A stretch of DNA of 59,976 nucleotides from contig NZ_JAJLRA010000028.1 of the NCBI RefSeq assembly GCF_020991365.1, positions 16,845 to 76,820 of the forward strand, in the 5' to 3' direction. Source of the DNA: Streptacidiphilus sp. ASG 303. Its GTDB lineage: Bacteria > Actinomycetota > Actinomycetes > Streptomycetales > Streptomycetaceae. The translations under genes and the position numbers were made by a program. How positions within the stretch are numbered: position 1 is the stretch's first letter; every line of letters starts with the position of its first letter. Of this stretch, positions 1 through 59,976 are shown piece after piece. Below the pieces are notes generated by a model. It had not been told where the DNA came from. It saw nothing but the letters and a program-made list of their open reading frames with translations, and ran no database searches.

Positions 1-34
1 CGGCGGCCCCTCCCCGGCCGGGGGGGGGCCGCCG
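1..34 (-). terminator. GC-rich hairpin after the MFS gene
   Basis: Bases 1-10 pair perfectly with 25-34, and an inner CCCC (12-15) pairs with GGGG (20-23) around a GGCC loop. It lies just past the stop codon of the minus-strand exporter gene. There is no T-tract, which is common for Streptomyces terminators. Confidence 0.5.
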
Positions 35-52
35 CACACCCGCGGTCAGGGG

Positions 53-1564
53 TCAGGCCGTCCGGCGCGGGAGGAGCTGCACCAGTCCCGCCAGGACCAG
101 CTCCAGCACCGCCAGGGCGGCCACGCTGTGCCCGAAGCCGGACACCGCACCGCCGGCGCCGTAGAAGAGCAGGCCGATCAGGGCGATCCCCAGGGCGCCG
201 CCGACCTGCTGGACGGTGGCGATCACCCCCGCCGCGGAGCCGGCCAGCCGCGGGGCGACCCCGGCGAGCACCGTGGCGGTGACCGGTGCGATCACCAGGC
301 CCATCCCGATCCCGTCGAGGAACAGCGCCGGCGCGAGCCACCAGACGCCGCCGGTGGTGCCGATCCCGTGTGCGGTCAGCTCCAGCAGGACCAGTCCGGC
401 CGCCATCAGCACGGCGCCGAGGGCGATCGCCTGGCGGCCCAGGCGCTCCGCGACCAGGTGCGCCGTGGTGGAGGTGACGAGGTACCCGGTGCCGATGGAG
501 ACGAACAGCAGGCCGGAGCCGAGCGCGTCCAGGCCGCGGCCCTGCTGGAGGTAGAGCGCCAGGACCAGGAAGAAGGACGCCTGGCCGAGCCAGAAGGCCA
601 GCTGGGCGAGGATGCCGACGGTGAAGGCCCGCTCCCGGAACAACCGGGTGTCCACCAGGGGGTCCCGGTCGCGGCGCCGGTGCTGGTGCGCCCCGAAGAG
701 GGCGAGCAGCACGGCGGAGGCGCCCAGCGACAGCCGGGTCCACAGCGGCCAGCCCGTCTCCCGGCCCTGGATCAGCGGCAGCACCAGGGCGGTCAGCCCG
801 GCCGTCAGGAGGGCGACGCCGCCGGGGTCGAGTCCCGGGCGCTGCGGCGCCCGGGACTCCGGCACGGTGCGGCGCACCAGGGCCAGGGTCGCCAGCCCCA
901 CCGGCAGGTTGATCAGGAAGCAGTTGCGCCAGCCCAGCCCGAGCAGGTCGGCCCGGATCAACAGGCCGCCGACGAGCTGCCCCAGCACGGCGCCGACCCC
1001 CATGGTCAGTCCGTACATCGCGAAGGCGCGGGCCTGTGCGGCGCCGGTGAACGCGGTCCGCAGGACGGCCAGCACCTGCGGTCCCATGAGCGCCGCCGAG
1101 GCGCCCTGGGCCACCCGGGCGGCCACCAGGGCACCCGCGGCGGGGGCCAGGCCGCAGGCCGCCGAGGCGGCGGTGAACAGCGCCAGTCCGAGGGCGAAGA
1201 CCCGGCGCCGGCCGTACCGGTCGCCGAGCCGGCCCGCGGTGACCAGCCCGGCCGCGAGGGCCAGTCCGAACCCGGCGACCGTCCACTGGGCCGCGGCCGC
1301 CCCGGCGCCGAGGTCGGCCTGGAGGGAGGGGAGCGCCACGTTCACGATGAAGACGTCGAGCGCGGTCATGAAGGTCGCCGCCAGCATCACCGGCAGCAGG
1401 CCCCGGTGCTGCCCGCCGGCGGCGGCCGGGGGCAGCTCGGCGGTCGCGGTCGTGGTCGCGATCGCGGTCGTGGTCGCGATCGCGGTCGTGGTCGCGATCG
1501 CGGTCGTGGTCGCAGCCGGGACCGGGTCCGGGACCGCGGCCGGGGTGCGCAGGGGGGTGCTCAT
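53..1564 (-). CDS. MFS drug exporter, DHA2 (EmrB/QacA) type
   Basis: This is a 503-residue integral membrane protein of the 14-helix drug:H+ antiporter type. The first helix region (LPVMLAATFMTALDVFIVNV) and the loop motif GRLGDRYGRRR between helices 2 and 3 are typical of DHA2 exporters, which expel hydrophobic drugs or the host's own antibiotics. The N-terminal tail is unusual: residues about 20-43 repeat TTTAIA four times, encoded by an 18-bp tandem repeat. An AAGGAG ribosome site lies about 8 nt before the ATG. It is followed on the same strand, upstream, by the SnoaL-like gene and is divergent from the LuxR regulator, which may control both. The substrate cannot be told from sequence. 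Confidence 0.9.
   Translation of the reverse strand: MSTPLRTPAAVPDPVPAATTTAIATTTAIATTTAIATTTATAELPPAAAGGQHRGLLPVMLAATFMTALDVFIVNVALPSLQADLGAGAAAAQWTVAGFGLALAAGLVTAGRLGDRYGRRRVFALGLALFTAASAACGLAPAAGALVAARVAQGASAALMGPQVLAVLRTAFTGAAQARAFAMYGLTMGVGAVLGQLVGGLLIRADLLGLGWRNCFLINLPVGLATLALVRRTVPESRAPQRPGLDPGGVALLTAGLTALVLPLIQGRETGWPLWTRLSLGASAVLLALFGAHQHRRRDRDPLVDTRLFRERAFTVGILAQLAFWLGQASFFLVLALYLQQGRGLDALGSGLLFVSIGTGYLVTSTTAHLVAERLGRQAIALGAVLMAAGLVLLELTAHGIGTTGGVWWLAPALFLDGIGMGLVIAPVTATVLAGVAPRLAGSAAGVIATVQQVGGALGIALIGLLFYGAGGAVSGFGHSVAALAVLELVLAGLVQLLPRRTA
1448..1515 (-). repeat. 18-bp tandem repeat in the MFS N-terminus
   Basis: Three full copies of GGTCGTGGTCGCGATCGC (plus strand) and a partial fourth run without gaps. 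The 18-bp period keeps frame and encodes the TTTAIA repeats. Copy number probably varies between strains. Confidence 0.9.
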
Positions 1565-1603
1565 CTCCGGTTCTCCTTACGGGAGGGCGGGGGCGGGGGC
1601 CGG

Positions 1604-1969
1604 TCAGGCGGAGGGCACCCGGTCCAGGAAGCCGAACACCGAGGCGACGCGGCCCTCCGTGTCCGCGACCAGGACGTCGAAGCCGACGACCAGCGGTTCG
1701 CCGCCGGCGGGCCCGAGGTGCCAGGTGAACCGGGCCAGGTCGTGGTGGGTGTCGAACACCGGGCCGAGCGAGAAGGCGAGGCCCGGGAACTGCCCCTGGA
1801 CGGCGCCGACGGTCGCGTCGAACGCCTCCCGTCCGACGGCCTCCCCCAGCGGGTCGGTGTAGGAGCCGTCCTCCGCCCAGAGGGCGTCGACCAGGGCGCG
1901 GCGGGCCTGCGGGTCGGTCTCGTTCCAGACGGCGAGGTAGCGCTCGACGAGGTTGCGGATGTCGCTCAC
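1604..1969 (-). CDS. SnoaL-like / NTF2-fold protein
   Basis: This 121-residue protein has the small alpha+beta barrel pattern of the SnoaL-like/NTF2 superfamily: an N-terminal helix (VERYLAVWNETDPQARRALV), the W-x-x-DGSYTDP stretch after it, and beta strands ending in an FGFLDR motif. Family members are polyketide cyclases, isomerases or small-molecule binding proteins; no catalytic assignment is possible here. The start is GTG with AAGGAG seven nt upstream. It sits 39 bp upstream of the MFS exporter on the same strand, so the two are likely co-transcribed from the divergent promoter shared with the LuxR gene. Confidence 0.75.
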   Translation of the reverse strand: MSDIRNLVERYLAVWNETDPQARRALVDALWAEDGSYTDPLGEAVGREAFDATVGAVQGQFPGLAFSLGPVFDTHHDLARFTWHLGPAGGEPLVVGFDVLVADTEGRVASVFGFLDRVPSA

Positions 1970-2080
1970 GGTTCTGCTCCTTCGGTGGGGCTGCGGTGGT
2001 TCTCCTCGGTGTCCCTGCAGTCCACGACCGTAGGAGCGGCGGGCGGACCGCGAATCTGTCGGCTATCCGTCACCGACTGG

Positions 2081-2086
2081 GTAGGG
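2081..2086 (+). promoter_or_regulatory. Candidate leaderless -10 (TAGGGT) for the LuxR gene
   Basis: TAGGGT fits TANNNT and ends 8 nt before the ATG at 2095. No ribosome binding site precedes that ATG, so a leaderless transcript is plausible. No clear -35 is seen. Confidence 0.4.
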
Positions 2087-2094
2087 TGCCGGTC

Positions 2095-4791
2095 ATGCTG
2101 TACGGGAGGGCGGAGGAGCAGGCGGCGGTCGACCGGCTGCTCGCCGGGGCGGGGGACGGCCGCAGCGGCGTGCTGGTGCTGCGCGGCGAACCGGGCATCG
2201 GCAAGACGGCGCTGCTGGAGTACGCCGCCCGCGCGGCCGGGCCCGGCTTCCGGACCGTCCGTGCCGCCGGCGTCGAGCACGAGGCGGAGCTCCCCTTCGC
2301 CGGGCTCACCCTGCTGCTCACGCCCGGCCTCGCGCACCTGGCCGCCCTGCCGGGCCCGCAGCGCCGGGCCCTGGAGAGCGCCTTCGGGCTCGCCGGGCAC
2401 GGCCCCGGCGACCGGCTGCTCACCGGCCTGGCGACCCTCGGCCTGCTGGCCGAACTCGCCGCCGGGCAGCCCCTGCTGTGCCTGGTGGACGACGCCCAGT
2501 GGCTGGACAGGGCCTCCGCCGAGGCGCTGCTGATCGCCGCCCGCCGGCTCCGGGCCGAGGGGGTCGTGCTGCTCCTCGCCGCCCGGGACGGCGAGGGCGC
2601 CTTCCCGGCGCCGGGACTGCCGGAGCTCAGGCTCGCCGGCCTGTCCGCCGCCGCCTCCGCCGACCTGCTCTCGGACCTCGGCACGGAGCCCGGCATCCGC
2701 CGCCGCGTCCTCGCCGAGGCGCACGGGAACCCGCTGGCCCTCACCGAACTGCCCGCCGCCCTGGCGCGGGAGCAGTCCGGGGCCGCCGACGGGACCCCCC
2801 TCACCCGGCGGCTGCAGAGCGCGTTCCACGGCCAGGTCGCGGGGCTCCCGGCCGCCACCCGGACGCTGCTCCTGGTCGCCGCGGCGGAGGAGAGCGGCGA
2901 CCTGGGCGTCGTCCTGCGGGCGGCCGCCGCGCTCGGGTCGGGGGCGGAGGCCCTCGACCCCGCCGAGAGGGACGGCCTGGTGCGGGTGTCGGCGGACAGG
3001 AGACTGACGTTCCGTCACCCGCTGCTGCGCGCCGCCGTCCTCCGGGACGCCCCGACGGCCCGGCGGGCCGAGGCCCACCGGGCCCTGGGGGCCGCCCTGG
3101 AACCGGGCGACCGCCGCACCTGGCACCTCGCCCTCGCCGCCGCCGGCCCGGACGCCGCCCTCGCCGACGCGCTGGAGCAGGCGGCGCAGCGGGCGGAGGC
3201 CCGGGGCGGCCCGGCCGGCGCCGCCGCCGCGTACGAGCGCGCCGCCCGGCTCACCCCCGACCGCGACGGCGCCACCCGCCGCCTCGTCCTCGCCGCCGAG
3301 TCGGCCACCGAGGCCGGGGAGCCGGACCGCGCCGCCGCGCTCGCCGAGGAGGCCAGGGGACGCACCGCCGACCCGTTCGCGCTCGCCCTGGTCGACCAGG
3401 TCCGGGCGGTCGCCCGGTTCTGGCACGGCGACCACCCGGGCGCGTACCGGCTCCTGCTGGACGCCGCCGGCTCCGCCGTCGAGGCCCCGTACGCCGCCCG
3501 GATGCTGGTCCAGGCCTTCCACGCCGCCTGGTACCTCGGGGAGGACCGGCTCGGCACGGTGATGGACCGGATGGGCGCGCTGGAGCCGGCGCTGCCGGAC
3601 GGCGACCCGGCCGCAGCCGTCCTGCGCCACCTGCGCGCCGCCGTCCTCCCCGTGCTCGGCAGGCCCGCCTCGGCGCTGCCCACGGCCGACTCGGTGCTCG
3701 CCGCCTGCCTCACGGCCGGCGGCGACCCGGTCGTCGACCTGCTCCAGGTCTGCGGCGCCGCCCTGATCCTCGGCCGCGACGACCAGACCCACGCCCTCGC
3801 CGCCGAGCTCACGGCCCGGGCACGGACCCGGGGCGCGGTCGGGGCCCTGCCGACCCTGCTGTTCTTCCTGGCCGAGGCCGAGCTCTTCCACGGCCGGCAC
3901 CGGGACGCGGAGGCCACCGCCACGGAGGGCCTCACCCTCGCCCGGGACACCGGCCAGCGGCAGTGGGCCAGCCAGCTCCACGGCCTCCTCGCCCACCTCG
4001 CCGCCGTGGCCGGCGACGACGGGCGGTGCAGCGAGCTGGCCGCCCTCGCCCAGGACGGCCCCGGCGCCGGCCCGGCCGCCGGCCACCCCTGGGCCGCCTG
4101 GTCGCTCGGCCTGCTCGACCTGGCCCGGGGCCGCGCCGCCGACGCCGCCGACCGGCTCGCCGACCTCGCCGGCGGCGTCCACCGCCACCACGTCTCGGGC
4201 ACCCGGTGCGTCCCCGACCTGGTCGAGGCCGCCGTCCGGCTCGGGGAGCCGGCCCGCGCCGAGGAGCCCTACCGGCGTTTCGCCCGCTGGGCCGCCGCGG
4301 CCGACCGGCCCTGGGCGCGGGCCCTGCTCCTGCGCTGCCAGGCGCTGCTCGGCCCGGACGAGCTGGCCGAGGACGGGTACCGCGCCGCGCTGGACCTCCA
4401 CCGGGGCGGGGGCCGGCCCTTCGAGCAGGCCCGGACCGCGCTGCTCCTCGGCGAGTGGCTGCGGCGGCAGCGCCGCAGGACGGAGGCCCGCAGCCACCTG
4501 CGGGCCGCCCTGGAGGACTTCGAACTCCTGGGCGCCCACCCCTGGGCGCACCGGGCCCGCACCGAGCTCGCCGCCACCGGCGCCGGCGTGCCGGCCCCCC
4601 GCCCGGAGGGGCCGCTCGCCGCGCTCACCCCCCAGGAGCTGCAGATCGTCCGCCTCGCCGCCGAGGGGAACAGCAACCGGGACATCGCCGCCCGGCTCTT
4701 CCTCAGCCCGCGGACCGTCGGCTACCACCTCTACAAGGCCTATCCCAAACTGGGCGTCGGCTCCCGCACCGACCTGGCCGCCCTCCTGTAG
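2095..4791 (+). CDS. LuxR-family LAL regulator with AAA ATPase domain
   Basis: This 898-residue protein has the layout of large ATP-binding LuxR regulators. A Walker A loop GEPGIGKTALL lies near residues 27-37, a Walker B-like LLCLVDDAQWLD follows about 100 residues later, the middle is Ala/Arg-rich helical TPR-like sequence, and a C-terminal LuxR helix-turn-helix (LTPQELQIVRLAAEG, SNRDIAARLFLSPRTV) ends the protein. Such proteins activate secondary-metabolite or catabolic genes after binding a ligand. The ATG at 2095 is preferred because domain homology begins there; a GTG at 2086 is an alternative. It is divergent from the SnoaL/MFS pair, its most likely target. Confidence 0.9.
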   Translation: MLYGRAEEQAAVDRLLAGAGDGRSGVLVLRGEPGIGKTALLEYAARAAGPGFRTVRAAGVEHEAELPFAGLTLLLTPGLAHLAALPGPQRRALESAFGLAGHGPGDRLLTGLATLGLLAELAAGQPLLCLVDDAQWLDRASAEALLIAARRLRAEGVVLLLAARDGEGAFPAPGLPELRLAGLSAAASADLLSDLGTEPGIRRRVLAEAHGNPLALTELPAALAREQSGAADGTPLTRRLQSAFHGQVAGLPAATRTLLLVAAAEESGDLGVVLRAAAALGSGAEALDPAERDGLVRVSADRRLTFRHPLLRAAVLRDAPTARRAEAHRALGAALEPGDRRTWHLALAAAGPDAALADALEQAAQRAEARGGPAGAAAAYERAARLTPDRDGATRRLVLAAESATEAGEPDRAAALAEEARGRTADPFALALVDQVRAVARFWHGDHPGAYRLLLDAAGSAVEAPYAARMLVQAFHAAWYLGEDRLGTVMDRMGALEPALPDGDPAAAVLRHLRAAVLPVLGRPASALPTADSVLAACLTAGGDPVVDLLQVCGAALILGRDDQTHALAAELTARARTRGAVGALPTLLFFLAEAELFHGRHRDAEATATEGLTLARDTGQRQWASQLHGLLAHLAAVAGDDGRCSELAALAQDGPGAGPAAGHPWAAWSLGLLDLARGRAADAADRLADLAGGVHRHHVSGTRCVPDLVEAAVRLGEPARAEEPYRRFARWAAAADRPWARALLLRCQALLGPDELAEDGYRAALDLHRGGGRPFEQARTALLLGEWLRRQRRRTEARSHLRAALEDFELLGAHPWAHRARTELAATGAGVPAPRPEGPLAALTPQELQIVRLAAEGNSNRDIAARLFLSPRTVGYHLYKAYPKLGVGSRTDLAALL

Positions 4792-4845
4792 GGGTCCGGC
4801 CCGGGCGGGGGCGCGCCCGGCCGGGCCCGGTGCGGGCGGCCCGCC

Positions 4846-5694
4846 TCACCCGGTGCGCCCGGCGGCCGGGGTGCCGACGACGACCGTGGCGTCCAGGTCG
4901 TCGCAGACGGCGGCCCGCGGGACGAGGCCGGCACGGGCGAGGGCCGCGGCGGTGTGCGGCGCCTGGCGTCCGCTCGTCTCGATCAGCAGGCTGCCGCCCG
5001 GCGCCAGCCACCTCGGCGCGCCGTCGGCCACCCGCCGCTGGACGTCGAGGCCGTCCGCGCCGCCGTCGAGGGCCACCCGCGGCTCGTGGTCCCGGGCCTC
5101 GGGGGGCAGCAGCCCGATCGCCCCGCTGGGGACGTAGGGGGCGTTGACGACCAGGACGTCGACGCGGCCGCGCAGCGCGGCGGGCAGCGGCCCGTACAGG
5201 TCGCCCAGGTGCACCCGGCCGCCGACCGCGGCGACGTTCCGGCGGGCGTACCGCACCGCGGCGGGCTCGATGTCGGCGGCGTGCAGCTCGACCGGACCCA
5301 CGGCGGCGGCGAGCGCGGCACCGACGGCGCCCGAGCCGCAGCACAGGTCGACGACGACCGCGCCGGGCCGGGCGAGGGCGGCCGCCTCGCGGACGAGGAA
5401 CTCGGTGCGGCGGCGGGGGACGAAGACGCCGGGGCCGACGGCGACCCGCAGGCCGCAGAACTCGGCCCAGCCGAGGACGTGCTCCAGCGGCAGGCCGAGG
5501 GTGCGGCGCTCCACCATGGCGGCGAGCTCGGCGGGGGTGCGCGCCGTCCCGGCGATGAGCCGGGCCTCCTCCTCGGCGAAGACGCAGCCGGCGGCACGGA
5601 GCGCGGCGACGGCGAAGGCCGGGGGCAGGGGCGCCCCGGGCAGGGAGGAGTCAGGCAGGGAGGAGTCGGGCAGGGAGGACGCGGGGTGCGACAT
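4846..5694 (-). CDS. PrmC/HemK-like N5-glutamine methyltransferase
   Basis: This 282-residue class I SAM-dependent methyltransferase has the HemK/PrmC layout: a short helical N-terminal domain, the SAM motif VVDLCCGSGAVGAAL, and the substrate motif NAPYVPS (NPPY in canonical members) followed by EPRVALDGGADGLDV, a PrmC hallmark. PrmC methylates the glutamine of the release-factor GGQ loop. The NAPY variant and lone context suggest a paralogue rather than the housekeeping prmC beside prfA. The N-terminus repeats SSLPD three times from a 15-bp tandem repeat. It converges with the LuxR gene. Confidence 0.8.
   Translation of the reverse strand: MSHPASSLPDSSLPDSSLPGAPLPPAFAVAALRAAGCVFAEEEARLIAGTARTPAELAAMVERRTLGLPLEHVLGWAEFCGLRVAVGPGVFVPRRRTEFLVREAAALARPGAVVVDLCCGSGAVGAALAAAVGPVELHAADIEPAAVRYARRNVAAVGGRVHLGDLYGPLPAALRGRVDVLVVNAPYVPSGAIGLLPPEARDHEPRVALDGGADGLDVQRRVADGAPRWLAPGGSLLIETSGRQAPHTAAALARAGLVPRAAVCDDLDATVVVGTPAAGRTG
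5641..5680 (-). repeat. 15-bp tandem repeat in the methyltransferase N-terminus
   Basis: Two and two-thirds copies of CAGGGAGGAGTCAGG-like units encode the SSLPD repeats. It is in frame and probably a slippage product. Confidence 0.8.
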
Positions 5695-6027
5695 GGAGGG
5701 CCTTCCGGGGTGCCGTGGGGCGCCCTCCCGGCCGCCTGCGTCGGTGCGTCAGGCGGTCCGCACGGTCGTGAGGGGAGAGCACCCGGTCTCAACAGCGGTA
5801 ACGGGTCTCACCTCCTCCGACGGGGTCCACTTCCGGGAGCGGTGACACTACCAGAGCCGCACACCGGGTGACGGCCCGTCGCGGAGTGCTCCCGGAGCGG
5901 GCGGCGGCCGCCCCGGCCGCCCCGGCGGGCGCTGCGGCGGGGCACCCCGGTGCGGGGACGCGACCCGGCGGCGGGGACGCGGTGCGGCCCGGGACACGGG
6001 CTCCGCGCGGGCGGCGGCGCCGGACCG
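5695..6027. other. Intergenic stretch without a visible gene
   Basis: 333 bp separate the methyltransferase start from the GlxA stop. No supported ORF, hairpin with T-tract or RNA gene is seen. The part at 5695-5870 likely holds the methyltransferase promoter. Confidence 0.5.
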
Positions 6028-6933
6028 TCAGGCGCGGGCGCGCAGGCGGCGGAGCATCCGGGCGTCCTGGAAGCCGACGGCGCGGGCGGCGGCCTCCACG
6101 GTGGCGCCCCGGCCGATGAGGTGCTCGGCGCGCTCGGTGCGGAGCAGCTGCTGGTACCGGAGCGGGGTGAGGCCGGTGGCCTCGGTGAAGCGCCGGGTCA
6201 GGGTGCGCTCGCTGACGCGGGCGGCGGCGGCCAGGTCGGCAAGGGAGAAGCGGTCGGCGAACCGGGCGTCGAGGAGGTCCTGGACGCGGTGGACGGCGTC
6301 GCTGAGGTGGGCGCGGTGCCGCAGCATGGCGCTGGCCTGCTGCTCGTCGCCGTTGCGGCGGGCGTAGACCACCATCGCGCGGGCGACCCGGGCGGCGGCG
6401 CCGGGCCCGTGGCGGACGGCCACCAGGTGGAGGGCGAGGTCGATGCCGCTGGCGATGCCGGCGGAGGTGACGACCCGGTCGTCCTCGACGTAGAGCACGT
6501 CGCGGACGACGTGGGCGGCCGGGTGGCGGCGGGCCAGCTCGTCCTGCACGTCGTGGTGGGTGGTGCAGCGACGGCCGTCGAGCAGGCCGGCCCGGCCGAG
6601 GGCGTCGGCCCCGGCGCAGACGCTGGCCACGGTGCCGCCGGCCGCGTGGTGGGCGGCGAGGCGGCGCAGCGTGGCGGGTGCGAGCTCCCCGTGCCCGTGG
6701 AGGGTCGGCGCCCGCCAGCCGGGGACGACGACCAGGTCCTCGGGTCCGAGGGCGGGCCAGTCGGTGCGGGCCCGGACGGGCAGCCCCTGGGCGGTGGGGA
6801 CGTCCTCCTGCTCGGCCGTGTAGTGCAGGCGGTAGCCGTGCCCGAGGTCCGCCGCGGTGGAGAACACCTGGGCGGGCCCGGCGAGGTCCAGCAGGTGCAG
6901 GCCGGGAACGAGCAGGAAGACGACGAGGGTCAC
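6028..6933 (-). CDS. GlxA-family transcription regulator (DJ-1/PfpI + AraC)
   Basis: This 301-residue regulator joins an N-terminal DJ-1/PfpI-like domain (FLLVPGLHLLDLAGP; the nucleophile-elbow region ASVCAGADALGRAGLLDGRR near residue 105) to a C-terminal AraC double helix-turn-helix (FSLADLAAAARVSERTLTRRF, GLTPLRYQQLLR). GlxA-type proteins sense metabolites and activate neighbouring catabolic genes. It starts 7 bp after the stop of the cysteine hydrolase on the same strand, so both form an operon. Its target is probably that operon itself. Confidence 0.9.
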   Translation of the reverse strand: MTLVVFLLVPGLHLLDLAGPAQVFSTAADLGHGYRLHYTAEQEDVPTAQGLPVRARTDWPALGPEDLVVVPGWRAPTLHGHGELAPATLRRLAAHHAAGGTVASVCAGADALGRAGLLDGRRCTTHHDVQDELARRHPAAHVVRDVLYVEDDRVVTSAGIASGIDLALHLVAVRHGPGAAARVARAMVVYARRNGDEQQASAMLRHRAHLSDAVHRVQDLLDARFADRFSLADLAAAARVSERTLTRRFTEATGLTPLRYQQLLRTERAEHLIGRGATVEAAARAVGFQDARMLRRLRARA

Positions 6934-6940
6934 GATCCGG

Positions 6941-7552
6941 TCAGCTCCCGGCGGCGGCCGCGACGGGCCGTACCAGTTCGTCGACGGTGGCGACGGCGGC
7001 GAAGCGCCCGGCGAGGGCGTACTCGGTGCGGGCGATGATCTCGGCCGTCCGCAGGGTGCGCGGGTCGGCCAGCAGTTCGGCGACGGTGCGGTCCTGCGGG
7101 GCGTCGCGGTGCGGGATGGGGAAGGTGGCGGTGGCGTCGACCGCGAAGACGACGTCGAAGCCGAGGTCGGCGGCGAGGCGGGCGGTGGTCTCGCAGCACT
7201 GCTCGGTCTGGATGCCGCAGACGGTGAGGCGGCGGATCCCCCGGGCGGTGAGCTGCTGCTGCAGGTTGGTCGTGGTGAAGGCGTTGCGGGAGGTCTTGGT
7301 GAGCACCGGCTCGCCCTCCCGCGGCTCCAGGCCGTCCATCAGCCGGACGTGGCCGGAGGCCGGGTCGAAGACCCCGCCGGTGCCGGGCTCGGCGTGCAGG
7401 ACCCACACCACGAGGTCCCCCCGTCCGCGGGCGGCGTCGACCAGGCGGCCGACCTGCCCGGCGATGCCGGGGTCGGAGACGGCCTGCCACAGCGGGCGCT
7501 GCCGGAAGGACTCCTGGACGTCGACGACGATGAGTGCGCTCTGGTTCTCCAT
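6941..7552 (-). CDS. Isochorismatase-like cysteine hydrolase
   Basis: This 203-residue protein has the triad layout of the family: Asp in ALIVVDVQESF, Lys in VLTKTSRNAF, and the nucleophile Cys in GIQTEQCCETTARLAADLGF. Relatives hydrolyse isochorismate, nicotinamide or carbamoyl compounds. It is the first gene of a two-gene operon with the GlxA regulator 7 bp downstream. Upstream lies a decayed DJ-1/PfpI fragment, a family often found beside this pair. The substrate is unknown. Confidence 0.85.
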   Translation of the reverse strand: MENQSALIVVDVQESFRQRPLWQAVSDPGIAGQVGRLVDAARGRGDLVVWVLHAEPGTGGVFDPASGHVRLMDGLEPREGEPVLTKTSRNAFTTTNLQQQLTARGIRRLTVCGIQTEQCCETTARLAADLGFDVVFAVDATATFPIPHRDAPQDRTVAELLADPRTLRTAEIIARTEYALAGRFAAVATVDELVRPVAAAAGS

Positions 7553-7677
7553 GCTCTCGATCCTGCTCCTCCGGGCGGCTCCGGGTAAGGCACCATCATG
7601 CTCCGGTCCGGACCGATCCGGTCAGGCCCTCTCCGCAGGGCTTCCCCGCCGGGCCTTGTCCGCCGGGCCGGCTCCGG

Positions 7678-7710
7678 TCAGGCCGCCGCGGGCAGGCCGC
7701 CGCGGGCAGG
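7678..7710. repeat. Two-copy 14-bp direct repeat
   Basis: CAGGCCGCCGCGGG occurs twice in tandem between the cysteine hydrolase and the DJ-1 remnant. No coding role is seen. Confidence 0.6.
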
Positions 7711-7713
7711 TCG

Positions 7714-7990
7714 TCAAGGATCGCCCGCCCGTCCGCCCGGACGGCGCCCGGCGGCTCCGACCGGCGGCGGCCGGCGCGTGGTCGCGCGGCGTCCGGCGAG
7801 GAGCCCGGCGGCGAAGGGCAGCGGCCCGGTGCGGACCGGGGCGGTGCGGGCGTCGGCGGCGCGCAGCCGCGTGCGGACGGGTCCGGGTTCCACGAGGGCG
7901 GCCCGGCCGGGTCCGCCGGGCACCACGAGCACGTCGGGCCGGGGCACGTCGGCGAGGGCGGCGGCGGCGGCCCGGGCGGCGCCCGTCAGT
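7714..7990 (-). pseudogene. Remnant of a DJ-1/PfpI-family gene
   Basis: The minus-strand frame reads LADVPRPDVLVVPGGPG, then a helix-like LRAADARTAPVRTGP, then AAGLLAGRRATTRR. This follows the core of DJ-1/PfpI proteins: PDVLVVPGGPG strand-turn, LRAADA helix, then the Cys elbow and GLLxGRRATTHW. The elbow, normally SVCTGS, reads PVRTGP here, so the nucleophile Cys is gone, and several residues before it are missing. The frame has no own start (it begins at the antiporter stop) and ends after GRRATT without the remaining fold. It is therefore a broken internal fragment. The call is by motif resemblance only. Confidence 0.55.
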
Positions 7991-9575
7991 GCCGCGCGCT
8001 GCGCAGGTCCAGGGCCCGCAGCACCCGGTCGACGAGCTCCGGGTCCGCGCCGGGCTCGCTCCGGGCGGCCTGCATCTCCCGCCGGGAGGCGGAGAGCATC
8101 TCCTGCTCCACCTCGCGGAAGCGGTCGGCGTAGGCCTTGCGCTCGTGCGCGGCGGCCCGCTGCCCCTCGTCGTACGTCTCCGGGAGCGCCCGGACGAGGC
8201 GGTCGCGCTGGCGGCGGCGCAGCCGCTCCACGATCTCCTCGGGCAGCTCCCCGTCGGCGACCAGCTCCTTGAGGCGGACCAGGCCGGCCCGGCTGGCGCG
8301 GTGCCACAGCTGCCGTTCGGCGAGATCCTCGGCGTCGGTGTCGGCGGTGACGCCGAGGCGGCGCACCAGGTAGGGCAGGGTGAGGCCCTGGACCAGCAGG
8401 GTGAAGAGCACGGTGGAGAAGGCCACGAAGAGGATCCGGTCGCGCTCCGGGAAGGCGCCGCCGCCGTCGACGGTGCGGGGGATCGCCAGGGCGAGGGCGA
8501 CCGAGGCCACGCCGCGCATCCCGGCCCACCACATGACCACCGTCTCCCGCCAGGTCACCGGCTCGTCCTCGCGGGTGCTGCGGTCGCGGTCCAGGTTGCG
8601 GGAGACCCAGGCGGCGGGCAGCAGCCACAGCAGCCGGACCAGCACGACCACGGCCAGGACCGCCGCGGCGTCGCCGAGCATGCCGTGCCAGGAGCTGCCG
8701 ACCGAGGCCATCACGGTGTGCAGCTCCAGGCCGATCAGCCCGAAGGCCATGCCGGTCACCAGCAGTTCGACGACCTCCCAGAAGGCGGTGCCGGTGAGGC
8801 GGTAGGAGACGTCGTCCTCGTCGCCGGCGTGCGCGCCCAGGTGGAGGGCGCAGACGAGGACGGCGAGCACCCCGGAGCCGTCCAGCTGGTCGGCGAGCAC
8901 GTAGGCCGCGAACGGCACCAGCAGGCTCAGCCCGACCTGGAGGGTGGCGTCGCCCAGCAGCCCCATCAGCCGGGTGGTGGCCCAGCCGAGGCCCCAGCCG
9001 ACGGCGAGGGCGATGACGGCGGAGAGCACCAGCCGGCCCAGCGCCTCGGGCGCGGAGAAGGTGCCGGAGACCGCGGCGTCGATCGCCACCCCGTAGATCA
9101 CCAGGGCCGTGACGTCGTTGAAGAGCCCCTCGCCCTCCAGGACGGAGACCAGGCGGCGCGGCAGGCCGACGCTGCCGGCGACGGCGGTGGCGGCGACCGG
9201 GTCGGGAGGGGAGACCACGGCGCCGAGCGCCACGGCGGCGGCCACCGGCACCCCGGGGACGAGGGCCTGGAAGACCTGGGCGACGACGGCGGTGGTGACG
9301 AGGACCAGCGCGACGGCGAGCAGCAGGATCGGGCGGACGTTGGCGCGGAACTGCCGCCAGGAGGTGCGCTGGGCGGCGGCGTAGAGGAGCGGGGGCAGGA
9401 CCAGCGGCAGGATCAGGTCCGGGTCGACGTGCACGTCGGGGACGAACGGCAGCAGCGCCAGCACCACGCCCAGGGCCGTCATCAGCACGGGGGGCGGCAG
9501 CTTCAGCCTGCTCCCGACCGGCACCGACAGGATGCTCGCCAGCAGCACGACGAAGAGCAGGGTGAGCTGGTCCAT
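7986..9575 (-). CDS. CPA1-type Na+/H+ antiporter
   Basis: This 529-residue membrane protein has about 12 hydrophobic segments in its first 420 residues and a charged cytoplasmic tail of about 110 residues. Family motifs include LPLVLPPLLYAAA, GAVVSPPDPVAATAVAG and LEGEGLFNDVTALVIY (the ND ion-binding pair), and WWAGMRGVASVALALAIP late in the transporter. It exchanges Na+ (or K+) for protons at the cytoplasmic membrane. The ATG at 9575 fits the start of the first helix; the longer frame upstream lacks homology. It is divergent from the small membrane protein gene and shares a promoter region with two TetR-like palindromes. Confidence 0.9.
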   Translation of the reverse strand: MDQLTLLFVVLLASILSVPVGSRLKLPPPVLMTALGVVLALLPFVPDVHVDPDLILPLVLPPLLYAAAQRTSWRQFRANVRPILLLAVALVLVTTAVVAQVFQALVPGVPVAAAVALGAVVSPPDPVAATAVAGSVGLPRRLVSVLEGEGLFNDVTALVIYGVAIDAAVSGTFSAPEALGRLVLSAVIALAVGWGLGWATTRLMGLLGDATLQVGLSLLVPFAAYVLADQLDGSGVLAVLVCALHLGAHAGDEDDVSYRLTGTAFWEVVELLVTGMAFGLIGLELHTVMASVGSSWHGMLGDAAAVLAVVVLVRLLWLLPAAWVSRNLDRDRSTREDEPVTWRETVVMWWAGMRGVASVALALAIPRTVDGGGAFPERDRILFVAFSTVLFTLLVQGLTLPYLVRRLGVTADTDAEDLAERQLWHRASRAGLVRLKELVADGELPEEIVERLRRRQRDRLVRALPETYDEGQRAAAHERKAYADRFREVEQEMLSASRREMQAARSEPGADPELVDRVLRALDLRSARH

Positions 9576-9615
9576 GGTGATCGGCTTCCCCGGCGCGGGT
9601 CCCGCGAACCCCGTC

Positions 9616-9629
9616 TTGAACATGTTCAA
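9616..9629. promoter_or_regulatory. TetR-type operator 1 (perfect 14-bp palindrome)
   Basis: TTGAACATGTTCAA is a perfect palindrome. Its TTGAAC half also reads as a -35 with TACAGT (9639-9644) 17 bp downstream as -10 for the rightward genes, so a bound repressor would block the polymerase. Confidence 0.65.
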
Positions 9630-9658
9630 AAACAGGTCTACAGTCCTGCCCACCGCAG

Positions 9659-9676
9659 TTTTGAACACGTTCGAAA
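9659..9676. promoter_or_regulatory. TetR-type operator 2 (imperfect palindrome)
   Basis: TTTTGAACACGTTCGAAA repeats the GAAC-N2-GTTC core of operator 1 with flanking TTT/AAA. It lies just upstream of the ATG at 9690. The nearest candidate repressor is the TetR gene three genes to the right. Confidence 0.6.
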
Positions 9677-9689
9677 CGGAGTGGTTCCC

Positions 9690-10100
9690 ATGGACCTGAC
9701 AGTCGTCAGCTACGCCGTCTACCTGCCGGCCGCCACCGGCCTCACCGTCTGGGTGGCCCGCACCCTCAGCAGGCACGGCCGGCTCTTCCTGGCCGACGTC
9801 TTCGGGGGCGACGAGAAGCTGGCGGACGCCGTCAACCACCTCCTGGTGGTCGGCTTCTACCTGCTCAACCTGGGCTTCGTCGCCCTGTGGATGAAGACCG
9901 GCAGGAGCATCGGGAGCATCACGGGCGTCTTCGACTCCCTCTCGGTGAAGCTCGGCACCGTCCTGCTCGTCCTCGGGGCCCTGCACCTGGTCAACGTGTA
10001 CGCGCTGACCCGCATCCGCCGCCGCGGCCTCATGGAGCACGAGCAGCGCCCGCCGGTGCGGCCGCAGGGCTGGACGGCCCAGGCCGCCCCCCAGCTCTGA
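9690..10100 (+). CDS. Small integral membrane protein, unknown function
   Basis: This 136-residue protein has about four hydrophobic segments, including LLVVGFYLLNLGFVALWM and LGTVLLVLGALHLVNVYAL, and a short Arg-rich cytoplasmic end. I recognise it only as a conserved actinobacterial membrane protein type. It is the first gene of a rightward unit (membrane protein, DCC protein, TetR) whose promoter carries two palindromes. The Pro-rich stop region runs into the SD of the next gene 18 bp away, so the two are co-transcribed. Confidence 0.75.
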   Translation: MDLTVVSYAVYLPAATGLTVWVARTLSRHGRLFLADVFGGDEKLADAVNHLLVVGFYLLNLGFVALWMKTGRSIGSITGVFDSLSVKLGTVLLVLGALHLVNVYALTRIRRRGLMEHEQRPPVRPQGWTAQAAPQL

Positions 10101-10117
10101 GCAGCGGAGGAGCCGCC

Positions 10118-10708
10118 GTGCACCCCGCCGCCCACACCCCGGACCCGCAGCGCCCGGACCCGCAGTACCCGGACCCGCGAGCACCCGCGGCCGCCGCGCC
10201 GGACGGAGCGGGCACGCCGGGCGCGTCGGGCGCACCGGGGCCCGCCGCACCGCCGCCGGTCCGCCGGCTCACCGTGCTCCACGACCCGGGCTGCCTGCTC
10301 TGCCGCCATCTCGGCGCCTGGCTCGCCGGACGGCGCCAGCTGGTCCCGCTGGAGTTCGTCACCGTCGCGTCGGCCGAGGCCCGGCGGCGCTTCCCGGACG
10401 TGGACCACGACGCCTCGCTCGGCGAGATCACCGTCGTCGCCGACACCGGCGAGGTGTGGACCGGGCCCCACGCCTTCGTCGTCTGCCTGTGGGCGCTGGC
10501 GGACCACCGCCCGCTCGCCCGCCGGTTGGGCTCCCCGGCCGGGCTGCCGTTCGCCCGGGGCGCGGCGTTCGCCGCCTCGAAGTACCGGGCGGCGACGCGC
10601 GGGAGGGCCGTACCGGGTGCGCAGGGGGCACCCGGTGCGGCGCCCCGCGGCCGCGGGGGCCTCCCGGGCCCCGGCTGCGGGGACGGCTCCTGCCGCACGC
10701 CGGGCTAG
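10118..10708 (+). CDS. DCC-family thiol-disulfide oxidoreductase-like protein (DUF393)
   Basis: This 196-residue protein starts at GTG with GGAGGAG six nt upstream. After a Pro/Ala-rich tail of about 45 residues comes LTVLHDPGCLLCRHLGAWL, matching the D-x-x-C-x-x-C signature of the DCC family, which has a thioredoxin-like fold. The C-terminus ends in a Cys pair (GPGCGDGSC). Members are predicted redox proteins of unknown partner. It follows the small membrane protein and precedes the TetR gene in the same frame and direction. Confidence 0.8.
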   Translation: MHPAAHTPDPQRPDPQYPDPRAPAAAAPDGAGTPGASGAPGPAAPPPVRRLTVLHDPGCLLCRHLGAWLAGRRQLVPLEFVTVASAEARRRFPDVDHDASLGEITVVADTGEVWTGPHAFVVCLWALADHRPLARRLGSPAGLPFARGAAFAASKYRAATRGRAVPGAQGAPGAAPRGRGGLPGPGCGDGSCRTPG

Positions 10709-10825
10709 GCTCGACCACTGTGGACGACGCAGCACCCTCCGGCCGCGCGGCCCCTGACCGAGCAGAGCGGGCGGCCTGCGGGCACCACGGCGTCCGGGCC
10801 CGCAGGGGCGTCCGGGCCCGCAGGA

Positions 10826-11572
10826 GTGCCGGGCGCACCCGCGCCCGCGGACCCCGTCGGGGGACGGGCCCGCCCGAAGACCGGGAAGAGCGAGCAGACC
10901 CGGGCCCTGATCCTGGAGACCGCGATGCGGCTCTTCCGGGAGCGCGGGTACGACAGGACCACCATGCGCGCCATCGCCGGCGAGGCCGGGGTCTCCGTCG
11001 GGAACGCCTACTACTACTTCGCGTCGAAGGAGTCCCTCATCCAGGGCTTCTACGACCGGATGACGCACGAGCACGCGGCCGACGCCCGGGTGCGGATGGC
11101 CGGGACGGCCGACTTCGCGGAGCGGCTGCGGATCGCCCTCGACTCGTGGGTGGACTGCGCGGCCGACTACCACGGCTTCGCGGCCCAGTTCTTCCGGACC
11201 GCGGCGGACCCCGACAGCCCCATGAGCCCCTTCTCGAACGAGTCGCACCCGGCCCGCGCCACGGCCGTCCTGCTCTTCCGGGAGGTCCTGGACGGCTCGG
11301 AGCTCGGCCCCAAGCTGGACGAGGAGCTCGACGAACTGCTGCCGGACCTGCTCTGGCTGCACCTGATGGTCGTGGTGCTGTACTGGGTCTTCGACCGCAC
11401 GGAGGACACCTGGCGCACCCGGGCCTTCGTCGCCCGCTGCGCGCCGTTCGTGGCGAAGATGGTCGGCCTGTCCCGCTACCGCGTCTTCCGCCCCCTGGTG
11501 CGCGAGGCCACCGGCATGGTCCGGGACTTCGTCCTGCCGACCCTCGGCAGGGCGGCGCCCCCGGCCGGCTGA
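10826..11572 (+). CDS. TetR-family transcription regulator
   Basis: This 248-residue protein carries a TetR N-terminal helix-turn-helix at residues about 20-70 (TRALILETAMRLFRERGY, TMRAIAGEAGVSVGNAYYYF). The ligand domain resembles the C-terminal domain seen in regulators of membrane or lipid functions but gives no ligand. The start is uncertain: GTG 10826 has only a weak GGAG overlap, and the open frame extends left to the DCC stop with an ASGPAG repeat. It likely binds the two GAAC-N2-GTTC palindromes at 9616-9676 and controls its own unit and the antiporter. Its TGA stop begins a 30-bp perfect palindrome. Confidence 0.85.
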   Translation: MPGAPAPADPVGGRARPKTGKSEQTRALILETAMRLFRERGYDRTTMRAIAGEAGVSVGNAYYYFASKESLIQGFYDRMTHEHAADARVRMAGTADFAERLRIALDSWVDCAADYHGFAAQFFRTAADPDSPMSPFSNESHPARATAVLLFREVLDGSELGPKLDEELDELLPDLLWLHLMVVVLYWVFDRTEDTWRTRAFVARCAPFVAKMVGLSRYRVFRPLVREATGMVRDFVLPTLGRAAPPAG

Positions 11573-11599
11573 CCGCCGCGCCGGCCGGCGCGGCGGTCA
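11570..11599. terminator. 30-bp perfect palindrome between tetR and eis stops
   Basis: The sequence starts at the TetR TGA and is self-complementary over 15 + 15 bases (unit TGACCGCCGCGCC and its inverse). It is a strong bidirectional hairpin between convergent genes and merges into the 14-bp repeat array on the right. Confidence 0.7.
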
Positions 11600-11670
11600 C
11601 GGCACGGCGGTCACGGCACAGCGGTCACGGCGCGGCGGTCACGGCGCGGCGGTCACGGCGCGGCGGTCAG
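11587..11670. repeat. Six tandem 14-bp units ending in the eis stop codon
   Basis: Units of GGCGCGGCGGTCAC (variants in units 2, 3 and 6) run from 11587 to 11670 without gaps. Each contains TCA, the complement of TGA; the last unit holds the real stop of the Eis-like gene. A 14-bp period shifts frame, so the spare stops fall in all frames. Confidence 0.9.
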
Positions 11671-12938
11671 AAGATGTCGGGGCACCAGGGCCGGAACGGG
11701 GTGCGCAGCGTGAGGTCGGCCCGCGCCGCGGCCCCCGGCACCAGCTCCTCGACCAGGCCGGCGGCGGCCAGTCGCGGGACCGTCTCGCCGCCCAGGTGGA
11801 GCGAGGACAGGGCGGCAACGCCGAGCGCCAGGTCGGCCGGGTCGGCGGTGCGGGTGCAGATGCCGGTGCCGTCGGCGGCGGTCTCCAGGGCCCAGCGGCC
11901 CGCCGCCCAGCCGTGGGGGTCGGACACCTCCATGACGACCCGGCCGGGCGCCCCGTAGGTGCGCGCGCCGAAGGCGGCGGGCACGTCCAGCACGCGCAGC
12001 CACAGGAAGTCGCCGCTGGTCGCGGTGGAGCGGGCGGCGCGCGGGTCCTCCAGCAGCAGCGGGAGCGGGTCGTCGGGGGCGAGGTCGCGGACCTCGACGC
12101 GGCGCACCCAGTCGACCGAGAGGACGAACCGCCACAGGGCGGCGGCCGCGGCCCGGTCCAGGGCGACGTGGTCGCGGACCACGAGCGTGCAGTCGGGGCG
12201 CTTGCCGTCCCAGTCGTCGGTCACCGTGTAGGTGACCATGCCGGTGACGTCGCCCGCGGCGTCGCGGTGGAGGGCGGTGAACGGCTCCTTCCAGTCGGAG
12301 CCCGGGTGCCGCAGGTCGCCGGTCCGGAGCCGCCAGAACGTCTCGCGGCGCTCGATGGCCCCGGGCCGGGTGCGGCGGTACCGCTCGAAGAGGGCCGGGC
12401 CGAGCGTCCGGACCTCCTCCGGCGTGGCCAGGTCGATCCGGCCGGCGCCCTCGCCGGGCACGGCGCGCAGGCCGCCCGCGCGGGCGAGGTCGATCTCCAG
12501 GCCGCCGCAGCGGGTGGCCGGCCCGAAGCCGTACCGGCCGTAGATGCCGTACTCGGCGGCGACCAGGATCGCCACCGCGTCGCCGCGGCCGACGGCGGCC
12601 TCCAGGTCGCGGGCCATCATGCGGCGCAGCAGGCCGCGCCGGCGGTGGGTGGCGGTCACGGTGACGTTGCTGATCGCGTCGGCCCGCACCACCGCGCCGC
12701 CGGGGACGGTCAGCTCGGTGGCGAAGCTGCGGAAGGTGCCGACGCAGCGGTCCCCGTCGTAGGCGCCGAGCGAGCGTCCGGGCTCGAAGAACGCGCGGCG
12801 GAACTCGGTGCCGTCCTGGCCGCCGGACCGCAGGAAGCCCGCGTTCACCGCCCGGTCCCAGCCGGGCAGGTCGTCCTCGGTGATCTCGCGGATGTCGATG
12901 CCGGACCGGCCGTCCGGACTGCTCGTCTGCATGGCCAT
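11667..12938 (-). CDS. eis: Eis-type GNAT N-acetyltransferase
   Basis: This 423-residue protein has the Eis layout: an N-terminal GNAT domain (IREITEDDLPGWDRAVNAGF; acetyl-CoA loop VTVTATHRRRGLLRRMM), a second GNAT-like domain, and a C-terminal sterol-carrier-like domain ending in a free Phe (CPDIF), whose carboxylate acts as the base in Eis enzymes. Mycobacterial Eis acetylates aminoglycosides at several amines; Streptomyces homologues have broad amine substrates. The gene converges with tetR, and its stop lies in the last unit of a 14-bp repeat array. Confidence 0.9.
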   Translation of the reverse strand: MAMQTSSPDGRSGIDIREITEDDLPGWDRAVNAGFLRSGGQDGTEFRRAFFEPGRSLGAYDGDRCVGTFRSFATELTVPGGAVVRADAISNVTVTATHRRRGLLRRMMARDLEAAVGRGDAVAILVAAEYGIYGRYGFGPATRCGGLEIDLARAGGLRAVPGEGAGRIDLATPEEVRTLGPALFERYRRTRPGAIERRETFWRLRTGDLRHPGSDWKEPFTALHRDAAGDVTGMVTYTVTDDWDGKRPDCTLVVRDHVALDRAAAAALWRFVLSVDWVRRVEVRDLAPDDPLPLLLEDPRAARSTATSGDFLWLRVLDVPAAFGARTYGAPGRVVMEVSDPHGWAAGRWALETAADGTGICTRTADPADLALGVAALSSLHLGGETVPRLAAAGLVEELVPGAAARADLTLRTPFRPWCPDIF

Positions 12939-13044
12939 GGGGGCACCGTACGGCGCCGCCCGGACGGCGGCACGCGGTTTTCCGCGGCGCCCGGTCCGGC
13001 ACCGGGCCGGGACCGGGCAAGGAGGGTCCGGCGGCGCGGGGGAC

Positions 13045-13080
13045 GGCCGGTGCGGCCGGTGCGGCCGGTGCGGCCGGTGC
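13045..13080. repeat. Four 9-bp tandem repeats at the rsiG stop
   Basis: GGCCGGTGC is repeated four times without interruption and ends two bases before the rsiG stop complement (13083). Confidence 0.9.
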
Positions 13081-13082
13081 GG

Positions 13083-13631
13083 TCAGCCTCCCGCCAGCAG
13101 GTCGTCGACCCGGGCCTCGCCCTCGCGGTAGCGCCGGGTGATCTCGGCGCTGCAGCGGTCCACCGTGCGCTGCAGCGCCTGCCGCCGGTGGGAGACCTCG
13201 CGCTCGTACCCGGCCAGCCGCTCCAGCGCGGCGGCCAGCTCCGGGTCGCCGTGGGCCGCGAGGTCGGAGAGCCGGACGTCGCCCATCAGCTGGTCGGCCT
13301 CGCAGCCGTAGCGCTCGCCCCGCGGGGTGGCGAGCGTGACGTGGCGGGCGCTGCGGAACCGGCCGGGGCCGTCGGCGAGGATCTCCGGCAGCCGGTCGAC
13401 GAGGGTGTCGGCGGGCTGCGGGTCGTGCGGGTCCTGCGGGCCGCCGGAGCGGCGGGCGAGCTCCGCCCGCAGGATGTCGATCCGCCCCTGGAGCAGGCGG
13501 CGCAGGTAGGAGAGGTCGGCCTCGTCCTCCTGGGCGCTGCGTCGCAGGGCCCGCAGCTCCTCCATGCCCAGGTCGGCCTCGCCTCCGGCCGCCCGGGCCG
13601 CCGCGCCGTCGGGCCCGCTGTGCTCGTCCAT
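13083..13631 (-). CDS. rsiG: RsiG, c-di-GMP-binding anti-sigma factor for WhiG
   Basis: This 182-residue mainly helical protein carries two copies of the E(X)3S(X)2R(X)3Q(X)3D signature: E37-S41-R44-Q48-D52 and E143-S147-R150-Q154-D158. In S. venezuelae RsiG these motifs sit on antiparallel coiled-coil helices, bind two c-di-GMP molecules and let RsiG hold the sporulation sigma factor WhiG inactive. Both motifs are complete here, so ligand binding is expected. The ATG at 13631 was chosen because the conserved part starts near residue 20. WhiG itself is not in this window. Automated pipelines may call such proteins ABC transporter components in error. Confidence 0.88.
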
Positions 13632-14155
13632 CAGCCACCTGCTGTCTGTCGTCGTCCCCGGCGTGTCCCCCACCCGCTCACGTACGGCGGGGACCGGTGG
13701 TTCCCCGCCGGGTCGTCCGGCACCCGTCCGGACGACGGGCGGCGCCCCGGGACGGCCGTGGCGCGGGCGGCAGCAGGCCCCCGGCCCGGTGCCGGGCGGG
13801 AGCGGTGCGGATGCGGGTGCACGGCCGCATGCCGCCGGACCCCCGTTCGCTGCCCGCATGCTGCCATCCGGGACACGCGGCCCGCACCGCCGGTGCACCC
13901 GATCGGACCTCTGGCGAATGCCCCTGGCTAGTACGACGAACAGACCGCCCTGCACGTGCGGCTCCGCGCCGGGCGCGCACGGCTCTTGAAGGGGCGCGCA
14001 CGCGCGGAGAGCGCCCCCGGCGTCCGCCGCCCGCGCCTCCCCGGCGCAACCGGGACGGGGGGCGACCGGGACGGGGGGCGACCGGGACGGCGGCGGGGCG
14101 GGCAACGGCGGGAGGCGTACGCCGGGCCGGATCCGCGCCCGGGGACAATGGGGCC
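13632..14155. other. 524-bp divergent intergenic region (rsiG / dtd)
   Basis: No convincing gene is seen. It contains degenerate GACCGGGACGG-type direct repeats near 14045-14095 and a TAGTAC hexamer near 13928. GACAAT (14145-14150) lies 5-6 nt before the dtd ATG and may be its -10. Confidence 0.5.
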
Positions 14156-14581
14156 ATGCGTGCAGTGGTGCAGAGGGTGACCGAGGCGAGTGTGGCCGTG
14201 GACGGGGAGACCGTGGGGTCGATCCTGGGACCGGGGCTCTGCGTGCTGGTGGGGGTGACCCACGACGACACCCCGGAGCAAGCCGCGCAGCTGGCCCGCA
14301 AGCTCTGGTCGCTGCGCGTCCTGGAGGGCGAGAAGTCCTGCTCCGACCTGGGCGCGCCGCTGCTCGTGGTCAGCCAGTTCACGCTGTACGGCGACGCCCG
14401 CAAGGGCCGCCGCCCCACGTGGAACGGCGCGGCCCCCGGCCCCGTCGCCGAGCCCCTGGTGGACGAGGTCGTGGCGCGGCTGCGGGCCCTGGGCGCCACG
14501 GTCGCCACCGGCCGGTTCGGCGCCGACATGAAGGTGTCCCTGGTGAACGACGGGCCCTTCACGGTGCTGCTGGAGATCTGA
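14156..14581 (+). CDS. dtd: D-aminoacyl-tRNA deacylase
   Basis: This 141-residue protein is the full family length. It starts [17 protein letters not shown], has the signature [15 protein letters not shown] around residues 77-92 and ends with [11 protein letters not shown], which together form the cross-subunit active site with the Gly-cisPro rejection motif. It hydrolyses D-aminoacyl-tRNAs and mischarged Gly-tRNA(Ala). It is a single housekeeping gene in the cytosol. No ribosome site precedes the ATG, so the transcript may be leaderless. Confidence 0.97.
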
Positions 14582-14692
14582 CCCGCCGCCGGCGCACCCC
14601 GCCCCGGACCGGCGGGCGGTGCGCCGGACAGGCCCGCGGGGGAGGTGCGAGACTGGCGGCCGGTCCCGTCGAGCCGCCCCGGGAGGCAGCCC

Positions 14693-15376
14693 ATGACGTC
14701 CGCACCGCCCCCCACCGTCGCCGTGCGCGGCGAGGCCGAGCTGGAGGTCGACCCGGAGCTGGCCCGGCTCCTGGTCACCGTCTCCGCCCGCGACCGGGAC
14801 CGCGGCCGCACCCTGGCGCGGCTGACCGAGCGCCTGGACGCGCTCCGCCGCCACATCGCCTCCTTCGGCGCGGCCGTGGAGCGGGCCGACACCGGCTCGC
14901 TCTGGGTGCAGCCCGAGTACCGGGACACCAAGCGGCCCGGGGAGCGGGTGAGCGGCTACCGCGGGAGCGCGGAGCTGCGGATCACCGTGGTGGAGTTCGG
15001 GGCGCTGGGCGAGCTGCTGCTCGGCATCGCCGACCGGGAGCTGACGGTGGTGGCGGGCCCCTGGTGGGGGCTGCGCCCCGACAGCCCGGTCCACCGGCAG
15101 GTCCGCGAGGAGGCGGTGCGGGCGTCGCTGGAGCGGGCCCGGCAGTACGCGGCGGCGCTGGGCTCCTCGCTGACCGGGCTGGTGGAGCTGGCCGACCAGG
15201 GGCTGGGCGGCGGCGGTCCGGAGCCGGTCGCGTACGGCGGCCCGGCGGGCATGATGCGGGCGGCGGCCCCGGCCGGCGCGCCGCCGCTGCCCCAGCTGGA
15301 GCTGGAGCCGGTCAAGCAGCGGGTGCGGGCCACCGTGGAGGCCCGCTGGACGATGAGCCCGCCCGCCGACCTGTGA
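14693..15376 (+). CDS. SIMPL-domain protein (DUF541)
   Basis: This 227-residue protein has the SIMPL/DUF541 pattern: VAVRGEAELEVDPELARLLVTVSARDRD at the start, a helix LARLTERLDALRRHI, and late EEAVRASLERARQYAAALG. No signal peptide is visible, unlike many periplasmic relatives. The molecular function is unknown; BP26-like members form ring assemblies. A CGGGAGG ribosome site lies 7 nt before the ATG. The gene converges with ygfZ, and its TGA is duplicated 14 bp downstream in a tandem repeat. Confidence 0.85.
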   Translation: MTSAPPPTVAVRGEAELEVDPELARLLVTVSARDRDRGRTLARLTERLDALRRHIASFGAAVERADTGSLWVQPEYRDTKRPGERVSGYRGSAELRITVVEFGALGELLLGIADRELTVVAGPWWGLRPDSPVHRQVREEAVRASLERARQYAAALGSSLTGLVELADQGLGGGGPEPVAYGGPAGMMRAAAPAGAPPLPQLELEPVKQRVRATVEARWTMSPPADL

Positions 15377-15462
15377 CGGCCCGCCGGTGACGGCCCGCCC
15401 GGGCCGCCCCGGCGGTCACCGCCGTCCCGGCTGTCACGGCCGTCCCGGACGGCCGGCCGTCA
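15374..15462. repeat. Stop-codon repeats between SIMPL gene and ygfZ
   Basis: TGACGGCCCGCC occurs twice, 14 bp apart, starting at the SIMPL stop. Inverse units (GGTCACC, GTCACGGCCGTC) follow and end at the ygfZ stop at 15460. The block can form hairpins and probably ends transcription from both sides. Confidence 0.6.
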
Positions 15463-16425
15463 CTGCGGGACGACGACCTCCTGGCCGGCCGGCACCGTAC
15501 CGGCCAGCAGGACGGCGTCCACGGGGGTGTTCCGCTTGACCAGGGCCAGCGCCACCGGTCCCAGCTCGTGGTGGCGGGCGGAGGAGGTGACGAAGCCGAC
15601 CGGGCGGCCCTCCGGGCCGTCGGCGGCGAGGCGGACCTCGGCGCCGTGCGGCGGCAGCACCTCCTCGGTGCCGTCCAGGTGCAGCACCACCAGCCGACGG
15701 GGCGGCCGGCCCAGGTTGTGGACCCGGGCCACCGTCTCCTGGCCGCGGTAGCAGCCCTTCTGCAGGTGCACGGCGGTCCGCAGCCAGTCCACCTCGTGCG
15801 GGATGGTGCGGTGGTCGGTCTCGAAGCCGAGCCGGGGCCGGCGGGCCTCGATCCGCAGCGCCTCGTACGCCCAGACCCCGGCGGGCTCGCCCCAGCCGCG
15901 CGCCAGGCCGGCCAGGTCCGCGCGGGGGACGAACAGGTCCCGGCCCCACGGGGTCTCGCGGACGGCCGCCGCACCCTCGGCGGAGGCGGTGGAGCCGGCC
16001 GGCAGGTGGGCCACGGCGTACTCGGCGGTGGCGTCGGCGACCTTCACGCGGTGGAAGAAGACCATCGACTCCAGGTACGCGACCAGCGCGCCCTGGGTGC
16101 CGGGCTCCACGTGGGCCCAGGTGGTGGTGCCGTCGTCGACCAGGTAGAGGGCGTGCTCCACGTGGCCGTGCGGGGAGAGGACCAGCGCCTCCACGGCCTG
16201 CTGCGGCGGGAGCTCGCTGACGTGCTGGGTGAGCAGCAGGTGCAGCCAGGTCAGGCGGTCCTCGCCGGTGACGGTGACGACGCCGCGGTGGGAGAGGTCG
16301 ACGAAGCCGGATCCGGAGGCGAGACGCCGCTGCTCGCGGAAGAGGTCGCCGTAGTGGGCGGCGACGCCCTCGTCGGCTCCTTCGGCGGCGACGGCACCGG
16401 GCAGGGACAGCAGCGGGCTCCTCAT
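15460..16425 (-). CDS. ygfZ: YgfZ/CAF17-like iron-sulfur cluster assembly protein
   Basis: This 321-residue protein has the aminomethyltransferase-like folate-binding fold and the diagnostic motif KGCYRGQE near residue 225, with an invariant Cys. YgfZ proteins help repair or insert 4Fe-4S clusters in enzymes such as MiaB, in a folate-dependent way. TAAGGT ends 6 nt upstream of the ATG and no SD is seen, so a leaderless transcript is likely. It lies 86 bp downstream of the nickel-type Fur gene on the same strand. Confidence 0.93.
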   Translation of the reverse strand: MRSPLLSLPGAVAAEGADEGVAAHYGDLFREQRRLASGSGFVDLSHRGVVTVTGEDRLTWLHLLLTQHVSELPPQQAVEALVLSPHGHVEHALYLVDDGTTTWAHVEPGTQGALVAYLESMVFFHRVKVADATAEYAVAHLPAGSTASAEGAAAVRETPWGRDLFVPRADLAGLARGWGEPAGVWAYEALRIEARRPRLGFETDHRTIPHEVDWLRTAVHLQKGCYRGQETVARVHNLGRPPRRLVVLHLDGTEEVLPPHGAEVRLAADGPEGRPVGFVTSSARHHELGPVALALVKRNTPVDAVLLAGTVPAGQEVVVPQ

Positions 16426-16431
16426 GCCCCC

Positions 16432-16437
16432 ACCTTA
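16432..16437 (-). promoter_or_regulatory. Candidate leaderless -10 (TAAGGT) for ygfZ
   Basis: On the minus strand TAAGGT is followed by six bases and the ATG at 16425. This is the TANNNT-N6-start layout of actinobacterial leaderless mRNAs. Confidence 0.55.
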
Positions 16438-16511
16438 CGGCGGCGGCGCCCCCGCGCGGAGGGGCGTCCCCCGGCGTGCGGGCCAGCCCCGGCCGGCCCG
16501 CTCCCGCGGGG

Positions 16512-17036
16512 TCACTCCGGCGGGGTGTCGTGAGGGACGTTCTGCGGGTGGGCGTCCTGCGGGTGGGCGTCCTGCGCGCCGCCGGCCCCGCGGCGGCGGG
16601 CGGTGCATCCGGCGCAGCGGCCGAAGATCGCGAAGTGCTGCATGTCGGTGTCGAAGCCGTGCTCCGCGCGCAGCCGGTCGACCAGGGGCGCGGCCACCGC
16701 CGTGTCGGTCTCGGTGACCCCGCCGCAGTCGCGGCAGACGAGGTGCATGTGGTGGTGGCGGTCGGCGAGGTGGTACGTCGGCGCCCCGTGTCCCAGGTGG
16801 GCGTGGGAGACCAGGCCCAGCTCCTCCAGCAGCTCCAGGGTGCGGTACACGGTGGAGATGTTGACGCCGCTGGCGGTGCGGCGGACCTCGGTGAGGATGT
16901 CGTCGGGGGTGGCGTGGTCGAGGGCGCCGACCGCCTCCAGGACGAGCTGGCGCTGCGGGGTGAGGCGGTAGCCGCGGGTGCGCAGCTCGGTCTTCCAGTC
17001 GGTGGGGCTGTGCTGGTCGGTGCCGGTCCTCGCCAC
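16512..17036 (-). CDS. nur: Fur-family regulator, nickel-responsive Nur type
   Basis: This 174-residue regulator has the Fur winged helix (YRLTPQRQLVLEAV, VNISTVYRTLELLEELGLV) and a metal-binding C-terminal half. His residues H41, H78, H80, H94, H96, H98 and H134 are spaced exactly, with an 8-residue shift, as H33/H86/H88/H90 (M-site) and H70/H72/H126 (Ni-site) of S. coelicolor Nur. The zinc-type Cys pairs C101/C104 and C141/C144 are also present. Nur with nickel represses Fe-superoxide dismutase and nickel uptake genes. The tail repeats AHPQD/AHPQN. The site numbering of S. coelicolor Nur is from memory. Start GTG at 17036. Confidence 0.85.
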   Translation of the reverse strand: MARTGTDQHSPTDWKTELRTRGYRLTPQRQLVLEAVGALDHATPDDILTEVRRTASGVNISTVYRTLELLEELGLVSHAHLGHGAPTYHLADRHHHMHLVCRDCGGVTETDTAVAAPLVDRLRAEHGFDTDMQHFAIFGRCAGCTARRRGAGGAQDAHPQDAHPQNVPHDTPPE

Positions 17037-17156
17037 GGTCTCCAGTCCCTCGCGTCTCGGTCCCTCGCGTCCCGCGCCCCGCGGGCCGGGGTCCGGCCCC
17101 CAGTGTAGGGAGGGGCCCGGGTCCGGGGGAGCGGCCGGACGGCCCGTCCTGCGCCG

Positions 17157-17180
17157 GGCGCGTCCCGTGCGGGACGCGCC
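17157..17180 (-). terminator. 11-bp stem hairpin after the nitrobindin-like gene
   Basis: GGCGCGTCCCG pairs perfectly with 17170-17180 around a two-base loop. It lies 30 bp past the minus-strand stop at 17211. A run of 13 G (17190-17202) lies between stop and hairpin. Confidence 0.65.
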
Positions 17181-17210
17181 GCGGGGCGCGGGGGGGGGGG
17201 GGCGGGCGGG

Positions 17211-17795
17211 TCAGCGGAAGAAGGCGATGCCGTCGTCGGGCAGGTCCGCGATGTCCTCGATCAGCTTGGCCGGGTTGAGGACCTTCTTGAGCTGCGCGGA
17301 CATGTACGGGCGCAGCGGGACCTCGGGGGCGGCCTTCTCGCCGACCCACATCAGCTCGCCGTTGACCAGGCCGTACAGCCGCTTGCCGCCGGTGTACGGG
17401 GCCGCGGACGCGGTGCGGGCCACGGCGTCGGTGGCGACGTCGATCTGCGGGCGGCCGTCGGCCATCTCGCCGTACCAGATCTCGATGACGCCCTCGTCGC
17501 GGACCATGGAGACCTCGACGCCGCGGACGCCGCTCGCGCCCTGGGCGTTGCTGGTGATCCGCCAGAAGCCGGACTCGTTCTCGAGCGGACGGGCCTTGTT
17601 GCCCTCGGCGTCGAGCACCCAGGTGCGGGAGCGGTACTCCAGGAACGCGCGTCCGTCGTGGCGGAAGATCACCTCCTGGCCGAAGTTGCACTTCTCGTGG
17701 CCGGGGAAGTCGAAGACGCCCGCCCCCTCCCAGGTACCGAGGAGGAAGGCGAGGGGGACGACGTCCTTGTGGAGGTCGGAGGGGATCTCGATCAT
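17211..17795 (-). CDS. FABP-like / nitrobindin-family beta-barrel protein
   Basis: This 194-residue protein starts MIEIPSDLHKDVVPLAFLLG and has the nitrobindin GxWxGxG motif (GTWEGAG, residues 20-26), with FGQEVIFRHDGRAFLEYRSRTW after it. Nitrobindins form ten-strand barrels, and some bind heme and isomerise peroxynitrite. The region where the proximal heme His is expected reads LRPYMSAQLKKV, with Tyr/Met instead of His, so heme binding is doubtful. The ATG at 17795 fits homologues; a GTG at 17852 with an upstream TACGGT would add 19 residues without homology. Confidence 0.8.
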   Translation of the reverse strand: MIEIPSDLHKDVVPLAFLLGTWEGAGVFDFPGHEKCNFGQEVIFRHDGRAFLEYRSRTWVLDAEGNKARPLENESGFWRITSNAQGASGVRGVEVSMVRDEGVIEIWYGEMADGRPQIDVATDAVARTASAAPYTGGKRLYGLVNGELMWVGEKAAPEVPLRPYMSAQLKKVLNPAKLIEDIADLPDDGIAFFR

Positions 17796-17871
17796 GGTCC
17801 TGGTCAAGCCTCGGGTGTCGCGGGCGGGGTTCGGAGGGCGGCGCGGGGCCACCCCCCACCGTACCCCGGTG

Positions 17872-17973
17872 TCAGCGCTGGCCCTGGTAGAGCTTCAGGA
17901 CGGCGAAGACCGCGAACCAGACGATGGCCACGGCCACCACGGCGAGCAGGGCGGAGTATGCGATCTCAAGCAC
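17872..17973 (-). CDS. 33-residue single-span membrane peptide
   Basis: A GTG start with GAGGAG seven nt upstream opens a 33-codon frame: MLEIAYSALLAVVAVAIVWF, then AVFAVLKLYQGQR. One hydrophobic helix spans most of it, followed by a basic cytoplasmic or external end. Good SD, coding-like third positions and isolation support a real gene. Function is unknown. It lies between the DsrE gene (divergent) and the nitrobindin-like gene. Confidence 0.72.
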   Translation of the reverse strand: MLEIAYSALLAVVAVAIVWFAVFAVLKLYQGQR

Positions 17974-18126
17974 CTCTGTGCTCCTCAAGGCGTCGACGGT
18001 GAGCGTACGGCTGCACCTGGCAGTCTAGTGTCCGGCCGTCGCGGGGCCGCCGTGAGGGCCGCCCCGGACGGTCGGCGCCGCCCGGACACCGCCGGGCGGG
18101 CCGGACGGCGAGGCGAGGAGCGGGCA

Positions 18127-18489
18127 GTGGCGAGGAAGCTGGTCATCAAGATCACCGCGGGGGCGGACGCGCCGGAGCGCTGCTCGCAGGCGTTCACCGT
18201 GGCGGCGGTGGCGGTGGCCAGCGGAGTGCAGGTCTCCCTCTGGCTGACCGGGGAGTCGGCGTGGTTCGCGCTGCCGGGCCGGGCGGCGGAGTTCGAGCTG
18301 CCGCACGCCGCGCCGCTGCCGGACCTGCTGGACGCGGTGCTGGCGGGCGGCTCGGTGACGCTCTGCACCCAGTGCGCGGCGCGCCGGGGGATCACGCAGG
18401 ACGACGTGGTGGAGGGGGTGCGGATCGCGGGGGCGCAGGTCTTCGTCAGCGAGGCCGTCGAGGACGGCGTGCAGGCCCTCGTGTACTGA
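18127..18489 (+). CDS. DsrE/DsrF-family protein
   Basis: This 120-residue protein starts KLVIKITAGADAPERCSQAFTVAAVA and has the single-domain DsrE fold pattern with LPDLLDAVLAGGSVTLCTQCAARRG in the middle, where a Cys pair (C-T-Q-C) takes the place of the sulfur-relay Cys. DsrE-like proteins pass persulfide sulfur or act in sulfur metabolism. It faces the sulfur block (DUF1416, rhodanese) on the other strand. Start GTG at 18127 with GAGGAG upstream. Confidence 0.85.
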   Translation: MARKLVIKITAGADAPERCSQAFTVAAVAVASGVQVSLWLTGESAWFALPGRAAEFELPHAAPLPDLLDAVLAGGSVTLCTQCAARRGITQDDVVEGVRIAGAQVFVSEAVEDGVQALVY

Positions 18490-18555
18490 CCTCCCCGGCG
18501 GTCCCGGCCGGGCGCGCCCCCCACGGGCGCGCCCCCGCCGGGCCTCCGGCGGGCC

Positions 18556-18756
18556 TCAGCGCTCGTCCCACCAGCGGTCGTCGGGCCCGCGCCGGTTGGC
18601 GACGACGGCCGCGCACGGCGGGATGACCATCGCCACCACGCACATGGCGATGGCCGCGGGCACCGACCAGAGCCGGACCACGGCCCAGGCCAGCACGAAG
18701 AGGGTCACGCACGTGCCCATGAGGGCGAAGTAGAGGTGCCGCCGTCGCGCCTGCAT
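18556..18756 (-). CDS. DUF3099-family small membrane protein
   Basis: This 66-residue protein has two hydrophobic segments (LYFALMGTCVTLFVLAWAVV and VPAAIAMCVVAMVIPPCAAVV) and a charged end NRRGPDDRWWDER, the pattern of DUF3099 proteins. A short basic N-terminus (MQARRRH) precedes the first helix. Function unknown. The frame reads open further upstream, but homology starts at 18756. Confidence 0.8.
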   Translation of the reverse strand: MQARRRHLYFALMGTCVTLFVLAWAVVRLWSVPAAIAMCVVAMVIPPCAAVVANRRGPDDRWWDER

Positions 18757-18901
18757 GCCCCCCACCGTACGCGCCGGGGCCCCGCGGCCCCCAGGGCCGT
18801 ACGGGGCCCGGGGGGGGCCGGACGTGCCGGGGCCCGGCCGCGGATCGCTCCGCGGCCGGGCCCCGGTCCGGCCGCACCGCCGCCGCACGGACGGCGGCGG
18901 G

Positions 18902-18957
18902 CCGGACGGCGTCGGCCGGACGGCGTCGGTCAGACGGCGTCGGTCAGACGGCGATGG
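18902..18957. repeat. Four 14-bp tandem units at the DUF1416 stop
   Basis: Units of CCGGACGGCGTCGG / TCAGACGGCGTCGG run 18902-18957. Units 3 and 4 begin with TCA; the fourth is the DUF1416 stop complement at 18944. Same 14-bp period as the array at eis. Confidence 0.85.
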
Positions 18958-19234
18958 CGACCTCGGTGAAGGCGCCCTGCTGCGCGACGACCTTCCGGTC
19001 CACGCTCGCGCCGGGGACGAGCGCGCGCAGGGTCCACGTGCCGGGGGCCGCGAAGAAGCGGAACTGCCCAGTCGCCGAGGTCGGGACCTCGGCCGTGAAC
19101 TCGCCGCCCTCGTCGAGCAGGCGCACGTAGCCGTTGACCGGCTCGCCGTCGCGGGTCACCGACCCCTGGATGATCGTCTCACTGGCCACGTCGACTCCTG
19201 CCAGCTCGGGCCCGCCGGCCTTCGCACCGCACAT
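18944..19234 (-). CDS. DUF1416 protein, rhodanese partner
   Basis: This 96-residue protein begins MCGAKAGG and continues as a small beta-sandwich (IIQGSVTRDGEPVNGYVRLLDEG, GTWTLRALVPGA), matching DUF1416. In actinobacteria it is almost always directly downstream of a thiosulfate sulfurtransferase, as here (49 bp), so a joint role in sulfur transfer is likely. The N-terminal Cys could carry a persulfide. A GAGGAG site precedes the ATG. Confidence 0.88.
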   Translation of the reverse strand: MCGAKAGGPELAGVDVASETIIQGSVTRDGEPVNGYVRLLDEGGEFTAEVPTSATGQFRFFAAPGTWTLRALVPGASVDRKVVAQQGAFTEVAIAV

Positions 19235-19283
19235 GTGCTGTTCTCCTCAGTGGTGGGGTGGGGTGGGGTGGGACGGGGACGGG

Positions 19284-20123
19284 CTACTTGCCGGAGCCGA
19301 GCTCGATCGGCACGCCGACGAGGCTGCCGTACTCGGTCCAGGAGCCGTCGTAGTTGCGGACGCTCGACTGGTCCAGCAGCTCGTGCAGCACGAACCAGGT
19401 GAGCGCGGAGCGCTCGCCGATGCGGCAGTAGGCGATGGTGTCCTGCGACAGGTCGACGCCCTCGGCCTCGTAGAGGGCCTTGAGCTCCTCGTCGGACTTG
19501 AAGGTGCCGTCGTCGTTGGCGTTCTTGGACCACGGGATGTTGCGCGCGCTCGGCACGTGGCCCGGGCGCTGCGACTGCTCCTGCGGGAGGTGGGCCGGGG
19601 CGAGCAGGCGGCCGGAGAACTCGTCGGGCGAGCGCACGTCGACCAGGTTGGCCGAGCCGATGGCAGCGACCACGTCGTCGCGGAAGGCGCGGATCGAGGT
19701 GTCCTGGGCCTTGGCCCGGTACTCGGTCGCGGGGCGCTCGGGCACCTCGGCGACCAGGTCGCGGGAGTCGAGCTCCCACTTCTTGCGGCCGCCGTCGAGG
19801 AGCTTCACCGACTCGTGGCCGTAGAGCTTGAAGTACCAGTACGCGTAGGAGGCGAACCAGTTGTTGTTGCCGCCGTAGAGGACGACCGTGTCGTCGTTGG
19901 CGATGCCCTTCTCCGACAGGAGCTTCTCGAAGCCGGCCTGGTCCACGAAGTCGCGGCGGACCGGGTCCTGGAGGTCCTTCCTCCAGTCGATCCGGACCGC
20001 GTTGCGGATGTGGTTCTTGTCGTACGCGGAGGTGTCCTCGTCGACCTCGACGATGACGACCTTCGGGTCGTCCAGGTGGGCCTGGACCCAGTCGGCGTCG
20101 ACCAGGACGTCGCTGCGGCTCAT
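19284..20123 (-). CDS. Thiosulfate/mercaptopyruvate sulfurtransferase (two-domain rhodanese)
   Basis: This 279-residue protein has two rhodanese domains. The C-terminal one carries the active-site loop CRIGERS near residue 233, with the GER form usual in actinobacterial enzymes named CysA or SseA. NLVDVRSPDEFSG marks the second domain entry. It moves sulfane sulfur from thiosulfate or mercaptopyruvate to acceptors. An SD GGAGGAG lies 8 nt from the ATG at 20123. The transcript likely begins far upstream and includes a Cys-rich leader peptide and a hairpin, suggesting attenuation by cysteine supply. Confidence 0.93.
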   Translation of the reverse strand: MSRSDVLVDADWVQAHLDDPKVVIVEVDEDTSAYDKNHIRNAVRIDWRKDLQDPVRRDFVDQAGFEKLLSEKGIANDDTVVLYGGNNNWFASYAYWYFKLYGHESVKLLDGGRKKWELDSRDLVAEVPERPATEYRAKAQDTSIRAFRDDVVAAIGSANLVDVRSPDEFSGRLLAPAHLPQEQSQRPGHVPSARNIPWSKNANDDGTFKSDEELKALYEAEGVDLSQDTIAYCRIGERSALTWFVLHELLDQSSVRNYDGSWTEYGSLVGVPIELGSGK

Positions 20124-20298
20124 GGTGTCTTCTCCTCCGGGGCAGTTGCGGAAGGGGGTGCGCGGGCCGCTGCGCCGCTCCGTGTCCGGCAAAGTGTCCG
20201 GATGCCGGGACGGTGCGGGTGGGGCCGGCGGTGGTCGGTGGTGCGGCAGGCCTGCGCGGCCGGGAGCCCGGCGGACCGGGTCGTCGCCGGCCGCCGGC

Positions 20299-20338
20299 CC
20301 GGACGGCAGGGCGGGGAAAGCCGGGAGATGCCGTCCGG
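20299..20338 (-). promoter_or_regulatory. Hairpin directly after the leader-peptide stop
   Basis: CCGGACGGCA (20299-20308) pairs perfectly with 20329-20338 around a 20-nt loop. In the mRNA the first arm starts at the base after the leader TGA, so a ribosome stalled on the Cys codons would cover it. It is a candidate attenuator element. Confidence 0.55.
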
Positions 20339-20419
20339 TCAGGGCATTCGACACAGGCAGGCGGACACGCGGCACAGGTCGACCGCCCGCCGCTTCGTGA
20401 GGTCCGCCTGTCGCTTCAT
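20339..20419 (-). CDS. Cys-rich leader peptide upstream of the rhodanese gene
   Basis: A 26-codon frame reads MKRQADLTKRRAVDL, then CRVSACLCRMP and TGA. Three Cys codons fall in the last third (positions 16, 21, 23). This matches the short leader-peptide type found before sulfur genes in actinobacteria, where ribosome stalling or termination on Cys codons links expression to cysteine. It is preceded by a good promoter and followed at once by a hairpin, 216 bp before the rhodanese start. Regulation is inferred. Confidence 0.75.
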   Translation of the reverse strand: MKRQADLTKRRAVDLCRVSACLCRMP

Positions 20420-20426
20420 GCCGTCG

Positions 20427-20455
20427 ATGCTAGGGACCGACGGCGCCGCGTGTCA
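20427..20455 (-). promoter_or_regulatory. Promoter of the leader peptide / rhodanese unit
   Basis: On the minus strand TGACAC (-35, 20450-20455) is 17 bp before TAGCAT (-10, 20427-20432). The -10 context CCTAGCATCGAC recurs upstream of the DUF47 gene. Confidence 0.5.
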
Positions 20456-20695
20456 TCGGTGTATCGAATGGCGAGACGGATGCGTTCACATGGTGGTACC
20501 GGCGGCGGATCCGCGCAGGGCCCGCCGTCCGGACCGCCCCGCCCGCGCCCCGCCGCCCGGCGCAGCGGCCCCGGGGCGGGGCGGAACGCGGCGAAGCGCA
20601 GCGGGGCGGGGCGGGACAGAACGTGGCGGAGCGCAGCGGGGCGGGGCCGGGCAGGACGAGGCAGACAGAGCAGGGCCGGGACGGGACGGCCCGGG

Positions 20696-21409
20696 TCAGC
20701 CCGCCAGGTCCACGTCGTGCCCGGCGAAGCCGATGGCCACCCCGTCCGGCCGCGGGTCCAGCGAGGTGAGGGAGAGTCCGACCGGCAGCCCGCTGAGCTT
20801 CTGCGAGGTCGCGAAGAGCGAGCTGAACGCCGCGTCCAGCCCGGGGATGGAGCCGAGGTCCACGCCGGTGCCCAGCGCGTTCACCTTCAGGCCGCCGACC
20901 CGGACGGTGTCCCCGCCGCTGACCGAGAGCTGCGCGGTGGCGCTGCCGTCCACCGCGCCCAGCGGCGTGTCGACCTTGCCGGAGATCTTGATCCGCCCGT
21001 TGCCGCCGTAGCCGACGGTGGCGTTCTTGTTGCCGATCAGCGAGGTGATGTCGGCGTAGGAGATCACGGCCGTGCCGTCCGCGGCGTCCGCCGTGGCCGA
21101 GGAGAAGCTGCTGTTGACCCGGACCCCGGTGATGTGCGCGGAGAAGCTCTTCAGGGTCGCCCGCCGGCCGCCGCCGCTGATCTCGATGCCGTCGGCGGAG
21201 AGCTTCACGCTGTCCAGCTTCTTCGCCAGCACCTGGGTGAGGAAGGGGAAGCCCTCGATCTGCACGTCGGGCTTCGTGCTGAGCCCCTTGCGGTTCTGGA
21301 TCTGCTCGGCGACCTTGTCGTCCGCCACCCCCACGGCGACCCGGTCGGCAGCCACGAGGAGTCCGACCAGGATCACGAGCGCGATCGTCAGCTTGGGCAA
21401 GGCGCGCAT
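20696..21409 (-). CDS. LmeA-like phospholipid-binding protein (DUF2993)
   Basis: This 237-residue protein has one N-terminal membrane span (LTIALVILVGLLVAADRVAV) and an extracytoplasmic domain with the DUF2993 pattern: VQIEGFPFLTQVLAKKLDSVKLSADGI and repeated beta strands. Mycobacterial LmeA, of the same family, binds phosphoinositides and helps lipomannan growth. Here the role is unknown but at the cell envelope. The next gene upstream is the MoaD-like gene, 130 bp away. Confidence 0.8.
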   Translation of the reverse strand: MRALPKLTIALVILVGLLVAADRVAVGVADDKVAEQIQNRKGLSTKPDVQIEGFPFLTQVLAKKLDSVKLSADGIEISGGGRRATLKSFSAHITGVRVNSSFSSATADAADGTAVISYADITSLIGNKNATVGYGGNGRIKISGKVDTPLGAVDGSATAQLSVSGGDTVRVGGLKVNALGTGVDLGSIPGLDAAFSSLFATSQKLSGLPVGLSLTSLDPRPDGVAIGFAGHDVDLAG

Positions 21410-21538
21410 GGGGCTCCCTCGGTGGGTTGCGTCGTCGTCGGTTTCGGACGCCCCGCCCGGAGGCGCGGTTCCGCCGAGCGGCCCATCATGCCGTACCGGT
21501 CCGAACGGCAGTGCGTCCCCGAACCGCCGGGCGGGCCC

Positions 21539-21808
21539 TCAGCCGCCCGCGAACGGCGGCAGCACCTCGACCGTGCCGCCCTCGGCCAGCGCCACCGCGC
21601 CGTGGTCGCGGCCGCCCACCGGGTCGCCGTCCACCAGGAACGAGCAGTGCGCCAGGACACGCGCGAAGCGCGGCCGGTCCGCGTGCCGCTCCCGGGCCTG
21701 CTCCAGCGCCTCCGCCAGCGTCGCGGCCCGGTACGGCTCCTCGGCCGTGCCCGCCTCGGCCTTCGCCGCCGCCCAGTAGCGGATCGTGCCCGCCGGTGCC
21801 TCCGTCAT
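21539..21808 (-). CDS. MoaD/ThiS-family sulfur carrier protein
   Basis: This 89-residue ubiquitin-like protein contains RYWAAAKAEAGTAEEPY, a central helix ATLAEALEQARERH, the strand CSFLVDGDPV and ends in PPFAGG. The terminal Gly-Gly is the site of adenylation and thiocarboxylation in sulfur carriers. It lies near a rhodanese and DUF1416, so a role in sulfur transfer fits. The ATG at 21808 is chosen over an upstream in-frame ATG lacking homology. It starts 44 bp after the hydrolase stop. Confidence 0.85.
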   Translation of the reverse strand: MTEAPAGTIRYWAAAKAEAGTAEEPYRAATLAEALEQARERHADRPRFARVLAHCSFLVDGDPVGGRDHGAVALAEGGTVEVLPPFAGG

Positions 21809-21851
21809 GGCTCCCCTCCTCCTCGCCGCCCGCCGCCGTCCGGGCCGGCCC

Positions 21852-22763
21852 TCACGCGCCGCCGCCCGCCGCGTCACGCCGTCCATCATGGCCTGCCGTG
21901 CGCCCGGCCCCCGCCGGGGCCGGCTCCCCGGCCGCCGCCGCCCGCTCCGCGAGCCGGCCGGCGATCCGGTGCAGCAGCTCCTCCCCCGCGGAGTTCTCGG
22001 CGTGGCCGAACCCGGGCTCGATCCACAGCTCGGACTCCGTGCCCGCCGCCCGCGCCGCCCCGTGCAGTGACCTCGGGTGGTCGAGCGGGAAGTACGCGTC
22101 CCGGTCGCCGTGCACGACCAGCAGCGGCACCGCGCCCAGCATCCCGGCCGCCTCCACCGGCGGCACCGGCACCTCGGCCCAGTCCCGCGGATCGATGCGG
22201 GTGCCCAGGCCGTGCCGGGCCACCGCGCGGCCCAGCGGGTGCATCACCACCCGGTGCAGCCGCCGCATGGGCGCCGTGCCGCGGTAGTACCAGCGTGCGG
22301 GGGCGCTCACCGCGGCCACCGCCGCCACCCCGCCGTACAGGGCCGCGTGGCGGACGACGACGGCGCCGCCCATGGAGAAGCCGACGGTGGCGATCCGCCG
22401 GTACCCGAGCGACCGGGCCCAGGCCGCCGCGGCCTCCAGGTCCAGCACCTCGCGGTCGCCGACCGTGGACAGGCCACCCGAACGGCCGTGTCCGCGGAAC
22501 GAGAACGCGACCACCCCGCCGTGGTGCGAGAGCACGCCGACGGCGCGCCGCACGGCCGGGCGCTCCACCGCCCCGGTGAACCCGTGCGCGACCACGAAGG
22601 CCGTACCGGAGCCGCCCGGGGCGGCCCCCGGGAGGGCGCGGGCGGGGGTGTGGACGGCGTGGACGCGCGTGCCGTCGGCCGCGGTCAGCAGCGCCTCCGC
22701 GGGCGCGCTCCAGGCGCCCGCACCCCAGGAGACCCCGGCACGGACCTTCGCGGTGGGTGTCAT
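21852..22763 (-). CDS. Alpha/beta hydrolase
   Basis: This 303-residue protein has a complete serine hydrolase set: oxyanion HGFTG, nucleophile elbow GFSMGG, acid in [10 protein letters not shown] and His in GFGHAE. The cap region is short. Substrate is unknown; relatives are lysophospholipase- or dienelactone-hydrolase-like. The start overlaps a divergent promoter: GAGAAT lies 7 nt before its ATG on the minus strand, while its complement reads TATTCT for the glnR direction. Confidence 0.85.
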
Positions 22764-23213
22764 GTCGGCTATTCTCGTTCCCGTGAAGGATCCGGGCAGA
22801 GTCGCCCCCGGGTCCTTTCGTGCTTTGAGGACGCCAGCACGGACGTCCGGGAGCGCGGCACCCGCCCGTGCCGCCGCGCCCGGGCGGACCGGCCGCCACC
22901 GCACGACGGAGTGCACCCGGCGGTCGGACACCGAGCCGATCCCGCCCCGGGCCGCCGCCCGGTACGGGGCCCTCCTCCCCGCTCCCGCGGGAGGGAGGGC
23001 AGGACACCGGAAGGGTCGTTGGATGGCAGGCGGAGCAGGGAGCAGACGCCGAGGGTCGCGGGACCCCCGGCCCCGTCCCGTCCCCGCCGCGCGCCGCGCC
23101 CCCCGCCGGCCGTCGGCCGCCTCCGCCCGCATGGCCCTCGCGCCTGTGTCCACCGCCTGCGGCGGCAGCGGACCGGAAGCGACCGCGACGACCCGGAAAG
23201 GGGACTGCCGGGT
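22764..23213. other. 450-bp leader region upstream of glnR
   Basis: No gene is supported. TATTCT (22770-22775) is a likely glnR -10. Just past the expected start, a hairpin (22785-22796 with 22807-22817, one mismatch) is followed by TTTCGTGCTTT, resembling an intrinsic terminator or attenuator. An open frame from GTG 22783 overlaps the glnR ATG as ATGA but has poor codon bias. Confidence 0.45.
22770..22775 (+). promoter_or_regulatory. Bidirectional -10 between hydrolase and glnR
   Basis: TATTCT on the plus strand and GAGAAT (overlapping, minus strand) both fit -10 hexamers, giving a symmetrical promoter for the divergent genes. Confidence 0.4.
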
Positions 23214-23999
23214 ATGAGTTCACTGCTCCTGCTGACCAACGCCCTCCAGCCGTCCGCCGAGGTGCTGCCCGCCCTCGGCCTGCTCCTGCACAGCGTCCGG
23301 GTGGCCCCGGCCGAGGGCTCCGCCCTGGTCGACACCCCCGGCGCCGACGTCATCCTCGTCGACGGGCGGCGCGACCTGCCGCAGATCCGCAGCCTGTGCC
23401 AGCTGCTGCGGTCCACCGGCCCCGGCTGCCCGCTGATCCTGGTGGTCACCGAGGGCGGGCTGGCCGCCGTCACCGCCGAGTGGGGCGTCGACGACGTCCT
23501 GCTCGACACGGCGGGGCCGGCCGAGGTCGAGGCCCGGCTGCGCCTGGCCACGGGCAGGCTCCAGATCACCTCCGACGACAGCCCGATGGAGATCCGCAAC
23601 GGCGACCTGTCGGTGGACGAGGCCACCTACTCGGCGAAGCTCAAGGGCCGGGTGCTGGACCTCACCTTCAAGGAGTTCGAGCTGCTGAAGTACCTGGCGC
23701 AGCACCCCGGCCGGGTCTTCACCCGCGCCCAGCTGCTCCAGGAGGTGTGGGGCTACGACTACTTCGGCGGCACCCGCACGGTCGACGTCCACGTGCGGCG
23801 GCTGCGGGCCAAGCTCGGACCCGAGCACGAGCAGCTGATCGGCACGGTGCGCAACGTCGGCTACCGCTTCGTCGTGCCGGAGAAGGGCGACCGGTCGGCC
23901 GCCGACCGGACCTCCGCCGACCGGAGCTCCGCCGACCGGGCCTCCTCCGACCGGACCGACGCGGAGGAGCAGCAGGCCGGAACGCCCCGCCGGGCCTGA
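23214..23999 (+). CDS. glnR: GlnR, OmpR-type nitrogen regulator
   Basis: This 261-residue orphan response regulator starts [20 protein letters not shown] and keeps D50 in VILVD, but the acidic pocket is incomplete, as in GlnR, which works as an unphosphorylated dimer. The C-terminal winged helix is complete ([35 protein letters not shown]). GlnR controls glutamine synthetase, ammonium and nitrate genes in Streptomyces. The tail is unusual: SADR/SSDR repeats (residues about 226-246). The start has AAAGGGG 9 nt upstream. Confidence 0.93.
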
Positions 24000-24158
24000 A
24001 CGGCCGCGGCCGCGCAGGCCCGGAGCGGCCGGGCGCCCGGGGGAGGGCGCCCGGCCGGCGGGCCCGCCGGCCGGAGCGGCCCACCGGTCCCGGGCCCGCC
24101 GCCGGACCGCGGACGCGCCAAGGGGTGGACAGCCGGTCCGCACCGGCCGCCACACGCG

Positions 24159-24164
24159 TAGAAT
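24159..24164 (+). promoter_or_regulatory. Leaderless -10 (TAGAAT) for the LacI gene
   Basis: TAGAAT is followed by six bases and GTG 24171, with no SD. It is the clearest leaderless promoter in the window. Confidence 0.6.
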
Positions 24165-24170
24165 CCCCGC

Positions 24171-25202
24171 GTGCCCAAGGTGACACGTGACGATGTGGCC
24201 AGGCTGGCAGGTACCTCGACCGCGGTCGTCAGCTATGTCATCAACAACGGTCCGCGCCCCGTCGCGCCCGCGACGAAGGAGCGCGTGCTCGCCGCCATCG
24301 AGCAGCTCGGCTACCGGCCCAACAGCGTGGCGCAGGCCATGGCCAGCCGCCGCACCAACCTGATCGGCATGGTGGTGCCCGACGCCCGCCAGCCGTTCTT
24401 CGCCGAGCTGGCGCACGCCGTGGAGCGGGTCGCCTCCGAGCGGGGCAAGCTGGTGCTGATCGGCAACTCCGACTACGTGGACGACCGCGAGGTCCACTAC
24501 GTCCGCGCCTTCCTCGGCATGCGGGTCTCCGGGCTGATCCTGGTGAGCCAGGGCCCCTCGGAGCGGGCCGCGGAGGAGTTCGCCGCCATGGAGGGGGCCC
24601 GGGTGGTGCTGCTGCACCGCCGCCCCGAGGCCATCGACGACGTCGCGGTGGTCACCGACGACGTGGGCGGCGCCGAGAACGCGGTGCGCCACCTGCTGGA
24701 GGTCCACGGCCACCCGTACGTCGCCTGCTTCGGCGGCCCGGTGGCCTCCCCGGCGCCGGGCGACCCGGTGGTGGACCACATCGAGGGCTGGCTGCGGGCC
24801 ATGGAGGCGCACGGCGTCGCCGAGCCGCGCCGCCGGCTCGTCGAGGCGCCCTTCGACCGGTACGGGGCCTACAAGGTGGCACTGGACCTGCTGCGCTCGC
24901 CGGACCGGCCGCCCGCGGTCTTCTGCTCCACCGACGACCAGGCCGTCGGCGTGCTGCGCGCGGCCCGGGAGGCGGGGGTGCGGGTGCCGGAGGACCTGGC
25001 GGTGGTCGGCTTCGACGACATCCCCGAGGCCGCGTTCTGCGACCCGCCGCTGACCACGGTCGCCTCCGACCGGGACGCCATGGCCCGCGCCGCCGTCGAC
25101 CTGGTGCTGGACGACTCGCTGCTGGTGCCGGGCTCGGAGACCGAGCGGGTCCGGCAGTTCCCCAACCGGCTGGTCGTCCGCCGCTCCTGCGGCTGCCCGT
25201 GA
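24171..25202 (+). CDS. LacI-family transcription regulator
   Basis: This 343-residue protein has the LacI helix-turn-helix and hinge at residues 1-60 ([34 protein letters not shown]) and a periplasmic-binding-type ligand domain ([37 protein letters not shown]). The C-terminus RRSCGCP carries a Cys pair. Its sugar or other ligand and targets are unknown; no transport genes adjoin. It starts with GTG, apparently leaderless. Confidence 0.92.
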
Positions 25203-25307
25203 CCGACGTCCCGCCGCGCCGGCGCCCCCGCGGACCCGGCGGGCTTCTCGGGCGCTTCTGACCCGGCTCTCATCGCGCTCTCACGTGCGGGGCGGAGCCT
25301 GGTCGGC

Positions 25308-26513
25308 ATGGACGAGCAGCAGCACGGTACCGGCGGCACGGCCGGTACGGACAGGACGGGCACCCCCGGCACCCCCTCCACCCCCGACGGCCCGGTCGGC
25401 ACAGCCGGCCCGGCCGGCACCGCCGGCGCGGACCGGCCCCACGACCCGCCGCGGGTCCTGGAGGGAACCGTCGTCGGGCACGCCCCCGGCACCGGCGGCC
25501 ACGGCGGTCCCGACGGACCGCCGCCCCCGCCCCCGCCGGCCGCCCCCTCCCCCGCCGCGCCCGGCCACCGGGGCCGCAGGCGCCGGGCGGCCGGCCCCGC
25601 CGCCCTGGTCGCGGCGGTCGCCGTGCTGGCCGCCGCCGCGGGCGCGGTCGGCGGCGGACTGGTCGCCGCCCGCCGGGACGGCGGCTCCGGCGCGGCGGGG
25701 GCCGCCGTGGTGCGCACCGTCGCCGAGCGGACCTCGTCCGGCGCCCCGTCGGCCGCCGCCGTCGCCGCGGCCGTCTCCCCCAGCGTGGTCGAGATCTCCG
25801 TGCGGTCGGCGGGCGGCACCGCCACCGGGACCGGGATCGTCCTCACCTCCGGCGGCCGGATCCTCACCAACTACCACGTGGTCTCCGGCGCGGTCGGCGG
25901 CGGCGGCACGGTGACGGTCACGTTCCACGACGGCTCCACCGCGCGTGCGGCGGTGGGCGGCACCGACAGGGCGCTGGACGTCGCCGTGGTCGAGGCCTCC
26001 GGCGTCCACGGCCTGACCCCGGCCGTCCTCGGCGACTCCGACGCGGTCGCCGTCGGGGACCCCGTGGTGGCGATCGGCTCGCCCGAGGGCCTCACCGGCA
26101 CCGTCACCTCGGGCATCGTCAGCGCCAAGGACCGCGAGGTCACGGTGGAGGTCGACGAGGAGTCGACCCGCGGCAACGGAGGCTTCGGGTACCCGCACCT
26201 GCCCGGCGCGTCCGGCACCCAGGGCGCCCAGGGCTCCCAGGGCTCCTCGGGCGGCTCCTCCACCGCCACCTACCGGGCGCTGCAGACCGACGCGGCGCTC
26301 AACCCCGGCAACTCCGGCGGTCCGCTGATCGACGCCTCCGGCCGGGTGGTCGGGATCAACTCCGCGATGTACTCCCCGCCGGACGGGGGCACGGGCTCCG
26401 GCGCCGCCGCCGGCGGCGGGTCCGGCTCCGTCGGCCTCGGCTTCGCCATCCCGGTGGACGACGTGCGGAAGGTCCTCCCCCAGCTCGAGGCCGGCCGCAC
26501 CCTGTCCGCCTGA
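25308..26513 (+). CDS. Membrane-anchored trypsin-like serine protease (HtrA/S1C type)
   Basis: This 401-residue protein has a Gly/Thr/Pro-rich cytoplasmic tail (1-90), one membrane span (about 96-121) and an outside protease domain with H190 (TNYHVV), D224 (ALDVAVV) and S336 (NPGNSGGPL). No PDZ domain follows, so it is shorter than DegP-type proteins. [17 protein letters not shown] insert separates D and S regions. It probably acts in envelope protein quality control. It lies upstream of the two-component pair, which may respond to the same envelope stress. Confidence 0.92.
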
Positions 26514-26662
26514 TCGGCACCGGCCGGCCGTCGCGGCCCCGCACCGCGGCGGCGGACAATGGCCCCCTGCACCCGCGCCCGGAGCACGACGCCGCGGCCC
26601 GTGCGCCCGTAGCCCCGTACGGCGGACCGCCCCGGCACCGCACCCCACCCCGGAGAGCCCCC

Positions 26663-27427
26663 ATGACGCCCCCCGACGCCGACCGCGGCCGCCCCGAGGC
26701 GGCCGGCAGCGCCGCCCGCATCCTCGTGGTCGACGACGAGCCCGCCCTGCGCGACGCCCTGGAGAGCAGCCTCGCCTTCGAGGGCTACGACGTGCGCACC
26801 GCCTCCGACGGCCTGGAGGCGCTGGCCGCCGTCGAGCGCGAGCGGCCCGGCCTGGTGCTGCTCGACGTCATGATGCCGCGGATGGACGGCCTCACCGCGG
26901 TCCGCCGGATGCGGTCGCGCGGCGACACCGTGCCGGTGCTGATGCTCACCGCGCGCGACGCCGTCGGCGACCGCGTCACCGGCCTGGACGTCGGGGCGGA
27001 CGACTACCTCGCCAAGCCCTTCGAGCTGGACGAGCTGCTGGCCCGGGTCCGCGCCCTGCTGCGCCGCGGCGCCCTCGCCGCCGAGGCGGCCCGGCTGGAG
27101 GAGGCGGCCGGCGGGGAGGTCCTCGCCTTCGAGGGCCTGCGGATGGACACCGCGACCCGCGAGGTCACCCGCGACGGGCGGCCCGTGGAGCTGACCCGCA
27201 CCGAGTTCATGCTGCTGGAGATGTTCCTCTCCCACCCCCGGCAGGTCCTCACCCGCGAGCAGATCCTCAAGGCCGTGTGGGGCTTCGACTTCGAGCCCTC
27301 CTCCAACTCCCTGGACGTGTACGTGATGTACCTGCGGCGCAAGACCGAGGCCGGCGGCGGGCCCCGCCTCATCCACACCGTCCGGGGCGTCGGCTACGCG
27401 CTGCGCGCCGCCGGCCGGGCCGGCTGA
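26663..27427 (+). CDS. OmpR-family response regulator
   Basis: This 254-residue regulator has a receiver domain with acidic pair D24/D25, phospho-acceptor D68 (LLDVMMP), T in MLTARD and K in [10 protein letters not shown], and a winged-helix output domain ([31 protein letters not shown]). It resembles MprA/CseB-type regulators. The kinase gene starts 8 bp after its stop, so they form one operon and a cognate pair. The start at ATG 26663 gives an 18-residue unstructured lead. Confidence 0.95.
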
Positions 27428-27435
27428 GCCCGGCG

Positions 27436-28932
27436 ATGAGGCGCCCCGCCCTCCCCGCCGCCGGCTGGTTCCGCCGCGCGCCGCTGCGCCGCCGGCTCGC
27501 CCTCCTCACGGCGCTGGCCGTGGCGGTGGCGGTGGCGGTGTCGGCGCTCTCCTGCTGGCTGCTGGTCCGCAAGCAGCTGTACAAGCAGCGCGAGGACCGG
27601 CTCCGGGCGACCTTCGCCCTGCCCCCGGACGTGCTCTTCAGCCCCGACCAGGCGGTCCGGCAGTTCTGCGTCGACCCGCGGGGGCCGCGGGGGCTGCGGC
27701 AGGCCGACGCCACACCGACCGTGGTCCTCGCCGACGGGCACGCCTGCAGCTCCGCGCGCGAGGACGCCGACCGGCTCAGGGGCGTGACCGCCACCGCGGC
27801 CGACCGCGAGGTCGCGGGGGAGCCCGGCGGCGGCCGGTTCCGCTACGGGACCCTCGCCAACGGCACGGAGGTCCGCGTCTACACCCGCAACATCGGCCCG
27901 GGGGTGGCCCTCGCCGTCGCCACGCCGACCGGGGAGGTGGACGGGCAGCTGGGCTCCCTGGCCCTGCGGCTCGCGCTCGTCGCCGCCTGCGGCGTGGTCA
28001 TGGCCTCCAGCGCGGGCCTGGTGGTCGCGCGGGCCTCGCTCAAGCCGGTCGACCGCCTCACCGACGTGGTGGAGCACATCGCCCGCACCGAGGAGGTCGG
28101 CACCACCATCCCCGTCGAGGGCCGGGACGAGATCGCCCGGCTCAGCGAGTCGTTCAACGCCATGAGCACGGCCCTCGCCGCCTCCCGGGACCGGCAGACC
28201 CGGCTGGTCGCCGACGCCGGCCACGAGCTGCGCACGCCGCTGACCTCGCTGCGCACCAACGTGGACCTGCTGGTCCGCAGCGACTCCACCGGCCGTCCGC
28301 TGCCGCCGGAGACCCGCACCCGGCTGCTGGGGAGCATGAAGGCCCAGATGGGCGAGCTCTCGACGCTCATCGGCGACCTGCTGGAGCTGTCCCGGCCCGC
28401 GGCCGGCCGCTCCGACGGGGAGGCGTCGGTCGTCGCCCTGCACGAGGTCGCCGCCCGCGCCGTGGACCGGGGGCGGCTGCGCGGCCCGGGACTGCGCTTC
28501 GAGGTGCGGCTGGAGTCCTGGTACGTGCGGGGCGACGCCCACGCGCTGGAGCGGGCGGTGGTCAACCTGCTGGACAACGCCGTGAAGTACAGCCCGCCCG
28601 GCGGCACGGTGGACGTGGCGCTCTCCGGCGGCAGGCTCGCGGTCCGCGACCGGGGGCCGGGCATCGCCCCGGACGAGCTCCCCTACGTCTTCGACCGGTT
28701 CTGGCGCTCGCCGTCGTCGCGGCAGCTGCCGGGCTCGGGCCTGGGGCTCTCCATCGTCGCCCAGGCCGTGCGCGACGGCGGCGGCGAGGTCGCGCTGGGG
28801 GCGCCGCCGGACGGGGGCGCCGGCACCGAGGCCGTGGTGCGGCTGCCGGGCTCGCCGGTGCCGCCCGCGCCGGGGGACCCGCCCGGCCCGCCGGGGCGGG
28901 GCGGGGACGACGACGGCGGGCGCGGTGCCTGA
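27436..28932 (+). CDS. Sensor histidine kinase with HAMP domain
   Basis: This 498-residue membrane kinase has a span near residues 21-45, an external sensor of about 125 residues, a second span near 180-200, HAMP (VARASLKPVDRLTDVVEHIA), the H-box DAGHELRTPLTSLRTNVDLL, N-box (NLLDNAVKYSPPGG), and G boxes (DRGPGIAPDELPYVF, GSGLGLSIVAQAV). The C-terminal tail is Pro/Gly-rich. It resembles MprB-like kinases, and the adjacent serine protease recalls the mycobacterial mprAB-pepD arrangement. Its stop codon lies in the loop of a terminator hairpin. Confidence 0.95.
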   Translation: MRRPALPAAGWFRRAPLRRRLALLTALAVAVAVAVSALSCWLLVRKQLYKQREDRLRATFALPPDVLFSPDQAVRQFCVDPRGPRGLRQADATPTVVLADGHACSSAREDADRLRGVTATAADREVAGEPGGGRFRYGTLANGTEVRVYTRNIGPGVALAVATPTGEVDGQLGSLALRLALVAACGVVMASSAGLVVARASLKPVDRLTDVVEHIARTEEVGTTIPVEGRDEIARLSESFNAMSTALAASRDRQTRLVADAGHELRTPLTSLRTNVDLLVRSDSTGRPLPPETRTRLLGSMKAQMGELSTLIGDLLELSRPAAGRSDGEASVVALHEVAARAVDRGRLRGPGLRFEVRLESWYVRGDAHALERAVVNLLDNAVKYSPPGGTVDVALSGGRLAVRDRGPGIAPDELPYVFDRFWRSPSSRQLPGSGLGLSIVAQAVRDGGGEVALGAPPDGGAGTEAVVRLPGSPVPPAPGDPPGPPGRGGDDDGGRGA

Positions 28933-28947
28933 GCACCGCGCCCGCCG
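28914..28947. terminator. 15-bp perfect hairpin spanning the kinase stop codon
   Basis: Bases 28914-28928 pair perfectly with 28933-28947; the four-base loop CTGA contains the kinase TGA stop. It serves both convergent genes (kinase and 5'-nucleotidase). No T-tract. Confidence 0.8.
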
Positions 28948-28964
28948 GAGGTGGTGACGCCTCG

Positions 28965-30827
28965 TCAGCCCTGGGCGGTGCCGGGGCCGACGACCGTGAT
29001 GCGGTCCTGCGCCGGCGGGGCCAGCGGGGACGCCGCCGAGGAGTGCGCGGTGAGGTAGGCGGTGAACAGGTCCAGGTCGGACGGGCCGACCAGCTTGTTC
29101 GTGCCCTGGGCGAGGGCCGGGAAGCCGTCGCCGCCGCCCGCCAGGAACTCGTTCATGGCGACGCGGTAGGTGCGGGCCGGGTCGATCGGCTCGCCGTTCA
29201 GCCGGATCGAGGAGGCCACGACCCGGTCCGCGCCGGCCTTGGTGAGGTCCAGCGTGTAGGTGAGGCCCCTCGAGACCTGGAGGATCTTCGGCGCGGCGAG
29301 GTTGGAGCCGCTGACCTGCTGCTGCAGGGCGGCGACCACCTGGGCGCCGGTCAGGTCGACCACGTTCATCATGTTGGTGAACGGCTGCACGGCGAAGGCC
29401 TCGGCGTAGGTCACCACGCCGTCGCCCTCGGTGCCGGACGCCTTCTGGACCAGGTCGGCGCGGATGCCGCCGGGGTTCATGAGGGCGATCTGGGCGCCGC
29501 CCTTGTCGGCGGGCGCCAGGCCCTCCAGCTGGGCGTCGGCGATCACGTCGCCGAGCGGCTTCTCGTAGGCGTCGCTGCCGCGCCCGTTGATGTCCGCCGA
29601 GATGTAGCCGACGGTCCGGCCGGCGATCGGGGCGGCGATCCGCTGGTAGTACGCGATCAGGTCGGTCAGGTCGGCGGCCTTGGGGACCGTCCGGCGGACC
29701 ACGTGGTTGGCGGCCGTGACCGAGCTGCGGACGACGTCGCCGGTGGCGTGGTCGATGGGCAGGTCGATCTCGGTGTACAGGCGCCCGAAGGAGGCGGCGC
29801 TGGTCACCCGGCGGGGCTGGCCGGCCGGGTCCGGGATGGTGCAGTTGTACGCGTTGTGGGTGTGGCCGGTGACGATGGCGTCGACCTCGGGGTCGACGTT
29901 CTTCGCGATGTCCACGATCGGACCGGAGATGCCGGCGCCGGCGCCCGGTGAGTCGCAGTCCGCGTCGTAGGTGTTGCCGGCCGGGTAGCCGCCCTCGTGC
30001 ACCAGGGCCACGATGGTCCGCACGCCCTGCTGCTTCAGCTCGGCGGTGTACCGGTTGATCGTCTCGACCTCGTCGCCGAACTTCAGGCCCTTGACGCCGG
30101 CCGCGGTGACGATGTTCGGGGTGCCCTCCAGGGTGACCCCGATGAAGCCGACCTTCACGCCGTGCACGTTCTTGACCCAGTACGGGGCCAGCAGCGGCTT
30201 GCCGGTCGCCTCGCTGGTGACGTTGGCGGCGAGGTAGTCGAACTTCGCGCCCTTGAACTTCCGGCCCTCGGCGTAGCAGCCGTCGGTCGGGTGGCAGCCG
30301 CCGTTCTGGAGGCGCAGCAGCTCGGCCGAGCCCTCGTCGAACTCGTGGTTGCCGACGCTGGTGACGTCGAGGCCGATCTTGTTCATCGCCTCGACGGTCG
30401 GCTCGTCGTGGAAGAGGCCGGACAGCAGCGGGCTGGCGCCCACGATGTCTCCGGCGGCCACGGTGAGCGAGTGCTTGTGGCCCTCGCGGGCCTGGCGCAG
30501 CGCGGTGGCGAGGTACTCGACGCCGCCGGCCGGGGTGGAGACGACGGCGCCGGAGGCGTCCTTCTCCTTGATGGTCCCGGAGGAGCCCGCGGGGGGCTCC
30601 AGGTTTCCGTGGAAGTCGTTGATCGCCAGCAGCTGCAGGTCGTCGATGCGCTGGGCGGCGAGGCCGGCCGGGGCGGGCTGCGCGTCGGCGGCGGAGGCGG
30701 TCGCCGCCGGGATCGCCAGGGCGACCAGTCCCGCGGAGGCCGCTGCGGTCAGCAGGAGGCGGCTCCGGCGGGCGCCGGTTCTGATGGTCTCGGGCAAGGG
30801 GGTCCCCTTCACCTTGGGACGAGGCAC
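28965..30827 (-). CDS. Secreted 5'-nucleotidase / 2',3'-cyclic phosphodiesterase
   Basis: This about 620-residue enzyme has a signal peptide (RRSRLLLTAAASAGLVALAI ... ATASAADA), a metallophosphatase domain (LLAINDFHGNLEPP; VGNHEFDEG; VTGHTHNAYNC) and a C-terminal nucleotidase domain (NPGGIRADL; FGNN-type replaced by QPFTNMMNVVDLTG). It removes phosphate from extracellular nucleotides and is a likely member of the Pho regulon. GTG 30827 is the longest start; TTG 30797 with AAGGGG six nt upstream gives a better signal peptide and may be the true start. Confidence 0.92.
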   Translation of the reverse strand: MPRPKVKGTPLPETIRTGARRSRLLLTAAASAGLVALAIPAATASAADAQPAPAGLAAQRIDDLQLLAINDFHGNLEPPAGSSGTIKEKDASGAVVSTPAGGVEYLATALRQAREGHKHSLTVAAGDIVGASPLLSGLFHDEPTVEAMNKIGLDVTSVGNHEFDEGSAELLRLQNGGCHPTDGCYAEGRKFKGAKFDYLAANVTSEATGKPLLAPYWVKNVHGVKVGFIGVTLEGTPNIVTAAGVKGLKFGDEVETINRYTAELKQQGVRTIVALVHEGGYPAGNTYDADCDSPGAGAGISGPIVDIAKNVDPEVDAIVTGHTHNAYNCTIPDPAGQPRRVTSAASFGRLYTEIDLPIDHATGDVVRSSVTAANHVVRRTVPKAADLTDLIAYYQRIAAPIAGRTVGYISADINGRGSDAYEKPLGDVIADAQLEGLAPADKGGAQIALMNPGGIRADLVQKASGTEGDGVVTYAEAFAVQPFTNMMNVVDLTGAQVVAALQQQVSGSNLAAPKILQVSRGLTYTLDLTKAGADRVVASSIRLNGEPIDPARTYRVAMNEFLAGGGDGFPALAQGTNKLVGPSDLDLFTAYLTAHSSAASPLAPPAQDRITVVGPGTAQG

Positions 30828-31019
30828 GGGAGTGTCGGGGGAAGCCTAGGGTCAACGCGCGTAGCTGTCAGGGTCCTTCGGGTAACGGTGTGGTTTCCGA
30901 CCGCCGTACGCCCGGCGCCGCGGCGGTGCGGGAACGGCGCGGGAACGCGGCGGCGCCGGGCCGGTCGAGGGGACCGGCCCGGCGCCCGCATCGGGTGCCG
31001 GCCGTGGCACGACGGTGCG

Positions 31020-32864
31020 TCAGGTGCAGTTCTGGCCAGCGTTGATGCAGTTGACGGCCTTGTTCATCAGCTCACTGGACATCACGTTGACGAAGTCGCC
31101 GTGGTCGGTGACCGCCTTGTGCAGCTCCTCGGGGAAGCTGTCCAGCGCGAACCTGGCGCCCTGCGGGATCTGGTAGCTGAGCGTCATGCGCAGCTGCGGG
31201 ATGGCCCGGAAGCCGTTCGGGCAGGCGCCGTCGCCGCCCGGGAAGACCACGTGGGTGCGGTGGTTGGCGCTGTCCGTGTTCTGCCCGTCCCAGCAGCTGG
31301 GGAAGTCCAGGATGCGGACCGTCCGGGCGCCGCCGCACAGCGGGTACTTGTCCTTCAGCCGCAGGTTGAGGGCGTTGCTGCAGCTCCACTGGGCCTTCGC
31401 GTTGGCGGGGCCGTTGGTGACGGCGGCCTTGGCGTCGCCGGTGATGATGCGGAGGAACTGCGGCATCGCGACGACCTTGGCCGTCAGGCTGCCGCGGAAC
31501 TCCAGCTTGACGCTGCTCGCGCGGAGCTTGGTGCCGATGTTCTTGTCCCCCTGGCCGCCCAGCTCGTTGGCGTCGCCCTGGTCGCCGGCCCGGGTGAGGC
31601 GCAGGACGGGCCAGTAGTACGCCGACTTGTCCTGCTGCTCGGCGCAGGTGGTGCCTCCCGCGAGGAGGCTGTCGTTGGTGGAGAAGCCGTCGCTGGTCCT
31701 GTTGCCCACGTAGTCGTGCACGTGGTGGGCGCCGTTGGCGACACCGGGGGCGACGATGAAGTTGGCGGGGTTGTTGTGGTCGCTCACCCCGCAGTTGGAG
31801 GTGAAGGTGCCGGAGGCCGGGCCGGCGGCGAGGTTGGGATCGTTGGCCGGGGTGCCGGTGCGGATGTCGGCGAAGTCGGCCGCGGAGAGGCCGTTGGCGA
31901 AGCCGTCGGGGCTGATACCGCCGCCCTGGTTCTGGTTGCCGCCGTTGTTCTGGCCGGCGTTGACGTTGCCGTTGTTCTGGCCCCCGCCGTTCTGGCCGCC
32001 CTGGTTCTGGCCTCCCTGGTTCTGGCCGCCGTTCTGCAGCGCGCAGGCCGCGAGGTTGTTCAGGCCCCGGGGCCGCTGGGCGCCGGTACGGCCGATGGCG
32101 ATGGCGATCCGGTCGAGCGTCGCCACCCGCTTGCTCTTCAGCGGGCCGAGGATGGCGTTCTGCACGAAGTTCGGGCCGCCCTGGCCCTGCGAGGAGGCGA
32201 GCCGCCGGTCGGCCTCGGCGACCTGCCGGTCGAGGAGCGCCAGGTTCCGGTTCACCTCGTTCTGCGCCCGGGCGGGGACGTTGCCGACGGCGCCCTTCAC
32301 GTCGGGGCAGGCGATGCCGCCGGCGCCGTTCTGCGCCTGGCCCTGGTTGCCCTGGACCTGGCCGGCGTCGGCGGATCCCTGGTTCTGGCCGCCCTGGTTC
32401 TGGCCCCCGTTGTTCTGGCCGCCCTGGTTCTGGCCCCCGCCGTTCTGCAGGGAGCAGTCCGCCAGGTTCTGCAGGCCCTGCGGCCGCTGGGCGCCGGTGC
32501 GGCCGATGGCGATGGCGATCCGGTCGAGGGTGGAGACCCGCTTGTCGCGCAGCGGGCCGAGGATGGCGTTCTGCACGAAGTTCGGGCCGCCCTGGCCCTG
32601 TGAGGAGGCGAGCCGCCGGTTGGCCTCGGCGACCTGCTGGTCGAGGAGCGCGAGGTTGCTGTTCACCTCGTTCTGCGCCTGGGCGGGGACGGCCCCGATC
32701 ATCTCGTTCACGCGCGGACAGGCGATGGTGGCCCCGGCCACGTTGTCGTCCGCATTGGCACTCGCGGTGAAGGCGGCGTATCCCCCGCCTCCCAGTGCTA
32801 AGGCGGCGGCCACGCCGATGGCCACCGTACGGCCCCTGCGCCGAGCGCGCTGGTGCTGGCTCAT
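31020..32864 (-). CDS. Secreted DUF1996 protein with duplicated N-terminal domain and QNQGG linkers
   Basis: This 614-residue protein has an N-terminal signal (RGRTVAIGVAAALALGGGGY), then two near-identical helical repeats at residues 47-141 and 184-278 (offset 137), each followed by a Gly/Asn/Gln-rich linker of QNQGG units, and a C-terminal DUF1996 domain (about 350-605) with Cys-rich and His-rich motifs (NGAHHVHDYVGN, FPSCWDGQNTD, HRTHVVFPGGDGACP). DUF1996 is common in fungal and actinobacterial secreted proteins; function is unknown. The repeats carry paired Cys (IACP ... ADCSLQN). It is divergent from mshD. Confidence 0.85.
   Translation of the reverse strand: MSQHQRARRRGRTVAIGVAAALALGGGGYAAFTASANADDNVAGATIACPRVNEMIGAVPAQAQNEVNSNLALLDQQVAEANRRLASSQGQGGPNFVQNAILGPLRDKRVSTLDRIAIAIGRTGAQRPQGLQNLADCSLQNGGGQNQGGQNNGGQNQGGQNQGSADAGQVQGNQGQAQNGAGGIACPDVKGAVGNVPARAQNEVNRNLALLDRQVAEADRRLASSQGQGGPNFVQNAILGPLKSKRVATLDRIAIAIGRTGAQRPRGLNNLAACALQNGGQNQGGQNQGGQNGGGQNNGNVNAGQNNGGNQNQGGGISPDGFANGLSAADFADIRTGTPANDPNLAAGPASGTFTSNCGVSDHNNPANFIVAPGVANGAHHVHDYVGNRTSDGFSTNDSLLAGGTTCAEQQDKSAYYWPVLRLTRAGDQGDANELGGQGDKNIGTKLRASSVKLEFRGSLTAKVVAMPQFLRIITGDAKAAVTNGPANAKAQWSCSNALNLRLKDKYPLCGGARTVRILDFPSCWDGQNTDSANHRTHVVFPGGDGACPNGFRAIPQLRMTLSYQIPQGARFALDSFPEELHKAVTDHGDFVNVMSSELMNKAVNCINAGQNCT
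32031..32315 (-). repeat. Intragenic repeat copy 2 of the DUF1996 gene
   Basis: It encodes residues 184-278 and matches copy 1 (32442-32726) along its length; long stretches of DNA, such as that encoding SSQGQGGPNFVQNAILGPL, are nearly identical. Confidence 0.85.
32442..32726 (-). repeat. Intragenic repeat copy 1 of the DUF1996 gene
   Basis: It encodes residues 47-141. The high DNA similarity to copy 2 suggests a recent duplication or ongoing gene conversion. Confidence 0.85.
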
Positions 32865-32990
32865 GGTGCTATGCCCTCCATCGGGGGAGTAGAGGCGATG
32901 GGCCCGCCGCAAGTGGTGGTCCGCCGGGCGCTGCCGTCCTCTACGCGCGGGTCCCGGGGCCGGTTCAAACATCCGGCGGCGGGACAGCCG

Positions 32991-32996
32991 TAAGGT
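32991..32996 (+). promoter_or_regulatory. Leaderless -10 (TAAGGT) for mshD
   Basis: TAAGGT is followed by seven bases and the ATG at 33004. This favours 33004 over ATG 32998, which is only one base away. Confidence 0.5.
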
Positions 32997-33003
32997 CATG
33001 ACC

Positions 33004-33978
33004 ATGGACGCTGCTGCCGCGGGGACCAGCCCCGACGAGGACCGCATCGAGACCGTCGCCGTGCCGCTGCCGGACGACGCCCGGCTGATCGGCGCGCTGC
33101 TGGAGACGGCCGCCCGCGAGGACGGCAGGGAGGCGGTGTCCGAGCAGGGCCGGCTGCACCTGCGCGCCGAGCGGGCCGGGGTGCGGCACCTGCTCCAGCA
33201 CGACGGCTACGGCACCCTGGTCGGCTACGCGCAGCTCGACGGCTCGGCCGGGGGCCGGGCGCCCGTCGTGGAGCTGGTGGTCGACCCGTCCCACCGCGGC
33301 CGCGGCCACGGCCGGGTGCTGGCGCGGGCGGCGGTGGCGGAGGCCGGCGGCGCCGTGCGGCTCTGGGCGCACGGCGGCCACCCGGCAGCCCGGCACCTCG
33401 CGGAGTCCCTCGGGCTGGAGCTGTTCCGGGAGCTGCGGCAGCTGCGGCGCCCGCTGCCGCCGGCGGGGCCCGCCCTGGACGCGGAGCTGCCGCAGCCGCC
33501 GCTGCCCGAGGGCGTGTCGGTGCGGACGTTCCGGCCGGGCGAGGACGACGAGGCGTGGCTGCGGCTGAACGCCGCGGCCTTCGCCCACCACCCCGAGCAG
33601 GGCGCCTGGACCGCCCGCGACCTGGCGGAGCGGCTCGACGAGCCGTGGTTCGACCCGGCGGGCTTCTTCCTGGCCGTCCGCGACACGCCCGGGGGCGAGG
33701 CGCTGGTCGGCTTCCACTGGACGAAGGTGGCCCCCCGCACCCCGGGCCAGGAGCAGGTCGGCGAGGTGTACGTGCTCGGTGTGGACCCGGCCGGGCAGGG
33801 CGGCGGCCTCGGACGGGCGCTGACCGCGGTGGGCCTGCGCCACCTGGCCGCCGACCGGGGGCTGCGGACCGCGGTGCTGTACGTCGACGCGGACAACCCG
33901 GCCGCGCTGCGGGTGTACGAGCGGATGGGCTTCGCCACGCACGAGGTGGACCTGATGTACCGCACCCCGGGCGCGTGA
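33004..33978 (+). CDS. mshD: Mycothiol synthase (acetyl-CoA:Cys-GlcN-Ins acetyltransferase)
   Basis: This 324-residue protein has two GNAT domains, the MshD layout. The active C-terminal domain has the acetyl-CoA loop VLGVDPAGQGGGLGRALTAV and the end VDADNPAALRVYERMGFATH; the N-terminal domain has VVDPSHRGRGHGRVLARAA. MshD does the last step of mycothiol synthesis, the main thiol of actinobacteria. It stands alone between the DUF1996 gene and ppk. Its TGA is repeated 14 bp downstream in a tandem duplication. Confidence 0.93.
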   Translation: MDAAAAGTSPDEDRIETVAVPLPDDARLIGALLETAAREDGREAVSEQGRLHLRAERAGVRHLLQHDGYGTLVGYAQLDGSAGGRAPVVELVVDPSHRGRGHGRVLARAAVAEAGGAVRLWAHGGHPAARHLAESLGLELFRELRQLRRPLPPAGPALDAELPQPPLPEGVSVRTFRPGEDDEAWLRLNAAAFAHHPEQGAWTARDLAERLDEPWFDPAGFFLAVRDTPGGEALVGFHWTKVAPRTPGQEQVGEVYVLGVDPAGQGGGLGRALTAVGLRHLAADRGLRTAVLYVDADNPAALRVYERMGFATHEVDLMYRTPGA

Positions 33979-34004
33979 CCCGGGACACGTGACCCGGGGC
34001 CCGT
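33976..34004 (+). repeat. 14-bp tandem duplication at the mshD stop
   Basis: TGACCCGGG occurs at 33976 (the stop codon) and 33990. The second copy runs into a CCGGGGC/GCCCCGG hairpin (about 33994-34012). Confidence 0.7.
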
Positions 34005-34077
34005 GCCCCGGTGCGTCACCGCAGGTGACCGGCGTGTGGACAGCGCGACCGCCCGAGCTTCCCTGGCGGCCACGCGC

Positions 34078-34101
34078 TGTTTACCGTGGATTCAACCACT
34101 G
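34078..34101 (+). promoter_or_regulatory. PHO-box-like direct repeats upstream of ppk
   Basis: GTTTACC (34079) and ATTCAAC (34090) are 11 bp apart, the PhoP direct-repeat phase, and GTTGCGA follows at 34101. Each differs from GTTCACC at one or more bases, so the site is weak. ppk is PhoP-controlled in Streptomyces. Confidence 0.4.
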
Positions 34102-34248
34102 TTGCGAAGATCACGGGACGACGCCGGCAGTGCCCTCCCCGCGCCCGGACTCGCCGCGGCGCCCCCGGCGGTCCGGGAGCGCCCTGCGGGGTATGCGAGG
34201 AATGAGCCGGTATCGCCGGACGTCGCCGTGCAGGAGGAGCTGGAGACC

Positions 34249-36465
34249 ATGAGCAGCACCCCGCGTCCCGCCCGCCCGGCCGTCGAGCAGCCGCCGAACG
34301 GCGGTGTGACCGCGACGCTGGGCATCCCGCTGCCGCCCGGCACCGCCCTGGTGGACGGGGACGTGCCCGAGGAGGTCTTCCCGGAGTTCGAGGAGGAGCT
34401 GCCGCAGGGCCGCTTCCTCGACCGGGAGCGCAGTTGGCTGGCGTTCAACGAGCGGGTGCTGGAGCTCGCCGAGGACCCGGACACCCCGCTGCTGGAGCGC
34501 ACCAAGTTCCTGGCGATCTTCGCGAGCAACATGGACGAGTTCTTCATGGTGCGGGTGGCGGGCCTCAAGCGCCGCATCGCGACCGGCGTCGCCCAGCGCT
34601 CCGCGTCGGGCCTGCAGCCCCGCGAGGTGCTGGACCTGATCTGGACCCGCTCGCGGGAGCTCATGGCCAGGCACGCCGCCGCCTTCCAGCAGGACGTGCT
34701 GCCGGAGCTGGCGGCCGAGGGCATCGAGCTGGTGCGCTGGTCGGACCTCACGGACGCGGAGCAGGCCCGCCTGCACACCCTGTTCCGGCAGAACATCTTC
34801 CCCGTGCTCACGCCGCTGGCGGTCGACCCGGCGCACCCCTTCCCGTACATATCGGGCCTCTCCCTCAACCTGGCGGTCGTGGTCCGCAACCCGCTGTCGG
34901 GCCACAAGCACTTCGCCCGCGTGAAGGTGCCCCAGTCGCTCCACCGCTTCCTGGAGGCGTCGCCGCAGCGGTACGTGCCGCTGGAGGACGTCATGGGGGC
35001 CCACCTGGAGGAGCTGTTCCCGGGCATGGAGGTGCTCGCCCACCACGCCTTCCGGGTCACCCGCAACGAGGATCTGGAGGTCGAGGAGGACGACGCCGAG
35101 AACATCCTCAAGGCGCTGGAGAAGGAGCTCATGCGGCGGCGCTTCGGCCCGCCGGTGCGCCTGGAGGTCGAGGAGTCCATCGACCCGTACGTGCTGGACC
35201 TGCTGGTCCGCGAGCTGAACATCAGCGAGGCCGAGGTCTACCCGCTGCCCGGCCCGCTCGACCTCACCGGCCTGTTCGGCCTGGCCGCCCAGGACCGGCC
35301 CGACCTGCTGTACCCGAAGTTCGTGGCGGGCACGGCGCGCGGCCTGGCCGACGTGGAGTCGGCGTCCGCGCCGGACGTCTTCGCCGCCCTGCGCGAGCGG
35401 GACGTGCTGCTGCACCACCCGTACGACTCCTTCTCCACCTCGGTGCAGGCGTTCCTGGAGCAGGCCGCCGCCGACCCGCACGTGCTCGCGATCAAGCAGA
35501 CGCTGTACCGCACCAGCGGCGACTCACCGATCGTGGACGCCCTGATCGACGCCGCCGAGGCCGGCAAGCAGGTGCTGGTCCTGGTGGAGATCAAGGCCCG
35601 GTTCGACGAGCAGGCCAACATCAAGTGGGCCCGCAAGCTGGAGGAGGCGGGCTGCCACGTCGTCTACGGCCTGGTCGGGCTGAAGACGCACTGCAAGCTC
35701 TCGCTGGTGGTACGGCAGGAGGGCGAGACGCTGCGCCGGTACGCGCACGTCGGCACCGGCAACTACCACCCGAAGACCGCCCGCCTCTACGAGGACCTGG
35801 GCCTGCTCACCTCGGACCCGCAGGTCGGGGCCGACCTGTCGGACCTGTTCAACCGCCTCTCGGGCTACTCCCGCCGCGAGTCCTACCGCCGGCTGCTGGT
35901 GGCGCCGCGCGGGCTGCGCGACGGCCTGGTCTCCCGCATCCACGACGAGATCGCCCACCACCGGGCCGGCCGGCCCGCCCGCGTCCAGATCAAGGTCAAC
36001 TCGATCGTGGACGAGACCCTGGTGGACGCCCTCTACCGGGCCTCGCAGGCCGGGGTGCCCGTCGACGTGTGGGTGCGCGGCATCTGCGCGGTGCGGCCCG
36101 GCGTGCCGGGGCTGTCGGAGAACATCCGGGTCCGCAGCGTGCTGGGGCGCTTCCTGGAGCACTCCAGGATCTTCGTCTTCGGCAACGGCGGCGACCCCGA
36201 GGTGTGGATCGGCAGCGCCGACATGATGCACCGCAACCTCGACCGCCGCATCGAGGCCCTGGTCCGCGTCGCCGACCCGGCGCAGCGGGCCGAACTGGCC
36301 GGGCTCATCGAGCTCGGCATGTCCGACGAGACCGCCTCCTGGCACCTGGGCCCGGACGGCACCTGGACGCGCCACTGGCACGACGCGGAGGGCCGCAGGC
36401 TGCGGCACGTCCAGGAGACGCTCATCGAGTCGCGCAAGCGCCGCCGTCGGTCGGCGGGCCGGTAG
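34249..36465 (+). CDS. ppk: Polyphosphate kinase 1
   Basis: This 738-residue enzyme is a full PPK1: N-terminal [19 protein letters not shown], head domain with [19 protein letters not shown], and catalytic domains with [14 protein letters not shown], the autophosphorylated His in [15 protein letters not shown] and a second conserved His in [12 protein letters not shown]. It makes and breaks polyphosphate with ATP/ADP. Start: ATG 34249 with GGAG upstream; GTG 34228 would add seven residues. It heads a ppk-CHAD-Nudix set that leads to pstSCAB, so it belongs with phosphate control. Confidence 0.95.
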
Positions 36466-36516
36466 GGGCCGCGCGGCCGCCGCTCACGCTCCACGGGGAC
36501 GGGGACCACTTCCACC

Positions 36517-37725
36517 ATGAACGACGCGCTCTCGCCGTCCTCGCAGTCCGTGTCGCTCCCGGCGGCCGCGACCGCGGGGGACGTGCTCACCGTCCACCTC
36601 ACCGCGCAGGCCGGGGCGTTCCTCCGCGCCCTGCCGCTGGTGCACGCCCTGCCCCGCACGGACGGGCCGCCCCGGGCCGACGGGGGGCCGGACGGCCGCG
36701 GGCCGGGCGGGCCGGCGGACCGGGTCGGCGAGCTGCTGCGCGCCGTCCGGCGGGTCGGCGGGGCGCTGCACACCTTCGCGGCCGTGGTGCAGCCGGGCTG
36801 GGCGCAGGAGCTGCGCGACGAGCTGCGGTGGCTGCTCGGCACGCTGAGCCGGGAGCCGTCCTGCGACCGCAGGCTGGCCCGGCTGCTGGGCTCGCTGGAC
36901 TCGCTGACCGGGACGGCGGCCCCCGACCGGCTGCCCCCGCAGCGGGGCGCGGAACCGCCGGGGGCCGACCGCAGCGGCGGCACCGGGATCCTGGCCGGGC
37001 ACGCGGGGGCCGCCAAGGCGCGGGCGCTGCTGGAGCGGCAGCTCACGGCGGCCCGCTCCCGCGTCCACAGCGAGAACCTGCAGCAGCTGCGCTCGGCCAG
37101 GCTGCACGCCCTGGCCGACCGGATGACGCTGATGAGCGGGGAGGTGCCGCTGGCCGCCCCGGCCGCCGGACCGGCCGCCGAGGTGCTGCTGCCGCAGGCG
37201 GCGGCCGCGCTGCGGGCGCTGGAGCGGGCCGCGCGGGCGCTGCCGCTGGCGAGCGCCGGCACCGCCTACAACGGGGACGCGCTGCACCGGCTGGGCGGGG
37301 AGGGCCCGTCCGAGGGCCGCGGCCCGGGAGCCGCGGCCGGCGACCCGGGGGCTGCGGTCGGCGGGCCGGGGGCGGCCGGGGCGCCGGCGGCGGACGACGC
37401 GCCGTGGCTCCGGGTGCGGATCCTCGCCAAGCGGGCCCGCTACGCGCTGGAGGTGTGCGAGCCGCTCCTGGACGGGCAGGCGGCGGGGACGGCGGCCCGG
37501 CTGGGGGCGCTGGGGCGCGTCCTGGACCGGCACCAGGAGGCCGCCGACGCGGCCGCCACCGCGGCGGCGGTGGCCTGCACCCCGCGGATCACCCCGGCGA
37601 CGGCCTACGTGCTGGGGGTGGTCCACGCGGACCAGCGGCTGGAGGTGGAGGCCGCCCGGTACGCCTTCGGCCGGCAGTGGCCCGAGGTCGCGGACCGCGC
37701 CCGGCACGGGTGGGCGGTCCGCTGA
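36517..37725 (+). CDS. CHAD-domain protein
   Basis: This 402-residue protein is helical with conserved basic and His residues of the CHAD fold (VRRVGGALHTF, ARSRVHSENLQQLRSARL, WLRVRILAKRARYALEVCEPL, LGALGRVLDRHQEA). CHAD domains bind polyphosphate. Between the helical halves lies a Gly/Pro/Ala-rich insert. Location next to ppk supports a role on polyphosphate granules. The Nudix gene overlaps its 3' end by 16 bp. Confidence 0.88.
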   Translation: MNDALSPSSQSVSLPAAATAGDVLTVHLTAQAGAFLRALPLVHALPRTDGPPRADGGPDGRGPGGPADRVGELLRAVRRVGGALHTFAAVVQPGWAQELRDELRWLLGTLSREPSCDRRLARLLGSLDSLTGTAAPDRLPPQRGAEPPGADRSGGTGILAGHAGAAKARALLERQLTAARSRVHSENLQQLRSARLHALADRMTLMSGEVPLAAPAAGPAAEVLLPQAAAALRALERAARALPLASAGTAYNGDALHRLGGEGPSEGRGPGAAAGDPGAAVGGPGAAGAPAADDAPWLRVRILAKRARYALEVCEPLLDGQAAGTAARLGALGRVLDRHQEAADAAATAAAVACTPRITPATAYVLGVVHADQRLEVEAARYAFGRQWPEVADRARHGWAVR

Positions 37726-38300
37726 GGGGGCATGGCCCGCTGCCGGGGGGCGGCGGGGACGGCCCGGGTGCGGCGGCGGCCGGAGAGGGGGCCGGGCAGG
37801 GGCCGCGCCGGCTGCGGACGGTCCGGGCGGCGGGGGCGGTGCTCTGGCTGCCGGGGGCCTCGGGCGGCGCGGCGCGGCACGCGGCGGAGGCCCGGTTCGC
37901 GTGGTTCGAGCCGCTGGTGGCGCTGGTGCACCGGCCGAAGTACGACGACTGGTCGATGCCCAAGGGCAAGCTGGAGGCGGGCGAGGACGCGCTCACGGCC
38001 GCGCTGCGCGAGGTCCGGGAGGAGACCGGCCTGGGCTGCGTGCCGGGGGCCGAGCTGCCCGTGCGGCGGTACTGGGTGCGGGGGCGGCCGAAGGAGGTCC
38101 GGTACTGGGCCGCGGTGCCGTCGGGCGGCGCCTTCGCGCCCAACCGGGAGGTCGACCGGCTGGAGTGGCTGCCCGCCGCGGCGGCGCGCGCCCGGCTCAC
38201 CCACGACCACGACCGGGTGCTGGTGGACGCGCTGCTGGCGGTGCTGGCGGGCGCCTCCCCCGGCGGCGGGCAGCCTGACATGGTACCGACATTTCCTTGA
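37710..38300 (+). CDS. Nudix hydrolase (MutT-like)
   Basis: This about 196-residue protein has a full Nudix box: G in KGKLEAGED, then ALREVREETGL, fitting GX5EX7REUXEEXGU. The N-terminal part RAAGAVLWLPGASGG is longer than in small MutT proteins, and there is no histidine-phosphatase domain. It cleaves nucleoside diphosphate-linked compounds. The GTG at 37710 is the only in-frame start before the domain and overlaps the CHAD stop; no SD is seen, so coupling is likely. The start is uncertain. Confidence 0.85.
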   Translation: MGGPLRGHGPLPGGGGDGPGAAAAGEGAGQGPRRLRTVRAAGAVLWLPGASGGAARHAAEARFAWFEPLVALVHRPKYDDWSMPKGKLEAGEDALTAALREVREETGLGCVPGAELPVRRYWVRGRPKEVRYWAAVPSGGAFAPNREVDRLEWLPAAAARARLTHDHDRVLVDALLAVLAGASPGGGQPDMVPTFP

Positions 38301-38365
38301 TCCCACCGTGTCCCCACCGTGAGGAAACCGTTACTACCGGCCGCGGTCTCCTGGCATCCCTCCGA

Positions 38366-38409
38366 GGTTCACCCCCCGTTCATGTCCGCCCGCCTGCAGC
38401 TTCACCTGC
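38366..38409 (+). promoter_or_regulatory. PHO box (PhoP operator) of pstS
   Basis: Four adjacent 11-bp units: GGTTCACCCCC (38366), CGTTCATGTCC (38377), a degenerate unit (38388) and GCTTCACCTGC (38399). This fits PhoP direct repeats. TAACGT at 38416-38421 may be the -10. Confidence 0.85.
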
Positions 38410-38507
38410 CCGGCCTAACGTCGGGGTCAACGGCGTCCGGGAAGGCCGTCGTGAATCCGCGAAGCCCCAGGTCAGGTTGTACAGGGGCTGCCAGAAAGGG
38501 ACACACA

Positions 38508-39659
38508 GTGAAGCTCCAGCGGAACGGCCGCACCAAGGCCCTCGCGATCGGCGCCCTGGCGGTCGTCAGCTCGCTGTCGCTCGCAGCGTGCGGCTCTGAC
38601 GACAACACCAAGACCGGCTCGAACACGTCGGCCTCGTCCTCCGCCGGCGGCGCCTCGGCCGGCGGCGCGGCCGCCGACTGCGGCAAGGGCGGCCAGCTGC
38701 TGGGTGCGGGCTCCACCGCGCAGGCCAACGCCATCGAGGTGTGGAAGGCCGCCTTCCAGGCCAAGTGCTCCGGCACCGTCATCAACTACAACGGCAACGG
38801 CTCCGGCGCCGGCGTGGCCAACTTCAACCAGGGCAAGGTCGCCTTCGCGGGCTCCGACGCCGCCCTGAAGCCGGAGGAGGTCGACGCCTCCAAGAAGGTC
38901 TGCGCCGGCGGCCAGGGCATCGACCTCCCGATGGTGGGCGGCGCCGTCGCCATCGCCTACAACGTGGACGGCGTGGACAACCTGGTCCTCGACGCCCAGA
39001 CCACCGCCAAGATCTTCGACTCGAAGATCACCAAGTGGAACGACCCGGCGATCGCCAAGCTGAACCCGGGCGTGAAGCTGCCGGACGCCAACATCCAGGC
39101 CTTCCACCGCTCGGACGACTCCGGCACCACCAAGAACCTCACCGCCTACTTCGCGGCCGCCGCCGGCAAGTCCGCCTGGCCGTACGAGCCCGACAAGAAG
39201 TGGGCCGGCAAGGGCGGCCAGGCCGCGACCGGCAGCGCCGGCCTCGCGGGCCAGGTCAAGCAGCAGAAGAACTCGATCACCTACGTCGAGCTCTCCTACG
39301 CGCAGACCAACAGCCTGAAGACCGCGAAGATCGCCACCGGTGCGGCCCAGCCGGTCGAGGCCACCGCCGAGGCGGCTGCCAAGACCATCGGCCTCGCCAA
39401 GGTCAAGGGCACCGGCAGCGACCTGGCCCTGTCCCTCGACTACGCCACCAAGGCCGACGGCGCCTACCCGCTCGTCCTGGTGACCTACGAGATCGTCTGC
39501 GACAAGGGCAACAAGCCGGAGACCCTCCCCGGCGTCAAGGCCTTCCTCAACTACACCATCAGCGACGAGGCCCAGCAGGCCATCGCCGACAAGGGCTACG
39601 TGCCGCTGCCGGCCGAGGTCGCCGGCAAGGTGAAGGCCGTCATCCCGACCCTCGCCTGA
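38508..39659 (+). CDS. pstS: Phosphate ABC transporter substrate-binding lipoprotein PstS
   Basis: This 383-residue lipoprotein starts at GTG with AAAGGGA seven nt upstream. A signal peptide ends in LAAC (C28). The mature protein has GAGSTAQANAIEVW, INYNGNGSGAGVANF, FAGSDAAL and FHRSDDSGTTKNL, all PstS phosphate-binding motifs. It captures phosphate outside the membrane for PstCAB. Its promoter has a strong PHO box. Two hairpins after its stop probably end most transcripts, so PstS is made in excess. Confidence 0.97.
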   Translation: MKLQRNGRTKALAIGALAVVSSLSLAACGSDDNTKTGSNTSASSSAGGASAGGAAADCGKGGQLLGAGSTAQANAIEVWKAAFQAKCSGTVINYNGNGSGAGVANFNQGKVAFAGSDAALKPEEVDASKKVCAGGQGIDLPMVGGAVAIAYNVDGVDNLVLDAQTTAKIFDSKITKWNDPAIAKLNPGVKLPDANIQAFHRSDDSGTTKNLTAYFAAAAGKSAWPYEPDKKWAGKGGQAATGSAGLAGQVKQQKNSITYVELSYAQTNSLKTAKIATGAAQPVEATAEAAAKTIGLAKVKGTGSDLALSLDYATKADGAYPLVLVTYEIVCDKGNKPETLPGVKAFLNYTISDEAQQAIADKGYVPLPAEVAGKVKAVIPTLA

Positions 39660-39669
39660 CCCACCGCCC

Positions 39670-39693
39670 GGGGTCCCGCACACGCGGGACCCC
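39670..39693 (+). terminator. Hairpin 1 in the pstS-pstC gap
   Basis: GGGGTCCCGC pairs perfectly with 39684-39693 around ACAC, 10 bp after the pstS stop. Likely partial terminator. Confidence 0.75.
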
Positions 39694-39736
39694 GCCGTGG
39701 CCGGCCCCGACGGAGGGGGGCGGGACCGGCCACGGC
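39694..39736 (+). terminator. Hairpin 2 in the pstS-pstC gap
   Basis: GCCGTGGCCGG (39694-39704) pairs perfectly with 39726-39736, 21-nt loop. It abuts hairpin 1. About 20 bp later CGACAGAAC is repeated (39760-39784). Confidence 0.65.
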
Positions 39737-39845
39737 AAGGCCCCCTCCCCCTCCGCCCGCCGACAGAACCGACAGAACCGACAGTCCGGTGCACCGCCGC
39801 CAGGCGCCGTCCCCCAGGGACAGGCGCCTACAGACCGGAGAAGAC

Positions 39846-40955
39846 ATGGACACACCCTCGCCGACCGTCCCGCAGGACCGGGACGGACCGTACGGCCCCC
39901 ACCAGACCTCCCACGGCCACGCCGCGCACGGCCAGACCCCGGTCGAGCTCCCGGCCGAGCTGCCCGCCGCCCTCGCCGAGGCCACCGGCCAGCGCGGGGT
40001 CACCGCCCCGCCCAAGGCCCGCAACCGCATCGGCGACACGCTCTTCCTCGCCGCCTCCCGCGGGTCCGGCATCCTGCTGCTGGTGATCATGGCGGCCATC
40101 GCCGTCTTCCTCGGCTGGCAGGCCAGCAAGTCGCTGAGCTCGAACACGGGCCACTTCTTCACCACCTTCGAGTGGAACCCGGACGCGACCCCGCCGGTCT
40201 TCGGCATCGCCGTGCTGCTCTTCGGCACCGTGGTCAGCGCCGTCATCGCGATGGCCATCGCCGTGCCGGTGGCCGTCGGCATCGCGCTGTTCATCTCGCA
40301 CTACGCGCCGCGCCGCCTGGCCCAGCCGATCGCCTACCTGGTCGACCTGCTGGCCGCCGTGCCGAGCATCGTCTACGGCCTGTGGGGCGCGCTCTTCCTG
40401 GTGCCGCACCTGGACGGCCTGACCGCCTGGATGAACGACTACCTCGGCTGGACCCACCTCCTCAGCCAGAGCGACGGCGTCTCCGGCAGCGCCCCGCGCA
40501 ACCTGTTCACCGTGGGCATCCTGCTCGCGATCATGATCCTGCCGATCATCACCGCGGTCAGCCGCGAGGTCTTCAAGCAGGCACCGCGGATGCACGAGGA
40601 GGCCGCCCTGGCCCTCGGCGCCACCCGCTGGGAGATGATCCGCACCGCGGTGCTGCCGTTCGGCCGCCCCGGCGTGATCAGCGCCTCCATGCTCGGCCTG
40701 GGCCGCGCGCTCGGCGAGACGATGGCGGTCGCCACCGTCCTGTCCCCCTCGGACAAGCTGAACCTGCACCTGCTGGACCCGGGCGGCGGCACCTTCGCCC
40801 AGAACATCGCCGCCAAGTTCGGCGAGGCCTTCGACAACGGCCGCAGCGCCCTGATCGCGTCCGGCCTGATGCTGTTCGTGATCACCCTGCTGGTCAACGC
40901 GGCGGCCCGCCTGATCATCGCCCGCCGCAAGGAGTTCTCGGGGGCCAACGCATGA
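39846..40955 (+). CDS. pstC: Phosphate ABC transporter permease PstC
   Basis: This 369-residue permease has a long N-terminal tail (about 70 residues, Pro/His-rich), then six to seven helices. The permease signature includes EEAALALGATRWEMIRTAVLPF and the helix LGLGRALGETMAVATVL, typical of PstC. With PstA it forms the channel. An AGGAG-like GGAGAAG precedes the ATG. Its stop overlaps the pstA start (ATGA). Confidence 0.96.
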   Translation: MDTPSPTVPQDRDGPYGPHQTSHGHAAHGQTPVELPAELPAALAEATGQRGVTAPPKARNRIGDTLFLAASRGSGILLLVIMAAIAVFLGWQASKSLSSNTGHFFTTFEWNPDATPPVFGIAVLLFGTVVSAVIAMAIAVPVAVGIALFISHYAPRRLAQPIAYLVDLLAAVPSIVYGLWGALFLVPHLDGLTAWMNDYLGWTHLLSQSDGVSGSAPRNLFTVGILLAIMILPIITAVSREVFKQAPRMHEEAALALGATRWEMIRTAVLPFGRPGVISASMLGLGRALGETMAVATVLSPSDKLNLHLLDPGGGTFAQNIAAKFGEAFDNGRSALIASGLMLFVITLLVNAAARLIIARRKEFSGANA

Positions 40956-42025
40956 GCACCGACGTGAAGCACCGCGCCTCCTCCTCGCCCCTCGGCCGCA
41001 CCTCCCTCACCGGGGGCCGCCTCCCGAAGTGGGCCCCCGCCGCCACCGCGGCCGGCTCCGTCGCGGCCGGCTGCGCGATCGGCGCCGGGGCCGGCCTCGC
41101 CAGCCACATCCAGTGGGGCCTCATCGCGGCCCTGCTCTTCGTGTCCGCCTCCTACGCGCTGGCCGCGAAGGTCGAGGGCACCCGGCAGGCCAAGGACCGC
41201 CTGGCCACCAGCCTGGTCTGGGTCTGCTTCATCCTCGCCGTGATCCCGCTCGTCTCGCTGACCGTGTACACGGTCCAGCAGGGCGCGGGCGTCGTGGACG
41301 GCACCTTCCTGAGCCACTCCATGAACGGCGTGATCAGCTCCGAGCCCGGCGGCGGCATCTACCACGCCATCCTCGGCACCCTGGAGCAGGTCGGCCTCGC
41401 CACCCTGATCGCCGCGCCGATCGGCCTGCTCACCGCCGTGTACCTCGTCGAGTACGGCCGCGGCCGCCTCGCCAAGGCCGTCACCTTCTTCGTGGACGTC
41501 ATGACCGGCGTGCCCTCGATCGTGGCCGGCCTGTTCGTCCTCTCCTTCTGGATCATCATCCTGGGCTTCAGCTTCTCCGGCTTCGCCGGCAGCATGGCCC
41601 TGGCGATCCTGATGATGCCGGTCGTCGTGCGCTCCACCGAGGAGATGCTCAAGCTCGTCCCCAACGAGCTGCGCGAGGCCTCCTACGCGCTGGGCGTCCC
41701 CAAGTGGAAGACCATCGTGCGGGTCGTCGTCCCCACCGCGATCGGCGGCATCACCACCGGCATCATGCTGGCCGTCGCCCGCATCACCGGCGAGACCGCC
41801 CCCGTGCTGCTGCTCTGCTTCACCACGGACGTCATCAACACCAACCCGTTCCAGGACGCGCAGGAGTCGCTGCCGCTCTACATCTGGCACCAGTACTCGC
41901 TGGGCAACGACCAGACCTACGCCCGCGCCTGGGGCGCCGCGCTGGTCCTGATCGCCATCGTCATGGGCCTGAACCTGGTCGCGCGGGCCGTCGCGCGCTG
42001 GCGTTCGCCCAAGGCCGGCCACTGA
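40952..42025 (+). CDS. pstA: Phosphate ABC transporter permease PstA
   Basis: This 357-residue permease has extra N-terminal helices (residues about 30-75) before the usual PstA core; the EAA loop is [22 protein letters not shown] and the next helix [15 protein letters not shown]. The ATGA overlap with pstC indicates translational coupling. Confidence 0.96.
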
Positions 42026-42059
42026 CATCCTGACGACGAGGAACGAGAGAAGAAACACC

Positions 42060-42836
42060 ATGGCCAAGCGCATCGACGTCAGCGGACTGTCGGCCTACTA
42101 CGGATCCTTCAAGGGCATCGAGGACATCTCGATGACCATCGAGCCCCGCTCGGTGACGGCCTTCATCGGCCCCTCCGGCTGCGGCAAGTCCACCTTCCTG
42201 CGCACCCTCAACCGGATGCACGAGGTGATCCCCGGCGCCCGCGTCGAGGGCAAGGTGATGCTGGACGACGAGAACCTCTACGGCCCCGGGGTCGACCCCG
42301 TCGCCGTCCGCCGCACCGTCGGCATGGTCTTCCAGCGGCCCAACCCCTTCCCCACCATGTCGATCTACGACAACGTGGTGGCGGGCCTGCGCCTCGCCGG
42401 CGTGCGGAAGAAGCCGCTGCTGGACGAGGTGGTGGAGAAGTCCCTCAAGGGCGCCAACCTCTGGAACGAGGTCAAGGACCGCCTGAACAAGCCCGGCGCC
42501 GGCCTCTCCGGCGGCCAGCAGCAGCGCCTGTGCATCGCCCGCGCCATCGCGGTCGAGCCGCAGGTCCTGCTCATGGACGAGCCCTGCTCCGCCCTCGACC
42601 CGATCTCCACCCTCGCCATCGAGGACCTGATCGGCGAGCTGAAGTCGCGGTTCACCATCGTGATCGTGACCCACAACATGCAGCAGGCGGCACGCGTCAG
42701 CGACCGCACCGCCTTCTTCAACCTGGCGGGCGTCGGCCAGCCCGGCCGGCTGGTCGAGATCGACGACACCCAGCGGATCTTCTCCAACCCGTCCGTCCAG
42801 GCCACCGAGGACTACATCTCCGGCCGCTTCGGCTGA
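42060..42836 (+). CDS. pstB: Phosphate ABC transporter ATPase PstB
   Basis: This 258-residue ABC ATPase has Walker [10 protein letters not shown], signature LSGGQQQR, Walker [14 protein letters not shown] and the switch His in IVTHNMQQA. The PstB mark [19 protein letters not shown] is present. It powers PstSCA. It lies 34 bp after pstA with a GAGAGAAG ribosome site, and two hairpins follow. Confidence 0.97.
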
Positions 42837-42860
42837 GCGGTGGCGGTCCTCGCCACGAGC

Positions 42861-42898
42861 TGTCCCCCGGCGCTGCATGGCGGTGCCGCCGGGGGACA
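42861..42898. terminator. 12-bp stem hairpin after pstB
   Basis: TGTCCCCCGGCG pairs perfectly with 42887-42898, 14-nt loop, 25 bp past the pstB stop. Confidence 0.75.
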
Positions 42899-42904
42899 TG
42901 GAAA

Positions 42905-42934
42905 AGGGCCCGTCCCCCTCGGGGGGCGGGCCCT
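42905..42934. terminator. Second hairpin between pstB and pit
   Basis: AGGGCCCG-CCCC pairs with GGGG-CGGGCCCT around a short TC-rich loop. With the previous hairpin it separates convergent units. Confidence 0.7.
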
Positions 42935-42946
42935 CTCCGCGTCCGC

Positions 42947-43023
42947 GGCGATCGGCGTCCGGCGGCCGGCGGCCGGCGGCCGGCGGCCGGCGGCCGGCGG
43001 CCGGCGATCGGCGATCGGCGTCC
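42947..43023. repeat. Eleven 7-bp tandem repeats near the pit stop
   Basis: Uninterrupted heptamers: GGCGATC, GGCGTCC, six GGCGGCC, two GGCGATC, GGCGTCC. The array ends 22 bp from the pit stop. Confidence 0.92.
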
Positions 43024-43045
43024 GGTGGCAGGTGGCCGGCGGCGG

Positions 43046-44050
43046 TCAGGTGACCGCGAGCACCAGGGCGTGGGTGATCCAGTAGAAGACCGCCGCCACG
43101 AGGGCGGCGGCCGGCATGGTGATGAACCAGCCCATCACGATGTTCTGCGCCACCCCCCAGCGCACCGCCCGCACCCGCTTGGTGGCCCCCACGCCCATGA
43201 TCGCCGAGGTGATCACGTGGGTCGTGGAGATCGGCGCCTTGAAGAGGTAGGCGGTCGTGTAGAGGATGCCCGCCGCCGTGGTCTCGGCGGCGAAGCCCTG
43301 CGGCGGGTCCAGCTCGATGATCTTGCGGCCGAGGGTGCGCATGATGCGCCAGCCGCCCGCGTACGTGCCCAGCGAGAGCATGAGCGCGCAGGAGACCTTC
43401 ACCCACACCGGGATGGTGCTGCCCTCCTGCACCCCGGCGATGGTCAGGGCCAGGACCACCACGCCCATGGTCTTCTGGGCGTCCTGCAGGCCGTGGCCGA
43501 GGGCCATGGCTGCCGCCGAGCCGGTCTGGGCGATCCGGAAGCCGCGCTTGGCCTTGTGCGGGTTGACCCGGCGGAACGCCCACAGGATGGCCAGCATCAC
43601 CAGGTAGCCGACGATCAGGCCGACGACCGGGGAGAGGAACATCGGGATGATGATCTTCTCCACCACGCCGGACCAGATGACGTCCGTGCCGCCCGCCAGC
43701 GCCGCGCCCACCATGCCGCCGAAGAGGGCGTGCGAGGAGGAGGACGGCAGGCCGTAGTACCAGGTGACCAGGTTCCAGGTGATCGCCCCGACCAGCGAGG
43801 CGAAGAGGATCGTCATGCCCTGGCTGCCCGTGGGGGTCTCGATGATCCCCTTGGAGACCGTCTTGGCCACCCCCTCGCCGAGGAAGGCGCCGGCCAGGTT
43901 CATCACGGCCGCCATGGCGAGCGCGGCCCGCGGGGTCAGCGCCCGGGTCGAGACCGACGTGGCGATGGCGTTGGCGGAGTCGTGGAAGCCGTTGGTGTAG
44001 GTGAAGAGGAACGCGACGCCGACGACGACGACGAGTGCGGCGGTGTCCAC
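43046..44050 (-). CDS. pit: Low-affinity inorganic phosphate transporter Pit
   Basis: This 334-residue transporter has two PHO-4/Pit repeats: TNGFHDSANAIATSVSTRAL at the start and LFKAPISTTHVITSAIMGVG late, each a phosphate:cation symporter signature. The central loop is short. It imports phosphate, likely as a metal-phosphate complex. The DUF47 gene ends 5 bp before its start on the same strand, the usual pair. It faces the high-affinity pst operon. Confidence 0.95.
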   Translation of the reverse strand: MDTAALVVVVGVAFLFTYTNGFHDSANAIATSVSTRALTPRAALAMAAVMNLAGAFLGEGVAKTVSKGIIETPTGSQGMTILFASLVGAITWNLVTWYYGLPSSSSHALFGGMVGAALAGGTDVIWSGVVEKIIIPMFLSPVVGLIVGYLVMLAILWAFRRVNPHKAKRGFRIAQTGSAAAMALGHGLQDAQKTMGVVVLALTIAGVQEGSTIPVWVKVSCALMLSLGTYAGGWRIMRTLGRKIIELDPPQGFAAETTAAGILYTTAYLFKAPISTTHVITSAIMGVGATKRVRAVRWGVAQNIVMGWFITMPAAALVAAVFYWITHALVLAVT

Positions 44051-44055
44051 CGTGC

Positions 44056-44676
44056 TCAGGACTCCTTGACCGCGATGGTCTCGACCGTGTTCGCGACGTG
44101 CTCGAAGGCGTCGGCCGCCTCCTCCAGGACGTCCACGATCTGCTTCAGCTTGAGGACCTCGATCGCCTCGTACTGGCCGCTGAAGAGGTGGGCGAGCAGC
44201 TTGCGGTGGATCTGGTCGGCCTGGTTCTCCAGCCGGTTGATCTCGATCCAGTACTCGGTGAGGTTGGACATGGTCCGCAGGTTCGGCATCGCCTCGGCGG
44301 TGAGCTCGGCGGCCCGGGCCAGCACCTCGATCTGCTGTTCGATGCCCTGCGGCAGCTGCTGCACGTCGTAGAGGACGACCAGGTCGACGGCCTCCTCCAT
44401 GAAGTCCATGATGTCGTCCAGCGACGAGGCGAGGGAGTAGATGTCCTCGCGGTCGAAGGGCGTGATGAACGACGAGTTCAGCTGGTGGAAGACCGCGTGG
44501 GTGCTGTCGTCGCCCGCGTGCTCGGCGGCGCGCATGCGCTCGGCGATCTCCGAGCGGGCGGCGACGTCGGAGCCGAGCAGTTCGAGCAGGAGCTTGGAGC
44601 CGGTGACGAGGTTCTCCGCGGCGGCGGCGAACATGTCGTAGAAACTCGTCTCCCGTGGGGTCAGACGAAAACGCAC
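44056..44676 (-). CDS. DUF47-family PhoU-like protein
   Basis: This 206-residue helical protein starts VRFRLTPRETSFYDMFAAAA and contains the PhoU-like metal motifs with repeated E/D-x-x-x-D (DREDIYSLASSLDDIMDFME; EINRLENQADQIHRKLLAHL). It is probably a Pit partner or regulator. The GTG start at 44676 has GGAG about six nt upstream; the longer frame to 44829 lacks homology. It is the first gene of the DUF47-pit operon. A TAGCAT -10 (44711-44716) lies about 35 bp upstream. Confidence 0.92.
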   Translation of the reverse strand: MRFRLTPRETSFYDMFAAAAENLVTGSKLLLELLGSDVAARSEIAERMRAAEHAGDDSTHAVFHQLNSSFITPFDREDIYSLASSLDDIMDFMEEAVDLVVLYDVQQLPQGIEQQIEVLARAAELTAEAMPNLRTMSNLTEYWIEINRLENQADQIHRKLLAHLFSGQYEAIEVLKLKQIVDVLEEAADAFEHVANTVETIAVKES

Positions 44677-44710
44677 AGAAATCTCCGGTGTGCAGGGTGC
44701 GGACTTGTCG

Positions 44711-44716
44711 ATGCTA
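44711..44716 (-). promoter_or_regulatory. Candidate -10 (TAGCAT) of the DUF47-pit operon
   Basis: On the minus strand CCTAGCATCGAC is the same 12-mer as at the Cys leader promoter. The -35 (TTGCGC, 44736-44741) is 19 bp away, so it is weak. Confidence 0.4.
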
Positions 44717-44894
44717 GGCGCTGGGGACGCGGAACGCGCAAACCGGGTGGCGGCGCACCCCCGTACCGCAGGCCGCCGGTCCCGTGCTCCCTCCGGAGGG
44801 CGGGCGCCCCTCAGTGTGCCGGACGCCACGGCGGAGCGCCCCCCTCGTGCACCGGTGGATACCGTTGCGTGATCTGCTGCCCGTACGCCGTGCC

Positions 44895-44931
44895 CCTACC
44901 CCCGGGGAGCCGCGCCTCTACCCTGGGGGCA
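44895..44931 (+). promoter_or_regulatory. CsoR-type operator and leaderless -10 of csoR
   Basis: TACCCCCGGGGAG (from about 44897) and CTACCCTGGGGGCATG (44918-44933) are the C-tract/G-tract form of CsoR operators. TACCCT (44919-44924) also fits TANNNT six bases before the ATG, so bound CsoR would block its own promoter. Confidence 0.5.
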
Positions 44932-45263
44932 TGACGGCGTCGGAGGAGCTGCCCGTGCCGGCCGGTGACGGCCCGCACGGCCCGCACGGTTACAGCATGC
45001 GCAAGGACGAGCACCTGAAGCGGCTGCGCCGCATCGAGGGACAGGTGCGCGGCCTGCAGCGGATGGTCGAGCAGGACGTGTACTGCATCGACATCCTCAC
45101 CCAGGTCTCCGCGGGCACCAAGGCGCTGCAGGCCTTCGCGCTGAGCCTGCTGGAGGAGCACCTGGGGCACTGCGTCGCCGCCGCCGTGGAGCAGGGCGGC
45201 CCGGAGGCGGACGCCAAGGTGGCCGAGGCCACGGCGGCGATCGCCCGGCTGCTGCGCACCTGA
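44931..45263 (+). CDS. csoR: CsoR-family copper-sensing repressor
   Basis: This 110-residue helical regulator (DUF156) has the Cu(I) triad C52, H77, C81 with the exact CsoR spacing (25 and 4 residues), and Y51 before the first Cys. RMVEQDVYCIDILTQVSAGT is the family core. Apo-CsoR represses copper efflux genes, and Cu(I) releases it. No copper pump adjoins, so it probably acts at distance. It starts with an apparently leaderless ATG within an operator-like sequence. Confidence 0.9.
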   Translation: MTASEELPVPAGDGPHGPHGYSMRKDEHLKRLRRIEGQVRGLQRMVEQDVYCIDILTQVSAGTKALQAFALSLLEEHLGHCVAAAVEQGGPEADAKVAEATAAIARLLRT

Positions 45264-45401
45264 CGGGCCCGGCCGCGGAGGCGGCCCGGCCGCACCGCCG
45301 GCCGGAGGGCGGGCCGCGGCCCGGGCAGGCGGACCCGACCGGCGGCCCCGACCGGCGACCCGGGCAGGCGGCCTCGGCAGCGGGTCCGGACGGCCGCCGC
45401 G

Positions 45402-45596
45402 CTACGCGTTGCGGGGCAGGGGCACCCGGTGCGGGTCGGGCCCGTCGGGGCGCGCCACCTTCAGCACCTCGTCGATCCTGGCCGGCGTCAGCCGGTCCTC
45501 CCCGCTGGACGAGGCGGCGATCATCAGGTCGCCGCACATCTCGATCTCGTCGAGGGCCACGTGGTCGTGGACACCCGCTCGGCGCGGAGACGTCAC
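45402..45596 (-). CDS. Small conserved streptomycete protein, unknown function
   Basis: This 64-residue soluble protein reads TSPRRAGVHDHVALDEIEMC, then GDLMIAASSSGEDRLTPARIDEVL, and ends in a Pro-rich tail. I recognise it as a type widespread in Streptomyces without assigned function. GTG 45596 is chosen because AGGAGG lies 8 nt upstream; GTG 45602 would leave only 2 nt. It is convergent with csoR. Confidence 0.75.
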   Translation of the reverse strand: MTSPRRAGVHDHVALDEIEMCGDLMIAASSSGEDRLTPARIDEVLKVARPDGPDPHRVPLPRNA

Positions 45597-45817
45597 GCAC
45601 ACCACCTCCTCGTCGTCGACCCCTCGCGTCGCCGCCCCCGCCCGTCCCGGTGGTGCGGAGGCGGACGCACGCCCGCACGGCAGACGGCCCGCCCCTACCA
45701 GGGTAGGCAGCGCGGGCCCGCTCCACATGGCACGGACGGGCCATTTGCACCCCACCCGAAGGACCCCTCCGACGTGTCCCGGCCACGGCGGCGCACCGGG
45801 AGGGACCGGCGACGGGT

Positions 45818-45860
45818 GCGCCCCGGCGCGCACCCCGGGCCGGGGTGCGCGCCGGGGCGC
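45818..45860. terminator. 21-bp perfect inverted repeat with direct-repeat flanks
   Basis: Bases 45818-45838 pair perfectly with 45840-45860 around one base. GACGGGT flanks it on both sides (45811-45817 and 45862-45868). It is 22 bp past the lipoprotein stop (minus strand). A terminator is likely; a mini-element is possible. Confidence 0.6.
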
Positions 45861-45881
45861 GGACGGGTCAGCGGGAGCTGC

Positions 45882-46775
45882 TCACCGGGAGCCGCCGAGG
45901 GCCTTCGTCGTGAGGACCTGGGAGGCGGGCGGCTCGGCCGCCTGCACCGGACTGCCGAAGTCCGACAGGGACGTGGTGGAGACCACGGTCACCCGGTCCC
46001 GCTTAGCGGTCGAGCCGGGCACCGAGGAGAAGGTGAACACCTCGACCACCTTGTGCAGCCGTCCCCGGTCGTCCAGCCAGACGTCGTAGGGGACCTGCTT
46101 GACGGTGAAGGCGCGGGCGGCCACCCGCAGCCCCTCGGCCGCGGGCCCGCCGGTGGCGTCGGCCGCCGCGGCCAGGTCGAGGGTGCCGCGGTAGTGCTTC
46201 AGCGAGGTGCCGCCGACCGTCTCGGTGCCGACCAGGGACGCGGTCCGGGCGCCGCGCAGCGCGCCGGCGGCGGTGGCCGGATCGGTACTGCCGCTGCTGA
46301 CCAGGTTGCCGTCGGAGAGCTGCCCGACGGGGACCTTCACCCACTTGCCGGCCGGCACCCTGGCGCCGCTGTTCTTCAGGTAGACGACGCCAGGCGTGAC
46401 CACCTCGCTCATCAGGCCCTTGGTGGCGGCGCCCGGCGGGAGCACGACGGAGACGGTGCCGACGCGTTTGGCGTAGTCGTAGACGCCGGTGCCGCGGAAC
46501 TCCGCCTTCTTGCCGGGCGACTTCGTCACCAGGCGGGTGGCCGTGCGGGCGGACCCGGAGTGGCCGGTGATGTCGGCGGCGCTGCGGACGGCGGTGAGGG
46601 GGTCGTCGGCCAGACGGTCCGAGGAGATCTGCGGCGACCGTGCGGCCGTCCCGCCGCCGCCGACGCCGGTGCAGCCGGCCGTGGCGGCCAGCGCCGCGAG
46701 CAGGGCGGCGGCCGCCCCTGCGGAACCGATCGAGCGGCGCACCCGGTCGGTGGTGCCGCGTTCCCGACGCTTCAT
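45882..46775 (-). CDS. Putative lipoprotein (LppX/LprG-like)
   Basis: This 297-residue protein has an Arg-rich N-terminus, a hydrophobic signal and a lipobox-like ATAGC (C35; Thr at -3 is less common). The mature part has strands such as GTGVYDYAKRVGTVSVVLPP, SEVVTPGVVYLKNSG and VPYDVWLDDRGRLHKVVEVF, resembling LppX_LprAFG lipid-binding lipoproteins. It probably carries lipids or sits in the envelope. Function is inferred by form only. Confidence 0.75.
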   Translation of the reverse strand: MKRRERGTTDRVRRSIGSAGAAAALLAALAATAGCTGVGGGGTAARSPQISSDRLADDPLTAVRSAADITGHSGSARTATRLVTKSPGKKAEFRGTGVYDYAKRVGTVSVVLPPGAATKGLMSEVVTPGVVYLKNSGARVPAGKWVKVPVGQLSDGNLVSSGSTDPATAAGALRGARTASLVGTETVGGTSLKHYRGTLDLAAAADATGGPAAEGLRVAARAFTVKQVPYDVWLDDRGRLHKVVEVFTFSSVPGSTAKRDRVTVVSTTSLSDFGSPVQAAEPPASQVLTTKALGGSR

Positions 46776-46935
46776 CAGCTCTGAGCCCCCTGTGGTCCTG
46801 TTCCCGTGTCCCGGATGGCTGCCGTTCGCCGTGCCGGGGCTCCGTCCGTGGCCGCGGACGAGTCCCCACCGGCTAACGACGGGACCGGACCGGGGTTACG
46901 ACCCGGGGTCCGTCCGGGGACGCGCCGGGGTTACC

Positions 46936-47301
46936 GTGAGGTACGTGCCCCGTGCCATAAGCCGTCGGCCGGTCGCCGAGCGGCCCGCCGCCCCCGGCCC
47001 CCTCTCCACCGGCCTCCTCCCCGACGGCCCCCTCCCGCCGCACCCCGCCGCCCTGCGCGGCCCCGTCGCCCTGGTCGGCACACCGCCGCCGGGGACCGCG
47101 CGGGCCTCCGGCGCCGTCCGGACCGCCGACCCCGTGCCGCCGCCCGGGCTCCCCCCGGCCGGCGACCGTCCCGGGCACCGCGTGGACGTGACGGAGAACG
47201 GCTCGTTCTGCACGGCCCGCTGCAGCTGCGGCTGGTACGCCCCCGCCCGGCGGTCCCGCGACCGGGCCCGCCGGGACGCCGCCGAGCACGCGGCGGCCTG
47301 A
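46936..47301 (+). CDS. Small conserved protein with C-terminal Cys cluster
   Basis: This 121-residue protein starts at GTG 46936 (VRYVPRAISRRPVAERPA), has a Pro/Gly-rich middle, and ends with TENGSFCTARCSCGWYAPAR and RRSRDRARRDAAEH. The C-x3-C-x-C set may bind metal. The end is the conserved part. No ribosome site stands out; the start is uncertain. Function unknown. Confidence 0.6.
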   Translation: MRYVPRAISRRPVAERPAAPGPLSTGLLPDGPLPPHPAALRGPVALVGTPPPGTARASGAVRTADPVPPPGLPPAGDRPGHRVDVTENGSFCTARCSCGWYAPARRSRDRARRDAAEHAAA

Positions 47302-47371
47302 CCCCGCCCCTCCGGGGCCTCCCGCCCTCCCGCGGCCGCGCTCCGGCGTGCGGGGACCGGGCGTGGCCGGG

Positions 47372-48061
47372 TCAGGCGGCCATGCCGGACCCGGGGCGTC
47401 CGCTCCCGCTGTCGTACGGCGCCGCCGCGGGCCGCTCCCGGCGTCCGGGGGCGGCGGCCACCAGCGGACGGGCGGCGGAGCGGGACACGGACCGGCACAG
47501 GGGCACCAGGACGGCCGTGGCGAGCGGGGCGAGCAGCAGCACCACGGCCGTCCCCAGGGCGTAGCCGCCCAGCACGTCGGTGGGGTAGTGCACGCCCATG
47601 TACATGCGGCAGAAGCCCTCGAGGAGGGCGAACAGGAGGGCCAGGAGCCCGAGGCGCCGCTCGACCAGGAGCAGGGCCACCGCGACGGCCATGGTCATGG
47701 TGGCGTGGTCGCTGGCGAAGGAGAAGTCGTTCTTGCCGCTCGCCAGGACGTCCAGCCCGGTGTGGTCGACGAAGGGGCGCGGTCTGGCCACCAGGGCCCG
47801 GACCGGGATGTTGAGGACCTCGGCGACGCCGGCGGCCAGCGGGGCCCAGAGGACAGCCGCCACGGCGGCGGGGGCGTCGGGGCGGCGCCGGGAGCGCAGC
47901 CAGGCGGTGGCGCAGAGCGCGAGCAGGCCGAGCAGGATGCCGTACTCGCCGACCCAGGAGACGGCGGTGTCCACCCAGCCCGGCGCGTCGCGGGCCAGGC
48001 CGTTGACGTCGTAGAGCAGGCCGACGTCGGGGTTGGAGCCGTCAGCCTGCAGCGTCGGCAC
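47372..48061 (-). CDS. PAP2-family phosphatase
   Basis: This 229-residue membrane phosphatase has the three acid-phosphatase motifs: RPRPFVDHTG (K/R-x6-RP type), FASDHATMTMA (PSGH type, with SDHA) and RMYMGVHYPTDVLGGYALG (R-x5-H-x3-D). Several helices surround them. It removes phosphate from lipid phosphates such as undecaprenyl diphosphate or phosphatidate. The GTG at 48061 has AGGAGG six nt upstream. It is transcribed away from the T4SS-like module. Confidence 0.9.
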   Translation of the reverse strand: MPTLQADGSNPDVGLLYDVNGLARDAPGWVDTAVSWVGEYGILLGLLALCATAWLRSRRRPDAPAAVAAVLWAPLAAGVAEVLNIPVRALVARPRPFVDHTGLDVLASGKNDFSFASDHATMTMAVAVALLLVERRLGLLALLFALLEGFCRMYMGVHYPTDVLGGYALGTAVVLLLAPLATAVLVPLCRSVSRSAARPLVAAAPGRRERPAAAPYDSGSGRPGSGMAA

Positions 48062-48465
48062 GCCGCACCTCCTCTTCCGCCCGCCGGTCGGCTGTCCGGC
48101 CGGGTGTGGTGCCTGTTCGGTCCCGCGTCGCCGCGGCGGACACGCCACGGCGGTCCCGCTGTCGGAACGCCGTGCGGAGGGGACGCCGTTCCGCGCGGAG
48201 CGCAGTGTTATGGAAACTTGACTGGCCGCACACGCCTCCCTTACACGGACCCTCCGCACACGGACGCTCGGCGGACGGGTCCGGCAGAGGGCCCCTGCGG
48301 ACGGACCCGCCGCGGACGGACCCGCCGCGGACGGATCCACTGTGGACGAGCCCGCCATGGACGGGCCAGCCGCGCACGGCTCCTCGCCGCAGGGACCCGC
48401 ACCGGGGAGGCCCGCAGCCGGGGTCCCCGGTGCGCGGCGGCCGGCCGCCCGGGCCCGACCGGGCG
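48062..48465. other. 404-bp intergenic region with 15-bp direct repeats
   Basis: No gene is supported. GCGGACGGACCCGCC-type units repeat about 48295-48370. An AT-richer pocket around 48210-48225 may hold the PAP2 promoter. TCCACTGTGGACG near 48336 resembles one half of the palindromes in the VirD4-like gene. Confidence 0.5.
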
Positions 48466-49518
48466 TCAGCTGCTCGCCGGAGGGCCTGCGGGGGCGCCGG
48501 ACCCGTTGGCGATCGTGCCGTCCCGTCCGCGCGCCGGAAGGGCCGCGGCGCCGCCGGAGGTGACCCGGGTGGCGCCGATGTAGTCGGGGGTGTCGATCCG
48601 GTCGTAGCGGATCACGGCCCCGGTGTGCGGGGCGTTGATCATGTAGCCGCCGCCGACGTAGATGCCGACGTGGTGGATGGTGCGCGGGTCGTTCAGGTCG
48701 TGCGCGAAGAAGACGAGGTCCCCGGGGCGCAGCTGGTCGCGGGCGGGGTGCCCGCCCGCGTACCACTGGTCGTTGGCGACGCGGGGCAGCCGGATGCCGA
48801 CGGTGGCGTAGGCGGCCTGGGTGAGGCCGGAGCAGTCGAAGCGGCCGCCCTGGGAGGGCAGTCCCTCGCCGCCCCACAGGTAGGGGGTGCCGAGCTTGCC
48901 CTGGGCGAAGTAGATGGCCCCGGCCGCCTGCGCGGAGTAGCCGACCGGGCCGGCGGCGGCGGTGAAGCTCGCCGCGAGGGAGCGGATGCGCCGCACGTAC
49001 CCCTGCGTCTCGGCGTAGGGGGGGACGCCGCCGTTGCTGATCACCGCGTACGGGCCGGCGTTGTAGGCGGCGAGCATGTTGGCGACGCGGTCGCCGGGCA
49101 CGCCCCGGGTGTCGCGGGCCAGCGCGCAGTCGTAGGACGCGGCGGAGGGGATGGCGTCGGCCGGATCCCAGATGTCCCGGTTGCCGTCGCCGTTGCCGTC
49201 CACCCCGTGGCTCGCCCAGGTCGCGGGGATGAACTGGGCGATGCCGTAGGCCTTGGCGGGGCTGACGGCCGTGGGGTCGAAGCCGCTCTCCTGGTAGAGC
49301 TGGGCGGCCAGCAGCGGCGGGCTGAGCTCGGGGCAGAGGGTGCCCCACTTCTGGATGAGGCCCTGGTAGGCGGCGGGCACGGTGCCGGGGGCGAGGGCCG
49401 CCGTGCCGGCCGGGGCGGGCCCGGAGGCGGCGTAGGTGCCGACGGCGACCAGGCCGACGAAGGAGAGCCCGACGACCCCTGCCGCCCCGGCCACGGCGAG
49501 GGACCTGCGGAGTACCAT
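48466..49518 (-). CDS. Secreted transglycosylase / NlpC-P60 peptidoglycan hydrolase (VirB1-like)
   Basis: This 350-residue protein has a signal or anchor helix (LAVAGAAGVVGLSFVGLVAV), a lytic transglycosylase domain (catalytic E in LYQESGFDPTAVSPAKAYGI; AYNAGPYAV) and an NlpC/P60 domain with Cys in GGRFDCSGLTQAAY, His in IHHVGIYVGGGYM and a further polar residue. Such two-domain enzymes open the wall for conjugation systems in Gram-positives. It is divergent from the secretion-like operon and shares its regulatory region. ATG 49518 has GGGGG five nt upstream; GTG 49521 is possible. Confidence 0.9.
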   Translation of the reverse strand: MVLRRSLAVAGAAGVVGLSFVGLVAVGTYAASGPAPAGTAALAPGTVPAAYQGLIQKWGTLCPELSPPLLAAQLYQESGFDPTAVSPAKAYGIAQFIPATWASHGVDGNGDGNRDIWDPADAIPSAASYDCALARDTRGVPGDRVANMLAAYNAGPYAVISNGGVPPYAETQGYVRRIRSLAASFTAAAGPVGYSAQAAGAIYFAQGKLGTPYLWGGEGLPSQGGRFDCSGLTQAAYATVGIRLPRVANDQWYAGGHPARDQLRPGDLVFFAHDLNDPRTIHHVGIYVGGGYMINAPHTGAVIRYDRIDTPDYIGATRVTSGGAAALPARGRDGTIANGSGAPAGPPASS

Positions 49519-49559
49519 CACATGCCCCCTGCACATGCCGGGTCGACGGACTGACGCCA

Positions 49560-49574
49560 CCGCACAGTGTGCGG
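49560..49574. promoter_or_regulatory. 15-bp palindrome in the T4SS-like promoter region
   Basis: CCGCACAGTGTGCGG is a perfect 7-1-7 palindrome between the divergent hydrolase and pilin-like genes. Candidate operator. Confidence 0.45.
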
Positions 49575-49581
49575 CAGAGAG

Positions 49582-49594
49582 TTGCTCTGAGCAA
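49582..49594. promoter_or_regulatory. 13-bp palindrome in the T4SS-like promoter region
   Basis: TTGCTCTGAGCAA is a perfect 6-1-6 palindrome 7 bp from the previous one. It could be a second operator or overlap a -35 (TTGCTC). Confidence 0.45.
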
Positions 49595-49659
49595 TCATCA
49601 GAGGTACGAGGAGTGAGCGGTATCCTCTACAGGGTGCCGCGCCACGGACCATCGTGGCC

Positions 49660-49710
49660 GACACGTCCCGCACCGCACGACACATCCCCCGGAAACAGCC
49701 AAGTCGACAC
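49660..49710 (+). promoter_or_regulatory. Cluster of three GACAC motifs (WhiA-like)
   Basis: GACAC occurs at 49660, 49679 and 49706, 80-130 bp before the pilin-like start. GACAC is the WhiA recognition core in S. venezuelae. Chance hits are common in GC-rich DNA, so binding is inferred. Confidence 0.35.
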
Positions 49711-49792
49711 CAAATCTGGCCAAGAACCGTCCCCGTCCCTTCGCCCGGAGCCGGTGCGGGGCCTTGAATGCCTGATCAGGCGGTGAGAGAAC

Positions 49793-50125
49793 ATGACCTT
49801 CCAGTCTGCGGACCACTTCAGCGCGGCGCCCTCGAAGGGCGACATCAACACGATCATCGGCGGCATCGCGCCCGACTGGGGCCCGTTCGCCAGTCTCGGC
49901 GCGGAGGCGCGGGTCATGGTCGAGGTGGTCATGGCGGTGGCCATCCTGGGCTGCCTGGCGATCGCGATCTGGGGTGCGGCCAAGCAGCGCATCGGTGCCA
50001 CGGCGATGCGGGACACCTTCAGCGCCGAACAGGGGAAAGGCCTGATCATCGCCGGGCTCACCGGCGTGTTCATCATCGGTTCGCTCGGCACCCTGTTCAC
50101 CATTGTCTACGGGATGGCCATCTGA
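49793..50125 (+). CDS. Pilin-like (VirB2/TrbC-type) membrane protein
   Basis: This 110-residue protein has two hydrophobic helices (VMVEVVMAVAILGCLAIAIW and KGLIIAGLTGVFIIGSLGTL) with a short basic loop, the VirB2/TrbC size and form. No clear signal peptidase site precedes helix 1. It is first in a six-gene rightward unit. The GGTGAGAG region is a weak SD. Confidence 0.7.
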   Translation: MTFQSADHFSAAPSKGDINTIIGGIAPDWGPFASLGAEARVMVEVVMAVAILGCLAIAIWGAAKQRIGATAMRDTFSAEQGKGLIIAGLTGVFIIGSLGTLFTIVYGMAI

Positions 50126-50320
50126 CGATCTGATTAGTCATCCCGCAGCGGGCGCTGCGCCCTCCCACAGCGCACACGTCCCGCGGCCCTGCCCCCGGAC
50201 GCCGGTCATGCGCCCCTTGTGACCGCCGCTCCCGTCCACCACCATCCACCACTGTTGCCACCGCGTGCCCCGGGTCCGCCCGCCGGGGCTGCTCCTTCCT
50301 TCGTCCCAGGAGGGCCCGCC

Positions 50321-51142
50321 GTGTCGTTGTCGGACGACCAGCCGCACACCCGTACGCGGCTCCCGGTCGGCGACCTGCCCTCCGCGCCGCCGACCAGGCA
50401 GCCGCGCCCCCTGCGCACCCTGCTCACCGTCATGACCGTCCTCGTGCTGCTGGTGGTGGCCATCTCCTTCGCCAACCGCGACAAGCCCGTCCCGCGCAGC
50501 GGCACGGGCACCTCCTCCGGCGGCGGCTCCGGCGACTCCGGCGGCGGGGCCGCGCCCACCGCCGCCACCGGCCGGCGTCCCGTCGACACCACCACGGCCG
50601 ACGGCATCCCGACCGGCTTCCCCCACACCGACCAGGGCGCCCAGTCCGCGGCCGCCAACTACGCCGTCGCCCTCGGCTCCGCCGGGATGTTCGACCCCGG
50701 CACGCGGCACTCGGTGGTCGCCGCGATCGCCGACCCCGCCGCCGCAGCAGCCCTGCAGCGCCGCCTCGACGACGCCTTCGCCCAGGGCGCCGCCGCCCGG
50801 TACGGCCTCGACGAGCACGGCGCCGCACCCGCCGGCCTCACCTTCATCAGCCGCACCGTCCCCGTCGGCACCAGGACCGAGCAGTACGGCGGCGACGGCG
50901 CCCGCGTCGCGGTGTGGAGCAACGGCCTGATCGGCCTGGCCGGACAGGGCTCCACCCAGCCCGTCGCCGAGAACTGGTTCACCCTCACCCTCACCCTGCG
51001 GTGGGCGGGCGGCGACTGGAAGGTCGCCGACTTCCGCCAGCAGGCGGGCCCCGCCCCGGTCAACGGCGACCAGCGGGCGGCGAGCGCCGACGAGATCAGG
51101 TCCGCGGCCGAGCAGTACGGAGGCTTCCGCTATGCCCGCTAG
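50321..51142 (+). CDS. Single-span protein, VirB8/TcpC-like
   Basis: This 273-residue protein has a cytoplasmic tail, one helix (LRTLLTVMTVLVLLVVAISF), a Gly/Ser linker and an external domain (AAANYAVALGSAGMFDPGTR; WFTLTLTLRWAGGDWKVADF) with the look of the NTF2-like VirB8/TcpC fold. GTG 50321 has AGGAGGG six nt upstream, better than 50219. It would form the core of the channel. Assignment is by layout, not strong motif. Confidence 0.65.
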   Translation: MSLSDDQPHTRTRLPVGDLPSAPPTRQPRPLRTLLTVMTVLVLLVVAISFANRDKPVPRSGTGTSSGGGSGDSGGGAAPTAATGRRPVDTTTADGIPTGFPHTDQGAQSAAANYAVALGSAGMFDPGTRHSVVAAIADPAAAAALQRRLDDAFAQGAAARYGLDEHGAAPAGLTFISRTVPVGTRTEQYGGDGARVAVWSNGLIGLAGQGSTQPVAENWFTLTLTLRWAGGDWKVADFRQQAGPAPVNGDQRAASADEIRSAAEQYGGFRYAR

Positions 51143-52415
51143 CCCCCTCCTCCGCCGAGTCGGCGTCCTCGCCGGCGCCCTCGCCGCCCTGCAGTTCACG
51201 GCGCTGGCCGCGGCGCGGGCCGTCCTGGCGGCGCCGAGCCCGGGGCCGTCGCCCAGCCCGTCACCGACCTGCGTCACGCTGCCCGGCCCCGGCAGCGGCC
51301 GCTGCGACACCGGCGGCGGACTGCCCGGCGGCGGCACCCTCGACACGGTCACCGACCCCCTCGGCTCCCTCGCCAAGGGCTGCGCCGAGGCCGCCGCCTG
51401 GGTCATCCGCCGCCTGTCCGCCGCGATCGACGGCACCACCGAGGTCGACTTCACCAACGCCGCGTTCCTGCGCCAGTACGCCGTCGTCTTCGCCGCCTCC
51501 ACGATCCTCACCCTGGTGCTGTGGCTGCTGGCGGTGGCCAAGCGGGCCGTCCGGGGCGCGCCGCTGCAGCAGGCGTTCTCCGAGGCCGTCGGCTTCCTGT
51601 GGCTGACGGTCCTCGCCTCCGCGTTCACCCCGCTGATCCTGTACACGGTGGTCACCGCCACCGACGGGGTGACCAAGGCCATCGCGCTCGGCACCAAGTC
51701 CGACACCGGCACCTACCTGGGCGGCTTCGCCGACACCCTGCAGAAGGGGGACCTCGGCGGCGGCCCGCTGATCCTCATCATCGTCTCGCTGGTCGCCGTC
51801 CTCGCCGCCGCCGTGCTCTGGCTGGAGCTGCTCATCCGGGCCGCCATGCTCTACGTGGGCGCGCTGCTCGGCACGGCCGTCTACGCCGGGCTGGTCGACC
51901 GGCAGCTGTGGCAGCACGTGCGCCGCTGGGCGGGGCTGATGGTCGCGGTGGACCTCGCCAAGCCGGTGATCGTGATCGTGCTCGGCCTCGCCGGGGCGAT
52001 CGCCACCGACGCGGGGGCGTCCGACGCGTTCGCCCGGGTGCTGTCGGGCCTGGCGATCCTCTTCCTGTCGATCTTCGCGAGCACCGCCATCTACCGCTTC
52101 GTGCCCGGCTTCGGCGACGACATGATCGCCATGCGCCGGGCCCGCGCAGGCGCCGTCTCCGCCGGACAGGCGGTGGTCAACGGCCCGGCGAACTTCGTGA
52201 AGCAGGGCATCTCCACCCACGGCTCGCGCGGCGGCGGCGACGCCCCCGCCCGCGCCCAGGGCGGCCCGGCCGCCGCCTCCGGCGGCTCGGTCGGCTCCGG
52301 CATCGCCGCCCACTCCGGCCGCGGGGGCCGCCAGGCCCCGGCCGGGCCCCCGGCGCAGTCGCCGCCGCCCGCCTCCTCCGCCCACCGCAGCAGCCCGACC
52401 TCGAAGGGGGTGTGA
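51132..52415 (+). CDS. VirB6/TrbL-like polytopic membrane protein
   Basis: This 427-residue protein has a signal-like N-terminus, a Pro/Ser stretch, then about six helices (VVFAASTILTLVLWLLAVAK; GPLILIIVSLVAVLAAAVLW; VIVIVLGLAGAIATDAGA; LSGLAILFLSIFASTAIYRF) and a low-complexity Gly/Pro tail of about 90 residues. Form and position match VirB6/TrbL, the inner-membrane channel. It overlaps the previous gene by 11 bp. Confidence 0.75.
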   Translation: MPASPLLRRVGVLAGALAALQFTALAAARAVLAAPSPGPSPSPSPTCVTLPGPGSGRCDTGGGLPGGGTLDTVTDPLGSLAKGCAEAAAWVIRRLSAAIDGTTEVDFTNAAFLRQYAVVFAASTILTLVLWLLAVAKRAVRGAPLQQAFSEAVGFLWLTVLASAFTPLILYTVVTATDGVTKAIALGTKSDTGTYLGGFADTLQKGDLGGGPLILIIVSLVAVLAAAVLWLELLIRAAMLYVGALLGTAVYAGLVDRQLWQHVRRWAGLMVAVDLAKPVIVIVLGLAGAIATDAGASDAFARVLSGLAILFLSIFASTAIYRFVPGFGDDMIAMRRARAGAVSAGQAVVNGPANFVKQGISTHGSRGGGDAPARAQGGPAAASGGSVGSGIAAHSGRGGRQAPAGPPAQSPPPASSAHRSSPTSKGV

Positions 52416-52421
52416 CGGACG

Positions 52422-53996
52422 GTGTCCAGCCAGCCCGTCGGCCAGTACGGAGGGCAGTACGGCGGCAGCCCGTACGTCCACCAGCGCCGGACCTACCTCA
52501 TCGGCAAGGCCAGGCCCAACGCGGTCATCGGCCGCAACCGGGAGACCGGCGAGGTGCTGCTGATCATCGCCGGGGCCTTCCTCGGCATGATGTGGGGCCT
52601 GCTGGTCCCGCTCCTCCCCCTGCGCATCCTCGGCCTGGCCGGCTTCCCGGCCCTGGCCTTCGCAGCGGTGTACGTCCCGTACCGCAAGCGCACCTTCTAC
52701 AAGTGGGCGGAGATCAACCGCAGCTACCGGCGCACCGTCCGCTCCGGGCGCGCCGCCTGGGCCTCGACCGCGATGGAGGCCGGCACCCGGCTGGACGGCC
52801 GCGAGGTGGAGGTCGGCCCGCCGCCCGGCGTGGGGCGGCTGCGCTGGCTGTCCGCACCGTTCGGGCCCGACGAGGTCGCCGTCCTGCTCCACCTGGACCG
52901 GCACACCGTCACCGCCGCCATCGAGATCGAGGGGCCCGGTGTGGGCCTGCGCGACTCGGAGGACCAGGAGGCGCTGGTCGACCGGTTCGGCACCCTCCTC
53001 AAGCACGTCGCCAACGGCGACGGCTTCGTGACCCGCATCCAGATGCTGGCCCGCACCCTGCCCGCCGACCCCGACGCCCACGCCAAGGACGTCGAGCGCC
53101 GCGGCGACCCGGGGGCCCCGCCGTGGCTGCAGCACTCCTACGACCAGCTGCAGTCGATGGTCTCCACCTCCTCCGAGCAACACCGGGCCTACCTGGTCGC
53201 CTGCATGCACTACACCCGCGACCTCGCCGCCGAGGCCAACGCGATGGGCCGCACCGCGCACCGCCGCGCCCGCGGCGACGAGGGGATCGCCGCCGTCATG
53301 GCGCGCGAGCTCACCGACATCTGCGCCCGCCTCGCCGAGGCCGACATCCGGGTCCGGCAGCCGCTCGGCCAGGCCCGGCTCTCCTCGCTGCTGCACTCCA
53401 TGTACGACCCGGACCACCCCATCGACCACATCCAGGCCATGTCGCGGCGGAACGCCTGGCCGGCCGAGCTGGACGCCACCCATCCCCAGTACCTGACCGC
53501 CAAGACCCGGGAGTCCGCGACCCGCGAGCCGTGGTGCCACGCCACCGCCTGGGTCAAGGAGTGGCCGCTCACCCCGGTGGGCGTCAACTTCCTGGCACCG
53601 CTGCTGGTCCACACCCCGGACGTCATCCGCACCGTGGCCGTCACCATGGACCTGGAGCCGACCGACGTCGCCATCGAGCGGATGCTCACCGAGAAGACCA
53701 ACGACGACGCCGAGGCCAGCCGGGCGGCCAAGATGAACCGCACCGTCGACCCGCGCGACCTCGCCCACTCCGGCCGGGTCGACCAGCGCGGCGACGACCT
53801 CGCCTCCGGCGCCGCGGGCGTCAACCTGGTCGGGTACATCACCGTCTCCTCCCGCTCCCCCGAGGCGCTGGCCCGCGACAAGCGCACCATCCGCGCCTCG
53901 GCCGGCAAGAGCTACCTGAAGCTGGAGTGGTGCGACCGCGAGCACCACCGGGCCTTCGTGAACACCCTCCCCTTCGCCACCGGCATCCGCCGGTGA
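52422..53996 (+). CDS. SCO6880-type protein: VirB3/PrgI-like membrane part fused to VirB4 N-terminal domain
   Basis: This 524-residue protein has a Gln/Gly-rich start, two helices (residues about 45-85: LIIAGAFLGMMWGLLVPLLP, LAGFPALAFAAVYVPY) and a long soluble domain with VirB4-N-like blocks (MVSTSSEQHRAYLVACMHYT, RIQMLARTLP, EASRAAKMNRTVDPRD). There is no Walker motif; the ATPase half is the next gene. It joins the VirB3 and VirB4-N roles. The GTG start is 7 bp after the previous stop. Confidence 0.8.
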   Translation: MSSQPVGQYGGQYGGSPYVHQRRTYLIGKARPNAVIGRNRETGEVLLIIAGAFLGMMWGLLVPLLPLRILGLAGFPALAFAAVYVPYRKRTFYKWAEINRSYRRTVRSGRAAWASTAMEAGTRLDGREVEVGPPPGVGRLRWLSAPFGPDEVAVLLHLDRHTVTAAIEIEGPGVGLRDSEDQEALVDRFGTLLKHVANGDGFVTRIQMLARTLPADPDAHAKDVERRGDPGAPPWLQHSYDQLQSMVSTSSEQHRAYLVACMHYTRDLAAEANAMGRTAHRRARGDEGIAAVMARELTDICARLAEADIRVRQPLGQARLSSLLHSMYDPDHPIDHIQAMSRRNAWPAELDATHPQYLTAKTRESATREPWCHATAWVKEWPLTPVGVNFLAPLLVHTPDVIRTVAVTMDLEPTDVAIERMLTEKTNDDAEASRAAKMNRTVDPRDLAHSGRVDQRGDDLASGAAGVNLVGYITVSSRSPEALARDKRTIRASAGKSYLKLEWCDREHHRAFVNTLPFATGIRR

Positions 53997-54045
53997 GTCC
54001 GCCGCACGCCGCCGCCCCCGCCTGCCGCCGCACCGAGGAGTCGCC

Positions 54046-55401
54046 ATGCCGTCCCCGCTGAGCGCGCTGACCGAGGCCTTCACGAGCTTCGTGTTCGGCA
54101 AGGTGGAGACCACCCGGCTGCCGGTGCGGACCTCCACCGGCCAGGCGCAGGCCGTCTACCTGCCCACCGCCGCCCCCGGCCTGGGCGACTCCGGTGTGAT
54201 CATCGGCCGCGAGGTGTACAGCGGCAAGGGCTACGTCTACGACCCCTTCCAGCTGTACGGGCAGCAGCTGCCCGCCCCGCACTGGCTGGTCCTCGGCGAG
54301 TCCGGCAACGGCAAGTCGGCGCTGGAGAAGACCTACGTCCTGCGCCAGCTGCGCTTCCGCGACCGGCAGGTCGTGGTGCTCGACGCCCAGGGCGAGGACG
54401 GGGTCGGCGAGTGGAACCTCATCGCGGAGGCGCTGGGGATAACTCCCATCCGGCTCGACCCGGCGGCGGCCCTCGACGGGGGCATCCGCCTCAACCCGCT
54501 GGACCCGGCGATCGCCACCACCGGCCAGCTGGCGCTGCTGCGCACCATCGTCGAGGTGGCGATGGGCCGCGGCCTGGAGGAGCGGGCCGGCTTCGCCCTC
54601 AAGGCCGCGCACGGGCACGTCCACGCCGCGGTCACCGACCGCCAGCCGGTGCTCACCGACATCGTCGACACGCTGCGCAACCCCCACCCCGCCTCGGTGG
54701 AGTCGCTGGGCGTCTCCCTGGACGACGTCCGCTCCTGGGGCCTGGACGTCGCCCTGGTCCTGGACCGGCTGGTCGACGGCGACCTGCGCGGCATGTTCGA
54801 CGGCCCCACGACGGCGGGCATCGACCTCGACGCCCCGCTGATCGTCTTCGACCTGTCGCACATCGACCGCAACTCCATCGCCATGCCGATCCTGATGGCG
54901 ATCGTCGGCGTGTGGCTGGAGCACACCTGGATCCGCCCCGACCGGAAGAAGCGCATCTTCCTGGTCGAGGAGGCCTGGCACATCATCAACAGCCCCTTCG
55001 TGGCACAGCTCTTCCAGCGGCTGCTGAAGTTCGGCCGCCGCCTGGGCCTGTCCTTCGTCGCCGTCGTCCACCACCTCTCCGACGTGGTCGACGGCGCGGC
55101 GGCCAGGGAGGCGTCCGCGATCCTCAAGATGGCCTCCACCCGCACCGTCTACATGCAGAAGGCGGAGGAGGCCCGCGCCACCGGCCGGGTCCTCGGGCTC
55201 CCCCGCTGGGCCGTGGAGATCATCCCCACGCTGTCCCCCGGCATCGCCGTCTGGGACGTCAACGGCAACGTGCAGGTCGTCAAGCACATCATCACCGAGA
55301 CCGAGCGGCCGCTCGTCTACACCGACCGCGCCATGACCGAGGACGCGGTCGCCGAACGGACGCGCGCGGAGCAGCAGCTCGCGGACGACCCGGCCGCCTA
55401 G
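54046..55401 (+). CDS. VirB4-like ATPase
   Basis: This 451-residue ATPase has Walker A GESGNGKSA (near residues 83-91), Walker B IFLVEEAWHII and an RLGLSFVAVVHHLSDV arginine/glutamine region of the FtsK-HerA/VirB4 group. It powers secretion or pilus dynamics. It is about half the size of full VirB4; the missing N-half is the gene just upstream. Spacing is 49 bp, with GAGGAG before the ATG. Confidence 0.88.
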   Translation: MPSPLSALTEAFTSFVFGKVETTRLPVRTSTGQAQAVYLPTAAPGLGDSGVIIGREVYSGKGYVYDPFQLYGQQLPAPHWLVLGESGNGKSALEKTYVLRQLRFRDRQVVVLDAQGEDGVGEWNLIAEALGITPIRLDPAAALDGGIRLNPLDPAIATTGQLALLRTIVEVAMGRGLEERAGFALKAAHGHVHAAVTDRQPVLTDIVDTLRNPHPASVESLGVSLDDVRSWGLDVALVLDRLVDGDLRGMFDGPTTAGIDLDAPLIVFDLSHIDRNSIAMPILMAIVGVWLEHTWIRPDRKKRIFLVEEAWHIINSPFVAQLFQRLLKFGRRLGLSFVAVVHHLSDVVDGAAAREASAILKMASTRTVYMQKAEEARATGRVLGLPRWAVEIIPTLSPGIAVWDVNGNVQVVKHIITETERPLVYTDRAMTEDAVAERTRAEQQLADDPAA

Positions 55402-55417
55402 CCCCCACCGGAACGCC

Positions 55418-57361
55418 ATGACCCGTCCCCCCGCACCCTCCCCGTCCGCACCTGCCCCACCGCCCCGCTCGGGGATACCCGACGGGGCGGTGGTCGCCCT
55501 GCTGGCCTTCCTCCTCGGCTCGGTGACGCTCGTCTGGACGGCCACCGGGCTGGCCGCCCTGGCCACCCGGGGCGCCTGGCCGCAGGACCTGCCGTTCACC
55601 CGGTCCGCGCAGGCCCTCCGGCGCCTGGCGACCGCCCCGCACGACCTGGGTGCGGCCTGGGCCCCGGCCGCCCGCACCGACCGGGCGCCGGCGCCGCTGC
55701 CCTCGGCGGCGGCCTTCTGGTGGGCCTTCCTCCTGCTGCTGGCGGCCCTGGCCGGGCTGCTCCTGCTCGGGTACGCCGCCCGCGCACGCCTGAGCCGGAC
55801 GGCCGCCGGCGGCGCCGCACGGGGCGCGCGGGGGGCGGACGCAGCCCCGGCCGCCCCGGCAGCAGCCCCGACAGCGGCGAAACCCGCGCCGGATCTCCGT
55901 CCACAGCCTGTGGACGAGGATCCGGCGCCCGCAGCACCCGCCGTACCGGCCCCCGCCCCCGGAGGCCGCCCGGCCCCCGCCGGGCCCCCGGAGGCCGCAC
56001 CGCCCCCGCCGCTCCCCCGCACGCCGGCGCCGCCGCACCCGCTGTCCTTCGACGCCCTGCTGCCCCGGGCGGCCGCCATCCGGTCCCGGCCCGACACGGG
56101 ACTCGCCGGCCCCGGCGCCCGCACCGCGCCCAACCCCCTCGCCTACGGCGTCTCCCTGGGCCGCGACACCGCCACCGGCACCCCCCTCCTCGCAGCCCTC
56201 GACCGCGGCCACTGCGTCCTGGCCCCGCCCGCCGCGGCCCGCTCCAAGGGCCCGCTGCTGGTGCACCCCGCCATCGCGCACGCCCCCGGGCCCGTCCTGG
56301 CCACCTGCGCCGGTCCCGCCGCCTGGGAGGCCACGGCCGAACGGCGCGGCAAGACCGGGCCCGTGCTGGTCTTCGACCCGCTGCGCCTGACCGCCGCGGA
56401 CACCCCCCAGCGGCTGCGGTGGGCGCCCCACGACTCCTGCGGCGACCCGGCCGCGGCCACCGCCCGCGCCGACGCGCTGCTGCACGCCGTGACGCCGCCG
56501 CACGGCGGAGGCGCGGCCGCCGCCGTCCACGCCGCCGCCCGCACCCTGCTGCGGTGCTGGCTGCACGCGGCCGCCCTCGACGGACGGCCGTTCCGCCAGG
56601 TGCACCGCTGGGCGGGCGGCCACGGCGCGCGGGAGGCGCTGCGCGTCCTGCGCACGGACCGCGGCGCGGCCGAGGGGTGGGGCGGGGAGCTGGAGGCGGT
56701 GCTGGCGGCGCCGCACGCCTCCGGCGCCGGACTCCGGGACGCCGCATCGGGCCTGGTGGCCGGCGCGCTCTCGTCCCTGGAGGAGCTGCACGTCCTGCAG
56801 GCCTGCTCGCCGTCCCCAGGGGACCGGCTCGACGTGGAGTCGTTCCTGTCCGAACGGGGAACCCTGTACCTGGTGGGGCGGCCCGTCGAGGCGCCCCACC
56901 ACCAGCCCGGCGTCATGCCGCTCCTGACCGCCCTCGCGCAGGACGTGGTCGAGCGTGGCCGGCGCATGGCCGTAGGGTCATCCGCCGGCCGGCTCGACCC
57001 ACCACTGCTCGCCGTCCTCGACGACGTGGGCGCGGTCGCACCGCTGCCCTCCCTGCCGGACCTGGTCGCGCGCGGCGGCGCCCAGGGCGTCCCCGTGCTC
57101 GCCGTGCTCCGCTCCCCGGAGCAGGCCCGGGCCCGCTGGGACGGGCGCTCCGTCCACAGGCTGTGGACGGAGGCGGCGACCCGGACGGTCCTGGGCCCGG
57201 CGGACGGCGCGTCGGTGGGGGCGCTCCTGGCGGCGACGGCGGGGCCGGAGGCCGGGGGGCCGGTTCCGGCCGCGGCCCGGGGGGCCGCCGAGGGCGAGGC
57301 GGTCGTCCTGCACCCGCCCACGGGGGCGTCCGCGGTGGTCCGGTTCGACGACACGCCCTGA
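55418..57361 (+). CDS. VirD4/TraG-like coupling protein with degenerate P-loop
   Basis: This 647-residue protein has two N-terminal helices (VVALLAFLLGSVTLVWTATG; FWWAFLLLLAALAGLLLLGY), a Pro/Ala-rich linker and a VirD4-like motor domain: HCVLAPPAAARSKGPLL, GPVLATCAGPAAWEATAE, GPVLVFDPLRL, and a Walker B-like LLAVLDDVGAVAPLPSLPDL. The position of the canonical loop (APPxSGKG/T) reads APPAAARSKG, so the GxxxxGK[ST] motif is lost. It may bind but not hydrolyse nucleotide. Two 22-bp DNA palindromes lie inside the gene. Confidence 0.8.
   Translation: MTRPPAPSPSAPAPPPRSGIPDGAVVALLAFLLGSVTLVWTATGLAALATRGAWPQDLPFTRSAQALRRLATAPHDLGAAWAPAARTDRAPAPLPSAAAFWWAFLLLLAALAGLLLLGYAARARLSRTAAGGAARGARGADAAPAAPAAAPTAAKPAPDLRPQPVDEDPAPAAPAVPAPAPGGRPAPAGPPEAAPPPPLPRTPAPPHPLSFDALLPRAAAIRSRPDTGLAGPGARTAPNPLAYGVSLGRDTATGTPLLAALDRGHCVLAPPAAARSKGPLLVHPAIAHAPGPVLATCAGPAAWEATAERRGKTGPVLVFDPLRLTAADTPQRLRWAPHDSCGDPAAATARADALLHAVTPPHGGGAAAAVHAAARTLLRCWLHAAALDGRPFRQVHRWAGGHGAREALRVLRTDRGAAEGWGGELEAVLAAPHASGAGLRDAASGLVAGALSSLEELHVLQACSPSPGDRLDVESFLSERGTLYLVGRPVEAPHHQPGVMPLLTALAQDVVERGRRMAVGSSAGRLDPPLLAVLDDVGAVAPLPSLPDLVARGGAQGVPVLAVLRSPEQARARWDGRSVHRLWTEAATRTVLGPADGASVGALLAATAGPEAGGPVPAAARGAAEGEAVVLHPPTGASAVVRFDDTP
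55895..55916. promoter_or_regulatory. Palindrome A inside the VirD4-like gene
   Basis: CTCCGTCCACAG-C-CTGTGGACG; perfect over 9-1-9 (55898-55916). Each arm has CCGTCCACA, close to the Streptomyces DnaA box. It encodes LRPQPVD. Confidence 0.5.
57148..57172. promoter_or_regulatory. Palindrome B inside the VirD4-like gene
   Basis: CTCCGTCCACAG-G-CTGTGGACGGAG, perfect 12-1-12. It equals palindrome A over 22 bp except the centre base, yet it is read in another frame (SVHRLWTE). Confidence 0.5.
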
Positions 57362-57777
57362 CGGACCGATTCCCCGGCGGGCCGGTGCGCCGACGGGCCG
57401 GCGCGCCGACTCGGCATGCTCGCGCCATGTCCCCGACGGGGGGCGACGAAGCGGACTTCTCCCTGACAAAAGGTCTCACACGAGCCCCCAGCGGGCCGGA
57501 CACCCCACGCACGGCCACCGGTTGCACACAAACTTGTCGTCCTTTCTGAAAGAACTGCAACTGACGGGTAATCTCCTCTTCCACCCGGCAGCAAAGTCCA
57601 GCAACATGGTCAGCCCCAACCCCACGATTTCGAGGGGCGCCCCGGGCCGCGGCGGAGCGATCCGGTGTCCACGCACCACCGGAGACCGACCGGATCCTGC
57701 CGCGCATCTGAACCGTTTCGCGCGGCCGCGCGTCACCACCGGCAAACGGGAGCGCCGCAGGACGAGGAGTCGAGAGC
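57362..57777. other. 416-bp intergenic region before the sigma-lectin gene
   Basis: No convincing gene; a 40-codon frame at 57427-57549 lacks support. The region is less GC-rich around 57515-57600 and probably holds the promoter; CTTTCTGAAAG (about 57540) is a small palindrome and GGTAAT near 57570 a possible -10. Confidence 0.45.
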
Positions 57778-59655
57778 GTGTCTCAGCTCCACCGGTTCGA
57801 CCAGTCCGACCGTCCCCGCACCGCGGACGCGGCGGGGACCGCCGACACCCTCTGGGGCGAGGCCAGCCTGGACGCACCGCCGTGCACATCCATGCCCGAC
57901 GCCGAGCTCGCCCGGCTCCTCCGCAGCGACGAGCCCATCGCCCACGAGGCGCTCGACGAGCTGCGCCGCCGCCACCTGCCCGGGACGCTCTCCTACGCAC
58001 GCATCTGCACCCGCGACTCCCACGCGGCGGAGGAACTCGCCGACGACGCCTTCCAGGCCGCCCAGCGGGCCGTCCAGGCCTCCGGCGGCCCCAAGGAGGC
58101 GTGGCGGCACCACCTCCTGATGCTCGTCCAGCGGACGGCCGCGGGATGGGCGGCCACCACCCGTCGGGCCGAACTCGCGCCCGACTTCGCCGCCTGGCTC
58201 GACGAGGAGCGGGCGGCCCCGGCCGCGGGGCACCCGGACACGGGATCCCCGGAGTCCCGGTCGCTGATGCTGCTGAGCTTCCGCTCCCTCCCCGAGCGCA
58301 CCCAGGCGCTCCTGTGGCACGCCGTCGTGGAGGAGGACGACGACGCCACCACCGGGCACCTCCTGGGCATCGAGCCGCAGAGCGTCCCCTACCTCCGCGA
58401 GAAGGCCCGCGAGGCCTACCGCGACGTCTACCTCCAGGTCCACACCGAGAACTCCGCAGGCGAGGACTGCCGGCGCTTCAGCGGCCTGGTCGAGGCCGCC
58501 GCCCGGCGTTCCGGCGTCCACCAGAACGAGGACCTGGACCGGCACCTCGCGGGCTGTCCGCGCTGCTCCCGCCTGCTCACCGACCTCGTGGGGATGGACG
58601 AGCGCCCGGACGCCGTGCTGGCCGAGGGGCTCCTGCTGTGGGGAGGCGCCGCCTATGTCGCCGCCCGCCTCGCCAGGACCGTCACCGGCCGGACCATCCC
58701 CGTCGGCGTCCCGCGCCTGCCGGGCACCGGCCCCGCCCACGCACCGGCGGTGCACGGCGGCGCGTCCGGGGCCACGGACGGCGGGGGCGGGCCGTTCGGC
58801 GGTACCCGCGCGGGGGCCGCGGACACCGCCTCCGCCGGATGGCGGCTGGTGCGGCTGGCCCGCCAGTTCCCGGCCGCGGGAGCGGCGGCCGCGGTCGTGT
58901 TCGTCGTGGCCACCGCCGCGACCACGATCGTGACGCTGGTCCCGTCGACCAGCACCAGCGCGGCCGGAGGCGGCAACGACCCCCTCGGCGGTCCCCCGCT
59001 GGTCGTGACCGGCACGACCGCCTTCGCCACCGTGACGACGACCCTCCCGGCCTCCCGTCCCCCTTCGGCTCCGGCGTCGGCTCCGGGGAGTGCGTCGGCC
59101 TCCCCGAAGGCGTCCGGCCCCTCGGCCTCCCCCGGTGCCCCGGGCCCCTCCAGCGGCACCGGCCGGGCCCCCGGCGCCTCCGGCCGTCCGGCCCCGGGCA
59201 GGTCGGTCCCCGTCCCCCCGCCACCGACCAACGGCATCACCTACAGCGAGCTGGTCAACGTCCGCTCCGGCCTCTGCCTCGACGTCGCCAGCCAGTTCGT
59301 CGCGCAGAACGCCGACGTCGTGGTGAGCACCTGCACCGGCGCGACCACGCAGAAGTGGTACACCGGCTCGGACAACCTCATCCGCAACTACGCCAACCCC
59401 GACTTCTGCCTCGACTCCCGGGGGAGCACCGGCAACGGCGTCGGGATCTGGGAGTGCTCCGCCGTGTCCGGTTCCAACGGCAACAACCTCCGCTGGCAGA
59501 ACGGGGCGGACGGGTCCATCCGCCCGTTCGTCGACAGCCGCTTCGCCCTCACCCCGACCAGCGGCACCCCGGGCACCGCCGTGGGCCTCGCATGGGCGGA
59601 GGGCCGCACCGAGCAGACCTGGCGCACGGGCGCCACGGCCGTGCTGCAGGGCTGA
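57778..59655 (+). CDS. Sigma-factor-like / zinc-finger / membrane / ricin-lectin fusion protein
   Basis: This 625-residue protein combines: sigma region 2-like helix set (residues about 45-105, HEALDELRRRHLPGTLSYAR, AAEELADDAFQAA), region 4-like (about 168-222, LPERTQALLWHAVVEED, LLGIEPQSVPYLREKAREAY), an anti-sigma-type zinc finger (H256-x3-C260-x2-C263), one membrane span (366-388), a Ser/Pro/Ala linker and a ricin-type beta-trefoil (about 484-620, NVRSGLCLDVA, NPDFCLDSRG, TQKW/LRWQ). It may sense a carbohydrate outside and gene-regulate inside. GTG 57778 has GAGGAG 8 nt upstream. Confidence 0.85.
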   Translation: MSQLHRFDQSDRPRTADAAGTADTLWGEASLDAPPCTSMPDAELARLLRSDEPIAHEALDELRRRHLPGTLSYARICTRDSHAAEELADDAFQAAQRAVQASGGPKEAWRHHLLMLVQRTAAGWAATTRRAELAPDFAAWLDEERAAPAAGHPDTGSPESRSLMLLSFRSLPERTQALLWHAVVEEDDDATTGHLLGIEPQSVPYLREKAREAYRDVYLQVHTENSAGEDCRRFSGLVEAAARRSGVHQNEDLDRHLAGCPRCSRLLTDLVGMDERPDAVLAEGLLLWGGAAYVAARLARTVTGRTIPVGVPRLPGTGPAHAPAVHGGASGATDGGGGPFGGTRAGAADTASAGWRLVRLARQFPAAGAAAAVVFVVATAATTIVTLVPSTSTSAAGGGNDPLGGPPLVVTGTTAFATVTTTLPASRPPSAPASAPGSASASPKASGPSASPGAPGPSSGTGRAPGASGRPAPGRSVPVPPPPTNGITYSELVNVRSGLCLDVASQFVAQNADVVVSTCTGATTQKWYTGSDNLIRNYANPDFCLDSRGSTGNGVGIWECSAVSGSNGNNLRWQNGADGSIRPFVDSRFALTPTSGTPGTAVGLAWAEGRTEQTWRTGATAVLQG

Positions 59656-59865
59656 CCGTCCGGGCCGGCAGCCCCGCGGTCCGGACGGGCGAGCCGGCCG
59701 CCCCGTCGATCCGTCCCGTCCGGCGGTCGTGGTCGCCCCCACCCGGTCGTGCTCCGTTTCCGGGCATGCGAAAGGGGCCCCGCCTCCGTTCCCGGCCACG
59801 AGGCCCCCTCCCGGACCCACCCGATCCCCCGGCACACCACACACACGCACACGCGCACAGACGCG
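59656..59865. other. Gap between sigma-lectin gene and 5S terminator
   Basis: It contains an imperfect GGGGCC/GGCCCC hairpin near 59774-59808, a possible terminator of the plus-strand gene, and a CA-rich simple tract (59834-59860). No gene. Confidence 0.4.
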
Positions 59866-59906
59866 AAAAAGACCGTGGCCCCGGCAGAATCCTGCCGGGG
59901 CCACGG
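59866..59906 (-). terminator. Intrinsic terminator of the rRNA operon
   Basis: CCGTGGCCCCGGCAG (59873-59887) pairs perfectly with 59892-59906 around AATC, followed on the minus strand by TCTTTTT (59866-59872). It lies 13 bp after the 5S 3' end. Confidence 0.92.
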
Positions 59907-59918
59907 CCCTCAATGATT

Positions 59919-59976
59919 GTTCGGCGGCGTCCTACTCTCCCACAGGGTCCCCCCTGCAGTACCATCGGCGCTGTAA
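59919..59976 (-). rRNA. rrf: 5S ribosomal RNA (3' part, cut by the window edge)
   Basis: The minus strand reads TTACAGCGCCGATGGTACTG and then GGGAGAGTAGGACGCCGCCG, the 3' half of actinobacterial 5S rRNA. About 58 of about 117-120 bases are present; the 5' half, 23S and 16S lie beyond the right edge. Confidence 0.95.

What the first reader, a model, noticed from the sequence alone, without database searches (positions are those of the whole stretch)
57778..59655. One-protein signal system: sigma-like regions, zinc finger, membrane span and ricin lectin
Sigma region 2- and 4-like parts are joined to an anti-sigma-type HxxxCxxC finger, a transmembrane helix and an outside beta-trefoil lectin. 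This could be a membrane-held sigma factor released when sugar binds or by proteolysis.
Basis: partly seen in the sequence, partly recalled or inferred. Interest (0 to 1): 0.66.

Follow-up and report, generated by a model that had tools for sequence, protein, structure and literature searches.

The report
Membrane lectin with decayed sigma domain
A soil actinobacterium carries a membrane protein that joins a sugar-binding domain outside the cell to a sigma-factor-shaped domain inside; the layout is that of a known family of membrane-held gene switches, but the inner part has changed at several residues that its intact relatives keep for binding RNA polymerase and DNA.

Summary
The ORF at 57778-59655 encodes sigma2- and sigma4-like domains, a C...HxxxCxxC anti-sigma zinc motif, one transmembrane helix, a Pro/Ser/Ala/Gly linker and a ricin-B lectin. 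Start, gene order and domains are kept in two related genomes, under purifying selection.

The twist: the protein belongs to a clade (36 sequences examined) that keeps the sigma fold and zinc motif, while four positions nearly invariant in 41 sigma-intact relatives (sigma-E D48, E52, W/Y73, R176) are mostly changed; Pfam recognises no sigma domain in 27 of 27 lectin members. In 12 of 14 members of one subclade, all from one unnamed genus, the gene follows a SigB-family sigma gene (sigI-like locus).

I favour a sugar-sensing receptor whose sigma domain works by protein contact (mimic or modulator). A working sigma factor with altered contacts is not excluded: three of the window protein's four changes are conservative. 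New variant of a known kind.

The parts
57764..57769 (+). probable ribosome-binding site GAGGAG, 8 nt before the GTG start; kept in both genus orthologs
   Evidence: sequence; upstream alignment
57778..59655 (+). ORF, 625 aa: sigma-like / ZAS / TM / ricin-B lectin protein
   Evidence: orthologs; synteny
57892..58170 (+). sigma2-like domain, aa 39-131 (sigma-E positions D48, E52, W73 are E86, D90, H112 here)
   Evidence: fold; residue mapping; weak Pfam
58258..58443 (+). sigma4-like domain, aa 161-222 (sigma-E R171, S172, R176 are P204, Y205, K209 here)
58450..58602 (+). zinc anti-sigma (ZAS) type domain, aa 225-275, ligands C231, H256, C260, C263
   Evidence: fold of this part alone inconclusive
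58879..58950 (+). single transmembrane helix, about aa 368-391, positive-inside, N terminus in the cytoplasm
58951..59235 (+). Pro/Ser/Ala/Gly/Thr-rich extracytoplasmic linker, aa 392-486
   Evidence: composition; poorly conserved
59245..59622 (+). ricin-B beta-trefoil lectin, aa 490-615; Cys pairs 500/519 and 544/560, QKW at 525-527

Best explanation
It is a single-pass membrane receptor of the ECF52 layout (inside: sigma2-sigma4 and a fused zinc anti-sigma domain; outside: linker and carbohydrate-binding module) whose sigma module has drifted away from RNA polymerase and promoter contacts. Shown here: the layout, the sigma2 fold, a kept zinc motif, purifying selection, and clade-wide change of four positions that sigma-intact relatives keep. 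Inferred: the lectin binds a glycan at the cell surface; binding or shedding changes the cytoplasmic sigma-like/ZAS unit by conformation or proteolysis; that unit then acts by protein contact, as a sigma mimic or anti-sigma-like modulator of another sigma factor, and not by starting transcription itself. For one subclade the SigB-family factor encoded next door is the obvious candidate partner; for the window protein the partner is unknown.
For: Pfam at E <= 1e-3: 0 of 27 ricin-class members match any sigma-70 region, against 11 of 11 (region 2) and 8 of 11 (region 4) NPCBM/ECF52-type relatives. An HMM of 18 ECF factors of this genome gives 2-30 bits for the ricin class and 59-81 for the NPCBM class. 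In a tree of 81 family rows plus 4 ECFs, 36 low-scoring rows and one 38-bit row form one group (SH-aLRT 94) inside a lineage (support 87) that also holds sigma-intact lectin fusions; 3 further low-scoring rows lie elsewhere. Sigma-E D48: 40 of 41 intact, 1 of 36 decayed; E52: 41 of 41 and 15 of 36; Tyr at 73: 41 of 41 and 1 of 36; R176: 41 of 41 and 9 of 36. The Hx3Cx2C motif is in 82 of 83 members extracted, and the upstream zinc Cys in 36 of 36 decayed rows. Positions 48 and 73 vary even among the window protein and its two orthologs (E, E, Q and H, H, Q). Recognition-helix mean charge: canonical ECF +4.4, ECF52-type +1.9, other intact +1.2, decayed -0.2, window 0. Sigma2 dN between the same two genomes is 2.3 times that of the ECF52-type paralog (bootstrap 1.15-4.86). 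12 of 14 members of one subclade follow a SigB-family gene, same strand; 0 of 61 other loci. Precedent: PhyR has a sigma2/sigma4-like domain that acts as a mimic (passages of PMC4598750), and PhyR chains are among the fold matches.
Against: Three of the window's four key changes are conservative (E for D, D for E, K for R), and with its orthologs (24-30 bits) it is among the higher-scoring, so less decayed, lectin members. Sigma4 is strongly constrained (dN/dS 0.20-0.25) and its helix-turn-helix is almost invariant in three orthologs, as a DNA-binding domain would be. A test of charged/polar against other conserved positions is not significant (Fisher p 0.20), and the four positions were picked by me. 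The sigma4 dN ratio to ECF52 of 1.65 (0.65-5.9) is not significant. Rows in the residue counts were selected for Hx3Cx2C, so only the upstream Cys is free evidence there. The group support of 94 is under the 95 mark, and the tree tool warned of long branches. The SigB-family neighbour is one conserved locus in one genus, not independent events, and the window gene is not there. No partner or ligand is shown.
Confidence: 0.45

Rival explanations
1. It is a working membrane-held sigma factor like SCO4117 (ECF52): the fused ZAS domain holds sigma2 and sigma4 off; sugar binding or shedding leads to proteolysis or a shape change that frees an active sigma factor with an unusual promoter.
For: Same layout; sigma2 fold Z 10.7; conservative changes at three of four key positions and strong constraint on sigma4; even ECF52-type proteins depart from canonical ECFs at -35 contact positions 171 and 172, yet a knockout of SCO4117 has clear phenotypes (passages of PMC5826349).
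Against: No sigma region passes a Pfam or NCBIfam cut-off; positions nearly invariant in 41 sigma-intact relatives are changed, two of them variable even among the three orthologs; recognition helix without net positive charge.
Confidence: 0.35
2. It is mainly a surface lectin or adhesin; the cytoplasmic sigma/ZAS part is a vestige kept as an anchor.
For: Pfam and NCBIfam see the lectin clearly and the sigma part barely; in two of 19 plasmid records with a match the relative is named after its outer (LamG) domain.
Against: The cytoplasmic sigma4 and ZAS parts are more constrained than the lectin in the two comparisons with the window protein (dN/dS 0.18-0.25 against 0.46-0.55); in the third pair the difference is small (0.20 and 0.26 against 0.28). 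The Hx3Cx2C motif is in 82 of 83 members.
Confidence: 0.12
3. It is a pseudogene or an artefact of a high-GC frame.
For: High-GC DNA gives long spurious frames all over this region.
Against: Orthologs over the full length with kept gene order and dN/dS 0.36-0.40.
Confidence: 0.01

Closest known systems
ECF52 sigma factors (SCO4117 of Streptomyces coelicolor)
   Same: Order of parts: sigma2-sigma4, zinc finger, TM, Pro-rich linker, carbohydrate-binding domain; homologous N-terminal part (35% to the ECF52-type paralog of the same genome).
   Different: Outer module is a ricin-B lectin, not NPCBM; sigma regions not recognised by Pfam; separate group in the tree. The ECF52-type gene of this genome is another gene, on contig C135 (L007; so named here by its NPCBM domain and TetR-type neighbour).
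PhyR, sigma mimic of Alphaproteobacteria
   Same: Sigma2/sigma4-like domain that, in PhyR, no longer works as a sigma factor (passages of PMC4598750); PhyR chains appear among the fold matches.
   Different: PhyR has a receiver domain and binds NepR; here the sigma-like domain is fused to a ZAS domain, a membrane helix and a lectin. Mimicry is not shown here.
RsgI-type anti-sigma factors with outer carbohydrate-binding modules (Clostridium thermocellum; recalled, only the start of a sigma-I abstract seen)
   Same: Sugar sensing outside linked to sigma control inside.
   Different: RsgI has no sigma domain of its own (recalled).
IutY (ECF243) of Pseudomonas putida
   Same: Sigma fused to a membrane anti-sigma part, released by proteolysis (passages of PMC8999054).
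   Different: Iron-starvation cell-surface signalling; a working sigma factor; no lectin named in those passages.

Membership tests
ECF52 group | sigma, zinc finger, TM, Pro-rich linker and carbohydrate-binding module in that order | tested here: met
   definition from passages of PMC5826349
ECF52 group | recognisable ECF sigma domain | tested here: not met
   Sigma70_r2 16.9 bits, cut-off 24; TIGR02937 11.2 bits, cut-off 42.9; ECF52-type L007 scores 41.4 and 57.3
ECF52 group | NPCBM (smart00776) outer module, as in SCO4117 | tested here: not met
   Ricin_B_lectin instead
ECF52 group | placed with ECF52-type proteins in a tree | tested here: not met
   all 11 NPCBM rows lie in a separate 16-row group, support 99
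Working sigma-70 family factor | sigma2 and sigma4 fold | tested here: met
   sigma2 Z 10.7; sigma4 only together with sigma2 at rmsd 4.6; model pLDDT 59
Working sigma-70 family factor | residues at sigma-E 48, 52, 73 and 176 kept by sigma-intact relatives | tested here: not met
   E86, D90, H112, K209 in place of D, E, Y/W, R; three of the four changes are conservative
Working sigma-70 family factor | binds core RNA polymerase and starts transcription | not testable with these tools
   needs a biochemical assay
Zinc-binding anti-sigma domain (class I ASD) | Hx3Cx2C spanning helices 2 and 3 | tested here: met
   H256, C260, C263 across predicted helices 251-259 and 261-275; definition from passages of PMC7406223
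Zinc-binding anti-sigma domain (class I ASD) | ASD fold | tested here: inconclusive
   separate model pLDDT 58.7, best Z 3.3, no anti-sigma listed
Ricin-B lectin | ricin-B sequence family, QxW and Cys pairs | tested here: met
   PF00652 63.1 bits, cut-off 29; solved lectins from E 9.3e-8 and xylanase lectin modules from 1.4e-6; Cys pairs
PhyR-type sigma mimic | sigma-like domain that binds an anti-sigma in place of a sigma | not testable with these tools
   needs interaction assays

The most novel reading that the evidence does not exclude
A clade of sugar receptors in the Streptomyces family in which an ECF sigma factor fused to its own anti-sigma domain has turned into a membrane-held sigma mimic: the fold and the zinc anti-sigma site are kept, RNA polymerase and promoter contacts are lost, and extracellular glycan binding controls another sigma factor, in one genus probably the SigB-family factor encoded next door.
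Probability: 0.28. Interest if true: 0.78.

Novelty: new variant of a known kind. Interest (0 to 1): 0.5.

Why it matters
In the passages seen, the one studied sigma factor with a fused membrane part and a carbohydrate-binding module is SCO4117; its promoter motif is theoretical and its authors could not overproduce the protein. A related clade that keeps the fold and zinc site but changes the contacts would show an evolutionary route from sigma factor to receptor, and would make it testable whether these proteins work as sigma factors at all. It also gives a candidate link between surface sugars and a SigB-type stress network; a paper on that network says that the stimuli acting on ArsI and the control of sigI transcription are unknown (passage of PMC9205884).

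Tried and rejected
Protein as a rare oddity: rejected. A search with the N-terminal 300 aa rings in 197 of 200 genomes of the family and in 74 of 197 genomes of a class sample, 16 of those 74 being of the own family. Many of these are ECF52-type genes.

Ricin lectin as the cause of sigma decay: rejected. Of 34 other members scanned 16 match Ricin_B_lectin and 27 match Sigma70_r2, so at least 9 have both (34 of 45 such members were given to the scan).

Polar contact residues lost more than core residues: tested, Fisher p 0.20, not significant.

ASD fold of the ZAS part: model poor, no anti-sigma in the list, inconclusive.

Foldseek on the sigma part: sigma factors lead the list but no match with E <= 0.001.

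Rfam on window 50000-59976: no match; a 5S gene follows the orthologous gene in G001, and the window ends at about that place.

Literature: the listings (titles and starts of abstracts) of searches for a ricin or beta-trefoil lectin with a sigma factor showed no paper on such a fusion; this covers open-licence PMC papers only. The full ECF classifications (Casas-Pastor 2021; Pinto and Mascher 2016) were not seen, so the lectin clade may already have a group number there.

Rows dropped: of 83 members extracted two (one without the finger motif, one too short) were left out of alignment and tree (81 family rows). The rows were cut out by their Hx3Cx2C motif, so its presence in the alignment is by construction. 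3 low-scoring rows outside the main group (L021 and two of L068) and the 38-bit row L052 were left out of the residue counts. Loci were picked by me from the best hits of a query with the window's own N-terminus, so decayed members are over-represented: no census. Loci hold differing lengths of upstream DNA, so a missing SigB-family neighbour may sometimes be a missing flank.

Full report
WHAT IS THERE. The ORF at 57778-59655 (+) is real: GTG start with a GAGGAG ribosome-binding site, 625 aa. From the N terminus: sigma2-like aa 39-131, sigma4-like aa 161-222, a C231...H256xxxC260xxC263 zinc motif, a juxtamembrane stretch, one transmembrane helix near aa 368-391, a 95-residue Pro/Ser/Ala/Gly/Thr linker and a ricin-B lectin aa 490-615. 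Arg/Lys lie on the N side of the helix only (3 against 0), and the lectin has two Cys pairs, which fits an extracytoplasmic lectin.

SIGMA FOLD OR NOT. By sequence the sigma part is marginal: Sigma70_r2 16.9 bits against a cut-off of 24, TIGR02937 11.2 against 42.9. By predicted structure it is a sigma2 domain: E. coli sigma-E sigma2 Z 10.7, rmsd 1.9 over 87 of 91 residues; SigW sigma2+sigma4 Z 9.9 over 135 residues at 4.6 A. The model had three sequences and pLDDT 59, and Foldseek's E-values alone were not significant.

WHERE IT SITS. The genus is Peterkaempfera by inference: contig G002:C161 (8528 bp), which holds one ortholog, has the length of the P. griseoplana contig that holds L020 (family Streptomycetaceae). 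Orthologs are present in both other genomes of the genus that are held (65% and 67%). The gene follows type IV secretion-like genes (AAA_10/TraG at 54046-55401, TraG-D_C at 55418-57361); these are kept next to it in G001 and in L020, and in G001 the gene faces the 5S end of an rRNA operon. In G001 the ECF52-type gene (L004, grouped with L007) lies about 6 kb beyond the same operon (coordinates).

A LARGE FAMILY. The N-terminal 300 aa ring in 197 of 200 genomes of the family and in 74 of 197 genomes of a class-wide sample. I extracted 83 distinct members. They share the cytoplasmic part and vary outside: ricin-B, NPCBM (ECF52-type), CBM2 with ricin-B, F5/8C, Laminin_G_3, CBM6. The own genome has three: the window protein, an ECF52-type protein next to a TetR-type gene (L007; TetR by eye) and a ricin+CBM2 protein (L005).

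TWO KINDS OF SIGMA DOMAIN. Members fall into sigma-intact and sigma-decayed. At E <= 1e-3 Pfam finds sigma region 2 in 11 of 11 NPCBM members, 27 of 34 others scanned and 0 of 27 ricin-class members. An HMM from 18 ECF factors of this genome gives 59-81 bits for NPCBM members and 2-30 for the ricin class. On the tree 36 low-scoring rows, with one 38-bit row, form one group (SH-aLRT 94, short of the 95 mark; quick method; long branches flagged) nested with sigma-intact lectin fusions (support 87); three low-scoring rows form a second group. On this tree decay followed the lectin fusion and was not caused by it.

WHICH RESIDUES. Mapped on E. coli sigma-E (counts): D48 in 17 of 18 canonical ECFs, 40 of 41 sigma-intact members, 1 of 36 decayed; E52 in 11 of 18, 41 of 41, 15 of 36; Trp/Tyr at 73 in 18 of 18 ECFs and Tyr in 41 of 41, with Tyr in 1 of 36 decayed; R176 in 12 of 18, 41 of 41, 9 of 36. 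R176 and S172 of sigma-E contact the -35 bases (passages of PMC6713349). Region 2.2 forms the main contact with the RNA polymerase beta-prime coiled coil (passages of PMC4598750); that D48 and E52 lie in it is recalled. In contrast the Hx3Cx2C motif is in 82 of 83 members extracted and the upstream zinc Cys in 36 of 36 decayed rows (the other three ligands were a condition for entering the alignment). The window protein has E86, D90, H112, K209: three conservative changes, so it is less decayed than others. Yet positions 48 and 73 vary among it and its orthologs (E, E, Q; H, H, Q). A broader test (charged/polar against other conserved positions) is not significant (p 0.20), and the four positions were picked by me from known contacts.

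SELECTION. Window against G001: dN/dS sigma2 0.27, sigma4 0.25, ZAS 0.18, lectin 0.55. Between the same two genomes the ECF52-type gene gives sigma2 0.17, sigma4 0.09, ZAS 0.34. Sigma2 dN is 2.3 times higher in the lectin protein (bootstrap 1.15-4.86); for sigma4 (0.65-5.9) and ZAS (0.23-1.72) the interval includes 1. The cytoplasmic part is thus under real constraint, but sigma2 is looser than in ECF52.

A NEIGHBOUR IN ONE GENUS. In 12 of the 14 rows of one decayed subclade the gene lies directly downstream, same strand, of a SigB/F/G-family gene; none of the other 61 loci shows this. Three of the 12 neighbours were scanned and pass the TIGR02980 (SigBFG) cut-off; two genes on the other side are hutF and hutI. 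In one locus examined, divergent upstream genes encode a STAS protein and an HATPase protein (L128), the layout described for sigI, arsI and prsI of S. coelicolor (passage of PMC8346170); that paper calls sigI monocistronic. All 14 rows come from one unnamed genus (code g10), perhaps Streptomyces. This is one syntenic locus inherited within that genus, so it is a lead, not proof, and the window gene is elsewhere.

HOW IT PROBABLY WORKS. The layout says: outside lectin, inside regulatory unit. ECF52 models already propose sugar- or protease-driven release. In class I anti-sigma domains helix 1 binds sigma4 (passage of PMC7406223) and helix 4 binds region 2.2 of sigma2 (passage of PMC4598750), so the fused ZAS could hold its own sigma-like domain. 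With polymerase and promoter contacts eroded but fold, zinc motif and selection kept, I think action by protein contact is more likely (0.45) than a working sigma factor (0.35). PhyR is the precedent for a sigma fold used as a mimic. None of ligand, partner or proteolysis is shown here.

NOVELTY. The layout and the release idea are known (ECF52). New, as far as the listings show, are the lectin-bearing decayed clade, the residue pattern and the link to a sigI-like locus. New variant of a known kind.

Noticed in passing
L037, L038, L068 and G127:C37 (L053, L054): Several family members sit side by side, often one sigma-intact and one sigma-decayed copy; G127:C37 holds four in about 22 kb.
   Followed up: partly
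L032, L033, L035, L036, L042: Five genomes carry members with the five highest sigma scores (87-95 bits) whose frame stops right after the ZAS domain, before any membrane helix: possible soluble sigma+ZAS forms or conserved truncations.
   Followed up: no
window, about 57567-57648: Strongly conserved non-coding block upstream of the gene in three genus genomes, a likely promoter or regulatory site.
   Followed up: no
L005 (G000:C123): Own-genome paralog carries both a ricin-B lectin and a cellulose-binding CBM2 outside.
   Followed up: partly
window 54046-57361: Type IV secretion/conjugation-like genes (AAA_10/TraG, TraG-D_C) kept next to the gene in the genus, and beside an rRNA operon in G001.
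   Followed up: partly
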